Shown in pieces: positions 1-64,000 of a DNA stretch of 64,000 nucleotides. The position numbers and the translations under genes were made by a program. Origin of the DNA: Sulfitobacter undariae (lineage in GTDB: Bacteria; Pseudomonadota; Alphaproteobacteria; Rhodobacterales; Rhodobacteraceae); the NCBI RefSeq assembly GCF_014196805.1, contig NZ_JACIEI010000008.1, positions 62,001 to 126,000 on the forward strand, given 5' to 3'. How positions within the stretch are numbered: position 1 is the first letter of the stretch; the number at the start of each line of letters is the position of its first letter. The notes under the pieces are model-generated. The model was not told the DNA's origin. It made no database searches and saw only the letters and a list, made by a program, of their open reading frames with translations.

Positions 1-219
1 ATCCTTGTCGCCCGCCACACGGATCCCGGCTGGATTGCGGTATTTTCCAACGCAAGTGCCATTGTAGTAGAGCGTGGCTCGCTGCTGTCCCACTCTGCCA
101 TTGTGGCGCGTGAGTTGGGGATTCCCTGCGTTGTTGGCCTGAAGGGCGCCACGCAGTGGGTTGAGGATGGGGATGTATTGCACGTGAATGGCGCAACGGG
201 ACTGGTCAAGAAAACATGA
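1..219 (+). CDS. PEP-utilising phosphotransferase, C-terminal part (partial)
   Basis: The window opens inside this gene; only the last 72 codons are visible. They hold the mobile phosphohistidine domain of the PEP synthase / pyruvate phosphate dikinase / enzyme I superfamily. The signature SLLSHSAIVARELGIPCVVG contains the histidine that carries the phosphoryl group, followed by the usual short beta region (DGDVLHVNGATG). The stop overlaps the next start as ATGA, so it is the upstream member of the coupled operon. The nucleotide-binding and PEP-binding parts lie outside the window, so I cannot tell a true PEP synthase from a dedicated phosphotransferase acting on a pathway intermediate; the operon context favours the latter. 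Domain call is firm, exact function open. Confidence 0.85.
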   Translation: MLVARHTDPGWIAVFSNASAIVVERGSLLSHSAIVARELGIPCVVGLKGATQWVEDGDVLHVNGATGLVKKT

Positions 220-1319
220 ATAAAAGCTCAGAAATTGCAACGAAAGCAAAGTTCGACCACATCCGTTATGCGCAATTGTGGGAGGATGCGGATATTTTAT
301 GTGCTGCGCTCCCTCAAGACTCCGGCAAAACGCTGGTCTCGATCTGTTCGGCAGGGGATAATGCCTTGGCGATGTTGACCCTTGATCCCGAACGGGTTGT
401 CGTCGTTGATCTGTCGCCTGCGCAAATTGCCTGCCTGCACCTGCGCATCGGCGCGTACCGCGCGCTCTCACAGCCCGAATTCCTAGAGTTGATGGGGTCT
501 CGCCCCAGCACAAGCCGGGGTGTATTGCTTGACCGGTCCATCGCAGGGTTAGACACGGAAACCCAAGCGTTTTGGCAGGAACGACGTGACGACGTTATTG
601 CCTATGGTGCAGGGGGTGTTGGAAAATTTGAACGCTATTTTCGCATTTTTCGCACAAAACTCCTCCCTCTGGTTCATTCAAAGAAAACCCTTGATGCAAT
701 ATTCGTCTCAAGGCCCAAAGCAGAACGCCAAGAGTTTCTTAACAAACGCTTTAATACATGGCGCTGGCGGCTATTATTAAACGTCTTTTTTTCACGTTTT
801 GTGATGGGGCGCATGGGGCGGGATAAGGCGTTTTTCGAACACGTCGAAGGCTCGGTAGCGCAACATGTCGCACGGCGGATCAAACACGCGGCTGTTGAGT
901 GTGACCCGTCGCAAAATCCTTATCTACATTGGATTTTGAAGGGTACACATGGCGAAGCTGTTCCAATGCCTTGGCGTGTAGAACACTACGCAACGATCCG
1001 CGATAGGCTTGATCGGTTGGATATCCGCCAAGGCGCGCTGGAGGCATTCATTGATGACGGTGATAAGGCCGATGGGTTCAATCTGTCTGATATTTTTGAA
1101 TATATGTCGCCGGATGTTTTCACCAAAGTGTACGGCCAAATCCTGAGTGCTGCAAATCCCCAAGCCCGTCTTGTTTACTGGAACATGATGGCGCCCCGCC
1201 GTGTCCCGCCTGCCTTTGCCGCAAAGGTGACAGGCCTGACCGGAAAAGAAGACCAACTGAAAGCCCAAGACAAAGCATTTTTCTATTCCGACTTTGTGAT
1301 TGAGGAATTTAAGGGGTGA
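216..1319 (+). CDS. DUF3419 / BtaA-like S-adenosylmethionine 3-amino-3-carboxypropyl transferase
   Basis: A 367-residue soluble protein of the DUF3419 (BtaA) family. BtaA moves the 3-amino-3-carboxypropyl group of SAM to diacylglycerol, giving the homoserine head of betaine lipids. Visible family marks are the N-terminal YAQLWEDADIL (18-28), a SAM-binding loop SAGDNAL (45-51) with the acidic strand end VVVVDLSP (61-68), and GRMGRDKAFFEHV in the middle. The start overlaps the upstream stop by 4 nt. A BtaB N-methyltransferase, which would normally complete a betaine lipid, is not in the window. The co-encoded phosphotransferase, lipid-alcohol-kinase-like protein and acyl ligase suggest another acceptor or product. 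Family call strong; substrate inferred. Confidence 0.8.
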   Translation: MNKSSEIATKAKFDHIRYAQLWEDADILCAALPQDSGKTLVSICSAGDNALAMLTLDPERVVVVDLSPAQIACLHLRIGAYRALSQPEFLELMGSRPSTSRGVLLDRSIAGLDTETQAFWQERRDDVIAYGAGGVGKFERYFRIFRTKLLPLVHSKKTLDAIFVSRPKAERQEFLNKRFNTWRWRLLLNVFFSRFVMGRMGRDKAFFEHVEGSVAQHVARRIKHAAVECDPSQNPYLHWILKGTHGEAVPMPWRVEHYATIRDRLDRLDIRQGALEAFIDDGDKADGFNLSDIFEYMSPDVFTKVYGQILSAANPQARLVYWNMMAPRRVPPAFAAKVTGLTGKEDQLKAQDKAFFYSDFVIEEFKG

Positions 1320-2632
1320 GCGAGCTGCTGCAAATCGCCATTGCATTTGCATCCGTTGCAGTCCTGCTTTGCTTGATGGCAGTGGTCAAACGCCTTGCAA
1401 AAACACGGGATATCTCACCTGAAGTACAACGCAAACTCGTTCATATGGGCACCGGGCTTTATGCTTTGACGCTCCCTTGGCTTTTCACAGACAATTGGCC
1501 CGTTTACATGCTAGTCGGGTTGACCCTGATCGTCATGGCAATCCTGCGTTTGCCTGCCTTTTCCAAAGGCGGGATTGGTGAAACCTTGCACGGGGTTGAG
1601 CGTCAATCATACGGCGACCTTCTTTTGGCTCTTGCCGTTGGCACCGTGTTTCTGTTGGCAGAGGGCAACGCCATTCTCTACGTTTTGCCCATTGCAACAT
1701 TAACCCTAGCCGACGCCGCCGCCGCCCTAACGGGAAGCCGTTATGGGCGTAAATTCTTCACTGTAGAAGAGGGGCAAAAGTCGATTGAGGGTTCTACCGC
1801 GTTCTTCATGATCACATTGATGATTTCGATGGTGTGTCTGCTGCTTTTGTCTGACGTGTCCCGCCCCAACGTCATTTTGTTGGCGGTGATGGTTGCAGCC
1901 TTCGGCACGCTTGTCGAAGCAGACAGTTGGCGTGGGTTTGACAACTTCTTTCTACCCACGGGCCTGATGATCTTTCTTGAAAGCCATATGGACAGCCCTT
2001 GGCAAAGCCTTGTTCTTTTGATGGGGGTGTTTCTGGTTGCGCTTGTCGTATTCTTGCGCGTCGCCCCCCGATTGGGGATCACTGGACACGCAGCCCGCGT
2101 GTATACAATTGCGACCTTCTTGTTGATCACCGTTACCGCACCGCAGAATACAATTTTGCCTTTGCTGGCGTTTGTCATTCACGCCTTCGCGCATCGCCTT
2201 AGCCCGTGCAAAGCGGCTTATCCCGCACTTGATATTGTGGCGGCTGTTGCGCTTGCCAGCTTTGGGTGGCTGGCCATAGGGCTGATCACAGGGATGAATG
2301 CGCTGATGTATTATGGCCTTATGTCCGCAGGCCTTTGTGTGGGCTTAATTGCCGTCTCTTTGGGCGCGTTTTCAATCTGGGTACGTGTTGGGGCCACACT
2401 GGTCGTGGGTGTTGGGCTGTTTGGTCTTTATGGCTTCCTGATGCGTTATAATCCGGCTTCGATACAATGGCCGGGCGATATGAAATTTGCTGGCGCGATA
2501 ACAATCGGAATGATGGTTGTTATCGGGTCATTCAGGCCGTCGTTGTTTGATACTCGCCGTGCTGCAAAGCTTACGTTTCTTGCAGTGATCGTTCCGGGGC
2601 TTGGGTATGGTATAAAGGTGATAGGCGCGTGA
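1316..2632 (+). CDS. Phytol/dolichol kinase-like integral membrane protein
   Basis: A 438-residue polytopic membrane protein starting with GTG inside the upstream stop (GTGA). The N-terminal half matches the CTP-dependent lipid-alcohol kinase / CDP-diglyceride synthase-like group (phytol kinase VTE5, dolichol kinase): RKLVHMGTGLYA at 39-50 and the cytosolic motif from A132-D133 through GSRYGRK (140-146) to E151, K155 and EGS (158-160). These are the positions that bind CTP and metal in that family. From about residue 230 come roughly six further hydrophobic segments with no recognised motif, longer than simple phytol kinases. The likely role is phosphorylation or nucleotidyl activation of a lipid alcohol at the inner membrane. 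Substrate unknown. Confidence 0.7.
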   Translation: MSELLQIAIAFASVAVLLCLMAVVKRLAKTRDISPEVQRKLVHMGTGLYALTLPWLFTDNWPVYMLVGLTLIVMAILRLPAFSKGGIGETLHGVERQSYGDLLLALAVGTVFLLAEGNAILYVLPIATLTLADAAAALTGSRYGRKFFTVEEGQKSIEGSTAFFMITLMISMVCLLLLSDVSRPNVILLAVMVAAFGTLVEADSWRGFDNFFLPTGLMIFLESHMDSPWQSLVLLMGVFLVALVVFLRVAPRLGITGHAARVYTIATFLLITVTAPQNTILPLLAFVIHAFAHRLSPCKAAYPALDIVAAVALASFGWLAIGLITGMNALMYYGLMSAGLCVGLIAVSLGAFSIWVRVGATLVVGVGLFGLYGFLMRYNPASIQWPGDMKFAGAITIGMMVVIGSFRPSLFDTRRAAKLTFLAVIVPGLGYGIKVIGA

Positions 2633-3471
2633 CAACTGAGACACTTAAGACCGACGACGGGCAGCTGACCATTTGGTTTGATGGCCCTGTATGGGACGGA
2701 CATTCAAAGGTAGCGACCGTCGGCAAATGCAAATTTGCGTCGGCAGGGGCTGGCACGCGGCTTTTGCAAGATGCAGCAACTCTTGCCCATTCCGAAGGCG
2801 CGACTGCGTTGATTGGCCCGATGGAAGGCGATACGTGGCACGCTTACCGCCTTATTTCTGATCGCGGCGAACGGGCGGCATTCTTGATGGAGCCAAGCAG
2901 TGCCGACCACGACGAAGCCGCGTTTAAGGCTGCTGGTTTTGAGGTTGTATCGTCGTATTTCTCTGCCTCAGCGCCTCTATCTGAATTGCCCGGCCCCAAG
3001 CCTGATGACACGGAGGTTTTCACCGTTGAGGCATGGGATGGAACAGATCCAGATAAACTTTTCACGCAAGTCTATGAGTTGTCTTGCGCCGCTTTCGCAG
3101 ACAACCCGTTTTATAAACACATAGACCTTGCGGATTTTCTCGCGATGTATCGCCCTGTTGTGCCGTTGCTAAAGCAAGACCTAATCCTTTTTGCCCGCGA
3201 TAGGACGGGTGCTTTGGTGGGGTTCTTGTTCGGAATTCCAAATTATGCCGAAGGCCCTGCGCCTAAATCTGTGATCCTCAAAACCTACGCTTCCTCACAA
3301 AAAGGGGCAGGCCACTGGTTGTCTTATCAGTTCTACGTCAACGCCAAAGCGTTAGGGTTCGACACAGTTATTCACGCGCTGATGCATGACGACAACCTGT
3401 CGGCCGTCAGGTCTGGGCTGAATGGTGCAGATGTTTTTCGCCGTTACGCGTTGATGGGCCGCAACTTGTGA
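2629..3471 (+). CDS. GNAT-like N-acyltransferase family protein
   Basis: A 280-residue soluble protein with a GTG start overlapping the previous stop by 4 nt. The first 120 residues contain GKCKFAS and ALIGPMEGDTWHAYRLIS, a segment I know from uncharacterised GNAT-fold proteins that recur beside lipid and AMP-ligase genes. The second half (about 140-280) looks like a second acyltransferase-type lobe (DRTGALVGFLFGIPNYAEG, then KGAGHWLSYQF). A double-GNAT architecture is therefore likely, but the acetyl-CoA pyrophosphate loop is not clear to the eye. It is locked between the membrane kinase-like gene and the AMP ligase, so it probably transfers or accepts an acyl or aminoacyl group in the same pathway. 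Family call moderate, function unknown. Confidence 0.6.
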   Translation: MTTETLKTDDGQLTIWFDGPVWDGHSKVATVGKCKFASAGAGTRLLQDAATLAHSEGATALIGPMEGDTWHAYRLISDRGERAAFLMEPSSADHDEAAFKAAGFEVVSSYFSASAPLSELPGPKPDDTEVFTVEAWDGTDPDKLFTQVYELSCAAFADNPFYKHIDLADFLAMYRPVVPLLKQDLILFARDRTGALVGFLFGIPNYAEGPAPKSVILKTYASSQKGAGHWLSYQFYVNAKALGFDTVIHALMHDDNLSAVRSGLNGADVFRRYALMGRNL

Positions 3472-4862
3472 CGACCCTTACTGCCGCATTCGCACAGGCC
3501 GCAGTTGATTATCGCGACAGGATCGCGCTTATCGATGGTAACGGTTCAGCTTACCGGTTTTCTAAAGTGCAGGAATTGGCCGATGCGTATGCGGTGGGCT
3601 GGCATGCCAAAGGTGTACGCGCAGGGGACCGCGTTTTAATTGCGATGGGCATTGGTGTGGAACTATACGCATCACTTGCAGCGCTTTGGTCTTTGGGGGC
3701 GACGGTGGTTTTGCCGGAACCTGCAATGGGGCTGGCTGGCCTCAAGACGGCAATCGAAACCACGCAGCCCAAGTTCTTTTGTGCAACTGGCCCCTATGTT
3801 TGGATCAAGCTGCTGCTTCCGCGCCTTTGGCGTGCAAAACTTCTGACGCCAAAACAACGACGCAATTCTCCCCCTTTATGCGCGGTCACAGACCCTGACA
3901 GTGTTGCTCTGATCTCTTTCACCTCTGGCACCACAGGAGCGCCCAAGGCAATCCCGCGTACTCATGCGTTTCTGATGGCGCAATGGAAGGCGGTCGCACC
4001 CTTGCTGCACAGCGAAGTCGATGAAATCGACCTTGTGACCTTTCCCGTATTTGTTCTGATCAATTTGGCCGAAGGGCGTACCTCCGTGCTGCCCAACTGG
4101 AAAATGTCCAAACTGGCGGACCTTGACCCGGGATCGCTCGTCGCTTGGATCACTGCCAATAATTGTACCCGTGCCTTATTGCCCCCCTCGCTTTGCGAAA
4201 AGCTGGTCGCGGCCGAAGATACTGGATCACTCGGTCACATCTTCACGGGCGGTGGGCCCGTGTTCCCTGATGTTGTCCAAAACCTGCAACGCATCACGCA
4301 AAATCTTAAAATTACCACTGTTTACGGTTCGACCGAGGCTGAGCCGATCGCACATGCGAACAAGGTCGAGCAAGGTCATGGCCTGTTTGTCGGACGACCT
4401 GTGGATGCTGTGCGCCTACGGATTGTTGACATGGAAATTCAAGTGTCGGGTGATCATGTGAATACTGGTTACCTTGACCCCGCGCGTGATGTGGAAACCA
4501 AGGTCTATGAAGGCAACATGATTTGGCATCGCACAGGGGATGCAGGGCATCTCGACGATCAAGGGCAGCTTTGGCTACTTGGCCGCGTCGGCGATCAGGT
4601 GGTGACAGACAAAGGTGTGCAATTTCCCTTCGCTATTGAGATCACAGCGCGGAAGTGGAAAGGCGTAGGGCGGGTTGCCATGGTAGAGCGTAGTCAGGGG
4701 CCCGTATTGGTTGTTGAGGGCAACGTTGCTCACATTGGCACATGGCGTAAACGCGCAGCAGCTTTTGGCATTACAGATGTACGGCACATTTCGAAAATTC
4801 CGCTTGATAAGCGCCATAGCTCTAAGGTGGATAAAAATACCCTACATGCTTTATTGGCTTAA
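3468..4862 (+). CDS. AMP-dependent acyl ligase, OleC-like
   Basis: A 464-residue adenylate-forming enzyme, last gene of the coupled operon (GTG start, 4-nt overlap). Visible motifs are the P-loop SFTSGTTGAPK (150-160), the adenine-contacting YGSTEAEP (286-293) and WHRTGDAGHLDDQGQLWLLGR. It is shorter than typical acyl-CoA ligases (500-570 aa). Its spacing and phrases such as LPEPAMGL, the HIFTGGGPVFPDV segment and the STEAEP core resemble OleC beta-lactone synthetases of the olefin pathway. OleA, OleB and OleD are not in the window, so classical olefin synthesis is not implied. It may form an acyl-adenylate or close a lactone on a lipid intermediate made by the preceding genes. Superfamily certain, OleC-likeness a judgement by eye. 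Confidence 0.75.
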   Translation: MTTLTAAFAQAAVDYRDRIALIDGNGSAYRFSKVQELADAYAVGWHAKGVRAGDRVLIAMGIGVELYASLAALWSLGATVVLPEPAMGLAGLKTAIETTQPKFFCATGPYVWIKLLLPRLWRAKLLTPKQRRNSPPLCAVTDPDSVALISFTSGTTGAPKAIPRTHAFLMAQWKAVAPLLHSEVDEIDLVTFPVFVLINLAEGRTSVLPNWKMSKLADLDPGSLVAWITANNCTRALLPPSLCEKLVAAEDTGSLGHIFTGGGPVFPDVVQNLQRITQNLKITTVYGSTEAEPIAHANKVEQGHGLFVGRPVDAVRLRIVDMEIQVSGDHVNTGYLDPARDVETKVYEGNMIWHRTGDAGHLDDQGQLWLLGRVGDQVVTDKGVQFPFAIEITARKWKGVGRVAMVERSQGPVLVVEGNVAHIGTWRKRAAAFGITDVRHISKIPLDKRHSSKVDKNTLHALLA

Positions 4863-4930
4863 GTATTTGGCCATCTGATTAATGGGCGGGGTATGGTTGC
4901 CGCTATGACAGATCCCAGCAAGTGTTCCTG

Positions 4931-6505
4931 TCAGCTTTGGCATTGGCTCCAGTCCAGCCCAAATTTGTCGAGGTACTTGCGCAACCTGTCAGCGTCGTTA
5001 CGGCTGGTTTTACTTGCTCGGGAAGCTGCGAACAGGCGGCGGCCTGCGGCGCTGAGGCTGGGGGTGGTCTGGCAAACGCGGATCACAGCGGCCAGTTGCA
5101 CGCGGTCGAATTCATCGATTTGGTGCGCTAAGTCACCCAGATGGGCGGTCAAAAGCTGCATGTCGGGATCGGCATTGGCGTCGTGCCATGTGGATTCTAG
5201 TGTTTTCAATTCGTCTTGTACGGCTGCGAGTGTGATGCGCCCGCGTGGGGCGAGGGTGCACATCCGTTGGATCGACGCACCTAGATCGCGAAAATTTCCG
5301 GGCCAACGTGTGCCGGGATCGGTGGCGAACTTTTGGTAAGCCGTAAATGCATCCGTGTTAAAGCTGACGCTGTTGCCCATCAATTTTTCGACCCGCGCCA
5401 ATTCATATTCAATGTTTGGGGCGATATCCTCGGGGCGGTCGCGCAAGGCGGGCAGGGTGAAGGTCCAGAGGTTGAGCCGCGCAAAAAGATCAGCACGGAA
5501 TTTCCCCTGCGCGACTAATCCAGCCAAAGCTCGCCCTGCTCCTGCAATCAGATGAAAGCGGCTGGTCACTTCGTAATCCGCCCCTAGCGGCAGATACTTT
5601 CCGGTTTCGACGGCATGCAAAATCATTGCTTGTTCATCCAGTCCAAGCTCGTCGATCTCGTCTAGGAACAGAACGCCGCCATCGGCCTCTTGTAGCAGGC
5701 CGCGTCGATCAGCACCTGCGCCGGGGATGGCTTGGCGGCGGTGTCCGAACAGGGTGGACATCGCACGCTCACCTTTCAGGGTCGAACAGTTCACATGCAC
5801 CATACGGCCTTTGATGCGGCGGCGCTGGAGCTTCAACTCATACAGTCGTGTGGCAAGATCAGATTTCCCCGTGCCCGTCGGCCCCATCAACAATAGCGGC
5901 GCATCCGAATTTGAAGTGACCAGCTCCATGCGGTCAATCATCGCATTAAACACCGCGTTGCGTGTGTTTATTCCGCCTTTAAGCAGCGTGTTGTATTCTT
6001 TGTGAACCAGATCAAAGCGCTGTTGCAGTGCATTGTATTTGGACAAATCCAAATCGACGATCTGCAACGTTCCTGTGCCTTCATCCTCACCACGTGGCGG
6101 GCCGGTCTGGATCAACTTCCCTGGGATATGCCGCGCTTCGGTGAGTAGAAACCAGCAGATTTGCGCGACATGTGTGCCAGTCGTCAGGTGGACGTGATAT
6201 TCTTCTCGCTCTTCATCAAAGCCATAACCTTGGGCGAAATCATACATTGCGCCGTACATTTCTTCAAAATCCCACGGGTCCGCAATGTCGATTTGGTGCA
6301 GGACGACTTCAGTGTCTGGATTGCCCCGCTCGACCTCTCTGGCGACCCGCTCTGCCAGATGGGTCCAGTTGCTCGCATGGATGAGCTCCAGCCGCTCGAT
6401 CGGGAAATCAGGATGCTGCGCGATCTGAACGGAAGGGCGCCAGCGGCGCCGTTTGCCTGAATCCAGATTCGTTCCGAGGAAGCCTATGACGATGTTCTTT
6501 TTCAT
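4931..6505 (-). CDS. rtcR: RtcR-type regulator of RNA repair (CARF plus AAA+ domains)
   Basis: A 524-residue RtcR protein, divergent from the RNA-repair genes it presumably controls. Residues 1-180 form the CARF-like sensor domain (opening KKNIVIGFLGTNLDSG; HVHLTTGTHVAQ near 104-115), which in RtcR senses cyclic-phosphate RNA ends. The AAA+ domain has Walker A GPTGTGK (208-214) and Walker B VLFLDEID (278-285). Residues 440-524 carry a Fis-like helix-turn-helix. Oddity: the sigma54-contact loop, normally GAFTGA, reads QAIPGA at 258-263, so the key Thr is Pro. I also found no -24/-12 promoter in front of the target gene. This copy may activate without sigma54 or be altered. Family call strong. 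Confidence 0.92.
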   Translation of the reverse strand: MKKNIVIGFLGTNLDSGKRRRWRPSVQIAQHPDFPIERLELIHASNWTHLAERVAREVERGNPDTEVVLHQIDIADPWDFEEMYGAMYDFAQGYGFDEEREEYHVHLTTGTHVAQICWFLLTEARHIPGKLIQTGPPRGEDEGTGTLQIVDLDLSKYNALQQRFDLVHKEYNTLLKGGINTRNAVFNAMIDRMELVTSNSDAPLLLMGPTGTGKSDLATRLYELKLQRRRIKGRMVHVNCSTLKGERAMSTLFGHRRQAIPGAGADRRGLLQEADGGVLFLDEIDELGLDEQAMILHAVETGKYLPLGADYEVTSRFHLIAGAGRALAGLVAQGKFRADLFARLNLWTFTLPALRDRPEDIAPNIEYELARVEKLMGNSVSFNTDAFTAYQKFATDPGTRWPGNFRDLGASIQRMCTLAPRGRITLAAVQDELKTLESTWHDANADPDMQLLTAHLGDLAHQIDEFDRVQLAAVIRVCQTTPSLSAAGRRLFAASRASKTSRNDADRLRKYLDKFGLDWSQCQS

Positions 6506-6573
6506 AGGTGTATTATTTTGTATAACATCCGATAAATCAAGATAGTATTTTTGTAAGCAATTTTGAAGATTCC

Positions 6574-6592
6574 GTAATTAACAAGTGATTAC
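6574..6592. promoter_or_regulatory. Inverted repeat in the rtcR / TROVE intergenic region
   Basis: GTAAT (6574-6578) and ATTAC (6588-6592) form an inverted repeat with a 9-nt spacer midway between the two divergent genes. It is the only symmetric element I noticed there, so it is a candidate RtcR upstream activating site. The region is AT-rich and no GG-N10-GC sigma54 promoter was found by eye. Weak evidence: the arms are short and AT-rich. Confidence 0.25.
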
Positions 6593-6702
6593 AGTAGCTT
6601 GAGGAATTCATTATTTTTCTTCGCACCTGAACCAAAATGGAGGAAAACAAACCAACGAAACAAGACGCCTCACGGCAAGCCAACCACGGAAGGACTGGGA
6701 AA

Positions 6703-8259
6703 ATGGCGAATAAATCATTGTTTGCATCGATCAAAGGTCGGTTCATGCCAGTACCCGATACTACCAACTTTGCTGGGGCGACTGCTTATAGCTATTTGGA
6801 TACCCATGCTTTGGCACAGGTCGCGATGACAGGTACGTTTGGTGCCACCTTCTATCAAGACCCAATGCAGGAACTAACTCGCGTGTTGGATTTGGCCAAT
6901 AAAGTAGACCCTTTGGTGCTGGCCAAGACAGCAGTTTATGTACGTGAAAATGGACATATGAAGGATATGCCAGCCTTCTTGCTGGCGGTTCTAGCGGGGC
7001 GTGATCCGGTGTTGTTCCAGCGTGCCTTTGGGCGTGTCGTGGACAACGGCAAGATGCTGCGCACCTTTGTGCAGATCATGCGGTCGGGGCAGACTGGGCG
7101 CAAATCGCTTGGCTCTGCGCCAAAGCGGATGGTGGCAAACTGGTTGAACACGGCTTCGGATTGGGCGCTGCTGCAGGCAAATGTCGGTAGTAACCCGTCT
7201 TTGGCCGATGTCATCAAGATGGTGCATCCCAAGCCCGAGACAGCGGCGCGTGCGACTTTGTTCGCGTGGATCATCGGGCGGCCATGTGATGTGGCGCTGT
7301 TGCCGACGCAGGTACAGGACTTCATTGCGTTCAAGAACAGTGGTAAGGGCACATTGCCTGACATGCCGTTCCAGATGCTGACGCAGCTACCGTTGACCAC
7401 AAAGCAGTGGTCGACGATCGCCGAAAACGCATCGTGGCATATGACGCGGATGAACCTGAACACATTCCTGCGCCACGGCGTACTGGACAACGCAAAGATG
7501 TGCGCCTATGTGGCCGCAGTTCTGCGTGATCCGGCGCGTATCGCCAAAGCGAGGGTGTTTCCATATCAGTTGATGACGGCCTATCAGGCCTTGTCACCAG
7601 AGATGCCGGAACCCATCCGCGCCGCGATGCATGACGCGATGGAGCTGTCGGTACGCAATGTGCCGCGCCTGTCGGGGCAAGTTGTGGTGTGCCCAGATAT
7701 ATCGGCTTCGATGTCCGGTGCTGTGACGGGGTTCCGCAAAGGCGCCACGACGGCGACGCGGTTTGTCGATGTGGCAGGGCTTGTTTCGGCTGCTCTGTTG
7801 CGGGGCAACCCTTCTGTCACCGTGTTGCCCTTTGAGGTAAAGGTCCGCGAAATGCGGCTGGAGCCACGCGACACGATCCTGACCAACGCGGCGCGTTTGG
7901 CAGAGCAGTGGGGCGGCGGTACAAACTGCACCGCGCCGCTGGAATGGTTGCTGGCCAAGGGGCGTGCCCCTGATCTGGTGATCATGGTTTCGGATAACCA
8001 ATCTTGGGCGCATGCTCAGGGTGGTACAATGGGGACGGCGATGATGCGGGCGTGGGAAAAGCTGAAAAAGCGTAACCCACGAGCCAAGCTGGTTTGCATC
8101 GACATCGCCCCTTACGGGACGACACAGGCCAAGGAACGTGACGATGTGCTGAACATCGGCGGGTTCTCTGACACGGTCTTCGACCAAATCGCAGCCTTCG
8201 CGGCAGGCGAGATGGGTGCGGACCACTGGGTCGGCCAGATCGCGGCAGTAGACGTTTAA
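6703..8259 (+). CDS. rsr: Ro60/Rsr TROVE-domain RNA-binding protein
   Basis: A bacterial orthologue of the Ro60 autoantigen. I prefer the ATG at 6703 (518 aa, MANKSLFASIKGRF) because GGAAGGA lies 8 nt upstream; the in-frame ATG at 6637 has no ribosome binding site. The TROVE region (about 10-310) is the helical-repeat ring that binds misfolded RNA and Y RNA (YSYLDTHALAQVAMTGTFGATFYQ near the start, then the PAFLLAVLAGRD repeat). The C-terminal von Willebrand A domain has a MIDAS motif DISAS at 332-336 and VSDNQSW further on. Ro proteins act in RNA quality control and tether nucleases through Y RNA. Y-RNA-like structures lie immediately downstream. Strong call. Confidence 0.95.
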   Translation: MANKSLFASIKGRFMPVPDTTNFAGATAYSYLDTHALAQVAMTGTFGATFYQDPMQELTRVLDLANKVDPLVLAKTAVYVRENGHMKDMPAFLLAVLAGRDPVLFQRAFGRVVDNGKMLRTFVQIMRSGQTGRKSLGSAPKRMVANWLNTASDWALLQANVGSNPSLADVIKMVHPKPETAARATLFAWIIGRPCDVALLPTQVQDFIAFKNSGKGTLPDMPFQMLTQLPLTTKQWSTIAENASWHMTRMNLNTFLRHGVLDNAKMCAYVAAVLRDPARIAKARVFPYQLMTAYQALSPEMPEPIRAAMHDAMELSVRNVPRLSGQVVVCPDISASMSGAVTGFRKGATTATRFVDVAGLVSAALLRGNPSVTVLPFEVKVREMRLEPRDTILTNAARLAEQWGGGTNCTAPLEWLLAKGRAPDLVIMVSDNQSWAHAQGGTMGTAMMRAWEKLKKRNPRAKLVCIDIAPYGTTQAKERDDVLNIGGFSDTVFDQIAAFAAGEMGADHWVGQIAAVDV

Positions 8260-8264
8260 ACTAT

Positions 8265-8339
8265 GGGGTCAGGCGGAATGCTTGTGGGAGTACATCTGTA
8301 TTATGTAACCCTCTCAAAAAAACCTCGTCCGCCTGACCT
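8265..8339 (+). ncRNA. Minimal Y-RNA-like structure (Y0) between rsr and the phosphoesterase
   Basis: The 75-nt spacer folds into one long hairpin. The terminal helix is 8267-8277 with 8328-8338, 11 perfect base pairs. An internal loop (ATGCTTG against a run of A followed by CCTCG) separates it from a second helix, 8285-8290 with 8311-8316. The apex is a small hairpin, TACAT (8291-8295) with ATGTA (8303-8307). The 5' arm GGCGGAATGC...TGTGGGAGTACAT matches the arms of the three downstream structures, but there is no tRNA-like module. It may be a stripped Y RNA or a processed operon element. Sharing of the arm pattern with the other three is what supports the call. Confidence 0.7.
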
Positions 8340-8362
8340 GATTAAATTTGAGAATTGGATAA

Positions 8363-8836
8363 ATGACGGAATTTGTAACAGGTTGCACCCACTTTGGGCA
8401 TGCCAACATTATCAAGCTGGCGAACCGCCCGTTTGCGGATGTGGATGAGATGGATCGCGCGCTGATCGCCAACTGGAACGCGGTCGTGGGCGCCAAAGAT
8501 ACGGTCTATCATCTGGGTGATTTTGCCTTTCGCGGCGGTCCTGGTGAAGAGTATCTAAAACGGCTTAACGGGCGGATCATTCGCCTACAGGGCAATCACG
8601 ACCCCAACGGCTGGGGCAGAGATTACATGCGGGTGAAATGCAATAAAACCCGCGCCGTGCTGTTCCATTACCCGATAGAGGAATGGGATGGCTGGTTCAG
8701 AGGTGCAGTGCATCTGCATTGCCATACGCATAGTCCGAATTTTGTATCGGGTGTGCGCCGCGGAAATGTCGGGGTTGATGCCACAGGCTTCAGCCCCCTG
8801 AAATTAGAAGAGGCCGTCGCAAGATTGGCACAATAG
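8363..8836 (+). CDS. Calcineurin-like metallophosphoesterase of the RNA-repair operon
   Basis: A compact 157-residue calcineurin-type phosphoesterase. Metal and catalytic motifs are in canonical order: CTHFGH (8-13), GDFAFRG (52-58), GNHD (77-80), H102 in FHYPIEEW, and HCHTH (119-123). It is about the size of minimal one-domain MPEs found beside Rtc genes. Its ATG at 8363 has only a weak GGAT upstream, and the Y0 structure sits in its leader, so translation may depend on rsr. From the position between the Ro protein and KptA I infer that it trims phosphates (2',3'-cyclic or terminal) on broken RNA, but the sequence does not prove the substrate. Confidence 0.88.
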   Translation: MTEFVTGCTHFGHANIIKLANRPFADVDEMDRALIANWNAVVGAKDTVYHLGDFAFRGGPGEEYLKRLNGRIIRLQGNHDPNGWGRDYMRVKCNKTRAVLFHYPIEEWDGWFRGAVHLHCHTHSPNFVSGVRRGNVGVDATGFSPLKLEEAVARLAQ

Positions 8837-8848
8837 AAAGGATAGAAA

Positions 8849-8977
8849 CCGGCGAATGCTGGTGGAACTACAGGTAGAGCACTGATCCGAACGGGATCGG
8901 AGGTCGCGGGTTCAAATCTCGCCATCATGCACATGATGTAGCTCAGTCAATTTGTTTCACCAAACCGTTGTCGCCGG
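8849..8977 (+). ncRNA. Y-RNA-like RNA Y1 with a complete tRNA-like module permuted in the D loop
   Basis: Terminal helix CCGGCGA (8849-8855) with TCGCCGG (8971-8977), with the Ro-binding-type sequence GGCGAATG in the 5' arm; second helix 8862-8867 with 8955-8960. The insert reads like a tRNA cut in its D loop: D-stem 3' half GAGC within 8873-8880; an anticodon-arm-like hairpin 8882-8888/8894-8900 (7 pairs, loop GAACG); T arm 8906-8922 with stem GCGGG/CTCGC and loop TTCAAAT; acceptor-like helix CATCAT (8923-8928) with ATGATG (8933-8938) closed by GCAC; then TAGCTCAGT (8939-8947) giving the D-stem 5' half. Bacterial YrlA RNAs are known to carry tRNA-mimicking modules. The pseudo-anticodon arm is unusual. 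Confidence 0.85.
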
Positions 8978-8989
8978 AACCAAAATACC

Positions 8990-9120
8990 CCTCGGCGAAT
9001 GCTGCGTGGAACTACATTGTTAATGTCGTGGTCGTGGGTTCGATTCCCACCCCTGCAGCCTTCTGGCAGGGTAGCTCAGGGGTAGAGCACGTATCGTTTC
9101 ACCACTCCTTGTCGCCGGGG
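8990..9120 (+). ncRNA. Y-RNA-like RNA Y2 with permuted tRNA-like module (YrlA type)
   Basis: Terminal helix 8990-8998 with 9112-9120, again with GGCGAATG in the 5' arm and CCTTGTC in the 3' arm; second helix GTGGAA (9006-9011) with TTTCAC (9097-9102). The module is, in order: a small hairpin ACATT (9014-9018)/AATGT (9022-9026); T arm GTGGG/CCCAC with loop TTCGATT (9034-9050); acceptor-like helix CCCTGC (9051-9056)/GCAGGG (9066-9071), closed by a 9-nt loop instead of free ends; TA; and a perfect D arm GCTC/GAGC (9074-9088) with loop AGGGGTA. This is the order T arm, acceptor, D arm known for YrlA. It cannot be a normal tRNA because the acceptor strands are joined. Confidence 0.88.
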
Positions 9121-9134
9121 ACCAAAAATTCATA

Positions 9135-9233
9135 GGAGGAATACCTGTGGGACTACATTGGATAAAAGCGCGTTCGAGTCGCGCCGAACCGGACGCTTGC
9201 GTTCGGGGGAAGTCTCACAAAACGTTGTCCTCC
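9135..9233 (+). ncRNA. Y-RNA-like RNA Y3 with reduced tRNA-like module
   Basis: Terminal helix GGAGGA (9135-9140) with TCCTCC (9228-9233); second helix GTGGGACT (9147-9154) with AGTCTCAC (9211-9218), 8 pairs with one G-U. Inside are a T arm GCGCG/CGCGC with loop TTCGAGT (9168-9184) and an acceptor-like helix CGAAC (9185-9189) with GTTCG (9201-9205). No D arm is present and the 5' motif is degenerate (GAGGAATA). The 3' arm CGTTGTC is retained. It is the third tandem copy and lies 66 nt before kptA. It may be a specialised or decaying Y RNA. Confidence 0.75.
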
Positions 9234-9299
9234 GACGATTATGGACCAACACTAGAATTCAATTGCGATATGCGCAGGATATGATCCGAGGATAAAGAA

Positions 9300-9884
9300 A
9301 TGACAAACAATAGTAAAAAGAACCTGCAAAAGGTCAGCCGCCTGTTGGCCAAGGTTTTGCGCCACGCGCCCGAAGAGCTGGGACTGACGCTGGATGCCAA
9401 CGGCTGGATCGCAGCAGATGTGCTGCGCGATGCGCTGGCCGCAAAAGGACTGGGTATCACAGCAGAAGAATTGGCGGTTATCGTGCAGACAAGCGACAAA
9501 AAGCGCTTCACGTTGACCGATGACGGCAGCCGTATCAGGGCGGCACAGGGCCATTCCGTAGAGGTTGATTTAGGCATCCCGCCAAGCACACCACCAGCGG
9601 TTTTGTACCACGGCACCGCGGTCAAAAACCTGCCCAGTATCAGGCAGGAAGGATTGCTGGCTGGCAACCGCCAACAGGTTCACCTGTCTGCGGATCGTGA
9701 AACCGCCCTGAGGGTGGGCACGCGACATGGCAGCCCCATAATCCTGACCGTGGATGCACGCGCTATGCAGGAAACGGGTGAAATTGCATTTTATCAGGCC
9801 GAAAACGGTGTCTGGCTTACAGATTACGTTGCGCCGAAATACCTTGCCCTTCTCCAATTGGATGAGCAGGAGGCGAATGAGTAA
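9300..9884 (+). CDS. kptA: RNA 2'-phosphotransferase (Tpt1/KptA family)
   Basis: A 194-residue KptA. The family removes an internal RNA 2'-phosphate using NAD+, yielding ADP-ribose cyclic phosphate and nicotinamide. The N-terminal winged-helix half starts KVSRLLAKVLRHAPEELGL, with catalytic R21-H22. RAAQGHS (80-86) supplies the next catalytic Arg. The ADP-ribosyltransferase-like half has YHGT (103-106) and HLSADRETA (128-136). GAGG lies 8 nt before the ATG at 9300. Bacterial KptA often has no obvious job; here its place at the end of the rsr-phosphoesterase-Y RNA operon suggests it clears 2'-phosphates during RNA end repair. Family call strong, pathway inferred. Confidence 0.93.
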   Translation: MTNNSKKNLQKVSRLLAKVLRHAPEELGLTLDANGWIAADVLRDALAAKGLGITAEELAVIVQTSDKKRFTLTDDGSRIRAAQGHSVEVDLGIPPSTPPAVLYHGTAVKNLPSIRQEGLLAGNRQQVHLSADRETALRVGTRHGSPIILTVDARAMQETGEIAFYQAENGVWLTDYVAPKYLALLQLDEQEANE

Positions 9885-9919
9885 AGAATACAGACGTCAA
9901 TGATTGAAAGTACTGGCGA

Positions 9920-10198
9920 GTGTCTCAAAATACGGGGCTTTGCCTTCAGTCCTTAATTGGGCCGTACGGGAGCCAGAATGATATACGATTTATCTTGTCG
10001 CAAAGCCTCATGGATGATTTTCGCGCCAATCCGTTTCTGCCCAACCCAAAGGTTTTGGGCAGGGCGGTTGAACATATGGGCACCCAAGGGGACGGAAGTC
10101 TTATGTCAGCTATCTCTTTAGAGTATCTGGATTGCATTTTAAATGAATTTAGATCTGAAGGCTTTGAGATTACTTTTTCAGGCGCACATCCAGCATGA
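9920..10198 (+). CDS. Small hypothetical ORF after kptA
   Basis: An open frame of 92 codons (GTG at 9920; ATGs at 10009 and later) in the gap between kptA and marR. It overlaps the convergent marR 3' end by 29 nt. The end (ISLEYLDCILNEFRSEGFEITFSG) looks like a real protein but I do not recognise a family, and no convincing ribosome binding site is present. It could be a degraded fragment. Nothing else is visible in 9885-10169. Confidence 0.25.
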   Translation: MSQNTGLCLQSLIGPYGSQNDIRFILSQSLMDDFRANPFLPNPKVLGRAVEHMGTQGDGSLMSAISLEYLDCILNEFRSEGFEITFSGAHPA

Positions 10199-10634
10199 TC
10201 GAAATGCCGCGTGCCGCATCTGTATCGGCCACCTCCGACATGATCTCATCTACCCACGTCATATGGGCGGTTGCGATTTCCGAGGCGAATTTACTGCCTG
10301 CTGGGGTAATTTGTACCAGAAACGCGCGGCGGTCTTCTTTGATGGTGGTACGTTTTACCAAACCATCTTCGACCAGTCGTGTAACAACGCCCGTTACGTT
10401 TCCGTTTGACACCACTAGGTGCTGTGACAGGTCACTCATCTTCATGCCATCTGGATTTGCGTTCAGGACAGCAAGTACGTCAAAGCGAGGCAGCGTCGTG
10501 TCGTATTCTTCGCGCAGCTTATTGCGCAACTTTGCTTCAACGCTGCGGGTTGCTTTCAGCATTTGCAGCCACAGGCGCAAACGCTGCCTTGCAAGGTTCT
10601 CGTCCTGGACCTCAGTTGCCATTGGTGTATCCAC
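10170..10634 (-). CDS. MarR-family regulator of the aminobenzoyl-CoA cluster
   Basis: A 154-residue MarR-type winged helix regulator. The recognition region (KMSDLSQHLVVSNGNVTGVVTRLVEDGLVKR, about 64-95) and the wing (TIKEDRRAFLVQITPAG) are typical. The GTG at 10634 and ATG at 10622 are both possible starts; neither has a clear ribosome binding site. It is the last minus-strand gene after the fused monooxygenase, SDR and RidA genes. In related clusters a MarR protein responds to the aryl-CoA thioester. An AT-rich element in front of it (10645-10660) resembles one in front of the monooxygenase gene (about 14318-14333), suggesting autoregulation together with the pathway. Confidence 0.88.
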   Translation of the reverse strand: MDTPMATEVQDENLARQRLRLWLQMLKATRSVEAKLRNKLREEYDTTLPRFDVLAVLNANPDGMKMSDLSQHLVVSNGNVTGVVTRLVEDGLVKRTTIKEDRRAFLVQITPAGSKFASEIATAHMTWVDEIMSEVADTDAARGISIMLDVRLKK

Positions 10635-10766
10635 AAAAAATCAGAATTACTTCATGTATCAACATTTATGACGACAGGGAAAGCGGGAAGTTTCACGCAT
10701 TTTGTCGTGCGAGATCCAGTGACGACATCTTGGGTGTCTTTCAGGTTTGGGCCAGCCGCTTGGTTC

Positions 10767-11180
10767 CTATGTCCGTGGCAGCACAGCAGTTGCCTCTATC
10801 TCTATGCGGGCAGCATCCTCCATGAGGCCTGCAACTTGCACAACCGCCATAGCCGGATAGTGGCGGCCAATGACTTCGCGGTAGGCGGCGCCAAACCCCC
10901 GAAGGTTCGCGTGGTATTCTGCCTTATCTGTGATGTACCAAGTCAGCCGAACGATGTGTTCGGGTTTTGCGCCTGCAACATCCAGTACCGCGACAATATT
11001 GAGCAAGGTTTGATGGAATTGAGACACCATGTCTTCGTGCTCCCATTCCTGTTGTGCGTTCCATCCGACAAGGCCACCTGTAAAGATTATAGGGCCGTCT
11101 GCGAGAACGCCGTTGGCATATCCGATTGCGGGTGCCCAGCCTTCTGGCTGAAGAAAGGCAAGAGGGTTTGAGGAGTTCAT
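10767..11180 (-). CDS. RidA (YjgF/YER057c/UK114) family protein
   Basis: A 137-residue RidA-family protein. It has the family pattern PAIGYANGVLADGPIIFTGGLVGWN near the start, NIVAVLDVAGAKPEHIVRLTWYITD in the middle, and a C-terminal YPAMAVVQVAGLMEDAARIEIEATAV that resembles the usual E-hydrophobic-EA ending. RidA proteins hydrolyse reactive enamines and imines. In an aminobenzoyl-CoA pathway the dearomatised ring carries an enamine or imine nitrogen, so a pathway-specific deaminase role is plausible. It sits between the SDR and MarR genes on the same strand. Family firm; role inferred. Confidence 0.85.
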   Translation of the reverse strand: MNSSNPLAFLQPEGWAPAIGYANGVLADGPIIFTGGLVGWNAQQEWEHEDMVSQFHQTLLNIVAVLDVAGAKPEHIVRLTWYITDKAEYHANLRGFGAAYREVIGRHYPAMAVVQVAGLMEDAARIEIEATAVLPRT

Positions 11181-11244
11181 GTTGTGCTTTCTTTATTGTT
11201 GAGTGACCATGCTGCGGCAACGTCAAAAACAGCTCGCCTTCGGC

Positions 11245-11988
11245 TTAGATTTCGCCGCCCGACACGGAAATGGCCTGTCCCGTCACCATGTCCGAACCTT
11301 CACCGCACAGCCACATCACTGCTTTTGCGACGTCTTCTGGGGGCACCAACCTGCGCATAGGGTTTGTACCTGTAAGCGAGGCGCGGGCTTCGTCGGGGCT
11401 CATGCCGGTCTTTTCGACGATATTGTCTATTGAGCGCTCTGTCATTTCTGTATCGAGGAAGCTGGGGCAGATTGCATTTACTGTTATCCCCTTGCGGGCG
11501 AATTCGAGGGCTGCGGATTTGACCAATCCGATAACTCCGTGTTTAGCCGCCGCATATGGGGCCACATAGGTATAGCCCTTTAGACCCGCCGTTGAGGCAA
11601 TTGCGATCACGCGTCCCCAAGGTTTGCCATGCATAGCACGCAGACCTTCACGGAATGTCAAAAAGCTGCCTGTTAGGTTGATATCTACCATGCGCTGGAA
11701 ATCACTCAGTTCAGTTTTGATCAATGGCGCGCTTTGGGATGCGCCTGCATTTGCTATGACGATGTCGGGCGCAGTCTTCCTCATCAGTTCTGAAATGGTT
11801 GTTTCATCGCAAATGTCGCAGACTTCTGCGCTGATGTTGTCGTGTAGCGCCGCAGTTTCGTACAAAGGTGCGGTGCGACGTCCGCAGATGATGACCCGCG
11901 CCCCTGCGCGCGCTAGCTCAACCGCGATCACGGCGCCAACGCCGCTGCCACCACCTGTCACAACTGCCGTTTTGCCTGACAGGGTCAT
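11245..11988 (-). CDS. Short-chain dehydrogenase/reductase (3-hydroxyacyl-CoA type)
   Basis: A 247-residue classical SDR. It has the cofactor-binding TGGGSGVGAVIA (11-22), NAGAS, the catalytic Ser in AIASTAG, and YAAAK with catalytic Tyr and Lys. It overlaps the upstream fused monooxygenase gene by 4 nt, so it is translationally coupled. In aerobic 2-aminobenzoyl-CoA degradation, beta-oxidation-like steps follow ring reduction, and an SDR can act as the 3-hydroxyacyl-CoA dehydrogenase. Alternative: a less specific FabG-like reductase. Family certain; step inferred from context. Confidence 0.88.
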   Translation of the reverse strand: MTLSGKTAVVTGGGSGVGAVIAVELARAGARVIICGRRTAPLYETAALHDNISAEVCDICDETTISELMRKTAPDIVIANAGASQSAPLIKTELSDFQRMVDINLTGSFLTFREGLRAMHGKPWGRVIAIASTAGLKGYTYVAPYAAAKHGVIGLVKSAALEFARKGITVNAICPSFLDTEMTERSIDNIVEKTGMSPDEARASLTGTNPMRRLVPPEDVAKAVMWLCGEGSDMVTGQAISVSGGEI

Positions 11989-14270
11989 ATGCCCATGCTC
12001 CGTTTGCGTTCTGCAATTGTGTTAGCTTGACGGCGACCACCTTCATACGGGGCGGGCCAGCTTTGCTCGGTGTCGCCCAGTTCAACGGCGGCATGTAGCG
12101 TCCAATAAGGGTCTGCCAAGTGTGGGCGCGCCAATAATACCAGATCAGCACGGCCCGCCATCAAAATAGAATTGATGTGATCTGGTTCGTATATATTGCC
12201 AGCGACCAAGGTAGGCAGGCCGACTTCTTGACGCACGCGGTCAGCGAAAGGAACCTGAAACATACGCCCATATACGGGCTGTTCGGCTTTGTCTGTTTGC
12301 CCAGAAGAAACGTTGATCGCATCCGCACCCGCCTCTTTGAACAGCGCAGAAATCGCAACAGCGTCATCAGGTGTTGTGCCATCTATACCCATCCAGTCAT
12401 GTGCCGAAATACGAACTGTCATGGGTTTGTTTTCGGGCCAAGCCGCGCGCATGGCGTTGAATACTTCCAACGGATAGCGCATCCGGTTTTCAAGGGAGCC
12501 GCCATATTCGTCATTTCGCTTGTTTGTGACCGGAGAAATGAACGAGGCCAGAAGATAGCCATGGGCGCCATGCATTTCGATCATGTCAAAGCCTGCGGAA
12601 TCAGCGGCATGTACGGCCTCGACAAACTGTTGTGTCACCATATCCATGTCTGCGCGGTCCATGGCTTTGGGAACAACATTTCCGTCCATCAATGGGATGG
12701 CCGAGGCAGACAGAAGCGGCCAAGCATCCACTTCGGGCAGGGGTTGGTCGATGCCATCCCAAGCGAGGCGCGTTGAACCCTTACGGCCTGCGTGACCGAT
12801 TTGGGCACAGATTTTGGCGTCGGTTTCCGTATGGGTGAAATTCACCAAGCGCGACCAGTCTGCCACTTGGCTGGCTCCGATACAGGGGCAACCCGGCGTA
12901 ATGCGACCTTCTGGAGAAACGCAGAGCATTTCGGTAAAGACCAGACCTGCGCCACCTTTGGCCCGTTCGGCATAATGCACAAAATGCCAGTCGGTGGGGT
13001 TCCCGTCTTTGGCTTTGTACTGGGCCATGGGGGAGACAACGACGCGGTTTGACAATTCCATGTCGCGCAGTTTGAATGGGGCAAACATCGGCGCACGCGA
13101 GGACGCGTTTCCAGCCTGACCTTGAAACCATGTTTCGGCAGCGGCAAGCCACTTTGGGTCGCGTTCGCGCAGGTTTTCATGGCTAATGCGCTGGGATCGC
13201 GTGAGCAGCGCATAGGTAAACTGCATCATGTCCAAATTCAGATAGCGGCCCAATTCTTCGAACCACTCTGTGGAATTTCGGGCGGCAGATGTGATGCGCA
13301 GCACCTGAAGCTTGCGTTCTTCCTGATAGGTGTGAAGCGCTGTTTCCAAAGGGGCGCCCGAGCAAAGCTGATCGGCCAGCATGATTGCACTTTCCATGCC
13401 CAGTTTAGAGCCGGAACCTATGGAAAAGTGGGCCGTGGCAGAGGCGTCGCCCAACAGAACAACGTTGTTGAAGTACCAATTTTCACAGGTGACACGTGGA
13501 AACTGAATCCATGCAGAGCCTCTGATGTGGTTTGCATTGGTCATCAACGAATGTCCGCCCAGATGTTTTGCAAAGATTTTTTCGCACAGGGCGATGCTTT
13601 CGGGCTGACTCAGCTCGGCAAAACCGTAGGCTTCAAACACTTGCGGGCTACACTCTACAATGAAGGTCGCGGTGTCATTGTCGAATTGATAGGCGTGGGC
13701 CCAAATCCAGCCATGCTGGGTTTGCTCAAAGATGAAAGTAAATGCATCATCGAATTTTTGGTGGGTGCCCAGCCAGACAAAGTGATTGAGGCGCTCGTCT
13801 ATTTCGGGCTTGAAGGCCTCTGCATACAATCTGCGTGTTTGTGAATTCAGCCCATCGGCGGCAACGACAAGATCGCATTCTGTACGAAGCTTTTCAATTC
13901 TCTCAGCCGATATTTCAGTTTCATAGGATAGTGTCACACCTACCTGCTGCGCACGTTCCTGAAGCAACAATAGCAGTACCTTACGTCCGATGCCCGCAAA
14001 TCCATGGCCGCTCGACGTCATGGATTTTTCGCCGCGGACAACTTTGACGTCATCCCAATAGGCAAAGTTTTCGCGGATCATGCGGTCGGAAACGGGGTCA
14101 TTTGCGCCGAGGCTGGACATGGTATCATCAGAAAGCACAACGCCCCAACCGAAGGTATCATCGGCACGGTTTCGTTCAAAGATTGTGATGTCGTGACTGC
14201 TGTCTCGTAGCTTCATCGAGATGGCGAAGTAGAGACCTGCGGGGCCGCCGCCAAGAACAGAAATTTTCAT
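11985..14270 (-). CDS. Bifunctional aryl-CoA monooxygenase/reductase (2-aminobenzoyl-CoA or salicylyl-CoA type)
   Basis: A 761-residue fusion. Residues 1-390 are a flavin monooxygenase with GGGPAGLYFA at the N terminus, the DG-type motif around VVAADGLNSQTRR, and GDASATAHFSIGSG. From about 395 to the end is an old yellow enzyme (APMFAPFKLRDMELSNRVVVSPMAQY; HGAHGYLLASFISP; VAGNIY). This matches 2-aminobenzoyl-CoA monooxygenase/reductase, which hydroxylates and then reduces the aromatic ring, and the related salicylyl-CoA 5-hydroxylase/oxidoreductases. It is first in its minus-strand operon. Anthranilate versus salicylate cannot be settled from the sequence; the RidA gene hints at an amino substrate. 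A dedicated aryl-CoA ligase is not adjacent. Confidence 0.9.
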   Translation of the reverse strand: MKISVLGGGPAGLYFAISMKLRDSSHDITIFERNRADDTFGWGVVLSDDTMSSLGANDPVSDRMIRENFAYWDDVKVVRGEKSMTSSGHGFAGIGRKVLLLLLQERAQQVGVTLSYETEISAERIEKLRTECDLVVAADGLNSQTRRLYAEAFKPEIDERLNHFVWLGTHQKFDDAFTFIFEQTQHGWIWAHAYQFDNDTATFIVECSPQVFEAYGFAELSQPESIALCEKIFAKHLGGHSLMTNANHIRGSAWIQFPRVTCENWYFNNVVLLGDASATAHFSIGSGSKLGMESAIMLADQLCSGAPLETALHTYQEERKLQVLRITSAARNSTEWFEELGRYLNLDMMQFTYALLTRSQRISHENLRERDPKWLAAAETWFQGQAGNASSRAPMFAPFKLRDMELSNRVVVSPMAQYKAKDGNPTDWHFVHYAERAKGGAGLVFTEMLCVSPEGRITPGCPCIGASQVADWSRLVNFTHTETDAKICAQIGHAGRKGSTRLAWDGIDQPLPEVDAWPLLSASAIPLMDGNVVPKAMDRADMDMVTQQFVEAVHAADSAGFDMIEMHGAHGYLLASFISPVTNKRNDEYGGSLENRMRYPLEVFNAMRAAWPENKPMTVRISAHDWMGIDGTTPDDAVAISALFKEAGADAINVSSGQTDKAEQPVYGRMFQVPFADRVRQEVGLPTLVAGNIYEPDHINSILMAGRADLVLLARPHLADPYWTLHAAVELGDTEQSWPAPYEGGRRQANTIAERKRSMGI

Positions 14271-15021
14271 ATCACGCTTTGCTCCGTATGTTTCGATGAG
14301 TCTATCAGGGTGATATTTTATTTCAAGTATAAAGTAAAAGTTGTATTGAAGCTGGTTAGTTCACACCTCATGCGTCAAATTGTCATTGCTTAAATGATTT
14401 CGACAGGCTTCACCGCCCTCTAATCTGCTTTATATCTAAACGGGTTGCTGACATTCAAATTTGATCAGGGTCCGGCAGGGGGGGGGGCGCTTAGCGCTTC
14501 TTTGTTTGGCATCCTGCTGCAGGGTCGGTGAGCAATGGAGGGCTATTATCATTTTGGTGTCATAACTCGCCTATGGCCCGGTCTGGGCTCGATGTAGCCA
14601 AAGGCTTGGGCGTGTAGCGTTGTGACCCAAATGTGCGGCTTCGATTAGGTATGATGGGATGCGACTTAAGGCAAATATGGATAAAAGCCGAGGGGGTGGT
14701 GAGTTCATGAAGGCAAGATATCTGTGCAATTGGCAATTAAATATATCTTTTAATATTAAATATTTAATTGTGATAAATACACGCTTACATAGTTAAATGT
14801 CACATATTTTGTTGCAGCGGCCTAATAGCCAGTATTAATATTATTGTGTTAAGTTTAAAGTAAAGTGATCACGGCTCTAACATCTACTCAAAGTGGACGG
14901 CTAAAAATGGGGTAGTGCACTGCTAGGTGTTAGCATTTGCAACGTGCCTGCCTGAGCTCAACCCAAAACGGACATGAGCTTTGCATCACAAGCAAAGCCG
15001 AAGCATTCAAAAGGAAGATTT
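14271..15021. other. 750-bp intergenic region between divergent aromatic-degradation operons
   Basis: No gene is convincing here. It is AT-rich, especially 14730-14860, and should hold the divergent promoters. Two near-identical elements face the two operons: AAGTATAAAGTAAA at 14325-14338 (about 55 nt before the monooxygenase start) and AAGTTTAAAGTAAA at 14851-14864. They differ at one of 14 positions and are candidate MarR sites. A run of ten G lies at 14478-14487. The size is large for this compact genome, but no ORF or RNA fold stood out. Confidence 0.5.
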
Positions 15022-15822
15022 ATGCGTACAGACGTTCAGCACTTTAAATGTGAAATTTCAGACGGTATCGCGACCATCGCGCTTGATCGGCCCGAACGGA
15101 AAAACCCGCTTAGCTTCGAGAGCTATGCCGAGTTGCGCGATTGGTTTCGGGATCTGCACTATGCGGATGACGTTCATGCCGTGGTTTTTGCTTCGAATGG
15201 TGGTAACTTTAGCTCGGGCGGGGACGTGCATGATATCATTGGACCGCTGACGAGAATGTCGATGAAAGAGCTGCTTAGCTTTACACGCATGACCGGCGAT
15301 CTGGTGAAGGCCATTGTGAATTGTGGCAAGCCCGTTATCGCTGCCATTGATGGTGTGTGCGTGGGGGCGGGCGCGATTATCGCAATGGCGTCGGATTTAC
15401 GTGTGGCAACACCAGAAGCCAAAGTTGCGTTTTTGTTTACGCGGGTTGGTTTGGCGGGGTGTGACATGGGCGCATGCGCGATCTTGCCACGTATTATAGG
15501 ACAGGGCCGCGCCGCTGAACTTTTGTATACGGGCCGCTCTATGTCGGCTGACGAAGGGCACGCGTGGGGTTTCCATAACAAAGTTGTCGCGGCGGACGAA
15601 CTGTTGGGCGAAGCAACAGCATTGGCGGCTCGCATCGCTGCCGGGCCTAACTTTGGTAACATGATGACAAAAACCATGTTGGCACAAGAATGGTCCATGT
15701 CGATTGAGCAGGCGATTGAGGCGGAGGCGCAAGCGCAAGCCATTTGCATGCAGACTGCCGATTTTGAGCGGGCCTACAACGCATTTGTTGCCAAAGAAAA
15801 ACCAGTCTTTGAGGGTAACTGA
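15022..15822 (+). CDS. Enoyl-CoA hydratase/isomerase family protein
   Basis: A 266-residue crotonase-family enzyme. I chose ATG 15022 ([12 protein letters not shown]) because AAGGAAG (15011-15017) lies just upstream; the ATG 48 nt earlier lacks one. Family marks are [10 protein letters not shown], the first oxyanion-hole region, and the second around [21 protein letters not shown], then [18 protein letters not shown]. It starts the plus-strand operon, and its stop overlaps the acyl-CoA dehydrogenase start by one base. Likely roles are hydration, isomerisation or hydrolytic ring opening of the dearomatised aryl-CoA product. Exact reaction unassigned. Confidence 0.85.
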
Positions 15823-16973
15823 TGTCTGACACCTCCTTTCTCGCATGGCCGTTTTTCGAAGACCGTCACCGCACGCTGGCTGCTGATTTAGATGTGTGGG
15901 CGACAAGGGAGCTGGCCCACATCGATCACAGTGACACAGATGCAGCCTGCCGTGCGTTGGTCTGCGCATTGGGCGAGGGCGGCTGGCTGAAACATGCCGC
16001 CGTCGGCTCTGGTGGCGCCGATCCCTTGGATGTGCGCACGCTTTGCTTGATCCGCGAAACACTGGCGCGCCACGACGGTCTAGCTGACTTTGCTTTTGCG
16101 ATGCAGGGGCTTGGAACGGGGGCAATTTCCTTGTTTGGGACAGATCAGCAAAAAGACGAATGGTTGCTCTTGGTGCGCGCTGGCAAGGCGATTTCGGCTT
16201 TTGCACTTACCGAGCCTAGTTCGGGTTCTGATGTTGCAAATTCAACTATGACCGCCACGCGGGATGGCGATAGCTATGTTCTGAACGGTGAAAAGACGTG
16301 GATCAGTAATGGTGGCATTGCCGACGTCTATACCGTCTTTGCGCGGACGGGTGATGGCGATGGCGCACGTGGGTTGTCGGCCTTCATTGTGCCTGCAAAC
16401 ACGCCCGGCCTGAGGGTGGCAAAGCGGCTTCAAACCATCGCGCCGCATCCTCTGGCTACTTTGCGTTTTGAGGATTGCCGCATCCCTGCAAGCGCAATGA
16501 TTGGCGACAGCGGTATGGGGTTCCGTATTGCGATGTCGGTTTTAGATGTGTTCCGCTCGACCGTTGCGGCGGCGGCTTTGGGCTTTTCCCGACGCGCACT
16601 TGACGAAGCAATCACTCGCGTCACCTCGCGCCATGTTCAAGGGGCAGCATTGTTCGATCTGCAAATGGTCCAAGGCCATATCGCGGATATGGCAGTGGAT
16701 GTAGACGCAAGTGCATTGCTGGTTTATCGCGCAGCATGGGCCAAGGATAACGGTGCGCCTCGTGTGACCCGTGAGGCAGCAATGGCCAAGCTGTTTTCCA
16801 CCGATCAGGCGCAAAAGGTCATCGACCGCGCTGTACAACTACACGGCGGAGATGGGGTTAAGTCGGGTGAGACAGTTGAAAAATTATATCGCGAAATCCG
16901 TGCCCTGCGAATCTATGAAGGGGCATCAGACGTACAGCGGGTTATCATTGCTCGCGAAACTGTGGGCCAGTAA
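15822..16973 (+). CDS. Acyl-CoA dehydrogenase
   Basis: A 383-residue FAD-dependent acyl-CoA dehydrogenase of usual length. The central signature [19 protein letters not shown] and [16 protein letters not shown] are flavin-contacting. The C-terminal part has [44 protein letters not shown]; the segment around YEGASDVQ is family-typical. It is coupled to the hydratase gene by a 1-nt overlap. It should oxidise an acyl-CoA intermediate in the beta-oxidation-like lower part of the aromatic pathway. Substrate not deducible. Confidence 0.9.
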
Positions 16974-17054
16974 AATACATCCAGCAGGGTGGTCTGTCTC
17001 GACCCTGCTGGCACGTGCAGCTTTGTGGGCGTACCCAAATTACAAGGCGTATGT

Positions 17055-17444
17055 ATGAGCTTTGACTTTAACCAGAAGGTGCTGTTCAAGCACTGTGATC
17101 CTGCGGGGATTGTTTTTTACCCCCGCTATTTCGAGATGATAAACGACTGCGTTGAGGCGTTCTTCACGCAAATCGGTTTGCCTTTTGAAGAGCTACTTAA
17201 GACTGCAGGCGTACCCACTGCGCAGATTTCCACGACGTTCCAAAATCCAAGTCGACACGGTGACGCACTTGTTATCCGTTTGGCTGTGGTCCGCATCGGC
17301 AGGTCGAGCCTTGATCTGTCATTCAACGCTATGTGCGGCACAGAGCAGCGGTTCAGTGCTAAATCTACTTTGGTCTACATTGACCCAAACGGGGCTGGTC
17401 AATCATGGCCTGAGACAGCACGAAATGCGTTTTCTCAATATTGA
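17055..17444 (+). CDS. 4-hydroxybenzoyl-CoA thioesterase-like hot-dog protein
   Basis: A 129-residue single hot-dog protein starting at ATG 17055 (MSFDFNQKVLFKHCDPAG). The motif HCDPAGIVFYPRYFEMIND carries the catalytic Asp and is diagnostic of the 4HBT/YbgC group. It follows the acyl-CoA dehydrogenase after 81 nt on the same strand. Release of CoA from dead-end or misprimed aryl-CoA is the likely job; such thioesterases accompany 2-aminobenzoyl-CoA clusters. The 243 nt after it hold no gene, only a possible hairpin (17498-17503 with 17523-17528). Confidence 0.87.
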   Translation: MSFDFNQKVLFKHCDPAGIVFYPRYFEMINDCVEAFFTQIGLPFEELLKTAGVPTAQISTTFQNPSRHGDALVIRLAVVRIGRSSLDLSFNAMCGTEQRFSAKSTLVYIDPNGAGQSWPETARNAFSQY

Positions 17445-17687
17445 GGAGGAGGCGCTCAAAATCGTGTTCACTCAAGTTGAGCTAGGCCCGCGAAATGTGT
17501 CCCGCAGCTTTTGTGCGCTGGGGGGACAAACGGAACGTCTGGCACTTCGTCTTGATCAAAAGCGCGTTCCATGGCTATCGTGGTTGAAGATTTTAAAAGT
17601 TAACGTTGGTCGCAGCGGGGAGGGTAAGCTATTCTAACTGCCAAAGACGAGCTGTAGTATTGTTCTGAGTAAAGTGTTGGTGAGAAA

Positions 17688-19238
17688 ATGAAACGATTTA
17701 TGAAATTTATTCTCACCGTTATAGCGGTTGCGGCAATTGCCGTTTTTGCAGCGCGGTTGGCCTTCCCTCTGCCTGACATCTCGCAGCGTGAGGCGAGCGC
17801 GGCGCTACCGGTTGATCCGGCCACGCCTCTGGGGCGGTTGATGGCCGCTGGGGCGACAGATCATCCTGATAAATCCGGGGTAATTCCATTAAGCGAGGGG
17901 CATGATGCGCTTGCGAGTAGGCTGGCGATAATTGCCGCTGCTGAGCAGTCGATAGATGCGCAATATTACATCTGGCATGATGATGTGTCTGGTATCTTGC
18001 TGTTGGACGCCCTGAAAGATGCGGCACAACGTGGTGTCCGTGTGCGATTACTGCTCGATGACAACGGCGTGCCGGGCTTGGATGACTTTATGGCGGCGCT
18101 GAATGCGCAGGAAAACTTCGAGATCAGGCTGTTCAATCCGTCTACTGTCCGTGCGCCGAAATTGGCGGGGTATGCGTTTGATTTTTTCCGTATGAACCGG
18201 CGGATGCATAACAAATCCCTGATCGCTGACGGGGCTGTGGCGATTGTCGGTGGGCGTAATATCGGGGACGAGTATTTCCAAGTTGGAGATGACGTATTCT
18301 ATGTGGATATGGATGTCTTGGCGATCGGCGCGGTTGTGCCAGAAACAGCTGCAATGTTTGACGCTTACTGGAACAGCGAGTCGGTTTTTGAGGTTGAGAG
18401 CATCATCGGCGGCACTGGCGACCTTGCCGCTTTTGAGGCGCGTACTGCCACGGTTATGGCAAGCACGGATGCTGAGGAATTCTTGAGTGAAATGGACAAT
18501 AGCGCGGCCCGCTACGCGCAGGGTGTTGTCGAAATGGAATGGACTGACGTTCAGCTCGTTGCGGACGATCCCGTAAAAGGACAAGGCGTGGCTACCAAAG
18601 ATCAGCTCATGATTATGAGGTTGGGAGCGATCTTGGGTGATGCCACAAAGCGTCTGGATTTGGTGTCTGCCTATTTCGTGCCGGGTAAGCCGGGTAACGC
18701 ATATTTTAGCAAACTTGCACAATCCGGTGTCGAGGTACGCATCCTGACCAATGCGATGAACACAACCGATGTGTTGATGGTGCATGCGGGATACACAAAA
18801 TACCGACGCGAATTGCTTGAGGCAGGTGTGGATCTGTATGAACTAAAACTACGTGGTAATATGACACCAGTGAAGGATGGATCCGGTCTGCCGCTTGGTC
18901 TTTCAGGGGCGAGCCTGCACGCCAAGACCTTTGCAATTGATGACGACCGGATATTCATCGGGTCATTCAACTTTGACCCGCGTTCGGCTTCGCTGAATTG
19001 CGAGATGGGGTTTCTGATCGACAGCCCGACTTTGGCAAAAAGGGTTAGTGCAGGATTTGACGGACCACTGGCCTCAGTCAGCTATCGGCCTGAACTGACA
19101 CCAGAAGACAAGATGGTTTGGTTAGAGACAATGAGTGACGGCAGTGTCGTGACCTATCAAGAAGAGCCGGGGGCGACCTGGTTTCAACAAATCGCCATTG
19201 TCGTGATCGGATTACTGCCGGTCGAGTGGTTGATTTAA
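17688..19238 (+). CDS. Phospholipase D / cardiolipin synthase-like membrane-anchored protein
   Basis: A 516-residue PLD-superfamily protein. The N terminus has a hydrophobic segment (about 6-24) preceded by Lys and Arg, so it is probably anchored or exported across the inner membrane. Two HKD-type catalytic motifs are present: H174 in MHNKSLIADGAVAIVGGRN and H411 in LHAKTFAIDDDRIFIGSFNFD. That is the layout of ClsC-type cardiolipin synthases and bacterial PLD-like proteins. It heads a run of membrane genes (two HdeD, K+ channel) on the same strand. Substrate could be phospholipids; nuclease activity is less likely given the anchor. Confidence 0.88.
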   Translation: MKRFMKFILTVIAVAAIAVFAARLAFPLPDISQREASAALPVDPATPLGRLMAAGATDHPDKSGVIPLSEGHDALASRLAIIAAAEQSIDAQYYIWHDDVSGILLLDALKDAAQRGVRVRLLLDDNGVPGLDDFMAALNAQENFEIRLFNPSTVRAPKLAGYAFDFFRMNRRMHNKSLIADGAVAIVGGRNIGDEYFQVGDDVFYVDMDVLAIGAVVPETAAMFDAYWNSESVFEVESIIGGTGDLAAFEARTATVMASTDAEEFLSEMDNSAARYAQGVVEMEWTDVQLVADDPVKGQGVATKDQLMIMRLGAILGDATKRLDLVSAYFVPGKPGNAYFSKLAQSGVEVRILTNAMNTTDVLMVHAGYTKYRRELLEAGVDLYELKLRGNMTPVKDGSGLPLGLSGASLHAKTFAIDDDRIFIGSFNFDPRSASLNCEMGFLIDSPTLAKRVSAGFDGPLASVSYRPELTPEDKMVWLETMSDGSVVTYQEEPGATWFQQIAIVVIGLLPVEWLI

Positions 19239-19267
19239 GGCGGGCTGTGCCCATAACACTAAAGGAT

Positions 19268-19795
19268 ATGACAATGAAAAACTGGTTTTTATGGCTGATT
19301 GTTGGCGTGGTTTCATTGCTTGGGGGCCTGTTCGCTCTCGCTAATCCGTTTGCGGCCACGTTGACCGCTGTGGTGCTGGCAGGCTGGATGTTCATGATTG
19401 TGGGCATACTGACACTCTTTTTAGCTTTCGGGGATCAAGGCTGGGGCGGACGAATTCTGGCGCTTGTGATTGGTCTTCTATTGATAATCATGGGGGGCAA
19501 TCTGGTGGGTGAACCGCTGCAAGGCATGATCTCACTCACGTATTTCGTTGGGCTTATGATGCTCGTGACAGGGGGCTTTCGCCTATTGTTGGGCATGGGC
19601 AGTGCAATTCCACAACTGCGTCTCGCGATGATTGTTTCAGGTGCGATATCCATAATTTTGGGCGCGATGATTTTCGCCAATTTCCCGCAATCGGCTGTTG
19701 TCGTTCTAGGTGTGTTTCTGGCGATTGAGCTGATCTCTAATGGCGTATCCCTGATTGTGTTGGCACTCAGCCGGAAAAACGAAACTGTTGCTTAA
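19268..19795 (+). CDS. HdeD family (DUF308) membrane protein, copy 1
   Basis: About 175 residues, six hydrophobic segments, of the HdeD/DUF308 family linked in E. coli to acid resistance. The start at 19268 (MTMKNWFLW) follows AAGGAT. The family shape is clear: MKNWFLWLIVGVVSLLGGLFALANPFAATLTAVVLAGWMFMIVGI. It is 30 nt after the PLD gene and 13 nt before a paralogue that begins MKNWALWLCVGIISLIGG. Function in this organism unknown; a stress-related envelope role is the usual inference. Confidence 0.85.
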   Translation: MTMKNWFLWLIVGVVSLLGGLFALANPFAATLTAVVLAGWMFMIVGILTLFLAFGDQGWGGRILALVIGLLLIIMGGNLVGEPLQGMISLTYFVGLMMLVTGGFRLLLGMGSAIPQLRLAMIVSGAISIILGAMIFANFPQSAVVVLGVFLAIELISNGVSLIVLALSRKNETVA

Positions 19796-19808
19796 TAAGG
19801 AGAATCTC

Positions 19809-20333
19809 ATGAAAAACTGGGCATTGTGGCTTTGTGTCGGGATTATATCTCTGATCGGGGGGCTTCTGGCACTTTTCAATCCGCTTTCGGCATCCATAGC
19901 GGCCACCACACTCGCTGGGTGGGCATTGTTGTTCGTCGGGGCGTTGCAAGGCTGGTCCGCTTGGAAATCAGCGGGTTTCAAGGCAAGAACGGGAGCTGGC
20001 ATCGCGGCGGCAGCTTCTTTGCTCATGGGCTTGGTTCTATTGTTCGGACCCTTCGGTGATGGCACTTTCTTGCGCTATGCTCTCACGGCACTGTTGATCA
20101 TTTCAGGCGCGGCAAAACTTTGGGCTGCGCGCCATATCCGCGGTGACGACCTTCATCTTGTGGTTCTGGGGGCAGGCGGGGTTTCAGTTCTGCTGGGGCT
20201 TGTGGTTCTCACCGGATTTCCGGGCTTCCTTGCGGGCAGTCTTGGCGCGATACTGGGTTTGGAGCTGATGGCCAATGGCGCCGCACTTGTTGTTCTATCC
20301 CTTAGACGCCGCAAGGTTGCACCGCTGGCATGA
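19809..20333 (+). CDS. HdeD family (DUF308) membrane protein, copy 2
   Basis: A 174-residue paralogue of the preceding gene, in tandem. Chosen start ATG 19809 follows AAGGAGAAT. It shares the opening MKNWxLW and the GG-L-ALFNP-A-ATxLAGW pattern with copy 1, then diverges, so the duplication is not recent. Its last codons overlap the K+ channel start (ATGA), implying one transcript from the PLD gene to the channel. Confidence 0.85.
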   Translation: MKNWALWLCVGIISLIGGLLALFNPLSASIAATTLAGWALLFVGALQGWSAWKSAGFKARTGAGIAAAASLLMGLVLLFGPFGDGTFLRYALTALLIISGAAKLWAARHIRGDDLHLVVLGAGGVSVLLGLVVLTGFPGFLAGSLGAILGLELMANGAALVVLSLRRRKVAPLA

Positions 20334-20674
20334 TGGAACATAAAGGTCGGATAGGGCGGAACATCAGGCATTTGTGGCAAGGGCTTGCCGTTGCCTTTGG
20401 GGATGAACGGGTGCGTGCCCTCATGGCAATGACGCTCACATTAATTGCCGTTGCTTCGGTTTTCTATTGGTATGTCGAAGGCTGGAGTTTGTTGGACTCT
20501 GTCTATTTTTCGGTCATCACCATAGCCACGGTTGGCTATGGTGATTTCTCTCCACAAACGGCCTTGGGTAAACTTTTTACCATTGGATACATCTTTTGTG
20601 GGCTCGGACTATTTGTGGCCACAGCGACATCTGTTGCGGATCGCCTCATCCGTGGTCAACGATCCGATGAATAG
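20330..20674 (+). CDS. Small two-TM potassium channel
   Basis: A 114-residue protein with two membrane helices flanking a pore loop. The selectivity filter TVGYGD is seen in SVITIATVGYGDFSP. It lacks a C-terminal RCK/TrkA domain, so it is a minimal channel of the Ion_trans_2 type. It overlaps copy 2 of HdeD by 4 nt. Likely in the inner membrane, affecting potassium flux under stress with its membrane neighbours. Confidence 0.9.
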   Translation: MMEHKGRIGRNIRHLWQGLAVAFGDERVRALMAMTLTLIAVASVFYWYVEGWSLLDSVYFSVITIATVGYGDFSPQTALGKLFTIGYIFCGLGLFVATATSVADRLIRGQRSDE

Positions 20675-21054
20675 GCGCTTAACCAACCGCCCAGAATGCG
20701 GATCATTTGCGCGGTCAATTCTTGCGGCCCGATCTGCGCGATGGCGTGAAGCCCTGATTGGACCTCCGCAATATCGCTGCGCAATCCTACAACCTCTTCA
20801 CGCAAAGGTTGCTCCAAAGTGCCTTCGGAGACGCGCAGTTCGATCCCTTCGACCGCAGTTGCAATACGCTCTAGGCGCAGAGCCTGCGGAGCAAGTACAT
20901 CATCAATGGCAATGCGGGTATTCTGTGCAAGGTCTTGCACGCGTCCGACAAGCAGAAACGCCGCGACAAGTACGGCCAACAGCAACATCAATGTCGCGTT
21001 CAGCAACGCGAGACCGACCTGCCTTATTGCCATCCAAACGGCTGAACCCTTCAT
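20656..21054 (-). CDS. Hypothetical membrane-anchored coiled-coil protein
   Basis: About 132 residues (start at MKGSAVWMAIRQ; an ATG 15 nt upstream is possible). One strong transmembrane segment lies near 15-40, followed by a helical, charged stretch with heptad-like spacing (RVQDLAQNTRIAIDDVLAPQALRLERIATAVEGIELRV). No family recognised. Its 3' end overlaps the K+ channel gene by 19 nt, convergently. It is divergent from the ClC gene, with 74 nt between starts. Probably real because of the coherent topology, but function unknown. Confidence 0.6.
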   Translation of the reverse strand: MKGSAVWMAIRQVGLALLNATLMLLLAVLVAAFLLVGRVQDLAQNTRIAIDDVLAPQALRLERIATAVEGIELRVSEGTLEQPLREEVVGLRSDIAEVQSGLHAIAQIGPQELTAQMIRILGGWLSAYSSDR

Positions 21055-21128
21055 AAACACACCTAACATAAATACTCATTTTGCAGATTTCTAACGCATA
21101 ATGACCTCGACACCAAAGGATAATCGGA

Positions 21129-22295
21129 ATGAGATCAACTGCCCTTGCTGCTGGATATGGCTTTGTCGCAGGTGTTGTCGCCGCACTTGTCCTTTGGCTG
21201 ATGGGGCTGGTCTCTGCGGTTGTGTGGTCTGGTCCTGACGCCAGCTGGTATATCTTTGTCATGATTATGTTGGGGGGCGTGTGCATCGCGGTCCTGCGTC
21301 ACTGGCATGAAGGTGAAAGCCTGTCTGAGCAGATTGAGGATATCCGCAACCCTTCTGCGCCGAAACACCGCGATACAGTGCTTTTGGCCGCTATGGCCAT
21401 TATTGCAGTGGGTTTTGGTGGGGCGGTTGGACCCGAAGCCGGCATTTTGGCTGTGGTGGCTGAGATGTCTGCTTTTGTGACCTTGCTGATCGCCCGAAAT
21501 CAGGAAGATAGTCGCATGATTTCTGAAGTAGGCGCGGTAGCCGCGCTTTCGGGTATTTATGGCTCGCCCCCCGGTGCTGCGATGATGACAGAAACGAAGC
21601 CAGAAGCACCGAAATGGCAACTTTTCCTCGCGGCACTTGCGGGGCTTTTGGGCTTCATGTTGGTGGCCAGTCGGTTTTTACCCGATGGGGCAATACGTAT
21701 TCATTTACCCGTGTATCAGGCTGCCAGAGATGGAACCGACATGCTGCGCGCGTTGCTTCCTGCTGGATTGGGAACTGCTGTTGGTTTGGCCTTTGTAATG
21801 ATCCATACACCGATGCGGGCATTGCTGGCCCGCTGTGGGCCTGTTGCTGTTCAGACTTTGATTGGCACTGCCCTGTTTGCTGCCTTGGCAGCCATTTTTC
21901 CGATCCTGCGGTTTTCTGGCCATCATGAATTGGAAGCGATGCTAGAATGGGGGGCGGGGGCAGGCATGGGCTTGTTGATCACATTGGCATTGTTGAAAAT
22001 GCTCGCGTTGTCAGTCTGTCTTGCTGCGGGCTGGCGCGGTGGAGCGGCCTTTCCATTGATCTTTGCTGGCGCGGCGGCAGGCGGTGCGGCACTTTGGGTG
22101 ATGCCGGACATTCCCATAACCGTCGCCCTTGTCCCGGGCATGGCAGCGGCGTTAACCGCAGGAATGGGCCAACCGATTGCAGCCATGCTGATCGCGCTGT
22201 TGTTGATCGGTCCGGCGGCAATGGGGCCGCTTTTGGTCGGCATATTGATCGGCTGGGGCGGCTCCAAGCTGGTGACAAAACCGGTTTTACACTGA
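21129..22295 (+). CDS. ClC-family chloride channel/transporter
   Basis: A 388-residue polytopic membrane protein of the ClC family. The key motif GFGGAVGPEAGILAVVAEM corresponds to the anion-site GxxGPE region, and GIYGSPPGAAMMTET to the next conserved loop. A later GMGQPIAAMLIAL fits the last helix region. It is shorter than full ClC proteins (about 450) and has no CBS domain. It probably exchanges chloride or fluoride for protons. The neighbourhood of HdeD and a K+ channel suggests an ion and acid stress group. Confidence 0.82.
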   Translation: MRSTALAAGYGFVAGVVAALVLWLMGLVSAVVWSGPDASWYIFVMIMLGGVCIAVLRHWHEGESLSEQIEDIRNPSAPKHRDTVLLAAMAIIAVGFGGAVGPEAGILAVVAEMSAFVTLLIARNQEDSRMISEVGAVAALSGIYGSPPGAAMMTETKPEAPKWQLFLAALAGLLGFMLVASRFLPDGAIRIHLPVYQAARDGTDMLRALLPAGLGTAVGLAFVMIHTPMRALLARCGPVAVQTLIGTALFAALAAIFPILRFSGHHELEAMLEWGAGAGMGLLITLALLKMLALSVCLAAGWRGGAAFPLIFAGAAAGGAALWVMPDIPITVALVPGMAAALTAGMGQPIAAMLIALLLIGPAAMGPLLVGILIGWGGSKLVTKPVLH

Positions 22296-22349
22296 AACGC
22301 AGTGGCGACATTGGGTAGGCAAACATTCCGAGGTTGCAGTACAGCTACA

Positions 22350-22772
22350 TTACACGGCTAATCCGAAATCAATCGGTGTAAGCGCAATATCTGCGATAGT
22401 GTATCTATCAAGGACGGCAAGGAAGGCGGTTTTGGCTTCTGCCAGAGGTGAGATCGCTTTGCAGCAATCGACAATTGCGCAATTATTGGTTGGGCGCATG
22501 CATTCTACGAGGCTGAAATCAGTCTCCATATGCCGCACGACTTCCCCTATTTTGATGTCCGCTGCCGCCCGTGCAAGGTAAAGCCCGCCTGATCGTCCCC
22601 GCTGCGCAGTCAGGAAATGGCCTTGTGTCAAGGCGTTGACGACTTTCATTACCGTGCTGCGCGGCAGGTGATAAGCTTGAACTATTTGATCGATGGTAAA
22701 GAGGTTTTTCCCTGTTGATGCCCCGTAAATCATGATGCGCAGGGCCACGTCTGTTGTATCGTTCAGGCGCAT
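22350..22772 (-). CDS. nsrR: NsrR nitric-oxide-sensing Rrf2 repressor
   Basis: A 140-residue Rrf2-family regulator. The winged helix spans 1-65 (TVMKVVNALTQGHFLTAQRGRSGGLYLAR). Three cysteines with NsrR spacing, C91, C98 and C103, can hold the Fe-S cluster that NO destroys. It is divergent from hmp, and two NsrR-like sites lie between them, giving a direct circuit: NO lifts repression of flavohaemoglobin. An extra cysteine at 104 is next to C103. Strong call from family, cysteines and target. Confidence 0.92.
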   Translation of the reverse strand: MRLNDTTDVALRIMIYGASTGKNLFTIDQIVQAYHLPRSTVMKVVNALTQGHFLTAQRGRSGGLYLARAAADIKIGEVVRHMETDFSLVECMRPTNNCAIVDCCKAISPLAEAKTAFLAVLDRYTIADIALTPIDFGLAV

Positions 22773-22843
22773 CGTTGTTCCTTTTCTCGGTTGGGGTGCG
22801 CAGCGTCTGCACCATGGAATGCCACGACACTATGTCGCAGATA

Positions 22844-22872
22844 CTTAAGATGCTTTCTGCTAGCACCTTAAG
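22844..22872. promoter_or_regulatory. NsrR operator, upstream site
   Basis: Inverted repeat CTTAAGATGC (22844-22853) and GCACCTTAAG (22863-22872), nine matches in ten between arms. AAGATGC is the known NsrR half-site. It lies in the nsrR/hmp intergenic region. Confidence 0.75.
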
Positions 22873-22884
22873 CGCGCACGTTAT

Positions 22885-22905
22885 AGATACGATTTATCGG
22901 CATCT
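22885..22905. promoter_or_regulatory. NsrR operator, hmp-proximal site
   Basis: AGATAC (22885-22890) and GCATCT (22900-22905) form a second imperfect NsrR-type inverted repeat, 15 nt before the hmp start codon. It is placed to block translation-proximal transcription of hmp. Confidence 0.6.
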
Positions 22906-22920
22906 TAAATGGAAATTACA

Positions 22921-24102
22921 ATGGTCAAGCCACTTACCGAAGAATCTCTCTGCATCATCGAGGCGACTGCGCCCGTTGTCGCCTCACATATCAACCAAAT
23001 CGTGCCCTGTATGTATGACAGGCTTTTGGCCGCGCCAGAGATACGGCCGCTGTTCAACATGTCACATCAACACGGCAATTCATCTCAGCATAAAGCGTTG
23101 GCAAATGCATTAGTCATCTATGCAACCCATATCCGCACACCGGGCTTCCTTTCGGATGCGCTTGAACGGATTGCGCAAAAACATACAGGTCTGCAAATAT
23201 TGCCTGAACACTACCCCTATGTAGCGGACGCCTTGCTCGGCGCGGTGTCCGAGGTGCTAGGTGAGGCGGTGACGCCTGAGATTTTAGCGGCGTGGGGGGA
23301 GGCCTATTGGTTTCTTGCCAACACACTGATTGAGCGCGAAGAAGCGATTTACACCGTGTCCGAGACACAAAAAGGCGGGTGGCGTGGTTGGCGACGGTTT
23401 AAGATCATGTCCAAGGTGCTGGAGACCCCCGAAGTCATGTCGTTTATCTTGCGCCCCACCGATGGTGGTCCTGTACTCCGGCACCGTCCTGGTCAATATC
23501 TCAGCTTTCGGTTCTTTCCGTCGGTGGATGAGGAATGTCGGCGCAACTACTCGATCTCTTCAGCACCTGATGGGGAACACTACCGGATCACAGTTAAGCG
23601 TGAAGCTGGTGGGCAGATTTCGAACTGGCTGCACGACATGACTGACGTGGGCACCGAATTTGACGTAGCCGCGCCCGCAGGTGAGTTCTTCCTCGACCCA
23701 GCCGGAAAACGTGAGGTTGTGCTTTTGTCAGCGGGTGTAGGTATTACTCCGATGATCTCGATGTTGGAATGTTTCGGCGACAGTGATCTGCGGATTGTGG
23801 ACATTCACGCGACGCGCGACAGTCAAAATCATGTGATGCGCGAAACCTCACGGGCGCGGGCAAATGAAAGCCATGTGTTCTACGAGTTTCCGACCGAAGA
23901 CAACGTGACTAACGGATTCCTCAACGGGCGGGTTGACCCAAATTGGATTGTGACGGTCAGCGATCCATCCGCGGCGGATTATTTTATCTGCGGTCCTGTG
24001 GGTTTTATGCAGGCAATGGTCCACGGATTAAAGGCGGCCAATGTCCCCGAGGCCCGTATTCATTACGAATTTTTCGGGCCAGCTTCTGAAACCATTGGAT
24101 GA
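22921..24102 (+). CDS. hmp: Flavohaemoglobin, nitric oxide dioxygenase
   Basis: I use ATG 22921 (MVKPLTEESLCIIEATAPVV; 393 aa), which matches the usual Hmp N terminus. Globin domain about 1-135 (QHGNSSQHKALANALVIYATHI includes the proximal-haem region), then the ferredoxin-reductase-like FAD part (RNYSISSAPDGEHYRITVKRE) and the NAD part (LLSAGVGITPMISMLE; YFICGPVGFMQAM). The enzyme converts NO and O2 to nitrate. Under NsrR control from the intergenic operators. Complete and intact. Confidence 0.95.
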   Translation: MVKPLTEESLCIIEATAPVVASHINQIVPCMYDRLLAAPEIRPLFNMSHQHGNSSQHKALANALVIYATHIRTPGFLSDALERIAQKHTGLQILPEHYPYVADALLGAVSEVLGEAVTPEILAAWGEAYWFLANTLIEREEAIYTVSETQKGGWRGWRRFKIMSKVLETPEVMSFILRPTDGGPVLRHRPGQYLSFRFFPSVDEECRRNYSISSAPDGEHYRITVKREAGGQISNWLHDMTDVGTEFDVAAPAGEFFLDPAGKREVVLLSAGVGITPMISMLECFGDSDLRIVDIHATRDSQNHVMRETSRARANESHVFYEFPTEDNVTNGFLNGRVDPNWIVTVSDPSAADYFICGPVGFMQAMVHGLKAANVPEARIHYEFFGPASETIG

Positions 24103-24243
24103 GGCGAAATGCGCATACTTCTGTGTCACTATCTCCTGCCTGACATTCATGTAGGAGACAGTGACATGGTTATCTATGCGTTGCTAAAGGCGGCACTCTG
24201 GTGGGGGGCAAGGTATAGACACCTCGCCAGAGATGGCGGATCA

Positions 24244-25050
24244 TCAGGCAGCAGCAGCTTCGGCGCGTTTCATCTGCTGATGTTCGTCTTCAATCATTCC
24301 CAGTTTCCAATACCCCGACAGGTAAGTTTGGGAGCGGTCGATACCTTTGGTCACGTGCAAAAACTGGCGCAGTGATTTGATGACGCCGCTTTCGCCTGCA
24401 ATGCAGGTTTGAACCTGCCCTGACGGCCATTCCATTTGCTGGATTACATCAGTCAGTTGGGACGAGGCGGTATGTGGGTCAGGATGAACGAGCCAATGCT
24501 GGACAATCCCTGCGGGCGCATCAATCTCTTGGCGATCTGCTGCATTGGTCACTTCAAAAAATGCAACGCCTGTGGCGTCTTTCGGCATCGCCTCCAAAGT
24601 GGCTGCGACAACGGGAAGGGCAGATAGATCCGCAACGAGCAAATACCAATCTGCTTCAAACGCCGCGATTTTCAGTTGCCCGGGTCCAGCAAAGCCGCAG
24701 AAATCACCAGGTTTAGCGTTGATCGCCCAAGCCGAAGCAGGGCCGCTCTCCCCATGATCAACAAAGTCGATGTCCATTTCATGGGTGTCATGGCGGATGT
24801 GGCGTACGGTGTACGTGCGCACGGTGGGACGTGGGCCCGCATCAAACTGGTGCTCAAAGTCGGCACGCGTCTGGTTGGCCTCGGGGAGGAACAGTTTGCA
24901 ATTTGCCCCTTCGCAGCCTTCGGGGATGCTCGCAATTTCCGGGCCATGAAAGGTTACGCGGATCATGTTCGGCGTTAAGTGATATGCGGATTTGACTGTC
25001 AAAATCCGTGGTGCTGGTTTGGATTTTTTATCTTTGGGTGTGATGCTCAT
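24244..25050 (-). CDS. Siderophore-interacting protein (FAD ferric-siderophore reductase)
   Basis: A 268-residue SIP/ViuB-type flavoprotein that frees iron from imported siderophores. Marks are NMIRVTFHGPEI, RTYTVRHIRHDTHEMDIDFVDHGESGPASAWA (FAD-binding and the typical HGExGPASxWA), and the C-terminal GESGVIKSLRQFL and YLSGYWKLG. No siderophore receptor is adjacent. The gap of 141 nt to hmp on the other side holds no gene. Iron control is likely, but I could not fix a Fur or Irr site. Confidence 0.92.
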   Translation of the reverse strand: MSITPKDKKSKPAPRILTVKSAYHLTPNMIRVTFHGPEIASIPEGCEGANCKLFLPEANQTRADFEHQFDAGPRPTVRTYTVRHIRHDTHEMDIDFVDHGESGPASAWAINAKPGDFCGFAGPGQLKIAAFEADWYLLVADLSALPVVAATLEAMPKDATGVAFFEVTNAADRQEIDAPAGIVQHWLVHPDPHTASSQLTDVIQQMEWPSGQVQTCIAGESGVIKSLRQFLHVTKGIDRSQTYLSGYWKLGMIEDEHQQMKRAEAAAA

Positions 25051-25271
25051 GCGATGTCGCCTTGGCTTGATTTGCGATTCTGATCAACTGTCTGCGGCGC
25101 GGTTTCTATGCGGCCAAGCCAATTTAACATTTTGTTTCCTTCGGCTTTTTGCTCAGAAATTTTTAGGGCGCGTTAATTTTTTATATCTGACTATAACAAT
25201 CGGGTATTGTCAATGTCACGGCCCCAAGGCTTACAGCATATGGCGTTTCGAGTGTTCTATATGAACATTGA

Positions 25272-25285
25272 TTGGCGTACGCCAA
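25272..25285. promoter_or_regulatory. Perfect 14-bp palindrome upstream of the TRAP operon
   Basis: TTGGCGTACGCCAA is a perfect palindrome about 280 nt before dctP. Its length and symmetry fit an operator for a dimeric repressor such as a GntR or LacI-family protein. No such regulator gene adjoins it. Confidence 0.5.
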
Positions 25286-25380
25286 CATCACCGCAGTAAA
25301 AAGGGAGGGGGTTAGGAAAGGATGCGCATATCGATTTTGTGACAGCCCTTGCAAACCCGCGCAATTCACAGAAGTATGCA

Positions 25381-25527
25381 ATCAATGCCGTTGATTTCAG
25401 GGAGGGGTAGCCGCGTTTTGTTAGAAACGCCTACCATGGATTTGCGGCAAAACACGCAGCGCGTCGGGGAGGACGGCTGCTGCGTGTATCGGAAGATCGA
25501 CCGCTCTGTCCGTGTACGGCAGGGCGG
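25381..25527 (+). other. Hairpin-rich leader of the TRAP operon
   Basis: Four consecutive hairpins precede dctP: ATCAA/TTGAT (25381-25395); GGTAG-GCGTTT/AAACGC-CTACC (25406-25435); ACACGCAGC/GCTGCGTGT (25452-25460 with 25479-25487, with an inner CGTC/GACG); and CCGCTCTG/CAGGGCGG (25501-25508 with 25520-25527, with an inner CCGT/ACGG). No U-run follows the last, so it is not a simple terminator. The rest of 25051-25564 has no gene. It may be a structured 5' leader with a regulatory role; I recognise no known riboswitch class. Confidence 0.4.
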
Positions 25528-25564
25528 TTGAATGTATTCATGTTTCTAGGGAGGAAACAAAATA

Positions 25565-26701
25565 ATGCGAAATTCGATCAAAACAATGCTTGCCGGTGTG
25601 TCCATGTTGGCCACCACAGGGGCGCTTCATGCACAGAGCCTGACATTCGCTGGCGGTTGGCCACCCAACTCTGCGCCCACCGCAAAGCTGGAAGAATATG
25701 CCAAAGCGATTGAAGAGTATTCCGACGGCGAAGTGACAATGAAGGTCTTCCCGTTGTCGCTGCTCAGCTTTGCTGAGGTGAACTCAGGTGTGCGTGACGG
25801 CATTGCGGACACAGCGGCGAACCTGACGGCCTATTCGCCTGCAGAATTCCCCAACCTCAACATGCTGTCGGAATTCTCCGAACTGGTAGAGTTGGAGGCA
25901 TTTTCGGGTGAGCTAAGCTCGACTGCATTTGCGGGCGCGGTCTCGGAGCATGTCATGTTGAACTGCGGGGATTGCCAGACCGAGGTCGCCGCCCAGAACC
26001 AAGTTTATCTTGGGTCAGGCTCGACCACATCTTATGTGCTGCAATGTATGGTCCCGTTGAATTCTGTTGATGATCTGAAAGGCAAACGCATTCGTGCGGC
26101 GGGTGCCTATTGGGCACGTTGGGCTGAAACTGTTGGTGCGGTTCCCGTGTCGATGTCGGTAAATGAAACCCTTGAAGGTCTTAATCAAGGGGTTGTTGAT
26201 TGTACGGCCAGCAACACGGCAGACTTTGTGAACTTTGGTTTCATCGACGTTGTTAAATACCTCTATGTAGGTCTGCCCGGTGCGCAGTTTAACGTGCCTT
26301 TCACAATCAACAAAGACACATGGGGTGATATGTCCGTGGCTGCAAAAACTGCGACACTGCGTGCCAGTGCCAAAGTGGTCGCAGATATCACGTGGGTCTA
26401 CATCGAAGAAGGCCGCGCAGGCAAAGTACGCGCGCCGGACCTCGGGATTGAATATGTCGATGCGTCAGCGGATCTGGTTCAACTGAACCGTGACTTTATC
26501 GCCAAGGACAACGACGAGGTCGCTAACATCTACAAAGACCGCTTTGGTCTGGAGACAGGTGCCGCAGCAGCCGAGCAACTGAATACGATGTTGGCGAAGT
26601 GGACTGACCTGACCAAAGATGTCGACAGTGGTGAAAAGCTGGCCGAGATATACTGGAACGAGATTTACTCCAAAATAGACGTCGCCAGCTACGGTCAGTA
26701 A
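25565..26701 (+). CDS. TRAP transporter substrate-binding protein DctP, system 1
   Basis: A 378-residue periplasmic binding protein. The signal peptide MRNSIKTMLAGVSMLATTGALHAQ ends at about 24 with an A-H-A-type cleavage site. DctP features include the GVRDGIADTA and LKGKRIRAAGAYWARWAETVGAVPVSMS segments, where the ligand-carboxylate Arg normally lies. Two cysteines (NCGDCQ) are unusual for the family and recur in the second DctP of the window (TCASCL), showing the two are paralogues. AGGGAGGAA precedes the ATG. The ligand is probably an organic acid destined for the ligase three genes downstream. Confidence 0.92.
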   Translation: MRNSIKTMLAGVSMLATTGALHAQSLTFAGGWPPNSAPTAKLEEYAKAIEEYSDGEVTMKVFPLSLLSFAEVNSGVRDGIADTAANLTAYSPAEFPNLNMLSEFSELVELEAFSGELSSTAFAGAVSEHVMLNCGDCQTEVAAQNQVYLGSGSTTSYVLQCMVPLNSVDDLKGKRIRAAGAYWARWAETVGAVPVSMSVNETLEGLNQGVVDCTASNTADFVNFGFIDVVKYLYVGLPGAQFNVPFTINKDTWGDMSVAAKTATLRASAKVVADITWVYIEEGRAGKVRAPDLGIEYVDASADLVQLNRDFIAKDNDEVANIYKDRFGLETGAAAAEQLNTMLAKWTDLTKDVDSGEKLAEIYWNEIYSKIDVASYGQ

Positions 26702-26723
26702 TCGCGATTACGTCCCGATAATT

Positions 26724-26758
26724 GCACAGGGCATTGACGTAGTTTCAATGCCCTGTGC
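26724..26758 (+). terminator. Hairpin between dctP and dctQ
   Basis: GCACAGGGCATTG (26724-26736) pairs perfectly with CAATGCCCTGTGC (26746-26758), 13 bp and a 9-nt loop. No U-tract follows. It probably stabilises the dctP mRNA or attenuates transcription, giving more binding protein than permease. Confidence 0.7.
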
Positions 26759-26781
26759 GGACGACCTCAGGAGGACAACCC

Positions 26782-27318
26782 ATGTTTAAGATTGGTAGGC
26801 TGCTATCAATGCTGGCCAAGGCATCATCCCTCATCGGGACGCTTTGTGTTATTGCAATGATGCTTCATGTGACGGCTGATGTTGCTGGACGGTATTTGTT
26901 CAACGCACCGTTGCCCGGCACGATTGTTGTCGTGGCCAACTATTATATGATTATTCTTGTCTTTCTTGCCATCGGCGTGGCGGAGGAAAAGAAGGCGCAT
27001 ATTTCGGTTGAGTTTGTGGCGGATATGATGCCCCAGCGGGTGCAAAACGGGTTTTCCGTATTCTCTAGCCTGTTCACGGTCGGTGTCATCGGTGTGCTGA
27101 TGGTTGCGGGGTATTCTGCCGCCGAGAAGAAAACCAAAATTGGTGCCACATTGGAACAAGGATCGCAGATGATCGAAGTCTGGCAAAGCTATTGGGCCAT
27201 TCCGGTTGGCGCTGCCTTGATGGCGTTGATCGCGGCCTACCGTGTGATCGTGACTGTCACTGGCCAGCGCAGTGGACTGAATGAAACTGATGAAAATGCA
27301 AAGTTTATAAATGACTGA
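26782..27318 (+). CDS. TRAP transporter small permease DctQ, system 1
   Basis: A 178-residue, four-helix membrane protein with start ATG 26782 after AGGAGGA. DctQ features: VTADVAGRYLFNAPLPGTIVVVANYYMIILVFLAIGVAEEKKAHISVEFVADMMP. It overlaps dctM by 8 nt. It forms the membrane complex with DctM and couples Na+-driven uptake. Confidence 0.9.
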   Translation: MFKIGRLLSMLAKASSLIGTLCVIAMMLHVTADVAGRYLFNAPLPGTIVVVANYYMIILVFLAIGVAEEKKAHISVEFVADMMPQRVQNGFSVFSSLFTVGVIGVLMVAGYSAAEKKTKIGATLEQGSQMIEVWQSYWAIPVGAALMALIAAYRVIVTVTGQRSGLNETDENAKFIND

Positions 27319-28618
27319 TGTTGGAATTGGCCTTATGGGCCTCGCGGCGCTGATCGCCTTGATTTCTATGCGCGTGCCGATTGGCATCGCACTGATAGGT
27401 GTCTCTTTTACCGGATTATGGACGCTGATGGGGCCGCGGGTCGCATGGGGGGCTATGGGATTGATCCCATATCAATTCACCAGCAGTTGGATTTTATCCT
27501 CGATCCCTATGTTCTTGTTTCTGGGGTTCATCAGTTATCATACAAATCTGACACGGGGCATGTTTAACGCCGCACGCGTCTGGATGTCGGGTGTGCCGGG
27601 GGGCTTGGCGATAGCGTCCATCTTCGGTTCTGCCGGTTTTGCGGCGGTATCTGGATCATCCATTGCCTGTTCGGCGGCGATGGGCCGCATCGCGATCCCC
27701 GAGATGATGAAACACAAATACCACCCTGAATTGGCGACAGGTACAGTTGCTGTTGCAGGCACCATTGGCGCGCTGATCCCACCCTCGATCATTCTGATCT
27801 TGTACGGTGTGATTGCGCAGGTTTCGATAACCGACCTGTTTTTGGGTGGCGTATCTGCCGGGCTTTTGACCGCAGTAGGCTATGTTCTGGTGGTGCTGAT
27901 ACGGGTCAAGCTGAACCCGTCATTGGCGCCCGAACGGGATGGCAATGTCACCATGCGCGATAAGGTGTTGGCATTAAAGGATACGTGGCCGTTGCTGTTG
28001 ATCATGATCGGCATTTTTGGCGGCCTGTTTGGCGGTGTTTTTACCCCGACCGAAGCTGGCGCTGTGGGCGCATTTTTGGCCTGTATTGTGGCAATTGTAA
28101 CCGGAGAAATGACCTTTGATCGGTTTTTTCTGGCCGCCCGCGAGACACTTACCACAACGGCAGCGTTGTTGATTATTGCCATCGGGGCCAGTCTGCTCAC
28201 GCGTTTTCTGGCGTTGTCGGGGGCAGGGGACTACCTGTCGTCGGGGATATTGTCTGTATCAAGCAACCCCGTGTTGCTGATGATTGGTATCGTCTTGGTT
28301 TACCTGCTGATCGGGATGTTTCTGGAACCGATTGGCGCGATGCTGCTAACACTGCCGATCATCCTGCCCGTGGTCGATGCCTCTGGGTGGAGCCTGCTTT
28401 GGTTCGGTATTGTACTGACCAAGCTGTTGGAAATCGGAATGATCACGCCGCCCATCGGGATGAATGTTTTTGTGATCAAAAGCGTTGTGGGCGATCTGGT
28501 TAAAACCTCCGCGATCTTCCGCGGTGTGCTGTGGTTTATCGTGGCCGACCTCATACTGGTCGCCATTCTTTGCGCCTTTCCGGCGCTTGTGCTGACGTTG
28601 CCCGAACTGCTGGGCTAG
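27311..28618 (+). CDS. TRAP transporter large permease DctM, system 1
   Basis: A 435-residue membrane protein of the DctM family, about twelve helices. Typical stretches: GSAGFAAVSGSSIACSAAMGRIAIPEMMKHKYHPELATGTVAVAGTIGALIPPSI and a C-terminal GMFLEPIGAMLLTLPIILPV ... GMITPPIGMNVFVIKSV. It is the transport subunit of the system. The ligase gene follows 29 nt later. Confidence 0.93.
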   Translation: MTDVGIGLMGLAALIALISMRVPIGIALIGVSFTGLWTLMGPRVAWGAMGLIPYQFTSSWILSSIPMFLFLGFISYHTNLTRGMFNAARVWMSGVPGGLAIASIFGSAGFAAVSGSSIACSAAMGRIAIPEMMKHKYHPELATGTVAVAGTIGALIPPSIILILYGVIAQVSITDLFLGGVSAGLLTAVGYVLVVLIRVKLNPSLAPERDGNVTMRDKVLALKDTWPLLLIMIGIFGGLFGGVFTPTEAGAVGAFLACIVAIVTGEMTFDRFFLAARETLTTTAALLIIAIGASLLTRFLALSGAGDYLSSGILSVSSNPVLLMIGIVLVYLLIGMFLEPIGAMLLTLPIILPVVDASGWSLLWFGIVLTKLLEIGMITPPIGMNVFVIKSVVGDLVKTSAIFRGVLWFIVADLILVAILCAFPALVLTLPELLG

Positions 28619-28647
28619 ACCGTTGATTTTACAAAGGGAATATTAGG

Positions 28648-30222
28648 ATGGATCATAACGTTCATGTACGTCGCGCCCGCAGTCAACAATTGGGTGACCT
28701 GCTGCGGCGGTCTGCGGGGCGGATGCCAACGAAGACGGCATTGGTGTTTCGCGGTGAAAGTGACAGTTTCGCGGAACTGGACGCGGCGGTGGACCGTGCT
28801 GCAAACGGGTTGGCGGCACAGGGGGTTACCAAAGGTGACCGCATCGCACTGCTGAGCCATAACAACCGGACCTTTGTGGTGCTGCGGTTTGCGCTGGCAC
28901 GGTTGGGTGCAGTGACAACGCCAGTGAACTTCATGCTCAACGCAGAAGATACGGCCTATATTCTGGATCACTCGGGCGCGTCGATGTTGATCGCCGAGGA
29001 TGCGCTATGTGCGACTGGGGATGCGGCTTTGGCGATCCTCAACCGCGACATGCCGAGGTTTTCCATCCCCCACGGCGACGGCTCCATGCCTGAGGGCTGG
29101 CAGCCGGTATCCGTGATCCTTGATCATGCAGAAGGTGGAGCGGTCTGGACCGATCTGACCGCTGATGATCCGGTGCAAATGATGTATACAAGCGGCACTG
29201 AATCGCGGCCAAAAGGGGCTTTGCTCACATCAGACGCGCTCTATGCGCAATACACCAGTTGCATTGTCGATGGCGACATGACGGCAGATGCGATTTCGCT
29301 GCATTGTTTGCCTCTGTTCCATTGCGCACAGCTTGATTGCTTCCTCAGTCCTGATCTTTACCTCGGCGCGACCTCAATCTTGCATGACAAGGCTGATCCG
29401 GCGGAAATGCTGGAAGCGATTGAAGCGCATGGCGTGACCAAGCTGTTTTGCCCACCGACAATCTGGATCGCGCTGTTGCGGCACCCCGACTTTGACACAC
29501 GTGATCTAAGCAGCTTGAATGCGGGCTATTACGGCGCGTCGATCATGCCCACTGCCGTGATTGAAGAACTGGCAGGCCGCCTACCCAACATGCGTTTGTA
29601 TAATTTCTATGGTCAGACAGAGATGGCCCCGATTGCGACGATCCTGCGGCCCGAAGACCAGATGCGCAAGCTCGGCTCGGCGGGGCGGCCTGCGTTGAAT
29701 GTTGAAACCCGTGTGGTGGATGACAATGATCAGCCGTTGCCAGTAGGGGAAGTGGGTGAGGTGGTGCACCGCAGCCCGCATTTGATCACAGAATATTATA
29801 AGAACCCTGATAAAACCGCAGACGCATTTCGCGGCGGATGGTTCCACAGCGGCGATTTGGGGCGGTTTGATGAGGACGGATATCTTTATATTATCGACCG
29901 CAAGAAAGACATGATCAAAACGGGCGGTGAGAACGTGGCCAGCCGCGAAGTGGAAGAGGCGATTTTCCGTCATCCCGATGTGGCAGAGGTGGCCGTGTTC
30001 GGCGTGCCGCATCCAAAATGGATCGAAGCGGTGACAGCAATTGTGGTGCTCAAGGCGGGTACAACGGCTACAGTGGATGACATCCATGCCTATTGTCAGG
30101 AACATCTGAGCCACTTTAAAGCGCCCAAGCATATCGACATCACGGATCAACTGCCGAAAAATGCCAGCGGCAAGCTGCTCAAGCGTGAGTTGCGGCAGCA
30201 GTATAATGATTGTTTTTCATAA
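28648..30222 (+). CDS. Fatty-acid/aryl acyl-CoA ligase, FadD-like (ligase 1)
   Basis: A 524-residue class I adenylate-forming ligase. It has the P-loop MMYTSGTESRPKGALL, NFYGQTEMAPIA, and a complete C-terminal lid domain (HSGDLGRFDEDGYLYIIDRKKDMIKTGGENVASREVE; catalytic Lys in PKNASGKLLKRELR). It is the last gene of the TRAP operon, so it likely activates the imported carboxylate to its CoA ester. The P-loop has ESRPKG where TGxPKG is usual. Whether it serves the aminobenzoyl-CoA pathway upstream is open. Confidence 0.9.
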   Translation: MDHNVHVRRARSQQLGDLLRRSAGRMPTKTALVFRGESDSFAELDAAVDRAANGLAAQGVTKGDRIALLSHNNRTFVVLRFALARLGAVTTPVNFMLNAEDTAYILDHSGASMLIAEDALCATGDAALAILNRDMPRFSIPHGDGSMPEGWQPVSVILDHAEGGAVWTDLTADDPVQMMYTSGTESRPKGALLTSDALYAQYTSCIVDGDMTADAISLHCLPLFHCAQLDCFLSPDLYLGATSILHDKADPAEMLEAIEAHGVTKLFCPPTIWIALLRHPDFDTRDLSSLNAGYYGASIMPTAVIEELAGRLPNMRLYNFYGQTEMAPIATILRPEDQMRKLGSAGRPALNVETRVVDDNDQPLPVGEVGEVVHRSPHLITEYYKNPDKTADAFRGGWFHSGDLGRFDEDGYLYIIDRKKDMIKTGGENVASREVEEAIFRHPDVAEVAVFGVPHPKWIEAVTAIVVLKAGTTATVDDIHAYCQEHLSHFKAPKHIDITDQLPKNASGKLLKRELRQQYNDCFS

Positions 30223-30367
30223 GAGCTGCTTGCAGCGGGTAGTGGACATATTTCAGCCCGCTGAAAGCTGTACCACGCCAGCTCGGTGACCGCTGACTGC
30301 TATCTGGAAAACATCGTCAACTAGAGAGCATATCTGCGTTTGGTCTGTGGCGCATGTGGACAGGTAA

Positions 30368-30393
30368 AGGCGCCCGCGAAAGATCGGGCGCCT
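30368..30393 (-). terminator. Rho-independent terminator after the flotillin gene
   Basis: On the minus strand AGGCGCCCG/CGGGCGCCT (30385-30393 with 30368-30376) is a 9-bp GC stem with an 8-nt loop, followed by a short U-rich stretch. It lies 8 nt past the flotillin stop. Confidence 0.75.
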
Positions 30394-30400
30394 AATGTTG

Positions 30401-32074
30401 TCAGGTGACGGGGTCACTCTCTTCTGATGGGGCGGGTATGTCCTCATCTGCTTTGGGCATATCCAGAATATCATTGGCCACTCCAGCCAGCCCGTTCTCA
30501 AGACTGATCCCAAGCTCTTTCCCGAGCGCTTGCATGGCAGGCATCTGAAGCGCCATCCCAAGAATGGAATCCAACGCTTGATTGACTGGGGTGCCGCCAT
30601 TTCCTGCGGTTTCATCACCGCCGCCACTACCGCGGCCCATGCCTGTCACTTGATGGATTTTGATCGAGTCGATCTTTTCCGCAGGTCTGACCATCTCGGC
30701 GATGATCGCGGGCATGGCTTCTAGAGTTGCCAAACGAACCTTCATTGCGATGATTTCAGCACTCAATTCATTTTCCGAGTTTGCAATCGCGGTCTGGCCT
30801 TCAGCGGTTGCCAATAGGTCAGCTTTCTTAGCGTCGGCGCGTATGATCATGGCATTCGCGTCTGCTTGTGCTTCTTCAAGCTTGGCGGATGCCCGGTCAC
30901 TTGCGGCGTCTCTTTCCGCAGCGGCAGAAAGGCGAATACCTGTCGCCTGACGCTCGGCGTCTTTCTCGGCCTCGATGAGAGTAATGCGTTTCTGACGTTC
31001 AGCGTTGGCGACCGCACGCGCAGTTTCAATGGCTTCCGAAGCTTTCACGGCCTCTGCACGGGCGTTGTCGGCAGATGCACGCGCTTGGCTTTCCTCTTCG
31101 GATTTTTTGGCGACGATGATCTGGCGTTCTTGATCGGCGACTTCAAGCTCGCGTTCTTTACCAATCTCCGCCTCGCGGATGGTACGTTCGCGATCAATTT
31201 CAGATGCCCGCACAGCGCGTTCGCGTTCAATCCGTGCCTGATCTTTTGCTTGATCCGAGGCCTCCTGATTGCGCGCAATCTCGGCTTCCTGACGCGCTTG
31301 CAAAGTTTGGATTTCTTGAATTTGCGTGATGGATGCTTCTTTTTGCTCACGGTCGATCTGATACTTCAGCCGCTCGGCTTCCATCTCGGAGCGGGCTACG
31401 GCCACATCCGCCTCTGCAGTAATTTCGGCGCGCTGTTTGCGCGAGGTTGCGATCACCGCTGCCAGCTTTTGCATGCCGACTGCGTTAAACGCGTTATTCT
31501 CGTCCAGCGATTCAAATGGCGTTTGGTCCAAGGCGGTCAGTGACACGGCCTCAAGCTCTAGACCGTTCTTCAGCAGATCTTCGGAAATGGCGTTCTGCAC
31601 TTCCTGAACAAAACTCGCGCGATTTTCATGCAGCTCATCCATGGTCATTTGCGCGGCGACGGCACGCAAACCGTCGATCAGCTTGCCTTCAATCATCTCG
31701 CGCAGTTGATCAACATGGAATGTACGGTCACCCAGCGTTTGTGCTGCGCGTGAAATGCCATCATCCGTGGCGTTTACCGAAACGTAAAATTCAACCCCGA
31801 CATCTACGCGCATACGGTCCTTGGTGATGAGCGATTGTTCGTTCACACGCGCCACTTCAAGTCGCAGCGTCTTCATGTTGACCTTGGCGATTTCGTGTAG
31901 GAAGGGCACAACGATTGTGCCGCCGTCCATAATTACCTTTTTACCGCCCGATCCGGTTTTGACGAGGCTCGTCTCGCGGGTGGCACGTTTATAAAGCCGC
32001 GCCATAATCAGGCCGATAAAAATCAGGAGGCCAACGATGATAGCGGAAATTGTAATGATACTTGTTAAGTCCAT
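30401..32074 (-). CDS. Flotillin-like membrane scaffold protein (YqiK/FloT)
   Basis: Start at ATG 32074 (MDLTSIITI; 557 aa), with GGAG 6 nt before it; an in-frame ATG 12 nt earlier is less well placed. One N-terminal membrane helix (about 5-25), an SPFH domain (about 35-220), then a long Ala/Glu/Arg-rich coiled coil (about 220-450) with EA-rich heptads, and a Pro/Gly-rich tail. That is the YqiK/flotillin architecture; these proteins organise membrane microdomains. It follows the YqiJ gene by 51 nt, its usual partner. Confidence 0.93.
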   Translation of the reverse strand: MDLTSIITISAIIVGLLIFIGLIMARLYKRATRETSLVKTGSGGKKVIMDGGTIVVPFLHEIAKVNMKTLRLEVARVNEQSLITKDRMRVDVGVEFYVSVNATDDGISRAAQTLGDRTFHVDQLREMIEGKLIDGLRAVAAQMTMDELHENRASFVQEVQNAISEDLLKNGLELEAVSLTALDQTPFESLDENNAFNAVGMQKLAAVIATSRKQRAEITAEADVAVARSEMEAERLKYQIDREQKEASITQIQEIQTLQARQEAEIARNQEASDQAKDQARIERERAVRASEIDRERTIREAEIGKERELEVADQERQIIVAKKSEEESQARASADNARAEAVKASEAIETARAVANAERQKRITLIEAEKDAERQATGIRLSAAAERDAASDRASAKLEEAQADANAMIIRADAKKADLLATAEGQTAIANSENELSAEIIAMKVRLATLEAMPAIIAEMVRPAEKIDSIKIHQVTGMGRGSGGGDETAGNGGTPVNQALDSILGMALQMPAMQALGKELGISLENGLAGVANDILDMPKADEDIPAPSEESDPVT

Positions 32075-32125
32075 GAGGTTCTCCATAGAGCCGTGTGTGA
32101 GAGTGTTTATTTGGTGAAATGTCGA

Positions 32126-32797
32126 TTAGATAACGAAAAACTTGTCGCCTCGTTTGCGGATTAGCGTAACGCTGCTGCCTTGCGGAAATAGACCATCGTC
32201 ATCCAAGGGTTCGACGCGCAAATAGTGAAAATTTCCATAACGATCTTTTATTTTGGCTTCTGCGGGTTTTCCGCGTGATGCTGTGCCTTGGGTGATTGTG
32301 CCGCGATGCCCACCTAGAAACCGCGTGCGCATTGCGCTGGTTTCTGTCTTTGGCATAATCAGAGCGACCCAATTGGCGATGACGCGGGTCACGCCCAGGG
32401 CAGGCACGAAGGCAATCAGGATAGCCAGGGTTGTAAATAGTGGCGTCCCAAAGATGGAGTTTGTGATCGACTGAATGACTAAGCCGAATAGGCCGAACAT
32501 TGTTAAGAACGAAACAAACCAAATCAAGAAGGGTACATCACGTGCCCCTATCCACGTCAAAATGCCTGAAGGCGCGGCCGAGAGGTCTCCCACTGGATCG
32601 GCATCTAGCCCCTCAATGTCTATGTCAGATGACAGGTCGAAATCCATATCGGCATCAATGTCTGGCGTCTCGCCGCCCAATCCGAGAACGGTCGCGCCTA
32701 GGAATAAGCTAATAATCTCAATAATAAAAAGCCCGGCGACCACTGAAAGAGCAATCAAAAACGGGAGTGCATTTGGTGTCAAAAATAGATCAAACAT
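32126..32797 (-). CDS. YqiJ / NfeD-like flotillin partner
   Basis: A 223-residue membrane protein; start ATG 32797 (MFDLFLTPNALPFL) follows GGAGACTAC. Three to four helices, a conserved acidic stretch near 45-70 (PDIDADMDFDLSSDIDIEGLDADP), and a C-terminal OB-fold (GGHRGTITQGTASRGKPAEAKIKDRYGNFHYLRVEP). This is the YqiJ family, which pairs with YqiK flotillins, as here. OB-fold probably faces the cytoplasm. Confidence 0.88.
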   Translation of the reverse strand: MFDLFLTPNALPFLIALSVVAGLFIIEIISLFLGATVLGLGGETPDIDADMDFDLSSDIDIEGLDADPVGDLSAAPSGILTWIGARDVPFLIWFVSFLTMFGLFGLVIQSITNSIFGTPLFTTLAILIAFVPALGVTRVIANWVALIMPKTETSAMRTRFLGGHRGTITQGTASRGKPAEAKIKDRYGNFHYLRVEPLDDDGLFPQGSSVTLIRKRGDKFFVI

Positions 32798-32951
32798 GTA
32801 GTCTCCTTCCATCAATATATAGCACTAATTAGCAAAAATGTTAGCTATAAATATGCAAATTTGTGATCTTGTTTTAAATTTATTGTATTTTGGTCAGTGT
32901 TTCGGCTATCTTCTATGAAGAATTCGTCAGAAAAACGACTTGAAGGTGACT

Positions 32952-33398
32952 ATGCCGGACTTCATTCAACGTAGACGGCTTGCCCGTATCCTTGATCGCA
33001 GCGCAGAGCAGTTTGCTGACTGCTCGCCGCCTGAAAAGGGCTGGATCGCAACAATGCGGCTGGCGCTGGGGATGTCGGCGGAACAAGTTGCGCGCCGTAA
33101 AGGCGTAAGTCGCAATGCCGTTTATCAGGCTGAGCGGAGCGAAAAAGAAGGCTCGATTTCGTTGAAGCAGATGGAGAGCTTGGCTGCGGTTATGGGCGGA
33201 ACCTTTGTTTATGCCATTGTGCCAAACGCGCCGATCGAGCAGTTGAAGTATCAACAAGCGTTTAAACGCGCAGAGGCAATGGCAGCGCAACACGCGAGCT
33301 TTGCGCAATGGTCGCCAGATGAGCGTCAAGATTGGATCGATGACACAGCAGCGCAGCAGCTGCACGACATGCACACTGATTTTTGGGACGACAGTTAA
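32952..33398 (+). CDS. Mobile mystery protein A (XRE-type helix-turn-helix)
   Basis: Start ATG 32952 (MPDFIQRRRLARILDRSAEQF; 148 aa), with AAGGTG before it. An XRE-like HTH sits at about 32-75 (MRLALGMSAEQVARRKGVSRNAVYQAE). This matches mobile mystery protein A, a DNA-binding protein normally paired with mobile mystery protein B, a Fic/Doc-type protein. No B gene is present: the next gene is eptA. So it is an orphan antidote or regulator, probably brought by transfer. Family assigned by eye. Confidence 0.8.
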   Translation: MPDFIQRRRLARILDRSAEQFADCSPPEKGWIATMRLALGMSAEQVARRKGVSRNAVYQAERSEKEGSISLKQMESLAAVMGGTFVYAIVPNAPIEQLKYQQAFKRAEAMAAQHASFAQWSPDERQDWIDDTAAQQLHDMHTDFWDDS

Positions 33399-33470
33399 AA
33401 TTGGTAGAGGTTCTAAATCCGTAAGGTTCACGTAAGCTTACGGTGATTATTCGGCGCACATGTAACATGA

Positions 33471-35150
33471 GTGCGCTATAAAATGATTTCCCAACTTATT
33501 TCTACAACACGGCGTCGCTTAACGCGGCGCCAAATCGTCTTGTCACCTGTAGTGTTGATGGCTGTAACGACACTGTTTGTCCTGTTGGTGGACAATCGGA
33601 CGTTTTGGTCAACCGGAGCTGATGTCTTCAGAGGTCAAACATTGGCCTTGGTTGGTATTGGCGGGGCAGTGTATTTTCTGACGCTGGCCGTTTTTAGCGC
33701 CTTTGCCCTGCCTTGGGTGGTAAAGCCGTTTGCAATTTTCATCCTGATCCTGAGCAGTGTTTCATCCTACTACATGGATAACCTTGGTGTATTTATTGAC
33801 CGGAATATGATCCAGAATGTCATGGTCACAACCGTCAATGAATCCAAGCACTTGATTACCTTGGATTTCCTTTCACATGTTTTGATTTACGGCATCGTGC
33901 CATCTTTGGTTGTTGCGTTGGGTATCAAGATAAAAAAACAGCGCAAGCTGGTGATGTTCGGTGCGCCTGTTGCCGTCGCGGCTTTGTCTGTGCTTTTGAC
34001 CGTTGGTCTACTGTTCACAAATTACAAAGATTATTCGGCGGTTGTGAGAGCGAAAAGAGACTTTATGGGCAGCTATCAACCGGGCGCGCCCCTTGTCGGG
34101 ACTGTTCGATATGCAAGTATGGTTGGCAAAACGTTGAATGTGGTGGCGCAGCCAATCGGCCAAGACGCAGTGAAGGGGCCATCATATGATAAGCGTGATA
34201 AACCGTCACTGACCATTCTGGTTGTCGGGGAAACCGCACGGGCGCAGAACTTTAGCCTGAACGGCTACGCCGTCGATACAAACCCTGAGCTGTCCAAGCT
34301 TCCAATTCTTAACTTTGACAACGTATCATCCTGCGGCACCGCGACGGCGGTGTCGTTGCCCTGCATGTTCTCAAAATTTGGCAGGGCGGATTATACTTTT
34401 GAGAAAGGGCTGGCGAACCAGAATGTTCTGGATGTGCTCTCTAACGCGGATGTGAATGTAGAGTGGTGGGACAACAATACCGGTGACAAGGGGCTTGCGG
34501 CGCGCATTCCGACACGGTCCTTTTCAGTGGGTCCAGACTCGGAATTTTGCAGAGCTGGCGAATGTGATGATGGCGTATTTCTCGAAAATCTTAGAACTTA
34601 TGCCGAAGGGATCACAAAAGATACTGTTCTAGTCTTTCACCAGATAGGCACACATGGACCGGCCTATTATCTGCGATACCCGCCAGAGCTTGAAAAATTC
34701 AAACCTGCCTGCCGAACATCTGAATTCAAAAAATGTACGCGGCAAGAGATTGTGAATACCTACGATAATACAATCGCATACACAGATAAAGTTCTGGCCG
34801 AGACGATCCGCTTTTTACAAAGTCAGGACGATCTGAGCGCATCGCTTCTTTACATGTCAGATCATGGGGAGTCCTTGGGCGAAGGGGGTGTCTACCTTCA
34901 TGGAACGCCTTATTTTATGGCCCCTGAAGAACAGACAAAGGTCCCCATGATTTTGTGGATGTCGGACAAGTTCGAAAATCAGTTCAATATCATGAGTGAC
35001 TGCCTGTCTGGCAAAACATCATCCGCATTAAGTCAGGATAACTTGTTCCATTCACTCTTGGGAATGCTGGATATTAAGACGGACGAATATAATGAAAACC
35101 TCGATTTCTTTGCCTCTTGCAAAGGGCAAAAGCAAGTGAGTTTGCAATGA
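33471..35150 (+). CDS. eptA: Phosphoethanolamine--lipid A transferase
   Basis: A 559-residue EptA-type enzyme. About five N-terminal helices (30-190) precede a periplasmic sulfatase-fold domain. ETARAQNFSLNGY holds the metal-binding Glu, SCGTATAVSLPCMFS the nucleophilic Thr (T290), and YMSDHGESLGEGGVYLHGTPY further ligands. Cysteines are numerous, as in EptA, for disulfides. It adds phosphoethanolamine to lipid A and leaves diacylglycerol. GTG start at 33471; the ATG at 33483 is also possible. It overlaps dgkA by 4 nt, fitting a function in polymyxin resistance. Confidence 0.92.
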   Translation: MRYKMISQLISTTRRRLTRRQIVLSPVVLMAVTTLFVLLVDNRTFWSTGADVFRGQTLALVGIGGAVYFLTLAVFSAFALPWVVKPFAIFILILSSVSSYYMDNLGVFIDRNMIQNVMVTTVNESKHLITLDFLSHVLIYGIVPSLVVALGIKIKKQRKLVMFGAPVAVAALSVLLTVGLLFTNYKDYSAVVRAKRDFMGSYQPGAPLVGTVRYASMVGKTLNVVAQPIGQDAVKGPSYDKRDKPSLTILVVGETARAQNFSLNGYAVDTNPELSKLPILNFDNVSSCGTATAVSLPCMFSKFGRADYTFEKGLANQNVLDVLSNADVNVEWWDNNTGDKGLAARIPTRSFSVGPDSEFCRAGECDDGVFLENLRTYAEGITKDTVLVFHQIGTHGPAYYLRYPPELEKFKPACRTSEFKKCTRQEIVNTYDNTIAYTDKVLAETIRFLQSQDDLSASLLYMSDHGESLGEGGVYLHGTPYFMAPEEQTKVPMILWMSDKFENQFNIMSDCLSGKTSSALSQDNLFHSLLGMLDIKTDEYNENLDFFASCKGQKQVSLQ

Positions 35151-35548
35151 TGTCTGAACACAATACCGTACGGCCGAAGCCTGCCCGCATTACTGGCATC
35201 AGGCATGTTTTTGCGGCGGCTGGATACTCTATCGGGGGCGTAAGGCGGCTTTGGCAGGAAACAGCATTCCGGCATATCTTGCTGGCATTGGTGATTTGTT
35301 TGGCATTGCTATTTGCCATTGACGCCAGCGTGATGGAATTCAGCGGGTTGTTGGTTTTGTTCTTCGCGCTTGTCGCTGTCGAAGCACTCAACACGGCGAT
35401 TGAATGTATCGTCGACCACCTTGCGCCAAACTGGGCAGAATTCGCACGAGATGCCAAGGATTTGGGGTCTCTCGCAACGATGTGCTTGCTTTTGGCAAAT
35501 GGTATCTATCTAGGCAGCCTTATGCTTGAGTACTTCGAGGTGCTTTAA
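35147..35548 (+). CDS. dgkA: Diacylglycerol kinase
   Basis: A 133-residue DgkA; start ATG 35147 overlaps the eptA stop (ATGA). Three membrane helices and the conserved EALNTAIECIVDHLAPNWAEFARDAKDLGSLA, containing the catalytic Glu and ATP-binding acidic residues. It phosphorylates diacylglycerol to phosphatidate and so recycles the by-product of EptA. The coupling of the two genes makes metabolic sense. Confidence 0.92.
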   Translation: MMSEHNTVRPKPARITGIRHVFAAAGYSIGGVRRLWQETAFRHILLALVICLALLFAIDASVMEFSGLLVLFFALVAVEALNTAIECIVDHLAPNWAEFARDAKDLGSLATMCLLLANGIYLGSLMLEYFEVL

Positions 35549-35622
35549 ATTATCTTTATCTGATAACTGTGCCAGTGTCTTATATCGCGAGCCGCAAGTA
35601 AGCCGAATTCAGGGATTAGATC

Positions 35623-36279
35623 ATGCGTATATTGTTGATTGAGGACGAAGCAGATTTGGCAGCGCCGGTCATTGATCATTTGAAAGCTGATCAAAATGTC
35701 GTTGATTGGTTTTCAACACTGTCTGACGGAGACAGTGCGGCGCGCGATATTGAATACAATGTCATCCTGCTTGATCTTCAGCTGCCGGATGGGGATGGGT
35801 TGGCGCTGCTGAAATCGGTCAGGTCACGTAATCAGCACACCCCAATCATTATTCTTACCGCGCGGGACAAGATATCTGATCGGATAAAGGGATTGAACGA
35901 AGGCGCTGATGATTATGTTATCAAGCCTTTTGATCTGGATGAGTTGACTGCACGGATCAACACAGTTTGTCGCCGGACGTCAGAGCGGTCTAGTCAGATC
36001 GTTTCCATTGGCGACATCAGTGTTGATTTGAATGCACACTCGGTGTCGCGGGGCGGCGAAAGTATCAGATTAACTGCAAAAGAATGGGGCGTGTTTGAGT
36101 GCCTCATAACAAGACGATCCAAAATCGTGCCAAAAGAAACCCTGGAACTTTCCCTCTACGCTTTTGGGGATGAGATCGAGAGCAATGCAATCGAAGCCCA
36201 TGTGAGTAGGTTGCGTGGTAAGCTGGGCAAGGAACTGATCATCACGCATCGCGGCCTTGGGTATCGGCTGGAAGCATGA
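35623..36279 (+). CDS. OmpR-family response regulator (PmrA/QseB-like)
   Basis: A 218-residue response regulator. Receiver domain 1-115 with acidic pocket D8 and phospho-accepting D51 (NVILLDLQLPDGDG) and K101 in YVIKPFD. C-terminal winged helix about 125-215 (RLTAKEWGVFECLITRRSKIVPKE; EAHVSRLRGKLG). It overlaps the sensor kinase gene by 4 nt. Next to eptA-dgkA, this pair probably acts like PmrAB, switching lipid A modification. Confidence 0.92.
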   Translation: MRILLIEDEADLAAPVIDHLKADQNVVDWFSTLSDGDSAARDIEYNVILLDLQLPDGDGLALLKSVRSRNQHTPIIILTARDKISDRIKGLNEGADDYVIKPFDLDELTARINTVCRRTSERSSQIVSIGDISVDLNAHSVSRGGESIRLTAKEWGVFECLITRRSKIVPKETLELSLYAFGDEIESNAIEAHVSRLRGKLGKELIITHRGLGYRLEA

Positions 36280-37640
36280 GCCAGCACCCCAAGAGCCTTC
36301 TTCGCACACTTTTGAAATCTATGCTTGTGCCAAGTATCGTGGCCATCATTCTGGGCGGGACCTTCGCCTTTTTGACTGTAAGAAATGAATATGATGAAGT
36401 GTTGGACGATAGTTTGACCGATCGGGCATATTTGCTGCTTGGCATGATGCAGGAAACGTTGGCGACCGATGGCCAGCAACAACTGCCCATCATATCTGAA
36501 CTATTAGCATTTGAAGACGAAATACTTGCCGCCAGAGATCGGACAGTGTTTTGGCTACTGGATGCAAACGGAAGGGTATTAGAGCGGTCACCACTGGCTG
36601 TTGAAGGGCTGTTCCCATCTGGCATGGAGCAAGGCTTTACCTTTGCAAACGGCTATCGGTTCAGGATGTTGAATGATCCGTCAGGCGCTGCGATCGTCGT
36701 GGGTGAACCTCTACATGAGCGGGATGAGGCCATCGGTGAAATCGTGTTAGGTGTCATGCTTGGCTTTCTTACGTTGGTTGTCATCATGTGGATCACAACC
36801 GTCAGGTCGTTACGCCTTGCTGTTGCGTCTATCGAAACCCTGAGTGAGAATATTGCGGGTAAAAGCGAGCATAATCTGACAGCCATTGATCGTAGCCATT
36901 CATTTCACGAGATTGAGCCCGCCCTTGATACGTTGGATGAATTGATGGTGCGGCTCAATACAGCGATCGTGGCTGAACGAGAGTTCGCAACCGTCGCCGC
37001 GCATGAGCTAAGGACACCAATTGCGATTTGCCTCGCACATGTCCAACGCCTTAAAGCGAGGTTGGAAGTGCCCAAAGCCGTAGGCAACGCAGAGGCAATT
37101 GAACAGGGCCTCAAGCGTTTGTCACGGTTGGTGGAACGGCTTCTGCAATTGTCACGCGCACAATCTGGTTTGGGCATAAGTTCCGAAGTGTCAGATATAA
37201 ATGAGGTGACCAAGTTGCTGCTGGGTGAGTTGCGAAAACGACTGCCAAGAGCGCATAGGGTTGAAGTCCGTGACCCCACTGGCATTTACGAGAGTAATAT
37301 AGACCCGGACGCTTTTGGCATCATACTGAGCAATCTTTTCGAAAACGCGCTGAAGTATTGCGATGGTCCAGACGGGATCATGATAAATGCGTCCTCCGCT
37401 GGTGAGGTTTCAATATCCAACGACTGCGCGGCACTGACCGACGAGGAAGTTACAGAGATAACAAAGCGGTTTGTGCGCAAGTCGAATTCAGATGACGGAT
37501 TTGGTCTTGGGTTGTCGATTGTTCAATCCCTCTGTGATCAGACCGGCTGTGTTCTAGAAATCACATCACCGATGCGTGGCAGCTCACGTGGATTTACGGC
37601 CACTTTGAAACTGCCTGCCCAAATCACACCAGATGCTTAG
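36276..37640 (+). CDS. Sensor histidine kinase partnered with the OmpR regulator
   Basis: A 454-residue kinase. One helix near 15-35, a periplasmic sensor region to about 155, a second helix near 160-180, a HAMP-like linker, and the DHp helix with H243 in AAHELRTPIA. The HATPase domain has N-box NLFENALKYCDG and G-box GFGLGLSIVQSL. Intact. Likely senses envelope cues for the eptA operon; signal not deducible from sequence. Confidence 0.9.
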   Translation: MSQHPKSLLRTLLKSMLVPSIVAIILGGTFAFLTVRNEYDEVLDDSLTDRAYLLLGMMQETLATDGQQQLPIISELLAFEDEILAARDRTVFWLLDANGRVLERSPLAVEGLFPSGMEQGFTFANGYRFRMLNDPSGAAIVVGEPLHERDEAIGEIVLGVMLGFLTLVVIMWITTVRSLRLAVASIETLSENIAGKSEHNLTAIDRSHSFHEIEPALDTLDELMVRLNTAIVAEREFATVAAHELRTPIAICLAHVQRLKARLEVPKAVGNAEAIEQGLKRLSRLVERLLQLSRAQSGLGISSEVSDINEVTKLLLGELRKRLPRAHRVEVRDPTGIYESNIDPDAFGIILSNLFENALKYCDGPDGIMINASSAGEVSISNDCAALTDEEVTEITKRFVRKSNSDDGFGLGLSIVQSLCDQTGCVLEITSPMRGSSRGFTATLKLPAQITPDA

Positions 37641-37669
37641 GCTCAGGGCTTATAACCAGAATATCACTG

Positions 37670-37894
37670 TTGCAGCGAGAACGACGGCGAGAGGAATACC
37701 TTGGGGCATCGGTCATCACATGTTGCCACGCGCCGCCAATCTTTGAGTCTGACAAGCATGATCTTGACCCGGTTGCGCTAAAAAACAAGACAACGTGGCC
37801 GGAATCACATCAAGGGTGGTTGAAATATGACGGGCCTGTGGACGCTTGCACAGGCTGCCCCATTTTATCAGAGCACTTCAATATCAGACGATGA
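37670..37894 (+). pseudogene. Possible mobile-element debris between kinase and TRAP genes
   Basis: An open frame of 74 codons whose middle (CCHAPPIFESDKHDLDPVALKN) resembles peptide patterns I associate with antisense or flanking frames of insertion sequences in alphaproteobacteria. It has no good start and overlaps the end of the convergent TRAP gene. A hairpin (37834-37840 with 37849-37855) lies in it. Recognition is weak and could be chance. Confidence 0.2.
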
Positions 37895-39668
37895 GACCCG
37901 AAAACACGACGGCCAGTCCCGCGCCAACCATTAACACCGTGGGGATGATCGTACGCGCGCCAATTAGCCCGTACGAGACAAGCGTCAGCCCAAATGCAAG
38001 CCGCAGCATGGCAATGAATGCAGCAACAGGTGCCTCAGCCAATCGAAGGATATCGGGGTTCGCGATCATACCCAGTGGAATGATATACAAGCCAACACCC
38101 AGCGCCATGGCGGTCATCGCGACTTTGAGCCAGTTTTCCCCGACCATCCCCGCTGCAATAAACACCGCACCACAGACCGGAGGCGTGATTGTGGATAACA
38201 AGGCAAACCAGAACACAAACAGATGGGCCTGTAACGGTTCCAGCCCCAGTTGCATGAGTGCAGGACCTGCAACCGAGACACAGATGACATAGGCGGCGGT
38301 CGTTGGTACTTCCATACCAAGGATCAGACAGGCCAATGCAGTCAGAAGCAGAGAGGGCCAAAGCAATCCGTTAGAGCCCTCAAGGATCAGCGATGTGATC
38401 TTGACCCCTAACCCCGTGATCGACAACACGCCGATGATGATGGACGCACATAGAATGATCGCTGCAATCATTGACACCTGTTTGGCAGCGTTCAACACAG
38501 CGCTGGTGAAACGGTCGATGATTTGGGCACGGTCGCTTTTTAGATCAGCATTGATGAATAACAATAGCGCGCCAGCTAAAATGGCTAATGTGGCGGAGTA
38601 TTCAGGCGTAAACTTTGCGCCAAACATAGCCCAAAGCAGGACGCAGAAGGGTACAAGGAAGAACAGCGAAGTTATAATCACATCGCGACGTGCGGGTTGA
38701 TCTGCAGCATCTACCCCGTTCAAGTCAAAGCGGCGGGCATAAGCATTAATGCCAACCCAAACCGCAAGGAAATAGAGAAACGCAGGCAGGATCGCGGCCG
38801 CCATGATCGATGTGTAGGGCACGCCTGTTAGCTCAACCATTACAAAGGCGCCTGCGCCCATCAGCGGCGGCATGATTTGTCCGCCTGAGGAGGCTACGGC
38901 CTCGACCGCGGCTGAAAGGCGCTTGGGATATCCAAGCTTTGTCATCGCGGGAAGGGTGATCGCACCCGTAGAGGCGACATTGGCTGACGCCGAGCCTGAG
39001 ATCGAGCCGAAAAGTGCGGAAGATATAACCGATACTTTGGCGGCCCCGCCTTTGAGCCGACCGGCAGCAGCCGCCGCGACATTCATAAATCCCTGTCCGG
39101 CTTCTCCCGCGTTCAGGACTGCTCCGAAGATCACAAAGATTGCCACCACACCGACCGACACCCCCGTGAGCGAGCCCCAAATGCCGCCTTCAGCAATGGT
39201 GAGTGTACCCAAAAAACTGTTGAGAGGTGTGCCAGAATGCCCGAACTGGCCTGGAATATATTGACCATAAAGCCCGTAGAGTAACGCTGCTCCCGCAACC
39301 AGCGGCAAGGGCCAGCCGATGGCGCGGCGGGCAGTTTCTAGTGTGACGCCCAGCAAAGTGAACGCAATCGCTTTTTGAAAATTTCCCTCAAGAAACCCGT
39401 ATTGATCACCCAGCATATCGTGATTGAGCGCAATCCAAAGCGATGCTCCAACGCCTAGCAGGGCCAGCACTGTACCGCTGATCAGACCTGCACGGCTGGT
39501 CGCCCCCAACACCAGAACAAAGGGGAGGATGAAGGCCATATGCACAGGGCGGCTGACCAGATTGGGTACAAGCCCGGAAAAGATCAGCACAATATGATAG
39601 CTCACCAAACCAGTGGCCAGAAGCAGCCAGAACGCAGAGGTTAGACGGGCCGAGAAGGATGTGTTCAT
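37884..39668 (-). CDS. TAXI-type TRAP transporter, fused DctQM permease
   Basis: About 594 residues with start MNTSFSARLTSAFWLL. It is a fused small and large permease with an N-terminal 4-helix DctQ-like region and a C-terminal DctM-like region (GSISGSASANVASTGAITLPAMTKLGYPKRLSAAVEAVASSGGQIMPPLMGAGAF). This form accompanies TAXI binding proteins, encoded 69 nt upstream. Substrates of TAXI systems include C4-dicarboxylates and glutamate-like acids, but the ligand here is unknown. Confidence 0.92.
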   Translation of the reverse strand: MNTSFSARLTSAFWLLLATGLVSYHIVLIFSGLVPNLVSRPVHMAFILPFVLVLGATSRAGLISGTVLALLGVGASLWIALNHDMLGDQYGFLEGNFQKAIAFTLLGVTLETARRAIGWPLPLVAGAALLYGLYGQYIPGQFGHSGTPLNSFLGTLTIAEGGIWGSLTGVSVGVVAIFVIFGAVLNAGEAGQGFMNVAAAAAGRLKGGAAKVSVISSALFGSISGSASANVASTGAITLPAMTKLGYPKRLSAAVEAVASSGGQIMPPLMGAGAFVMVELTGVPYTSIMAAAILPAFLYFLAVWVGINAYARRFDLNGVDAADQPARRDVIITSLFFLVPFCVLLWAMFGAKFTPEYSATLAILAGALLLFINADLKSDRAQIIDRFTSAVLNAAKQVSMIAAIILCASIIIGVLSITGLGVKITSLILEGSNGLLWPSLLLTALACLILGMEVPTTAAYVICVSVAGPALMQLGLEPLQAHLFVFWFALLSTITPPVCGAVFIAAGMVGENWLKVAMTAMALGVGLYIIPLGMIANPDILRLAEAPVAAFIAMLRLAFGLTLVSYGLIGARTIIPTVLMVGAGLAVVFSGLIV

Positions 39669-39737
39669 TAAAGTACTCTGTGCAAAGATAGGGAAGCAGG
39701 CCGGTAACATGATCCGGCCTGCCGTAGCGTGTATCTA

Positions 39738-40697
39738 TTATTTCTGGTCGTCGCTCAGAGCAATACCAGCCTCGGTGTAATAGCGCACAGCGCCGGGATG
39801 AATTTGACCTTTGATTGTGCGCAGCAACGCCTGATCAACACCATTCCACCACGGTGAGTTACCACCCAGCTTTGCTTTGCTGTCCCAGAATGTCTTGGTC
39901 AGCTGATAGGCCGTTTCATCATCCATTGCGGTGGTTGTATACGCGACAACGGGAAGTGAAGTTGTGACGATGTCAGTATCCTGATCGGAATAAGTGCCAG
40001 CAGGAATTGTTAACTTGGTGCGTTTGGTTTGCGCAATTTGTTCATCGCTTAGGGATAGAATTTTGACCGACGTAGAGGCTGCCGCTTCGATCACGTTCGG
40101 CGCGGGCCACGAACCTGCTGTGACAAAACCATCAATTTGGCCGTTCTTTAGGGCCGCAACCGCATTAGAAATTTCTGCATCAGCAACCTTTACTTTGTCG
40201 GTCAGGCCAAACAATTTCAGATACTTCTCACCTTCTGTGGCGCCGAATGATCCTTTGCCAAGCAGGATGGTTTTACCCTCAAGTTGGGCCAGTTCCGTGA
40301 CGCCGCTGTCGGCGGACATAACAAAATGCATGGTCAGGGACGGGATCGGGAACAGCGCACGTATTTCGTCGAATGCTGGATCGCCCTTGTTCTCGAACAT
40401 GGCTTTGCCTTGCTGTGCAAGACCGACCAATGCGGGAGGTGTGGTAAAGACGTAATCGCCTCCACGTGCTTTGGCTTCCATGACGTTCTGCACAGAACCT
40501 TGGCTTTCCTCGATTGTGACAATGACATCGCCATTGGTGCCAGTTTTCATGGCTTCGGCCAACTCGACGCCCATCTGGTAATAAGAAGAGCCGGCTTTGG
40601 CCGACTTGTAAGTGATCCGCGTTTCTGCGGATACCGCTGTTGTCATGGCTGCTGTAACGGCGAGCGCTGTCGCTGCTGTTTTCAGAATTGTAATCAT
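39738..40697 (-). CDS. TAXI-family TRAP substrate-binding protein
   Basis: About 319 residues with start MITILKTAATALAVTAAMTTAVSAE, following GAGGGAGAA. Signal peptide ends near A24. The family features RITYKSAKAGSSYYQMGVELAEAMK and GKGSFGATEGEKYLKLFGL are typical of TAXI (TRAP-associated extracytoplasmic immunogenic) proteins. It delivers ligand to the fused permease. Only one gene pair, so a complete two-component TRAP system. Confidence 0.92.
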   Translation of the reverse strand: MITILKTAATALAVTAAMTTAVSAETRITYKSAKAGSSYYQMGVELAEAMKTGTNGDVIVTIEESQGSVQNVMEAKARGGDYVFTTPPALVGLAQQGKAMFENKGDPAFDEIRALFPIPSLTMHFVMSADSGVTELAQLEGKTILLGKGSFGATEGEKYLKLFGLTDKVKVADAEISNAVAALKNGQIDGFVTAGSWPAPNVIEAAASTSVKILSLSDEQIAQTKRTKLTIPAGTYSDQDTDIVTTSLPVVAYTTTAMDDETAYQLTKTFWDSKAKLGGNSPWWNGVDQALLRTIKGQIHPGAVRYYTEAGIALSDDQK

Positions 40698-41015
40698 TTT
40701 AGATTCTCCCTCAGGATAGTGTGGTAACAAATAAACCGTGACGTGTCTGGCCGTTTTCTACAAGATTGATTGGGTTCTGGCATGCCGCAAAGAAAGCTGC
40801 ACTGCGCCCCTGTCCATAGCGTGAACGCAAGCCGTGATGAATAGCTATTGAAAATAGGTCCTTAAGTTCCGAGGAACTAGAACCAGAAGCTTCACCTAAG
40901 CAATATATACCACCGTGTGGAGGACATGGTATTCATAGACATGGCGGGCATGGCAGCGGGGCCAATCGTGGCACAGTGGTTTGCCTTTCTGCCCTCTATA
41001 TCATGGGCCACGAGC
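40698..41015. other. Intergenic region between TAXI system and TRAP system 2
   Basis: About 318 nt with no convincing gene. It should hold the promoter of the TAXI genes and the end of the preceding minus-strand TRAP operon. No clear terminator or operator was seen, only a short palindrome GGCATGCC near 40779. Confidence 0.4.
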
Positions 41016-42320
41016 CTAGTTCAAACCTGGCAACCACAGGATAATTTGTGGGAAAGCAACCATAAGCGTCACAACAACAGCATCCGCCACCAAAAACCAT
41101 ATGACCCCACGGAAGATCACGCCCAAGGAAATAGATCGGTCCACGACACCTTTTATGACAAAGACGTTGAGCCCGACAGGTGGCGTGATCATACCAATTT
41201 CAAGGAATTTTGCCACGAAGACACCAAACCAGACCAATGAAATCCCTGCCTCTCCCACCACGGGCAGAAGGACGGGCAATGTAAGAAGCATTGCGCCAAT
41301 CGGATCAAGAAACATGCCAAGGATGATGTACACAAAGGCGATACCACAAATAAGCGCTAGTTCTGAGGCCCCAAATGCAAGGATGGTTTGGGTGATTAAC
41401 TCGCCCGAACCCGATAATGCCAAAAACCGTGTGAGTAAATTTGCACCGATCGCAATTAAGAAAAGTGCGGCAGTTGTCACAATTGTTTCGTTTACCGATT
41501 GCCGCAGCTTGGCCAATGTCAGACCGCCGTTGATCCATGCAATGATGCAAGCCGCCAATGCACCAACTGCGCCTGCCTCTGTTGCGGTAAACAGATTTGA
41601 AAACATGCCGCCGATCACAACGATAAAGAGTGTGATAACAGGCCAGATGCCGCGCAAGTGCGAAAGACGCTCTGCCCAACTGGCGGGGTCTTCGCGCCTT
41701 GGGGCCAGCGACGGGTTAATGCGCACGCGAATGTAAATCATCAGCGAATAAACAAGGGCGGTTAGCACGCCTGCGCCAACGCCGCCCAAGAACAAATCAC
41801 CAATTGGGACTTGTGCGAATATCCCAAAAAGGATCAACAAAATGGAGGGCGGGATGAGTGCGCCAAGAGTGCCTGCCGCGGCGATGGAGCCTGTTGCCAG
41901 ACCCGGATCATATCCCGCTCGTGTCATTTCAGGGACTGCGATCCGCCCCATTGCCGCGGCACATGCCACTGATGATCCCGTCACGGCAGCAAAACCACCC
42001 GCCCCGAAAACCGATGCAATCGCCAGACCTCCGGGTAATGCGCCTAACCACGACCGCGCTGCCGAGAAAAGGGCGCGTGTCATGCCACCATGATAGCAAA
42101 TATACCCCATGAGGAGAAACATGGGCACTGACGAGAGTGTCCACTTGGCAGCAAATTGGTAGGGCACACTGGTCAAAATTCCCCAAGCAGGGCGTGGTCC
42201 TAAAAGAACGTAAATACCTGTGAAACTGACCAAAATAAGGGAGAGCCCCACAGGCATGCGCAACAGCAGCATCACAACCAGAATGCCAAGCCCGATAAGC
42301 CCAATGATTTCAGGTGTCAT
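41016..42320 (-). CDS. TRAP transporter large permease DctM, system 2
   Basis: A 434-residue DctM, paralogous to the one at 27311: both share the GSAxFxAVTGSSxACAAAMGRIAVPEM pattern and the ending GMITPPxGxNVFVIK. About twelve helices. Last gene of the minus-strand operon that begins with the carboxylase. Coupled by 4 nt to dctQ. Confidence 0.92.
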   Translation of the reverse strand: MTPEIIGLIGLGILVVMLLLRMPVGLSLILVSFTGIYVLLGPRPAWGILTSVPYQFAAKWTLSSVPMFLLMGYICYHGGMTRALFSAARSWLGALPGGLAIASVFGAGGFAAVTGSSVACAAAMGRIAVPEMTRAGYDPGLATGSIAAAGTLGALIPPSILLILFGIFAQVPIGDLFLGGVGAGVLTALVYSLMIYIRVRINPSLAPRREDPASWAERLSHLRGIWPVITLFIVVIGGMFSNLFTATEAGAVGALAACIIAWINGGLTLAKLRQSVNETIVTTAALFLIAIGANLLTRFLALSGSGELITQTILAFGASELALICGIAFVYIILGMFLDPIGAMLLTLPVLLPVVGEAGISLVWFGVFVAKFLEIGMITPPVGLNVFVIKGVVDRSISLGVIFRGVIWFLVADAVVVTLMVAFPQIILWLPGLN

Positions 42321-42865
42321 TGTGTCGCCTCCGACGCGGTTTCAATAGGATCAGAAATGAGTTGCACCTGCGCTTGCTCAGACCCTGCAAGCCCTAAAAA
42401 GACACGCAGAAGGTAGATGAATGAAAGCATGGCAAAACCAAGCGGAAGCAAAAAGTATCCTTGCCATATGGGCATAGAGACGCCGTTTTCCACGGTCACG
42501 GATCCACTGCTAAACCGTCGCATGGCTTCGTCCCACATCGTCCAAGCCAGCCCTGCGCTGGTGACAGCGGATAATAGATGAATGACAATGCCTGTGATCC
42601 TTTGCCCCCATGCAGGCAGACGCCCGTAAATCAAATCCACAGAAATATGTCGGTCTTCTGCTTCGGCTAAAGCAAGCGGCAGGAAAGCGATTGCGACCAT
42701 AAAGTAATTGGCAACAATGACAGAAACCAGCGGAACGCGGATATCAAATGCCTTTCCGGTGAATGCGTCGATCGAAACAATCAGCATCATTGCGATGACG
42801 GCAAAGGCTGCAACTCCGCCTGCAAGACGGCTCAGCAGTATATTCAGGCGAATTAGAGCAGACAT
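42317..42865 (-). CDS. TRAP transporter small permease DctQ, system 2
   Basis: A 182-residue four-helix protein. DctQ marks: ANYFMVAIAFLPLALAEAEDRHISVDLIYGRLPAWGQRITG. Follows dctP by 70 nt and overlaps dctM by 4 nt. The C terminus ends in a short charged tail. Confidence 0.88.
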   Translation of the reverse strand: MSALIRLNILLSRLAGGVAAFAVIAMMLIVSIDAFTGKAFDIRVPLVSVIVANYFMVAIAFLPLALAEAEDRHISVDLIYGRLPAWGQRITGIVIHLLSAVTSAGLAWTMWDEAMRRFSSGSVTVENGVSMPIWQGYFLLPLGFAMLSFIYLLRVFLGLAGSEQAQVQLISDPIETASEATQ

Positions 42866-42935
42866 TTAACTGACCTTCATGGGGCTGGAATGAACGGTGG
42901 CCCGCCCGTAATCAAAGAGGCGGACCAGCAATAGC

Positions 42936-44048
42936 TTAACCTAGAGAGGCAGGGTCAATTTTGGAGAAAACCTCACGCAGATATAGTTCTCCGACGGCTT
43001 TCGGGTCACTTACATCAACGGTTTTCACCAGTTCTTCCCATTTTGCGACCAATGCCTGAAAACGTTCTGCCTGCTCGGGAGCGTCGGAAATATTATAAGT
43101 GTCGCGGTTCAAAGTGACGACGTTTTCCATATCGCTTGAACGGAATGCTTCTGACTTTTCTTTCACATCGGCATCCGGTTCCAGCATCTCAACACCATGC
43201 GGCGCGGAATCTGCGATGATGTCCTTGGCTTGTCTTACGCTATCGACTGTCGCGATGGCATGACCAAAGGCCGCGCCATCGATCATTGCGCGTTTGGCTT
43301 TATCGCTGAGCGTGCCCCAAGTCATCTGGCTGACGTTGAACATCGAATTACCAATGAAAACGGCAACGGGCTGGTTCAGCGCGTAATCTGCAACTTCACC
43401 AGTAGACAAAAGGTCTAGTGTTTCGAGCGTGTGGACGTTGCCATCAATATGGCCTTGGCTCATGCTTTCATAGATATCGGTTGATCCAAGGCTGACAGCG
43501 GTGGCGCCCATCGCATCAAGCCAGCGGCCAAAAGGTCCGAAGCCGCGGATTTTTTTGCCCTGAAAGTCAGCCAGCGATTTGATTGGTGTCTGGCTGTACA
43601 TATAGTAAGGGCCGGTGACCGTATTGCCGAGGAAGATTTGCCCAGCATCGTTGAATTCAGCAAGGCAGGAGGCACAGGTGAGCATAAATTCATTTGCGGC
43701 GCCTGCCATAGCGACAGGATCAACACCTGCTGTGCCCATATCGCTCAGCAAGTTCGCATAGGGTAATTCGGCGCGGTGATAGGCCGGAACAACAAATCCG
43801 CTATCTGCGATGCCATCGCGCAGGCCGGTGAAGGTTTCGGTGAAGTTCAGGAGTGATCCAGCGTAAACTTTAACATCTGTCTCGCCGTCTGTTTTTTCTT
43901 TGATGTAGTCGGCCCATGCGTTGGTCCCATCCATCAGCCCGCCATCACCTGCTGCGCCAATAGCGTGACGCAGAGTCTCGGCCTGTGCTGCGGGTGCCAG
44001 TGTAAACGCCGTGATAGCGGCCAGTGTTGTCAGCTTAAGTAACTTCAT
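42936..44048 (-). CDS. TRAP transporter substrate-binding protein DctP, system 2
   Basis: A 370-residue periplasmic protein with signal peptide MKLLKLTTLAAITAFTLAPAAQA. The carboxylate-binding region is FQGKKIRGFGPFGRWLDAMGATAVSLG. The cysteine pair in TCASCLAEF and the C terminus VFSKIDPASLG mirror DctP 1 (NCGDC; SKIDVASYGQ), so the two form a subfamily. It follows ligase 2 after 85 nt; a 14-bp palindrome AGGGGAATTCCCCT (44078-44091) lies in that gap. Ligand is probably a carboxylic acid activated by ligase 2. Confidence 0.92.
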   Translation of the reverse strand: MKLLKLTTLAAITAFTLAPAAQAETLRHAIGAAGDGGLMDGTNAWADYIKEKTDGETDVKVYAGSLLNFTETFTGLRDGIADSGFVVPAYHRAELPYANLLSDMGTAGVDPVAMAGAANEFMLTCASCLAEFNDAGQIFLGNTVTGPYYMYSQTPIKSLADFQGKKIRGFGPFGRWLDAMGATAVSLGSTDIYESMSQGHIDGNVHTLETLDLLSTGEVADYALNQPVAVFIGNSMFNVSQMTWGTLSDKAKRAMIDGAAFGHAIATVDSVRQAKDIIADSAPHGVEMLEPDADVKEKSEAFRSSDMENVVTLNRDTYNISDAPEQAERFQALVAKWEELVKTVDVSDPKAVGELYLREVFSKIDPASLG

Positions 44049-44133
44049 GTGATCCTCCCAGATACGATAGTGTGATTAGGGGAATTCCCCTGTGTGTTCA
44101 GGCCAGTTGACCTGCGCCGCTCCACGCGGGTGG

Positions 44134-45843
44134 CTAAAGCAGTGCAGTCAATTCGTCCTTCTTGACCTTTCCGGTCGCTGTCATCGGAAGGCTGTCCACC
44201 AGCCTGATTTCGGGTACTTTAAACGAGGCCATTTGATCGCGGCACCATGCACGCAAGGTCTCTGCATCAAGAGGTGGGTCTTGATCCAGCGCCAGTTGGA
44301 CAAAGGCCACGGGTACTTCGCCTTTGGCGGCGTCTTGTCTGCCGATAACCCCTGAACCTACAACAGAAGGGTGGCGGCCCAGTAGCATTTCGATTTCAGC
44401 TGGAAATACGGGCATGCCATTGACCTTGAGCATTTCTTTGCGCCGCCCCAGATAGTGAACATAGCCTTGTTCGTTCACCATCCCTATGTCACCCGTATGC
44501 AGCCAGCCTGCGCGAATAGCGTGGGCCGTTTCATCTGGTTTGTTCCAGTATGATTTGAGCACCGAAGGCGAGCGCACGCAAATTTCGCCAGATTTCCCCA
44601 GCGGCTTCAAAGCACCCGTTTCAAAATCACGGATGATGATATCCGTTCCCGTCACGGGAAGCCCTGCAAACACGGGTTGCTGCTGCAAGTCATAATCATC
44701 GCCCTGCATACCCAACGTGAAGGTGTCACAGGTGTTTGTTTCTGTCATGCCATAGGACGCTTCGACCATGGTGCTGCCTGTCAGGGCGCGCCATTCCTGC
44801 CTAAATCCTGAACCCAGCTTTTTGACAAAAGAGCAAACCGAGGTGCCGTTAAGCGAGGAGAGGTCATATTCGGCAACCGCTTCGTGGCGCATGACTTCCA
44901 CTGCGTTATCAACCAATAGCGTGACCGCAGAGGCGCGGTACTCTGCGACGGCGGCCATCCAGCCGATAGCGTCCCAGCGGTGCAGCATGCAAATGGAGGC
45001 CCCCGTGTATACAGGGGCAAGCAGGCCCAAATCTTCGCCCGCGATCCAGAACATAGGGAAGAAGTTTACAATAACATCGTCAGGCCCGATATCTCCCATC
45101 GCCGCCCCGCAATAGGCAGCAACAGTATAGAGCATGTCGCCATGCGTATGCACGCAGCCCTTTGGCATTCCGGTTGTTCCGCCAGTGTAGTTTAGGGCGG
45201 CCACCGCATCCAGATCGATGCAATCAGGCCCTTGAAAGGCATCGGCGCTATCAATCTCGGTAAGAAGCCGTGCAATATTGGGCGCATTCGGCGCACTGCC
45301 CATGCCAGCGGGGAGGGGGATTGCATTGGTGTTGCCAATCATTTCGGCAGCCCCTGTCGCAAAGAGAGTTTTGACAGGGCTGTCAGACAAGACTTGCGCA
45401 ACAAGCCCCGCCAAATCATCTTGAAACACCAGTGTTTCCGCACCGCTGTCGTTGAGCTGATAGGTGAGTTCGATGGCTTTGAACATCGGGTTCACGGGGA
45501 CCAAAATAGCACCCAGTTTCATGATGCCCCAAAAGCAGATCGTGAATTGCGGGCAATTGCCCATCATGACACCCACGCGGTCCCCCGCACTGACCCCGCT
45601 CTTTTGGAGCAGGCCTGCAAATTTGTCGGATAAGGCGTCAACCTCGGCCCAGCTTAGCGTGTTTCCGTAAAAGTGAACCATTGCATCATCGGGCCGTTCT
45701 TTTGCTTCGGCACGTATGTATTGGCTCAGCGGGACTTTGCCTTTGCGATAGGTAATCTCGCGCGGCACACCTGCGGGCCAACTGGCGGCTTGCAAGCGGC
45801 GCAATTCGCTTACGTGATCGTCTAGCTCTTGCGTTTGTGTCAT
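44134..45843 (-). CDS. Acyl-CoA ligase (ligase 2)
   Basis: A 569-residue class I adenylate-forming ligase. P-loop NYTGGTTGMPKGCVHTH; adenine region SYGMTETNTCDTF; lid hinge HTGDIGMVNEQGYVHYLGRRKEMLKVNGMPVFPAEIE; catalytic Lys near LPMTATGKVKKDEL. It lies between the carboxylase and TRAP system 2 genes in one operon and likely makes the CoA ester that the carboxylase uses. About 45 residues longer than ligase 1. Chain length or aromatic preference is not visible. Confidence 0.9.
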   Translation of the reverse strand: MTQTQELDDHVSELRRLQAASWPAGVPREITYRKGKVPLSQYIRAEAKERPDDAMVHFYGNTLSWAEVDALSDKFAGLLQKSGVSAGDRVGVMMGNCPQFTICFWGIMKLGAILVPVNPMFKAIELTYQLNDSGAETLVFQDDLAGLVAQVLSDSPVKTLFATGAAEMIGNTNAIPLPAGMGSAPNAPNIARLLTEIDSADAFQGPDCIDLDAVAALNYTGGTTGMPKGCVHTHGDMLYTVAAYCGAAMGDIGPDDVIVNFFPMFWIAGEDLGLLAPVYTGASICMLHRWDAIGWMAAVAEYRASAVTLLVDNAVEVMRHEAVAEYDLSSLNGTSVCSFVKKLGSGFRQEWRALTGSTMVEASYGMTETNTCDTFTLGMQGDDYDLQQQPVFAGLPVTGTDIIIRDFETGALKPLGKSGEICVRSPSVLKSYWNKPDETAHAIRAGWLHTGDIGMVNEQGYVHYLGRRKEMLKVNGMPVFPAEIEMLLGRHPSVVGSGVIGRQDAAKGEVPVAFVQLALDQDPPLDAETLRAWCRDQMASFKVPEIRLVDSLPMTATGKVKKDELTALL

Positions 45844-45878
45844 GACCTTATCCTCCCAAACATCAGTCGATGGTTCTT

Positions 45879-48800
45879 TTAGCCGTGGGTGTTCATTCGC
45901 ATTCCCTTGGCAATCCAGCCCCGCGTTTCTGCCGGATCAATCACGGCATCAATCTCGTGGGTCGATGCAACGTTCATTGCACCGCCGCGCACATAAAGCT
46001 CGTCAACCAAACGGTTATAAAGCGCTTCTCTGGCGTCTGGGTCCGTTTCGGCCTCAAGCTCTTTGCGGTACCCGAGCTGAACAGCGCCTTCCAATCCCAT
46101 TGGCCCGAACTCGCCCGTTGGCCAAGCTATGGCAAAGGTGGGTTCGCCTAGGCTGCCAGCGGCCATGGCTTGTGCACCGATGCCATATGCTTTTCGCAAA
46201 CAGACAAAAAACATCGGCGCTGTCAGGGTGGCCCCTGCTGCGATCAGGTCGCAGGCTGCACGTACCGAGCCTTCTTCCTCGCTTGCTGGACCAACCATGA
46301 ACCCAGGCGTGTCACACAGCGAAAGCACTGGAAGTTTGAACCTGCTACACAGGGTCAGGAACCTTGCGCCTTTGGCTGATGCTTGGGCATCCAATGCCCC
46401 ACCAAGGTGCTGGGGGTTGTTGGCGATCACACCCATAGGGCGGCCCTCAATACGCATGAACCCTGTGATCATCCCCTGCGCATGTTGCGCGCCGAGTTCC
46501 ATAAAACTGTCGATATCTGCCAGACCTTCAATCACAGGGCGAACAAGATAGGTTTTCTTGCGATTTTCTGGAATGACGTGACGCAACAGTCGTTGATCTG
46601 ATGCTTGCCAGTCTTGGGAATTTCCTTGGAAATAAGACAAGACTTTGCGTGTCGCGCTGATGGCTTCATCATCATCTTCTGCAAGATAATCCAACAGGCC
46701 GTTTTTCGCGTGCATCGGGGCAGGGCCGATTTCTTTGGGGTGGAAACTGCCGATGCCACCCGCTTCGATCATCGCTGGGCCAGCAAGGCCAATCCAGCTG
46801 TTGCGCGTGGCGATGCGTATGTCGCCCGCCCCAAAGAGGGCTGCGTTACCCGCAAAGCAATATCCAGAGTTCACCGTGATTTTCGGGCCCCAACCCTGTA
46901 GCCGAGCATACTCGGCAAAGGTCGTGACTTTTAGGCCAGATTGCACTGTCAGCGCAAAATCATCATCGTTGGGGCGTCCACCGCCGCCTTCCGTGAAGAA
47001 TACAGTCGCCAACCCCTGATCACGGGCGACTTCCAGCATCCTGTCGGTTTTCAAATGGCCGAAGTATCCCTGCGTGCCTGCCATGACCGTGGAATCATAA
47101 GCCATGAGCGCGACCTGAGAGGTTTTTTCTGGGAATTGGCCGGCATTGATTGACCCTACGCCTGTTACGATCCCGTCTGCGGGCGATATGTCGATCAGGG
47201 CATCCAGACCCAATTTACGCCGCTGCCCTGCCAAAACAAGTTGGCCGTATTCATGGAAATCTCCATCAACGCATAGGGCGTCAATGATTTCACGCGTTGT
47301 ACGCTGATCACGGCTACGGCGACGCGTTACCGCCTTGGGGCGAGATTCATCCAGCGTTCGGGAGATGCGGTTTTGAAGCGCGCCCAGATCGGGGCGAATG
47401 TGGTCTGGGGCTGGCGTCACATCTTGGGTTTCGACTTCACCCAATGTGTCATCAGGCGTGAAAGCTAGAACAGGCGCACCCGGCGCAACAGTTTCACCCG
47501 CAAGCACAAACAGATCAACAACAACACCCCCTGCCTCGGCGACAAGGGTGTGCTGCATTTTCATCGCTTCGATCAGCGCAATTTCCTGCCCCTTGGCAAT
47601 CGTATCTCCGACCGAGACATAGATTTTCTGAATCATCGCCTGCATCGGCGCACGAAGTGCTTCGGTCCCTTGCGGTAGCGCAACTTCGCCTTCTGCGGTT
47701 TCTTTAGCGTTCGAAAAGAAGCGGTCATCGCTGTTCTGAGTGAGCACCAGATCATGCATTTGCGTATCAAGTGTGCGTACGTCGACACTCCAATCCGCAA
47801 TGGCTGGGAACTTTAAAAGGCTACGCAAAAATCCGATGTTCGTTTCTACGCCGTCAATCTGGAATTCCGAAAGCGCTCTTTCTGCCTTGGCAAACAAGCG
47901 GGCCAAATCGCCAGATTTTTCATGGATGACCAATTTGGCCAGCATGGGATCAAAGTTGGGGTTGGTGCTGTACCCTGGATAAGCGTAACCGTCGATCCGC
48001 ACGCCGGGGCCAGTTGGCGCGTTATAACTGCCCAATCGCCCACCCGTCGGCGTGAAGGTTCCGTCTTGGTCCAGCCGTTCAGTGTTGATCCGTGTTTGTA
48101 CGCTGTATCCAATAGGCGCTGGCGGCGGGCCGCTCAGGCCCACATCAGCAAGGGATGCGCCTGAAGCGATTGCCAGTTGGATTTCGACCAGATCAAGGCC
48201 GGTGATTTCCTCGGTGATTGTATGTTCAACCTGAATGCGTGGGTTGGTTTCGATAAAGTGGAAGGCGCCATTGGCCTCAACCAAAAATTCAACAGTTCCG
48301 AGGCCACGATATTGGCAGGCCCGTCCAATTGCGATGGACGCCTCCAGCAATGCTGTGCGGGTGTCTTCGTTCAGATGGGGGGCAGGGGCCAGTTCAATCA
48401 CTTTTTGGTGGCGGCGCTGGACAGAGCAGTCACGCTCCCACAGGTGGGTCACATGGGTGCCATCGCCGATGATCTGCACTTCGATATGCCGCACGGATTC
48501 CAGAAACCGCTCTGCATATAATGCGCCGTCACCAAAGGCGGATTGGGCTTCGGCAGTCGCCTGCGCAAATGCTGTTTCTGCATCCTCGGCACTGCGCACG
48601 ATGCGCATACCGCGCCCGCCGCCGCCATTGACGGCCTTTATCATCAGCGCTGCGCCTTGCTGTGCGTCGAAAAAGGCCAACACATCAGCAACTGAGGTAA
48701 GTGGTTTTGACCCGCGAAGGACGGGAACGCCTGCTGTCTCTGCCAGTGCGCGGGCTGACACTTTGTCGCCCTGCATGCGCAGGGTTTCGGCGGTCGGCCC

Positions 48801-49106
48801 TACAAAGGTGATCCCCGCATCTGAACAGGCCTGCGCAAAATCTGCGCGCTCACTTAGAAACCCATAGCCAGGGTGGACAGCATCACAGCCGGTTTCCTGC
48901 GCAATTGCGATCATCGCCTGGCCATCTAGATAACCCGACACGCCAGCACCCGGCAGTTTGCGCAACTCATCGGCATGTTTGGTGTGAAGGGATGTCGCGT
49001 CATCCGCTGTGTGGACTGCAACGGTTTGAATGCCCATAGCTGCGGCTGTGCGTGCCACTCGAATCGCGATCTCACCACGATTTGCAATCAGTAGTTTTTT
49101 GATCAT
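45879..49106 (-). CDS. Single-chain biotin-dependent acyl-CoA carboxylase (LCC type)
   Basis: A 1075-residue protein carrying all carboxylase parts: biotin carboxylase (1-450; NRGEIAIRVARTAAAMG start and the ATP-grasp GGGGRGMRIV), biotin carrier with biotinyl Lys at 516 in EAMKMQHT, and carboxyltransferase (about 580-1075; GGRPNDDDFA, GAGDIRIATRNSWIGLAGPAMIE). Known single-chain long-chain acyl-CoA carboxylases (about 120 kDa) have this order. It opens the operon with ligase 2 and TRAP system 2, so a fatty or branched carboxylic acid is imported, activated and carboxylated. Exact acyl group unknown. Confidence 0.92.
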   Translation of the reverse strand: MIKKLLIANRGEIAIRVARTAAAMGIQTVAVHTADDATSLHTKHADELRKLPGAGVSGYLDGQAMIAIAQETGCDAVHPGYGFLSERADFAQACSDAGITFVGPTAETLRMQGDKVSARALAETAGVPVLRGSKPLTSVADVLAFFDAQQGAALMIKAVNGGGGRGMRIVRSAEDAETAFAQATAEAQSAFGDGALYAERFLESVRHIEVQIIGDGTHVTHLWERDCSVQRRHQKVIELAPAPHLNEDTRTALLEASIAIGRACQYRGLGTVEFLVEANGAFHFIETNPRIQVEHTITEEITGLDLVEIQLAIASGASLADVGLSGPPPAPIGYSVQTRINTERLDQDGTFTPTGGRLGSYNAPTGPGVRIDGYAYPGYSTNPNFDPMLAKLVIHEKSGDLARLFAKAERALSEFQIDGVETNIGFLRSLLKFPAIADWSVDVRTLDTQMHDLVLTQNSDDRFFSNAKETAEGEVALPQGTEALRAPMQAMIQKIYVSVGDTIAKGQEIALIEAMKMQHTLVAEAGGVVVDLFVLAGETVAPGAPVLAFTPDDTLGEVETQDVTPAPDHIRPDLGALQNRISRTLDESRPKAVTRRRSRDQRTTREIIDALCVDGDFHEYGQLVLAGQRRKLGLDALIDISPADGIVTGVGSINAGQFPEKTSQVALMAYDSTVMAGTQGYFGHLKTDRMLEVARDQGLATVFFTEGGGGRPNDDDFALTVQSGLKVTTFAEYARLQGWGPKITVNSGYCFAGNAALFGAGDIRIATRNSWIGLAGPAMIEAGGIGSFHPKEIGPAPMHAKNGLLDYLAEDDDEAISATRKVLSYFQGNSQDWQASDQRLLRHVIPENRKKTYLVRPVIEGLADIDSFMELGAQHAQGMITGFMRIEGRPMGVIANNPQHLGGALDAQASAKGARFLTLCSRFKLPVLSLCDTPGFMVGPASEEEGSVRAACDLIAAGATLTAPMFFVCLRKAYGIGAQAMAAGSLGEPTFAIAWPTGEFGPMGLEGAVQLGYRKELEAETDPDAREALYNRLVDELYVRGGAMNVASTHEIDAVIDPAETRGWIAKGMRMNTHG

Positions 49107-49285
49107 CGGTAGCCCTCCCCTGCATCCCGTCTCACGCTTAGCGACCCATGATTGAATAACTTGTGGATATGCTTCTAACCGAGGGTCACTAAAGTACCCA
49201 AAGTTTATTCATAAATATTTTAATGTGTCAACTAACTTGTGCTCACTCTATTGACCTGCGGTAACCAACTGGGGATACTCAAAAG

Positions 49286-49897
49286 ATGAAAGAACTCACT
49301 GGGTTTCCAACAAAAGAACAATTACGCGATATGAAGCGTCGTGAAATTGTGCGTTGCGCAGCCAAACGGTTCGGCCAAGATGGTTTTGAAAATGTTCCGC
49401 TAGAAGCAATCGCAACGGACCTTGGTGTGACCAAGGCTGCCTTGTACAATTACGTTTCAAGCAAAAACGACTTGCTTCTACAGTGCTATGAGGTCGGCAT
49501 GGACCGACTTGTCGCTGCTGTTGAGGCAGCGAAAGATACGTCAGGTACCGCTGCGCAGCGTTTGAGTGCTGTATTGGAAGCCTATATCATGACGATGACG
49601 CAAAGTGACATGCAATACCTGTGGAGCTACACACGCCCGATGGTCATGTATGGCGATAAACGTGTTGTGCAGGCCATTCGGGACAAGTTGGACTATGCCG
49701 TACGTGACTTGCTGATCGAAGGCATGAAGGACCAGTCATTCCGCCCTGATATTGATCCTAAGCTTGCCAGCCTTGTGATACTTGGGGCGGTGAATTGGGT
49801 TGGTATCTGGTATCGGCCAGACGGGCCTAAACGGGCTGATGAGTTGGCTCAAAAAATTGCACGAGAAGCGCTATATGGGTATCTGTTTAAGCCTTGA
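49286..49897 (+). CDS. TetR-family regulator of the carboxylase operon
   Basis: A 203-residue TetR/AcrR regulator. HTH at about 20-62 (IVRCAAKRFGQDGFENVPLEAIATDLGVTKAALYNYVSSKNDLLLQC). The C-terminal ligand domain is generic. It is divergent from the carboxylase gene with 179 nt between starts; that AT-rich gap should contain its operator. Ligand probably the acyl-CoA of the pathway. No clear palindrome found. Confidence 0.9.
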   Translation: MKELTGFPTKEQLRDMKRREIVRCAAKRFGQDGFENVPLEAIATDLGVTKAALYNYVSSKNDLLLQCYEVGMDRLVAAVEAAKDTSGTAAQRLSAVLEAYIMTMTQSDMQYLWSYTRPMVMYGDKRVVQAIRDKLDYAVRDLLIEGMKDQSFRPDIDPKLASLVILGAVNWVGIWYRPDGPKRADELAQKIAREALYGYLFKP

Positions 49898-50037
49898 AGG
49901 CACTGAGGCGCGTGTCTTTTAAATGTGCTGTACATAGCATTTAGATGGAAATCGCAAATGAGGTGAATATTAGGTTGTCGCTTGATCTGCCGGTAAATGT
50001 TCGCTTTTCTTAAAGTTTATGCACATCTGTGACGTCT

Positions 50038-50946
50038 CTATTCGGTGCTCCATGGTTGTCCGCTATCAAGCTTAACCAACAGGTGGTCAACGAAGCGACG
50101 TATCTTTAGCGGCATCGGATTGGCGGGCGGCCAAAGCGCAACGATTGGTAGGTTGCGGGTTTTGTACTTGGGCAAAATGCGTTCCAAATTGCCTGCGGCA
50201 ATCGCAGGCGCGGCGATGAAGCCGGGCAAGATTGCGAGGCCTGCACCATTGATAGCCATGTCGCGCATGGCCTCGCCGTTGTTCAGCGTTATACGGCTGT
50301 GCAATGTTGGCGGAACGTGTTTTTCAAACTCCCAGAGCTGTGCATTCGACATGTGATGATAGCCAATGACCTGATGGTTTCTCAGGTCTGCGATATCGGA
50401 GGGGCGTCCGTATTTGGCTAGATAGGCGGGGCTGGCACATGGGATTGCTTCGTCTTCGCAGAGCTTGCGCTGCATCAGGGCCGTGTCGCGCAGATGGCCG
50501 ATGCGAATGGCGATGTCAAAACCTTCACGCTGCAAATCTCTGGCGCGGTCATCATAATCAATACGCAGATCAAGATCGGGGTGTTGAGCCGCAAATTCAG
50601 CGATGATTGGTGATAAATAGAGCGTTCCAAAGCTCATCGGTGCTGCTATCGACAGTGTTCCGCGCAGGGTATCTTCGCCTGTGCTGCCCCAAGCCGCACT
50701 TTCTGCTGCGGAAGTGAGCCCTGCGAGGGCAGGGCGCAACCTCGCGTCAAGCCGCAAAGCCGCCTCGGTCGGTGTAATACGGCCTGCATTACGACGAAAC
50801 AGCGCTGCGCCGAGTGTGGCCTCTAGATCGGAAATGCGCTTGCTGATGACGGATTTAGACAAATTCATCCGCGCCGCTGCCGACGTGATGGTGCCAAGCT
50901 CCATAACGGCAAGAAAAGTTTCGATTTCGTCTAATGTGTATCGCAT
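50038..50946 (-). CDS. LysR-family regulator
   Basis: A 302-residue LysR protein. N-terminal HTH ([48 protein letters not shown]) and a periplasmic-binding-like effector domain. Divergent from the VOC dioxygenase-like gene at 51064, with about 117 nt between. It probably controls that gene, perhaps with the neighbouring VOC-esterase and pirin genes, in response to quinones or similar electrophiles. Confidence 0.9.
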
Positions 50947-51063
50947 GACTCAAGCTTAACACGCGTCTTGCTGTTCGCAATGACAGAACACGGCATTCGT
51001 TTGTGTTCCGCTAGCAAGAAGCGGCAAAGCCGCCAATATGTAAGGCAAAGAAAGGAGGCCATT

Positions 51064-52005
51064 ATGGACCTTACAGGAATTCATCACCTCACTGCGATCA
51101 CAGCGGATGCGCCAACGAACAAGCGGTTCTATACGGAGACGTTAGGCCTGCGGCTGGTCAAAAAAACCGTCAATCAGGATGACACCTCGGCCTATCATCT
51201 GTTCTATGCAGATGGATTGGCAACACCCGGCACTGATCTAACATTCTTTGATTGGCCAACACCCCCAGAGCGCCGCGGCACGCATTCGATCAGTCGCACT
51301 GGACTGCGTGTTGCTGAAGACAGCATGGAATTTTGGGCAGGCCGTCTGGCGGATGAGGGCCTGACACACGGTGATATAGCCGCGCTAGACGGTCGTGCGA
51401 CGCTCGACTTTGAAGACCCAGAAGGGCAGCGGTTTCGGCTGACGGCCGATGACGGGGGTATCATGCATCCTTGGGAACGCAGCACAGTGCCTGCCGCACA
51501 TCAGATCAAAGGGCTAGGGCCGATCACAATCTCGGTGCCAACACTTGCACCGACGCAAACGGTGTTGACGGACGTGCTGAACATGCGACAAGTGCGCGAT
51601 TATGCTAGCCCTGACGATGTAGGGCATGTGCATGTTTTCGAAATGGGGACAGGCGGTGCAGCGGCAGAATTACACGTTGCAATCCAGCCAGATTTACCCG
51701 TTGCCCGACAGGGCGCAGGTGCGGTGCATCATGTTGCCTTCCGCACGCCGGATTTGGTCTCTATCAGGTCGTGGTTCCAACGTTTGGACGGGTTCCGCAT
51801 TCCCAACTCGGCCGAAGTTGAGCGGTATTACTTCCGCAGTCTCTACTTCCGTGAGCCGGGCGGCAACCTGTTCGAGATTGCCACAGACGGACCGGGGTTT
51901 GCTGTCGATGAACCGATGGAGAGCTTGGGCGAAAGCCTAGCCTTGCCGCCATTCCTAGAGGATCGACGTGCGCAGATTGAAGCTGGGTTAAAGCCATTGG
52001 ATTAA
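51064..52005 (+). CDS. VOC-family ring-cleaving-dioxygenase-like protein (MhqO type)
   Basis: Start ATG 51064 ([17 protein letters not shown]; 313 aa) after AAGGAGGCC. Two paired VOC modules: HHLT near the start, HHVAF in the middle and [17 protein letters not shown] near the end supply the two His and one Glu metal ligands of extradiol-type enzymes. Closest known relatives are the MhqO/MhqA proteins induced by hydroquinones. A GC hairpin follows (52012-52037). Activity as a real ring-cleaving dioxygenase is not shown by sequence alone. Confidence 0.87.
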
Positions 52006-52011
52006 CAAAAC

Positions 52012-52037
52012 GGATCGGCGGGGTCTTCCGCCGATCC
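52012..52037 (+). terminator. Terminator-like hairpin after the VOC gene
   Basis: GGATCGGCGG (52012-52021) pairs with CCGCCGATCC (52028-52037), 10 bp with a 6-nt loop. A T-tract follows only 15 nt later, so termination may be partial. Confidence 0.65.
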
Positions 52038-52085
52038 AACCATTTGGGGATTTTTTGTCCAAATCTCGAAAACAGAACAGATAGT

Positions 52086-52194
52086 ATGGAAAAAATCAGG
52101 ACCAATATGGCGCATGATAAATTGATTGATTTCTCAGTTGGCAACCCCAATGAGGCACAGCGCCCTGCGACGCCGCTCGAACTTATGTTTGACT
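52086..52194 (+). pseudogene. Remnant of an LtrA (low temperature requirement A) gene, 5' end only
   Basis: The frame from ATG 52086 reads MEKIRTNMAHDKLIDFSVGN, followed by NEAQRPATPLELMFDL, the characteristic N terminus of LtrA-family membrane proteins, then stops matching and ends at 52229. Only about 35 codons of LtrA remain. The break falls where the convergent esterase-fusion gene ends (52183), so that gene's last codons run into LtrA-derived DNA. It is a likely scar of a deletion or insertion event. Confidence 0.6.
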
Positions 52195-53709
52195 TGAAAG
52201 CCAATTGGCCGCTTCGCTTGCGTCGTTAGGCGTCAACTCATGTCCTGACGGCAATGTTCGACTGTCCAACTTCGCCCCACCGTTTCGGAGAGCCTTTTCC
52301 AACGCAGGCGCCATACGCCCGAAAGGATCGATTTCACCGTTCAGCATTAACAGACTTGTGCCCGCAAGATCAGCTTTAGGCGCGGTCTCTAACGCTTGAA
52401 CAGAACGTAACAGGATTGCGCGCCTCACCACATGAGGATGCAATTGCATGATCGCCCCCAGCAGGTTGGCGCCGTTGGAATATCCGAGAAAGCTGATCAT
52501 ATCTTTATCAAGACCATAACCCGTGACGACCATCCCCATAAATGCGACAAATGCCTCAGCTTCAGAACGGATATCTGCCTGATCATAAGTCACAGTGTCA
52601 ATGCGGCGAAACCATCGGTTAATTCCTTCCTCGGTTGATCGGCCTCGCACCCCTAGAAGGGTGGCATGCGGGTTAATGCGGTGTGCCAATGGCATCAGAT
52701 CGGCCTCGTTGCCACCAGTTCCATGGAGTAAAACAAGTGTGCTGCCATCAGGATTTTTAGGATGGTAAAAGCGGTGGATGAAGGGGAGATCACGCATAGG
52801 GAACCTTTCTTCGCCCGGTAGGGAGAATTGCGGTAAGATCAATTTCAGGTCTTGGGCGCGCACCCTATCTTGCGGGGGGACAAACAGAGTTTCTCCCAAG
52901 TGCTCAAGCGGTTCATCCACCCCAAAGCCGGGGCCATCGGTGGCGTATTCGATCAGCGTTCCAGCAGGTTCGCGGACATAGAGCGACAGGAAATACTTAC
53001 GGTCATGCACATTTGTGGCACCCTCAACGTCTTTTAAGGCCAATCGCATGTCGCGTACCGCTTCAGCATTTGGTGCGCGAAAGGCCACATGATCAAGGAT
53101 ACCCGCGCCTGCGATACTCGGGACGAAGCCTGAAACATCCCGTACATCGACAAAATCGCGGCTTGATGCCAACCGCTGAATAGAGCCCTCAGTTTCACGC
53201 AAAATATAACCGAACCGTTTTATGAATGCTGCGGTTTCATCTGCATTCTCCGACAGGATCGTCACACTATGAAGGCGCGTTGGTGCAGTCGAACCTGACA
53301 AGGGTGCAGTGGCGGGGAGGTCCGCACCGACCAGCTTAACAATCAGCCCATCAGGGTCTTTTAACCGCAGAACAGTCTCTCCAAATTCGCGTTTTGGCCC
53401 CTCGACGGAAACCTGAGCATCCATCGCGCGCGTCAACCAGTCGCCAATACTGGCGGGTGGCACCGCAAAGGCGATTTCCGAGACCTGACCTTGCCCAACC
53501 CGACCGCGCCCTCCGTTTTCCCACATTAGAAAACTAACGATAGAACCCGCAGAGCCTGCTGCATCCCCATAAAACAGATGCAGTTGCTCGGCATCCTCAA
53601 AGCCACCGGTTTGTTTGACAAGACGCAGACCCAGAAAACTGACGTAGAAATCTACATTGGCTTGAACGCTGGCGGTGATGCCTGTGACGTGATGAATACC
53701 TGTGGTCAT
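52183..53709 (-). CDS. Fusion of VOC dioxygenase-like and alpha/beta-hydrolase domains (MhqO-MhqD type)
   Basis: A 508-residue fusion. Residues 1-300 are a two-module VOC protein (GIHHVTGITA, LDHVAFRAPN, LIEYATDGPGFGVDEP). From about 315 to 508 is a carboxylesterase/phospholipase fold with LLHGTGGNEADLMPL, nucleophile GYSNGAN, acid around DPFG and base GHEL. In B. subtilis, MhqO and MhqD are separate gene products co-induced by quinones; here they are one chain. It overlaps the LtrA remnant at its 3' end. Strong for both domains. Confidence 0.9.
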   Translation of the reverse strand: MTTGIHHVTGITASVQANVDFYVSFLGLRLVKQTGGFEDAEQLHLFYGDAAGSAGSIVSFLMWENGGRGRVGQGQVSEIAFAVPPASIGDWLTRAMDAQVSVEGPKREFGETVLRLKDPDGLIVKLVGADLPATAPLSGSTAPTRLHSVTILSENADETAAFIKRFGYILRETEGSIQRLASSRDFVDVRDVSGFVPSIAGAGILDHVAFRAPNAEAVRDMRLALKDVEGATNVHDRKYFLSLYVREPAGTLIEYATDGPGFGVDEPLEHLGETLFVPPQDRVRAQDLKLILPQFSLPGEERFPMRDLPFIHRFYHPKNPDGSTLVLLHGTGGNEADLMPLAHRINPHATLLGVRGRSTEEGINRWFRRIDTVTYDQADIRSEAEAFVAFMGMVVTGYGLDKDMISFLGYSNGANLLGAIMQLHPHVVRRAILLRSVQALETAPKADLAGTSLLMLNGEIDPFGRMAPALEKALRNGGAKLDSRTLPSGHELTPNDASEAANWLSSQT

Positions 53710-53870
53710 GGTGGCCTCCTATATCTCTGCGCGGATACCAAGATAGAGACGCGCAGCTTGCGCCCAAAGAGGGGATTTGCGAACACCGTGTTCGCCATGA
53801 AAGAACCGCTTTTGATTTACAGCCTTGGATATGATGCGCCACTATGAATGTAACTTCAAAGGAGATTGTC

Positions 53871-54806
53871 ATGAGTTGGAACCCCACGCTGGAACCCGGC
53901 TGCCCCGATGAGATCGGTGTAGATTCAATCGAAACACTGATCATTCCACGTGCACGCGATCTTGGCGGATTCGAGGTCAAACGTGCGTTGCCTGCACCCA
54001 AACGGCAAATGGTTGGACCTTTCATTTTCTTCGATCAGGCGGGGCCTGCGGAGTTCCTGACGGGGCAGGGCATCGACGTGCGCCCGCATCCCCATATCGG
54101 GCTTGGCACCGTGACCTATCTTTACCGAGGCGATTTTCACCATCGCGACAGCATCGGCACCGACCAAATCATCCGCCCCGGCGCGCTGAACTGGATGGTG
54201 GCGGGCAAAGGTGTGACGCATTCGGAGCGCACATCAGAAGAAGGCCGCCGCGGGCCGAGCTCACTGTTTGGTATACAGACGTGGCTCGCCTTGCCGGAAG
54301 ACCGCGAAGATATGGACCCCATCTTCGAACACCACGGTAAAGAGGCTTTGCCCGAGATCGAAGCAGAAGGCATCAAAGCCAAGTTGATCCTTGGCACGGC
54401 TTATGGTGAAACCGCCCCCGCAACCCTGTTCTCGGAAACCTTCTATCTTGATGTTATGCTGGAACCCGGTGCGCGGATGCCATTGCCGGACGATCACGAA
54501 GACCGTGGTCTCTATATCACGCAAGGTTCAGTCACAATTGCAGGGCAAGAGTTTGAAGCGGGTCGGATGATGGTGTTTCGCCCCGGCGATAAGATTACCG
54601 TTGCTGCGGGCCCGCAAGGTGCGCGCATGATGGCGCTTGGCGGCGCAACGCTTAACGGACCACGTCATGTCTGGTGGAATTTTGTTGCATCAAGCAAAGA
54701 CAGGATTGAGGCGGCCAAAGAAGAATGGCGCGCAGGCCTTTGGGGTAAGGGACGCTTTGACCTGCCGGTTGATGATCGCGAGGAGTTCATTCCGCTACCG
54801 GACTAA
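53871..54806 (+). CDS. Pirin family protein
   Basis: Start ATG 53871 (MSWNPTLEPGCPDEIGVDSIE; 311 aa) after AAAGGAGATTG. Two cupin domains; the N-terminal one has the metal ligands in RPHPHIGLGTVTYLYRG and the GKGVTHSERT segment. Bacterial pirins can have quercetinase activity or act on other redox targets. Divergent from the VOC-esterase fusion, suggesting membership in the same quinone-response group. Confidence 0.9.
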   Translation: MSWNPTLEPGCPDEIGVDSIETLIIPRARDLGGFEVKRALPAPKRQMVGPFIFFDQAGPAEFLTGQGIDVRPHPHIGLGTVTYLYRGDFHHRDSIGTDQIIRPGALNWMVAGKGVTHSERTSEEGRRGPSSLFGIQTWLALPEDREDMDPIFEHHGKEALPEIEAEGIKAKLILGTAYGETAPATLFSETFYLDVMLEPGARMPLPDDHEDRGLYITQGSVTIAGQEFEAGRMMVFRPGDKITVAAGPQGARMMALGGATLNGPRHVWWNFVASSKDRIEAAKEEWRAGLWGKGRFDLPVDDREEFIPLPD

Positions 54807-54827
54807 AAGGTAAATCAGAAAAGCCTT

Positions 54828-54852
54828 CGGAGTGTGTTTATCCAACACTCCG
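54828..54852. terminator. Hairpin between convergent pirin and hutU genes
   Basis: CGGAGTGT (54828-54835) pairs with ACACTCCG (54845-54852), 8 bp. It could end transcripts from either side. A second stem (about 54886-54910) lies just before the hutU stop. Neither has a strong T-run. Confidence 0.5.
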
Positions 54853-54916
54853 GGGTATCGCCTGACGATTAGGTAGTGATGGGGGAGGGGCCGCTGACAA
54901 GCGACCCCTCGTTGGC

Positions 54917-56584
54917 TCAAAGGATACTGGGCAGGTTCAGGTTATTTTCACGGGCGCATTCAAGCGCCTCTTCATATCCTGCATCGGCATGGCGCATAAC
55001 GCCGGTTGCCGGATCATTCCACAAAACACGCGCAATACGGCGATCTGCGTCCTCTGTACCGTCCGCACAAATCACCATACCCGAATGCTGAGAAAACCCC
55101 ATGCCAACCCCACCTCCATGGTGCAGCGAAACCCAAGTTGCACCGGATGCGGTGTTGAGCAGCGCATTTAGCAATGGCCAATCCGACACAGCATCAGAGC
55201 CGTCTTTCATGCTTTCTGTCTCACGGTTGGGCGAGGCAACGGAACCTGAATCCAGATGATCACGGCCAATCACAATCGGGGCTTTTAGCTCGCCATTGCG
55301 GACCATTTCGTTAAACGCGAGGCCCAGTTTGTGACGGACCCCCAGGCCCACCCAGCAGATACGCGCAGGCAGGCCTTGGAAGGCAATCCGTTCGCGCGCC
55401 ATGTCCAGCCAGTTGTGAAGATGTTTATCCTCGGACAGGATTTCTTTCACCTTGGCATCTGTTTTGTAGATATCCTCGGGATCGCCGGACAAGGCAGCCC
55501 AGCGGAACGGCCCAACACCGCGGCAGAACAGCGGACGGATATAGGCGGGCACAAAGCCGGGGAAATCAAAGGCATTTTCCAGTCCTTCTTCCAGCGCCAT
55601 TTGACGGATGTTATTGCCATAATCAACGGTAGGTACACCAGCAGCATGGAAATCGACCATCGCCTTTACCTGTACCTTCATGCTGGCTCGGGCGGATTTT
55701 TCGACCTCTTTGGGAGCGCTTTCACGCTTCTCTTTCCATTGTGCCATGGTCCAACCTTGGGGCAGGTAGCCATTGACGGGGTCATGGGCAGAGGTCTGAT
55801 CGGTCACGATGTCCGGGCGAATGCCGCGCTTGACCAATTCAGGGAAGATGTCTGCCGCGTTGCCCAAAAGACCAACGGACTTGGCCTCACCTGCGGCGGT
55901 CCAACGCTCGATCATCTCTAGGGCTTCGTCTAGGGTTTCGGCTTTTTCGTCCACGTATTTGGTGCGTAGGCGAAAATCGATGCTATCTGGGTTACATTCA
56001 ACCGCCAGACAACAAGCACCGGCCATGACCGCCGCCAATGGCTGCGCGCCCCCCATTCCGCCAAGGCCGCCTGTCAAAATCCATTTACCCTTGAGGGAGC
56101 CGTCATAATGCTGGCGGCCTGCTTCGACAAAAGTCTCATAGGTGCCCTGAACGATGCCTTGGCTGCCAATGTAGATCCACGACCCAGCGGTCATCTGACC
56201 GTACATCGCCAGACCCTTTTTATCGAGTTCGTTAAAGTGATCCCAATTGGCCCAATGCGGTACAAGGTTGGAGTTTGCGATCAATACGCGAGGTGCGTCT
56301 TTGTGGGTTTGAAACACGCCAACAGGTTTACCCGATTGCACCAGCAACGTCTGGTCATCTTCCAACGCGCGCAAGGAAGCGACAATCATGTCGTAATCCT
56401 TCCATGTACGTGCAGCGCGGCCGATGCCGCCGTAAACAACCAACTCATGGGGGTTCTCGGCCACATCTGGATGCAGGTTATTCATCAGCATCCGCAGAGG
56501 AGCTTCGGTGAGCCAGCTTTTGGCCGTTAGCTCAGTGCCCGTTGCGGGGAAAACGTCACGGGTGTTCTTGCGCGGATCGCTCAT
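54917..56584 (-). CDS. hutU: Urocanate hydratase
   Basis: A 555-residue urocanase. It converts urocanate to imidazolonepropionate using tightly bound NAD+. Family stretches: [27 protein letters not shown] and [16 protein letters not shown], and the NAD loop GLLGNAAD. Typical length. Stop-proximal gene of a four-gene coupled minus-strand hut operon (I, H, G, U); it overlaps hutG by 4 nt. Confidence 0.97.
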
Positions 56585-57381
56585 GATGTGCCTTTCAAGG
56601 AGGGGGCCAATGCGGCCAGTTTTTCTAAGATGCTGGTGAGATGGCTGCGCAGGCGCTTGGCTTTGGCCGCGTCATAGGTCCAAGGGGCGACCTCTGAGCT
56701 CAGATAGGTGCTTTGCGCCAATTCCATTTGGATCGCGTGCAGCCCCTCAGTAGGGCGGCCATACTGGCGTGTGGTCCAGCCCCCTTTGAAACGGCCATTG
56801 GTTACGGAAGTATAGCCCGCAGCCGCAGCACAGACTTCTTGCGTAACCGCTTCGATTTGCGGTGCACAGGTGGTGCCCATGTTGGTGCCGATGTTGAAAT
56901 CGGATAGGGTGCCCTCAAACAAGAACGGAATACCCGAGCGGATAGAGTGGCAGTCGTATAGGATCGCTATGCCGTGGATGTTATGTACCCGCTGTAGCTC
57001 GGCCTCTAGGGCCGCGTGATAAGGCGCATGATAGGTTTTGCGTCGGGCCTCGATGGCCGCTTCGTCGGGGGGATTGATCCAGATGTCATGTCCGTCGAAA
57101 TCAGTTAGCGGGACCAATCCTGTTGTGTTTTGACCCGGGTATAGCGACACGCCAGTTGGATCGCGGTTGGCATCCACAACATAGCGATGGAAGGTGGCGC
57201 GTACTGTTGTTGCACCCGCCAAAACGCACTCATACAGATTGTGGATGTGCCAATCAGTATCGTCTAATCCACGACCACGCGGGTTCAAGTCCGCCATAAT
57301 ATCATCAGGAACAAATGTCCCTGTATGGGGAAGTCCCAGAACAATTGGGCTGTCACCACGGTTGATTTCAACAGGAGTCAC
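56581..57381 (-). CDS. hutG: N-formylglutamate deformylase
   Basis: A 266-residue HutG of the amidohydrolase type that cleaves N-formylglutamate to glutamate and formate. Marks: [22 protein letters not shown] with metal ligands, and [18 protein letters not shown]. This HutG type goes with HutF, which is present. Coupled by 4 nt on both sides. Confidence 0.93.
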
Positions 57382-58916
57382 GCGGACACCTGCGGCATGT
57401 CGATGCCCGCAGCGATGATGATATCACCGTTGGCAATCATCATCGCTGCCCGTTCCAGATCAGGGGCGAGATAACGATCATCGCCCATAGTTTCCACCTC
57501 TTGGCGCACCCGCGTGACCACCCGTTGTAAGGCGTCACTTGTGGCAAGTGGGGCGCGAAAATCGATCCCTTGCGCTGCACAGAGCAACTCGACACCCAAA
57601 ATACGTTCCAGATTTTCGATCATGGGACCAAGCCGTCGTGCGCCATGGGCCGCCATACTCACGTGGTCTTCTTGGTTGGCAGAGGTCGGTGTGCTGTCCG
57701 TCACACAGGGGTTCGCCAAATGTTTATTTTCGCTCATCAAAGCTGCGGTTGTGACTTCGGCAATCATGTAGCCGCTGTTCAAACCAGGGTTTGGCGTCAG
57801 GAAGGGAGGCAGGTTAAAGCTCAGCACCGGATCAACGATCAAAGCGATACGGCGCTGTGCGATTGCACCAATTTCAGCAATGGCCAATGCAATCATATCG
57901 GCGGCAAAACCCACTGGTTCGGCATGAAAATTGCCGCCAGACACGATTAAATCCGCGTCGATCAGGACCAGCGGGTTATCCGTGGCGGCATTCGCCTCAA
58001 TTTCGAGGGTGGTTGCCGCCATGCGGAGCACATCCATCGCCGCCCCCGTCACCTGCGGTTGGCAGCGGATGCAATAGGGGTCCTGCACCCGCGCATCATC
58101 AACCATATGACTGTCGCGAATTTCAGAACCGGCCAAAAGCGCGCGCATGGTCGCGCCTGCTTCGATCTGGCCCCTATGGCCACGCAGGGCGTGGATTTCA
58201 GGCTGTAGTGGGGCAGTGGACCCCATGATAGCGTCGGTGGATAGGGCTGAGGTGATCAGTGCGGAATGTGCCGCACGCCATGCACCGAACAGACCCGCCA
58301 GAGCGAAAGCGGTTGAGAACTGCGTACCATTGATCAGCGCCAAACCTTCCTTTGGCCCCAGTTCGATAGCCGTTAGGCCAGCAGCTTGCATCGCTTTGTC
58401 GCCCGACATGATCTGGCCGCAAAACTCAGCTTCGCCATGGCCCATCATAACAGCCGCCATATGGGCAAGCGGGGCCAGATCACCAGATGCGCCCACCGAA
58501 CCTTGCGCAGGGATCACTGGTGTTACGCCTTTGGCGAGCATCGCTTCAATGAGCTGCACAATTTCTAACCGCACACCAGATGCCCCTCGTCCGAGGCTCA
58601 GTAACTTGAGAGCCATCAGTAGGCGCGCATGGCGGCGCGGGATGGCGGGACCAACCCCACAGCAATGGGACAAGATCAGATTACGTTGTAGAGTTGCGGT
58701 GTCTTTGGTTTCAATTTTTACAGAGGCCAGTTTGCCAAAACCTGTGTTGACGCCATAAACAGCATCGCTTCCTGCCGCAGCTTTGGCAATGCGTGACTGG
58801 GCCAGCTCAATCGCAGGGTGGCAGGCGGGGTCAAGACGCACGGCTGCTTCGTTCCAGTAAATATCGGCGAGATCGTCCAGCGTGACAACGCCGGGGGTGA
58901 GAGTCAGTGTGGTCAC
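57378..58916 (-). CDS. hutH: Histidine ammonia-lyase
   Basis: A 512-residue lyase that deaminates histidine to urocanate. The MIO prosthetic group forms from A143-S144-G145 in [24 protein letters not shown] near 53-62 and the QEDHVSMA segment are active-site elements. Full length. Overlaps hutI by 4 nt. Confidence 0.97.
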
Positions 58917-60124
58917 GATGTACCTCCGAAAATACGCATATAAAGTGGGTTAAAGCCGATGCGGTAGGCCAGTTCGGCAGGGTGTTTGATGTCCCAGACC
59001 GCAAGATCGGCGTACATACCTTTTGCGATACTGCCTGCATCCGTCACGCCTAGCGCGTGCGCGGCATGTTGTGTGGCCCCGCGCAGCGCCTCTTCGGGGG
59101 TCATGCGGAACAAAGTACAGCCCATGTTGAGCGTCAGAAGCAGTGAATTGAGAGGCGACGAGCCTGGATTGATGTCAGTCGCCAGCGCCATAGGCACGCC
59201 GTGTTTGCGCAGCAGATCGATTGGCGGTGCTTGAGTTTCGCGCAGGGTGTAAAACGCGCCGGGCAGGATGACGGCAACTGTGCCAGCCTGTGCCATCGCG
59301 ATCACGCCCTCTTCATCCAGATATTCGATGTGATCAGCAGAAAGCGCGCCATATTGCGCGGCCAATTTTGCACCACCAATATTTGACAGTTGCTCGGCGT
59401 GCAGTTTGACAGGTAGGCCCAATTCCTGCGCCACGTCAAAAACACGGGCAATTTGTTCTGGCTGAAAGGCGATGCCTTCGCAAAATCCATCTACAGCATC
59501 AACCAAGCCTTCGGCATGGGCGGCGCGTAGGGCCGGGATGCACACATCGTTGATATATGTGTCATCCTTGCCTGCGTATTCGGCGGGTGTTGCATGGGCA
59601 CCAAGGAAGGTGGTTTTCACCCGAATGGGGCGACGCGCGCCAATGGATCGGGCGACGCGCAGCATCCGCAGTTCGGTCTGTGTATCAAGCCCATAACCTG
59701 ATTTGATCTCAATGCTTGTCACACCCTCCGCGATCAGCGCGTCTATGCGGGGTAGGGCGACTGCCAGCAATTCGGCCTCGGTGGCGGAGCGGGTGGCTTT
59801 GACAGTAGAAACAATTCCGCCGCCAGCCCGTGCGACCTCTTCGTAGCTGGCCCCATTCAGGCGCATTTCAAACTCCACTGCACGGTCACCGCCGTGAACG
59901 ATGTGGGTGTGGCAATCAATCAGCCCGGGGGTAACGATGCGCCCGCCGAGGCTGTTAGTGGTAAGGGCCTTATACGTGTCAGGTAAGTCAATCCGCGGAC
60001 CGACCCAATCAATGACACCGTCGCGCACCACAATGGCCGCGTCTTCAACCATCCCATAGGGAAGATTGGAGCCGCCCATGGTTGCAGCGTTCAAATCAAC
60101 GAAGATTTTATCTGTGATGGTCAT
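58913..60124 (-). CDS. hutI: Imidazolonepropionase
   Basis: A 403-residue amidohydrolase opening the imidazolone ring to formiminoglutamate. Metal ligands in [16 protein letters not shown], further His in [13 protein letters not shown] and the HADHIEYL-type segment ([12 protein letters not shown]), and [10 protein letters not shown]. First gene of the coupled hut operon, divergent from hutF. Confidence 0.96.
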
Positions 60125-60172
60125 GCGGGTCCCAAGATCAAGATTCTGCTTTTATGGTATGTATGGATGTGC

Positions 60173-60190
60173 TTTATGTATAGACATAAA
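60173..60190. promoter_or_regulatory. Candidate HutC operator between hutI and hutF
   Basis: TTTATGT (60173-60179) and ACATAAA (60184-60190) form a perfect inverted repeat with a 4-nt spacer in the divergent hut promoter. GntR-type HutC repressors bind such ATGTATA-rich palindromes. hutC itself is not in the window. Confidence 0.6.
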
Positions 60191-60205
60191 GATGAGAGGT
60201 GCCAA

Positions 60206-61564
60206 ATGATTTTTGCCAAGCAAGCCAAACTTGCAACGGGATGGGCGGTCAACGTTCGTTTGACAATTGTGAACGGCAGGATCGAAAGCGTGGAGCCTGA
60301 TGCAAAGCCGTTGAGCGGTGATACCTGTGTGGACAGCCTACTGCCATCGCTTGCGAATTTGCACAGCCATAGCTTTCAACGGGCGATGGCTGGCATGACC
60401 GAATACCGCATGGCCGGTAAGGACAGCTTTTGGACGTGGCGTGACCTGATGTACCGTTTTACGGCCAGTCTTACCCCGGAACATGTCGAGGCTATTGCGG
60501 CGTTTGTATTTATGGAAATGCAAGAGGCGGGCTATGCCAGTGTGGGTGAGTTCCATTACTTGCATCATCAACCCTGTGGCACACCTTATGATGATCTGGC
60601 TGAACTATCTGCCCGTGTTGCCGTTGCTGCGTCATGCACGGGAATTGGACTGACCCACCTGCCTGTCCTTTATACATATGGGGGCGCGGGGCAGGTGCCG
60701 CTTGAAGCGGGACAGGCGCGGTTTGGCAACAAGGTTGATCGGTTTAATGACTTGGTCGCGCGCGCTAAGGCCGTGCTTGCTGAACTGCCCAAGGATTGCC
60801 GTGTCGGGATTGCGCCGCATTCTTTGCGCGCCACTGCGCCCGACGATCTTCGGGGGGTACTGAAAGCTCATGATTCAGGGCCGGTTCATATCCATATTGC
60901 GGAACAACCCAAAGAAGTCGCTGATATAGAGTCGTGGCTGGGCGCGCGGCCTGTTGACTGGTTGCTTTCCAATGTCGATGTCACGCCTGATTGGTGTTTG
61001 ATCCACGCCACTCATATGACTGCTGATGAAATGGTACGTATGGCTAAATCGGGTGCAGTTGCAGGCCTATGTCCAATTACGGAAGCAAATCTAGGTGATG
61101 GGCCTTTTAACGGTCCGGCCTATCTGGAGGCTGGTGGCGCTTTTGGCGTCGGCTCTGATTCAAACGTGCTGATTTCACTGACGGAAGAACTGCGCACGCT
61201 GGAATATTCGCAACGTCTGCGAGACGTTGCGAGAAATGTGATGGTTGTTGGCGAGGGATCTGTCGGTGATGCGCTGTATACTGGGGCTGCCAAAGGCGGC
61301 GCGCAAGCTCTTGGGCGTGGGCGGGGTGAGATTTCGACCGGGGAATGGGCCGATCTGGTGGCAATCGACAGTGGAGCGCCTAGCCTATGCGCTTTGCGCC
61401 AAGATCAGCTTTTGGATGGGCTTGTCTTTGCGTCTAAAGATAATGTTGTGACGGATGTTTGGTCAGCAGGGCGTCACATGGTCCAGTCAGGGTGCCATAC
61501 CAAACATGAGGAAATTTCAGCGCATTACCGATCGGCAATGCGTAGCTTGATGGCTTCGCTCTGA
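60206..61564 (+). CDS. hutF: Formimidoylglutamate deiminase
   Basis: Start ATG 60206 (MIFAKQAKLATGWAVNV; 452 aa) after AGAGGTG. An amidohydrolase that turns formiminoglutamate into N-formylglutamate and ammonia, the branch used with HutG. Metal ligands: LANLHSHSFQRAMAG near 52-66, PHSLRATAP, HIAEQPKE, and FGVGSDSNV. Its 3' end overlaps hutD convergently by 40 nt. Confidence 0.95.
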   Translation: MIFAKQAKLATGWAVNVRLTIVNGRIESVEPDAKPLSGDTCVDSLLPSLANLHSHSFQRAMAGMTEYRMAGKDSFWTWRDLMYRFTASLTPEHVEAIAAFVFMEMQEAGYASVGEFHYLHHQPCGTPYDDLAELSARVAVAASCTGIGLTHLPVLYTYGGAGQVPLEAGQARFGNKVDRFNDLVARAKAVLAELPKDCRVGIAPHSLRATAPDDLRGVLKAHDSGPVHIHIAEQPKEVADIESWLGARPVDWLLSNVDVTPDWCLIHATHMTADEMVRMAKSGAVAGLCPITEANLGDGPFNGPAYLEAGGAFGVGSDSNVLISLTEELRTLEYSQRLRDVARNVMVVGEGSVGDALYTGAAKGGAQALGRGRGEISTGEWADLVAIDSGAPSLCALRQDQLLDGLVFASKDNVVTDVWSAGRHMVQSGCHTKHEEISAHYRSAMRSLMASL

Positions 61565-62112
61565 TCTAGAAGGGTTAGGCGAATTTCCAAAATTGCGTCG
61601 TCAGGTTTAAGCTCCAAATCTGGACCGGCTTGCTTGAAAAATGCCGTGTCACCTGTGGTCAGGCTTACTGAATCCAGCACAGGCGATCCCGCCAACACAT
61701 GAAACGCAAGCAAGCCTGAACTGGGCAAGCTGATCTGCCGCTTTTGCGGTGTTTGGTGGACCGTCACATCGCCGCGACAATACTGCGGATCGAACATCAG
61801 GTTTAAATCGGTCAATTCCGCCCCCTTCAGGCGGGATTGGATTTTCAGTGCCCCGTCAAAACACACAGGTTCCCACATATTCGCAGCTAAACTGCCAGTC
61901 GGGGCTTGCAAGGTCATCTCACCACCAGAAACCACGGTTAGGATGCGGGTCATTCCGTGGAAATCCGAGAATGGACCGTCTTGGCGAACATCTGCACGGC
62001 TGATTGTCCAAGCCACCTGACCCACCCGTAGACCTCTGGCAATGTTACGTGTTGTGCCACCCCCGTTTTTCCACGGGACTTCAATAAGGTCGTTGTGCTT
62101 AAGAATTTGCAT
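61525..62112 (-). CDS. hutD: HutD family protein
   Basis: A 195-residue cupin-fold HutD. Opening LKHNDLIEVPWKNGGGTTRNIARG and later WTISRADVRQDGPFSDFHGMTRILTVVSGG are the family pattern. HutD is thought to limit excessive histidine breakdown or to bind a formyl-intermediate. It is transcribed against hutF, with a 40-nt overlap, so antisense interference is possible. Confidence 0.92.
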   Translation of the reverse strand: MQILKHNDLIEVPWKNGGGTTRNIARGLRVGQVAWTISRADVRQDGPFSDFHGMTRILTVVSGGEMTLQAPTGSLAANMWEPVCFDGALKIQSRLKGAELTDLNLMFDPQYCRGDVTVHQTPQKRQISLPSSGLLAFHVLAGSPVLDSVSLTTGDTAFFKQAGPDLELKPDDAILEIRLTLLDQSEAIKLRIADR

Positions 62113-62362
62113 CGTCGGTCTATTTCCAGATTAAGGCCGAGTGTACTTTATATTCTTCTAATTGATGCATTAGAAAGCGAAGGGCTACAAGGCGTAGTCT
62201 CTACTCTCACGCCATCTACTTCTTTCTACTTTGGTCGCCGAATCCGCCTGACCCGATATGCGTTTCGCATTGTTTTCACGTGATCTTTGTGGTCTGGTAT
62301 GTTGCAAGATGCGCCTCTTTAGTAAAGGCGGGATCAATTCACATAGGTCAAAAGGTACACCC

Positions 62363-63880
62363 ATGCTTTCTAAAACTGATGTTTTCCCCCGCCGTTCATT
62401 GCGCCTGCACTCTACTGTTGCGGCGCTGACTTTTGTATCGGCATTTGCCTCCACGGCTATGGCCGAAGGTTTTAATCCGACAGCTGTTATTAACATCGGC
62501 TCGCTCTATGAACCGCAAAACCTCGACAATACTGCCGGAGCAGGACAAGGCATCAACGAAGCATTTAATGGCAACGTTTACGAAGGCCTTTTTGTACTGA
62601 CGGACTCCGGTGACGTTGAGCCTAAATTGATTGACGGCTACGATATCAGTGAAGATAGGTTAACCTATACCTTTACATTGAAAGAAGGCGTTTCCTTTCA
62701 TTCGGGTGATCCGCTGACCGCAGCAGATGTGAAAAGCTCTATCGAGCGGGTTACAGCCGAAAACTCCGCCAGTTCACGCAAACGCACGCTTGCGGTTATT
62801 GAAAGTGTTGAGACACCTGACGATAAAACCGTTGTCATCAGGTTGAACACACCCTCAATTTCATTGCCCTACAACCTGTCTTATGTGTGGATTGTGAACG
62901 ATGACGCGGGTGATATCTCGGCCCGTGCGGACGGCACAGGGCCTTATACTTTGCAAGAATGGCGTCGCGGTTCGGCTTTGGCCATGGTGCCTTTTGAAGG
63001 GTATTGGGGGGACGCGCCCAGCAATGGCGGTGTGATGTTCCAATACTTCACCGATGCAACGGCACAGAACAACGCATTGTTGACGGGTGCCGTTGATATC
63101 ATCACATCCGTTCAAAGCCCTGATGCTTTGTCGTTGTTTGCGGACAATCCAGATTTCACAGTTTCTGAAGGGGCCTCTACTACAAAGGAATTGCTGGCAT
63201 ATAATGACCGCATCGCGCCTTTTGATAGCGTTAAGGTGCGTTCGGCGCTGGCGCGTGCTGTCGATAACAAAAAGCTGCTATCGGCGATTTGGGGCGATTA
63301 TGGCACTTTGATCGGGTCGTTTGTACCGCCAACGGACCCTTGGTTTGTCGATCTGACGGATGTGAATGCCTATGATCCCGACAGCGCCAAGGAAATGCTG
63401 GCCGAAGCAGGATATCCTGATGGCTTTTCCTTTACGCTGGATACACCTGATTATGACCCGCACCCTGTTGTCGCCCAGTTCCTGCAAAACGAACTGGCCA
63501 AGGTAGGCGTAGAGGTAAAGATCAACATCATCACAGCCAATGAATGGTATACTAAGGTCTATAAGGCGCAGGATTTTGAAGCAACTTTGCAAGAGCACGT
63601 AAACCACCGCGATATCGTATTTTACGGCAATCCAAATTTCTACTGGGGCTATGACAACCCAGAAGTGGTTAAGTTGATTGCTGACTCCGAAGGTGTAAGC
63701 AGCATCGACGCACAAACTGAGATGCTGACCAAAGCGAACAAGATTATCGCTGAGGATGCCGCAAGCATGTGGTTGTATCTCTACCCACAGATTGTTGTGT
63801 CTACCTCGAACGTGTCGGACTATCCGCTGAACGGCCTGAATGCGCAGTTCTTCGTGTCCAATATCAAAAAAGCCGACTGA
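62363..63880 (+). CDS. ABC transporter substrate-binding protein, peptide/opine family 5
   Basis: Start ATG 62363 (MLSKTDVFPRRSLRLHSTVAALTFVSAFASTAMAE; 505 aa) gives a signal peptide with an A-M-A cleavage site. Family 5 binding protein (DppA/OppA-like): YEGLFVLTDSGDVEPKLIDGYDISEDRLTYTFTLKEGVSFHSGDPLTAADVKSSIERV. A permease start follows after 68 nt. Probably peptides or small amines; location beside hut genes makes a histidine-related substrate possible but unproven. Confidence 0.92.
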   Translation: MLSKTDVFPRRSLRLHSTVAALTFVSAFASTAMAEGFNPTAVINIGSLYEPQNLDNTAGAGQGINEAFNGNVYEGLFVLTDSGDVEPKLIDGYDISEDRLTYTFTLKEGVSFHSGDPLTAADVKSSIERVTAENSASSRKRTLAVIESVETPDDKTVVIRLNTPSISLPYNLSYVWIVNDDAGDISARADGTGPYTLQEWRRGSALAMVPFEGYWGDAPSNGGVMFQYFTDATAQNNALLTGAVDIITSVQSPDALSLFADNPDFTVSEGASTTKELLAYNDRIAPFDSVKVRSALARAVDNKKLLSAIWGDYGTLIGSFVPPTDPWFVDLTDVNAYDPDSAKEMLAEAGYPDGFSFTLDTPDYDPHPVVAQFLQNELAKVGVEVKINIITANEWYTKVYKAQDFEATLQEHVNHRDIVFYGNPNFYWGYDNPEVVKLIADSEGVSSIDAQTEMLTKANKIIAEDAASMWLYLYPQIVVSTSNVSDYPLNGLNAQFFVSNIKKAD

Positions 63881-63948
63881 GGTCGCATTCTGAGGGGGCC
63901 GCGCCTGTGGGGGGTGGCTCCTCCTATTTCGAGGAATTAGAATAAACT

Positions 63949-64000
63949 ATGCTGGCATACATGATCCGGCGGCTTGTGATCTTGCTGCTGTCTCTTTTCC
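63949..64000 (+). CDS. ABC transporter permease, N-terminal fragment (partial)
   Basis: The window ends 17 codons into the gene. MLAYMIRRLVILLLSLF is the usual start of a DppB-type permease, with GAGGAA before the ATG. It continues the operon of the binding protein. Confidence 0.8.
   Translation, partial: MLAYMIRRLVILLLSLF

Follow-up and report, generated by a model that had tools for sequence, protein, structure and literature searches.

Four Y RNA-like structures with one common stem and different tRNA-like heads in a Ro60/Rsr operon of the Rhodobacteraceae

Four RNAs with one common covarying stem and different heads lie 3′ of the Ro60/Rsr gene in the window analysed here, a stretch of 64,000 nucleotides from Sulfitobacter undariae. 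From their sequences we propose, at a probability of about 0.45, that these one-stem Y RNAs with differing tRNA-like heads may be tRNA look-alikes held by Ro and made during tRNA breakage. A first-pass annotation had claimed four Y-RNA-like structures in this Ro operon, and descriptor scans located all of them at the claimed place. The features of the cluster are as follows.

4931..6505, minus strand: RtcR-like regulator gene, divergent from Ro (Pfam RtcR 6e-73, Sigma54_activat 3.9e-37)
6637..8259, plus strand: Ro60/Rsr (TROVE) gene (Pfam vWA_Ro60 1.4e-14, TROVE 3.7e-5; PDB 2nvo (Rsr), E 1.4e-17)
8266..8339, plus strand: Y1, Y RNA without tRNA-like head (12-sequence class; z-score −4.9)
8363..8836, plus strand: small metallophosphoesterase-like gene between Y1 and Y2 (Metallophos 5.3e-4, just below the cut-off)
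8849..8977, plus strand: Y2, permuted tRNA-like head opened in the D loop (Rfam YrlA 33.2 bits)
8877..8944, plus strand: Y2 head, read from the sequence (each helix 95.6–100% paired, n = 7)
8990..9120, plus strand: Y3, canonical YrlA head (RF02553 71.5 bits, E 1.9e-14, gathering cut-off 69)
9012..9028, plus strand: Y3 anticodon-like arm, CTACA-TTGTTAA-TGTCG, tRNA register set from the T arm
9034..9088, plus strand: Y3 T arm (9034–9050), acceptor hairpin (9051–9071) and D arm (9074–9088), from the Rfam alignment and pair counts
9135..9233, plus strand: Y4, reduced head with a T-arm-like hairpin and a second hairpin (YrlA 40.9 bits, E 2.2e-7)
9300..9884, plus strand: KptA/Tpt1 RNA 2′-phosphotransferase gene, which ends the cluster (Pfam PTS_2-RNA 4.4e-46)

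The gene order is RtcR (minus), Ro60/Rsr (plus), Y1, metallophosphoesterase-like gene, Y2, Y3, Y4 and KptA, with Y1 starting 6 nt past the Ro stop codon. Judged from the sequence, translation of Ro60/Rsr likely starts at 6703; most alignments to relatives begin at residues 14–22 of the frame. The metallophosphoesterase-like gene, which had no tblastn match at 1e-5 in 29 relative loci, is probably a passenger.

A descriptor with a stem of at least 5 found Y1, Y2 and Y3 in the window, and Y4 was also recovered when a stem of 4 was permitted. In the covariance-model check with Rfam YrlA (RF02553), Y3 scored over the cut-off of 69 bits, Y4 and Y2 (E 3.9e-5) under it, and Y1 was not listed. A search of the whole genome with the same model matched Y2, Y3 and Y4 only. 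The basal stem of all four RNAs closes with GA/UC and is followed by an internal loop, AUGC (AUAC in Y4) on one side and UUG (UCG in Y1) on the other, and then by the inner helix. All four thus carry a GAAUGC side (GAAUAC in Y4) and a UUGUC side (UCGUC in Y1), and the inner helix leads into CUACA in Y2, Y3 and Y4 and GUACA in Y1. Folding z-scores were −4.9, −3.7, −1.2 and −2.1 for Y1 to Y4 respectively, so that Y3 by itself is not unusually stable.

Ro was present in 24 of the 394 family genomes (the source genome among them) and in six additional named loci, five from uncultured Rhodobacteraceae and one from a Roseobacter MAG. All 29 oriented relative loci (L032 and L031/L035 included) have an RtcR gene next to Ro and divergent from it. 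The set of 28 loci used below includes the window and drops L032, which is cut inside Ro, and L035, a duplicate of L031. A strict descriptor gave 110 matches in the 1.7 kb 3′ of Ro in 27 relative loci (L035 in, L031 out); the rest of that strand, 221 kb, held 2, the antisense strand 4, and shuffles gave an expectation of 1.15. A relaxed descriptor matched 128 times in the same region of the 28 loci. It matched 9 times elsewhere on that strand (284 kb; 7 of the 9 fall in the 64-kb window) and 5 times in antisense, and shuffles gave an expectation of 0.5. Chance hairpins were ruled out by these counts together with covariation. Adding 6 RNAs found only by Rfam and 2 found only by the strict descriptor (L034 at 6, L055 at 41) brings the total to 136 Y RNAs in 28 loci, 2 to 8 per locus; counts at L054, L055 and L056, which the Rfam scans left out, are possibly low. 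The window's four are thus ordinary in this group, contrary to the earlier view that such loci usually have one or two and that four is exceptional.

The compensatory changes that relatives were expected to carry were found for the Y1, Y2 and Y3 classes and, more weakly, for the Y4 class. Pairing of the basal stem and inner helix reached 96–100% in the first three classes, and 97% and 89% in the Y4 class. In the canonical (Y3) class (n = 23), 99.7% of cells were paired and 12 of 27 pairs were changed on both sides (65 cells), a result that 0 of 500 shuffles reached; slid versions were 38–50% paired, a comparison that favours the unslid version since the class structures were taken from the window's own sequence. 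In the Y2 class (n = 7), 98.8% of cells were paired and 17 of 36 pairs had changed in both partners, which none of 500 shuffles matched. For the Y1 class (n = 12), 94.3% of cells were paired, with 4 pairs changed in both partners; that number was reached in 31 of 500 shuffles, the covariation score in none. The Y4 class (n = 5) was 87.2% paired, again with 4 pairs changed on both sides. Its outer stem and T-like hairpin were 97–100% paired, while its second head hairpin, at 47.1% over the five sequences, had no support.

The heads differ as annotated, and the insert-free RNA is Y1; of the three tRNA-like inserts proposed, that of Y4 comes down to the T-arm-like hairpin and the second hairpin. 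A head with T, acceptor and D arms is present in Y3, present in another topology in Y2, partial in Y4 and absent from Y1. In Y2 the D-stem halves (8877–8880 and 8941–8944) enclose three hairpins: a short one at the anticodon position (8882–8900), the T arm (8906–8922) and an acceptor-like hairpin (8923–8938). Read in tRNA order, the head runs from the acceptor 5′ strand to the 5′ half of the D stem, crosses the Y stem, and continues with the 3′ half of the D stem, the short hairpin in the anticodon place, the T arm and the acceptor 3′ strand. The Y stem hence enters through the D loop in Y2 and at the anticodon-arm junction in Y3, and Y2 is, as its sequence reads, a second way to graft a permuted tRNA onto a Y stem. 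A model built from this D-loop-opened class (R1) found members beyond its training set, at 93.4 bits (L157), 92.1 and 83.7 bits (both L160), 87.7 bits (L155) and 90.2 bits (G434), whereas the next matches in the scan of the loci, canonical Y RNAs and other classes, scored at most 65.9 bits. In a survey of genomes R1 was unspecific, matching 226 of 289 at E 0.001 or less, and only R1 matches above 80 bits were therefore used.

The Y3 head carries in addition an anticodon-like arm, which falls mostly into an insertion in the Rfam consensus alignment. Four of five anticodon-stem pairs form around a loop of 7 nt; the triplet GTT (9019–9021) occupies positions 34–36, and TGGTC follows the arm before the T stem. 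No such 7-nt-loop arm was found in Y1, Y2 or Y4. We examined the register in canonical RNAs defined by a T-arm-then-D-arm pattern and a CTACA/CTCCA box, 43 from the 28 loci (36 distinct), and in 14 distinct RNAs of the same pattern taken from descriptor or Rfam hits at 11 loci outside the family. L053 at 302 and L128, in which the box differs, stood outside this class test, as did L155 1501–1613, whose T loop was missed by the pattern and whose spacing leaves no room for an arm. Three inner pairs and a 7-nt loop in the tRNA register were present in 25 of the 50 distinct RNAs (17/36 in the family, 8/14 outside), against a shuffle mean of 2.4 and a maximum of 8 over 2000 runs. Y32, U33 and R37 were also present in 17 of 50 (shuffle mean 0.14, maximum 4). 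None of the other registers from −4 to +4 gave a full match among the 50; the three inner pairs without the loop signature occurred 4 times at −4, 3 times at +3 and 8 times at +4. By this register test the other half of the canonical heads (25/50) have no anticodon-like arm.

The 25 arms have eleven different 3-bp stems and a loop constant at 7 nt. Their triplets are GTT (6), GTC (5), ATC, CCT, TCT, TTG and TTT (2 each), and CTT, CAT, AAC and ACG (once each). Colicin E5 cuts the tRNAs for Tyr, His, Asn and Asp. In a post hoc count, 19 of the 25 triplets match tRNAs that are known nuclease targets (GTT 6, GTC 5, Arg 5, TTT 2, CAT 1); part of the literature on phage tRNAs describes cleavage of tRNA-Lys(ttt) by PrrC (PMC10264068). 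Some loops are identical to those of real tRNAs, CTTTTAA (Lys) in L156 and L159 and CTGTCAC (Asp) in L043, L054 and L158. Eight RNAs, chosen for having the arm stem of Y3 and for that reason showing no whole-arm swaps among themselves, keep Y32, U33, R37 and A38 while their triplets are those of Asn, Lys, Met, Arg or Gln: CTT in L034, CAT in L036, ACG in L028, L029 and L033, and TTG in L030 and L031, next to the GTT of Y3. Over 37 columns (Y3 positions 18–54), only position 32, positions 34–37 and one base of the variable region vary. Two further RNAs (L052 at 586, L053 at 141) have a Y3-like spacing and only two of the three inner stem pairs.

Beyond the family, at least one Y RNA follows a same-strand Ro gene in nine loci (L127, L130, L131 and L155–L160). 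They belong to other families of the class or, for L156, L158 and L159, to other classes of the phylum. The CTTTTAA of L156 and L159 is the loop of the family's own tRNA-Lys(UUU). L157 holds 7 Y RNAs in 3.1 kb by descriptor alone and L159 holds five. At L128 the sole Ro match is weak and lies on the opposite side, and there is none at L129. RF02553 was rejected as a survey tool for class and phylum: many weak matches resembled tandem tRNA genes and 6 of 14 control genomes were positive. Hence only loci checked beside Ro were used outside the family.

ARAGORN placed 30 tRNA genes between the Y RNAs of 19 of the 28 arrays, limited to four isotypes: Asn(GTT) 11, Gln(TTG) 8, Pro(TGG or CGG) 6 and Lys(TTT) 5. 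This number excludes an erroneous call within Ro (L037) and three off-array genes (Glu in L042, Gly in L050, Met in L053). All 30 are in the same direction as Ro and end with CCA. In ten of ten genomes, the Asn query matched the array copy at 87–99% and a separate second tRNA-Asn(GTT) at 81–83%, and most array tRNA-Asn copies keep the housekeeping anticodon loop and differ in the stems. A second, ordinary gene could be identified for Lys (78%) and for Gln (75–79%), in 4 of 5 genomes in either case; the array Lys gene of G196 was a poor match to the query. ARAGORN gave no tRNA gene on the window, hence none in its own array, and this was counted against the look-alike proposal.

RtcB was encoded in a long open reading frame 3′ of the array in 14 of 15 relatives scanned (absent in L030), and KptA was whole in L028, L029, L030, L031/L035 and L033 but fragmented in L036. 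Neither RtcB nor RtcA was among the scanned proteins of the window cluster. In the source genome, which is 99.99% complete, RtcB was found only as an N-terminal piece with a stop, and RtcA and RpoN had no match. No sigma-54 promoter stood out upstream of the window's Ro, where the score of the best site was reached by 199 of 200 shuffles, nor in any of the 28 loci, in each of which at least 18 of 200 shuffles reached the best score. The GAFTGA loop of the window's RtcR reads QAIPGA; among 25 RtcR copies the loop was intact in one (L056), changed in 23 and unreadable in one (L055). With RtcA, intact RtcB and RpoN missing and GAFTGA changed, this cluster has to be regulated otherwise than in the scheme described for Salmonella. 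In that scheme, according to passages of the Salmonella study, the CARF domain of RtcR binds 5′ tRNA halves with a cyclic phosphate end and the operon is switched on, tRNA cleavage being mostly in the anticodon loop (PMC7790460). The E. coli operon is activated, the same passages report, by colicin D and VapC, whose cleavage targets are tRNA-Arg and tRNA-Met (PMC7790460).

In the look-alike proposal, tRNA breakage would lead to RtcR-linked induction of the Y RNAs, as predicted by analogy with the published operon. The shared stem would hold Ro in all four RNAs, and the heads would occupy enzymes that act on tRNA, chiefly anticodon nucleases and the exonuclease clearing broken tRNAs. Because the heads would occupy such enzymes, the proposal would account for several heads with different anticodon loops and for spare tRNA genes in sister arrays. 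It builds on the covariation of the heads, the tRNA register of the anticodon-like arms, the near-constancy of the eight Y3-type RNAs outside the loop, the loops shared with real tRNAs, the array tRNA genes distinct from housekeeping copies, and the published link between RtcR and tRNA damage. The Salmonella study itself suggests, in a passage, that the tRNA-like domain of YrlA is a possible competitive inhibitor (PMC7790460). Several points count against the proposal. Half of the canonical heads, and Y1, Y2 and Y4, are without the arm; three inner pairs also occur in other registers; the Y3-type loops have an alternative fold; and the RNAs at L052 and L053 miss one inner pair. Without RtcA, intact RtcB and RpoN in the source genome, the published route cannot run unchanged. 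Also, another passage of the study reports no YrlA fragments in Salmonella, so that YrlA was not cut by that nuclease (PMC7790460).

A possible but doubtful alternative is a plain set of tethers, in which every Y RNA would link Ro to a partner of its own, for instance PNPase, while the anticodon-like loop would do nothing by itself. Part of the published work on Salmonella and Deinococcus describes a Y RNA linking Rsr to PNPase, the stem binding Rsr and the tRNA-like domain PNPase (PMC7790460, PMC8394870), and head-less Y1-type RNAs lie within 60 nt 3′ of Ro in the 12 loci aligned. The first-pass annotation had read the varied inserts as alternative tethers. Y RNAs with varied inserts in the Ro operon stand, and such tethers are conceivable; yet they predict neither a loop of 7 nt that sits in the tRNA register, with U33 present and positions 34–36 free, nor the tRNA genes inside sister arrays.

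The look-alike proposal may be taken further, to a reading that we hold rather unlikely, in which Ro operons would be tRNA-protection islands: a Ro-bound panel of anticodon loops, here those of Asn, Asp, Arg, Lys, Met and Gln, would lure nucleases while array tRNAs refill the pool. Turnover of the nucleases would then drive that of the triplet from one sister species to the next.

It is improbable that the heads are relics, tRNA pieces repeatedly recaptured through recombination within a tRNA-rich array, their stems kept by selection and their loops left to drift. The tRNA genes between Y RNAs in 19 of 28 arrays would suit such an origin, as would the triplet that varies among Y3-type relatives while the remaining RNA is alike (mean column identity 86%). 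Some arms of the wider set lack U33, the full loop signature being present in 17 of 25. Drift, however, should also affect U33 and A38, which are constant in the eight Y3-type RNAs while 34–36 vary.

It is less probable still, and quite unlikely, that the anticodon-like arm is a mere short hairpin whose stem is lengthened by U33-R37 and 32-A38 pairs. The minimum-free-energy fold of Y3 does pair ACAUU with AAUGU into a longer stem with a triloop, in a structure that misplaces part of the head. All eight Y3-type loops also admit a longer hairpin that leaves a smaller loop, and positions 32 and 38 are U-A in 8 of 25 arms. In the other 17 they are C-A, C-C or U-C, which do not pair, and for this reason we prefer the 7-nt loop; C-C is also the state of the housekeeping Asp loop CTGTCAC, and the loop length is constant across the eleven stems. 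Finally, permuted tRNA genes have the order anticodon arm, T arm, acceptor, D arm, which fits, and KptA, known from tRNA splicing, closes the cluster, yet a head excised and joined into a working tRNA can practically be dismissed, as the acceptor stem is capped by a short loop without CCA end in Y2 and Y3, only four of five anticodon-stem pairs form in Y3, ARAGORN found nothing in the window and no intact RtcB was found in the source genome.

The Salmonella study states, in one passage, that its own work did not address the roles of Ro and Y RNAs (PMC7790460). Many-headed arrays, in which some heads have anticodon loops, make the role of bacterial Ro and Y RNAs in RNA repair operons directly testable, since one can ask whether a particular loop draws a particular anticodon nuclease and whether exchanging the triplet exchanges the nuclease. 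The D-loop-opened head offers a second solution for a tRNA fold on a Y stem, and the window shows that such a cluster exists in a genome without RpoN, RtcA and intact RtcB. YrlA and the RtcR-Ro operon are known already. The passages, titles and abstract openings covered here, outside the primary Y RNA papers, describe no anticodon-like arm, D-loop-opened head or array tRNA genes, and an earlier report is thus possible.

The window's RNAs resemble YrlA (RF02553; for example Salmonella YrlA) in being adjacent to Ro, in a similar basal stem and in the permuted T-acceptor-D head, with Y3 over the cut-off. They differ in that Y1, Y2 and Y4 are under it, the Y3 arm is an insertion in the Rfam consensus, the Y2 head is opened in the D loop and Y1 is head-less. 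The Salmonella rsr-yrlBA-rtcBA operon under RtcR likewise has RtcR divergent from Ro and Y RNAs 3′ of Ro, and the relatives share with it RtcB 3′ of the array (14 of 15 scanned). In contrast, the window has KptA and no RtcB or RtcA, there are more Y RNAs, sister arrays contain tRNA genes, and the source genome lacks RtcA, intact RtcB and RpoN. Phage-borne tRNAs have been proposed, in part of a published study, to counter tRNA-cutting anticodon nucleases (PMC10264068). Compared with what that part describes, the window's relatives, and only these, similarly carry extra tRNA genes with ordinary anticodons in a tRNA-damage module; the arrays, however, are bacterial, and most of their tRNA-Asn genes combine the housekeeping loop with differing stems.

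The Ro operon is patchily distributed in the Rhodobacteraceae, since G055, a congener of the window's genome rated 100% complete, showed no match to the window's Ro. Matches were found in 24 of the 394 family genomes, the window's own included.

We observed that in the divergent RtcR-like regulator (window 4931-6505) the GAFTGA loop, through which sigma-54 is contacted, is no longer intact and reads QAIPGA, and that RpoN had no match in the window's own genome (99.99% complete). Judged from these sequences, RtcR of this genome would have to operate without sigma-54. Of the RNA repair genes, rtcB is present as an N-terminal remnant away from the Ro cluster of the same genome (L181 ~1400-1860; G000:C3:62767-63159), while RtcA was unmatched in this genome. 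Despite this, KptA is retained in the window's Ro cluster.

A metallophosphoesterase-like gene (window 8363-8836) lies between the Y RNAs Y1 and Y2; tblastn at 1e-5 gave no counterpart in 29 relative loci.

Further Y RNA classes were seen in relatives. One carries a head resembling a permuted tRNA-Leu: its variable arm is long, and its D arm is divided in the manner of Y2. Another is long, with a conserved core, CCCAGACGG or GCTCTCTGGCA, and a head that is not a plain tRNA shape; similar RNAs occur in many of the remaining loci. Y RNAs are moreover interspersed with tRNA genes in 19 of the 28 Ro loci, the isotypes being only Asn, Gln, Pro and Lys.

Examples from the loci of relatives
L041:4620-4753, tRNA-Leu-like Y RNA head
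L042:5078-5216 (minus), tRNA-Leu-like Y RNA head
L051:4768-4916, tRNA-Leu-like Y RNA head
L034:5743-5890 (minus), long Y RNA
L046:4605-4679, array tRNA gene
L046:4965-5039, array tRNA gene

The tRNA-Asn of the arrays forms a lineage separate from the housekeeping tRNA-Asn.
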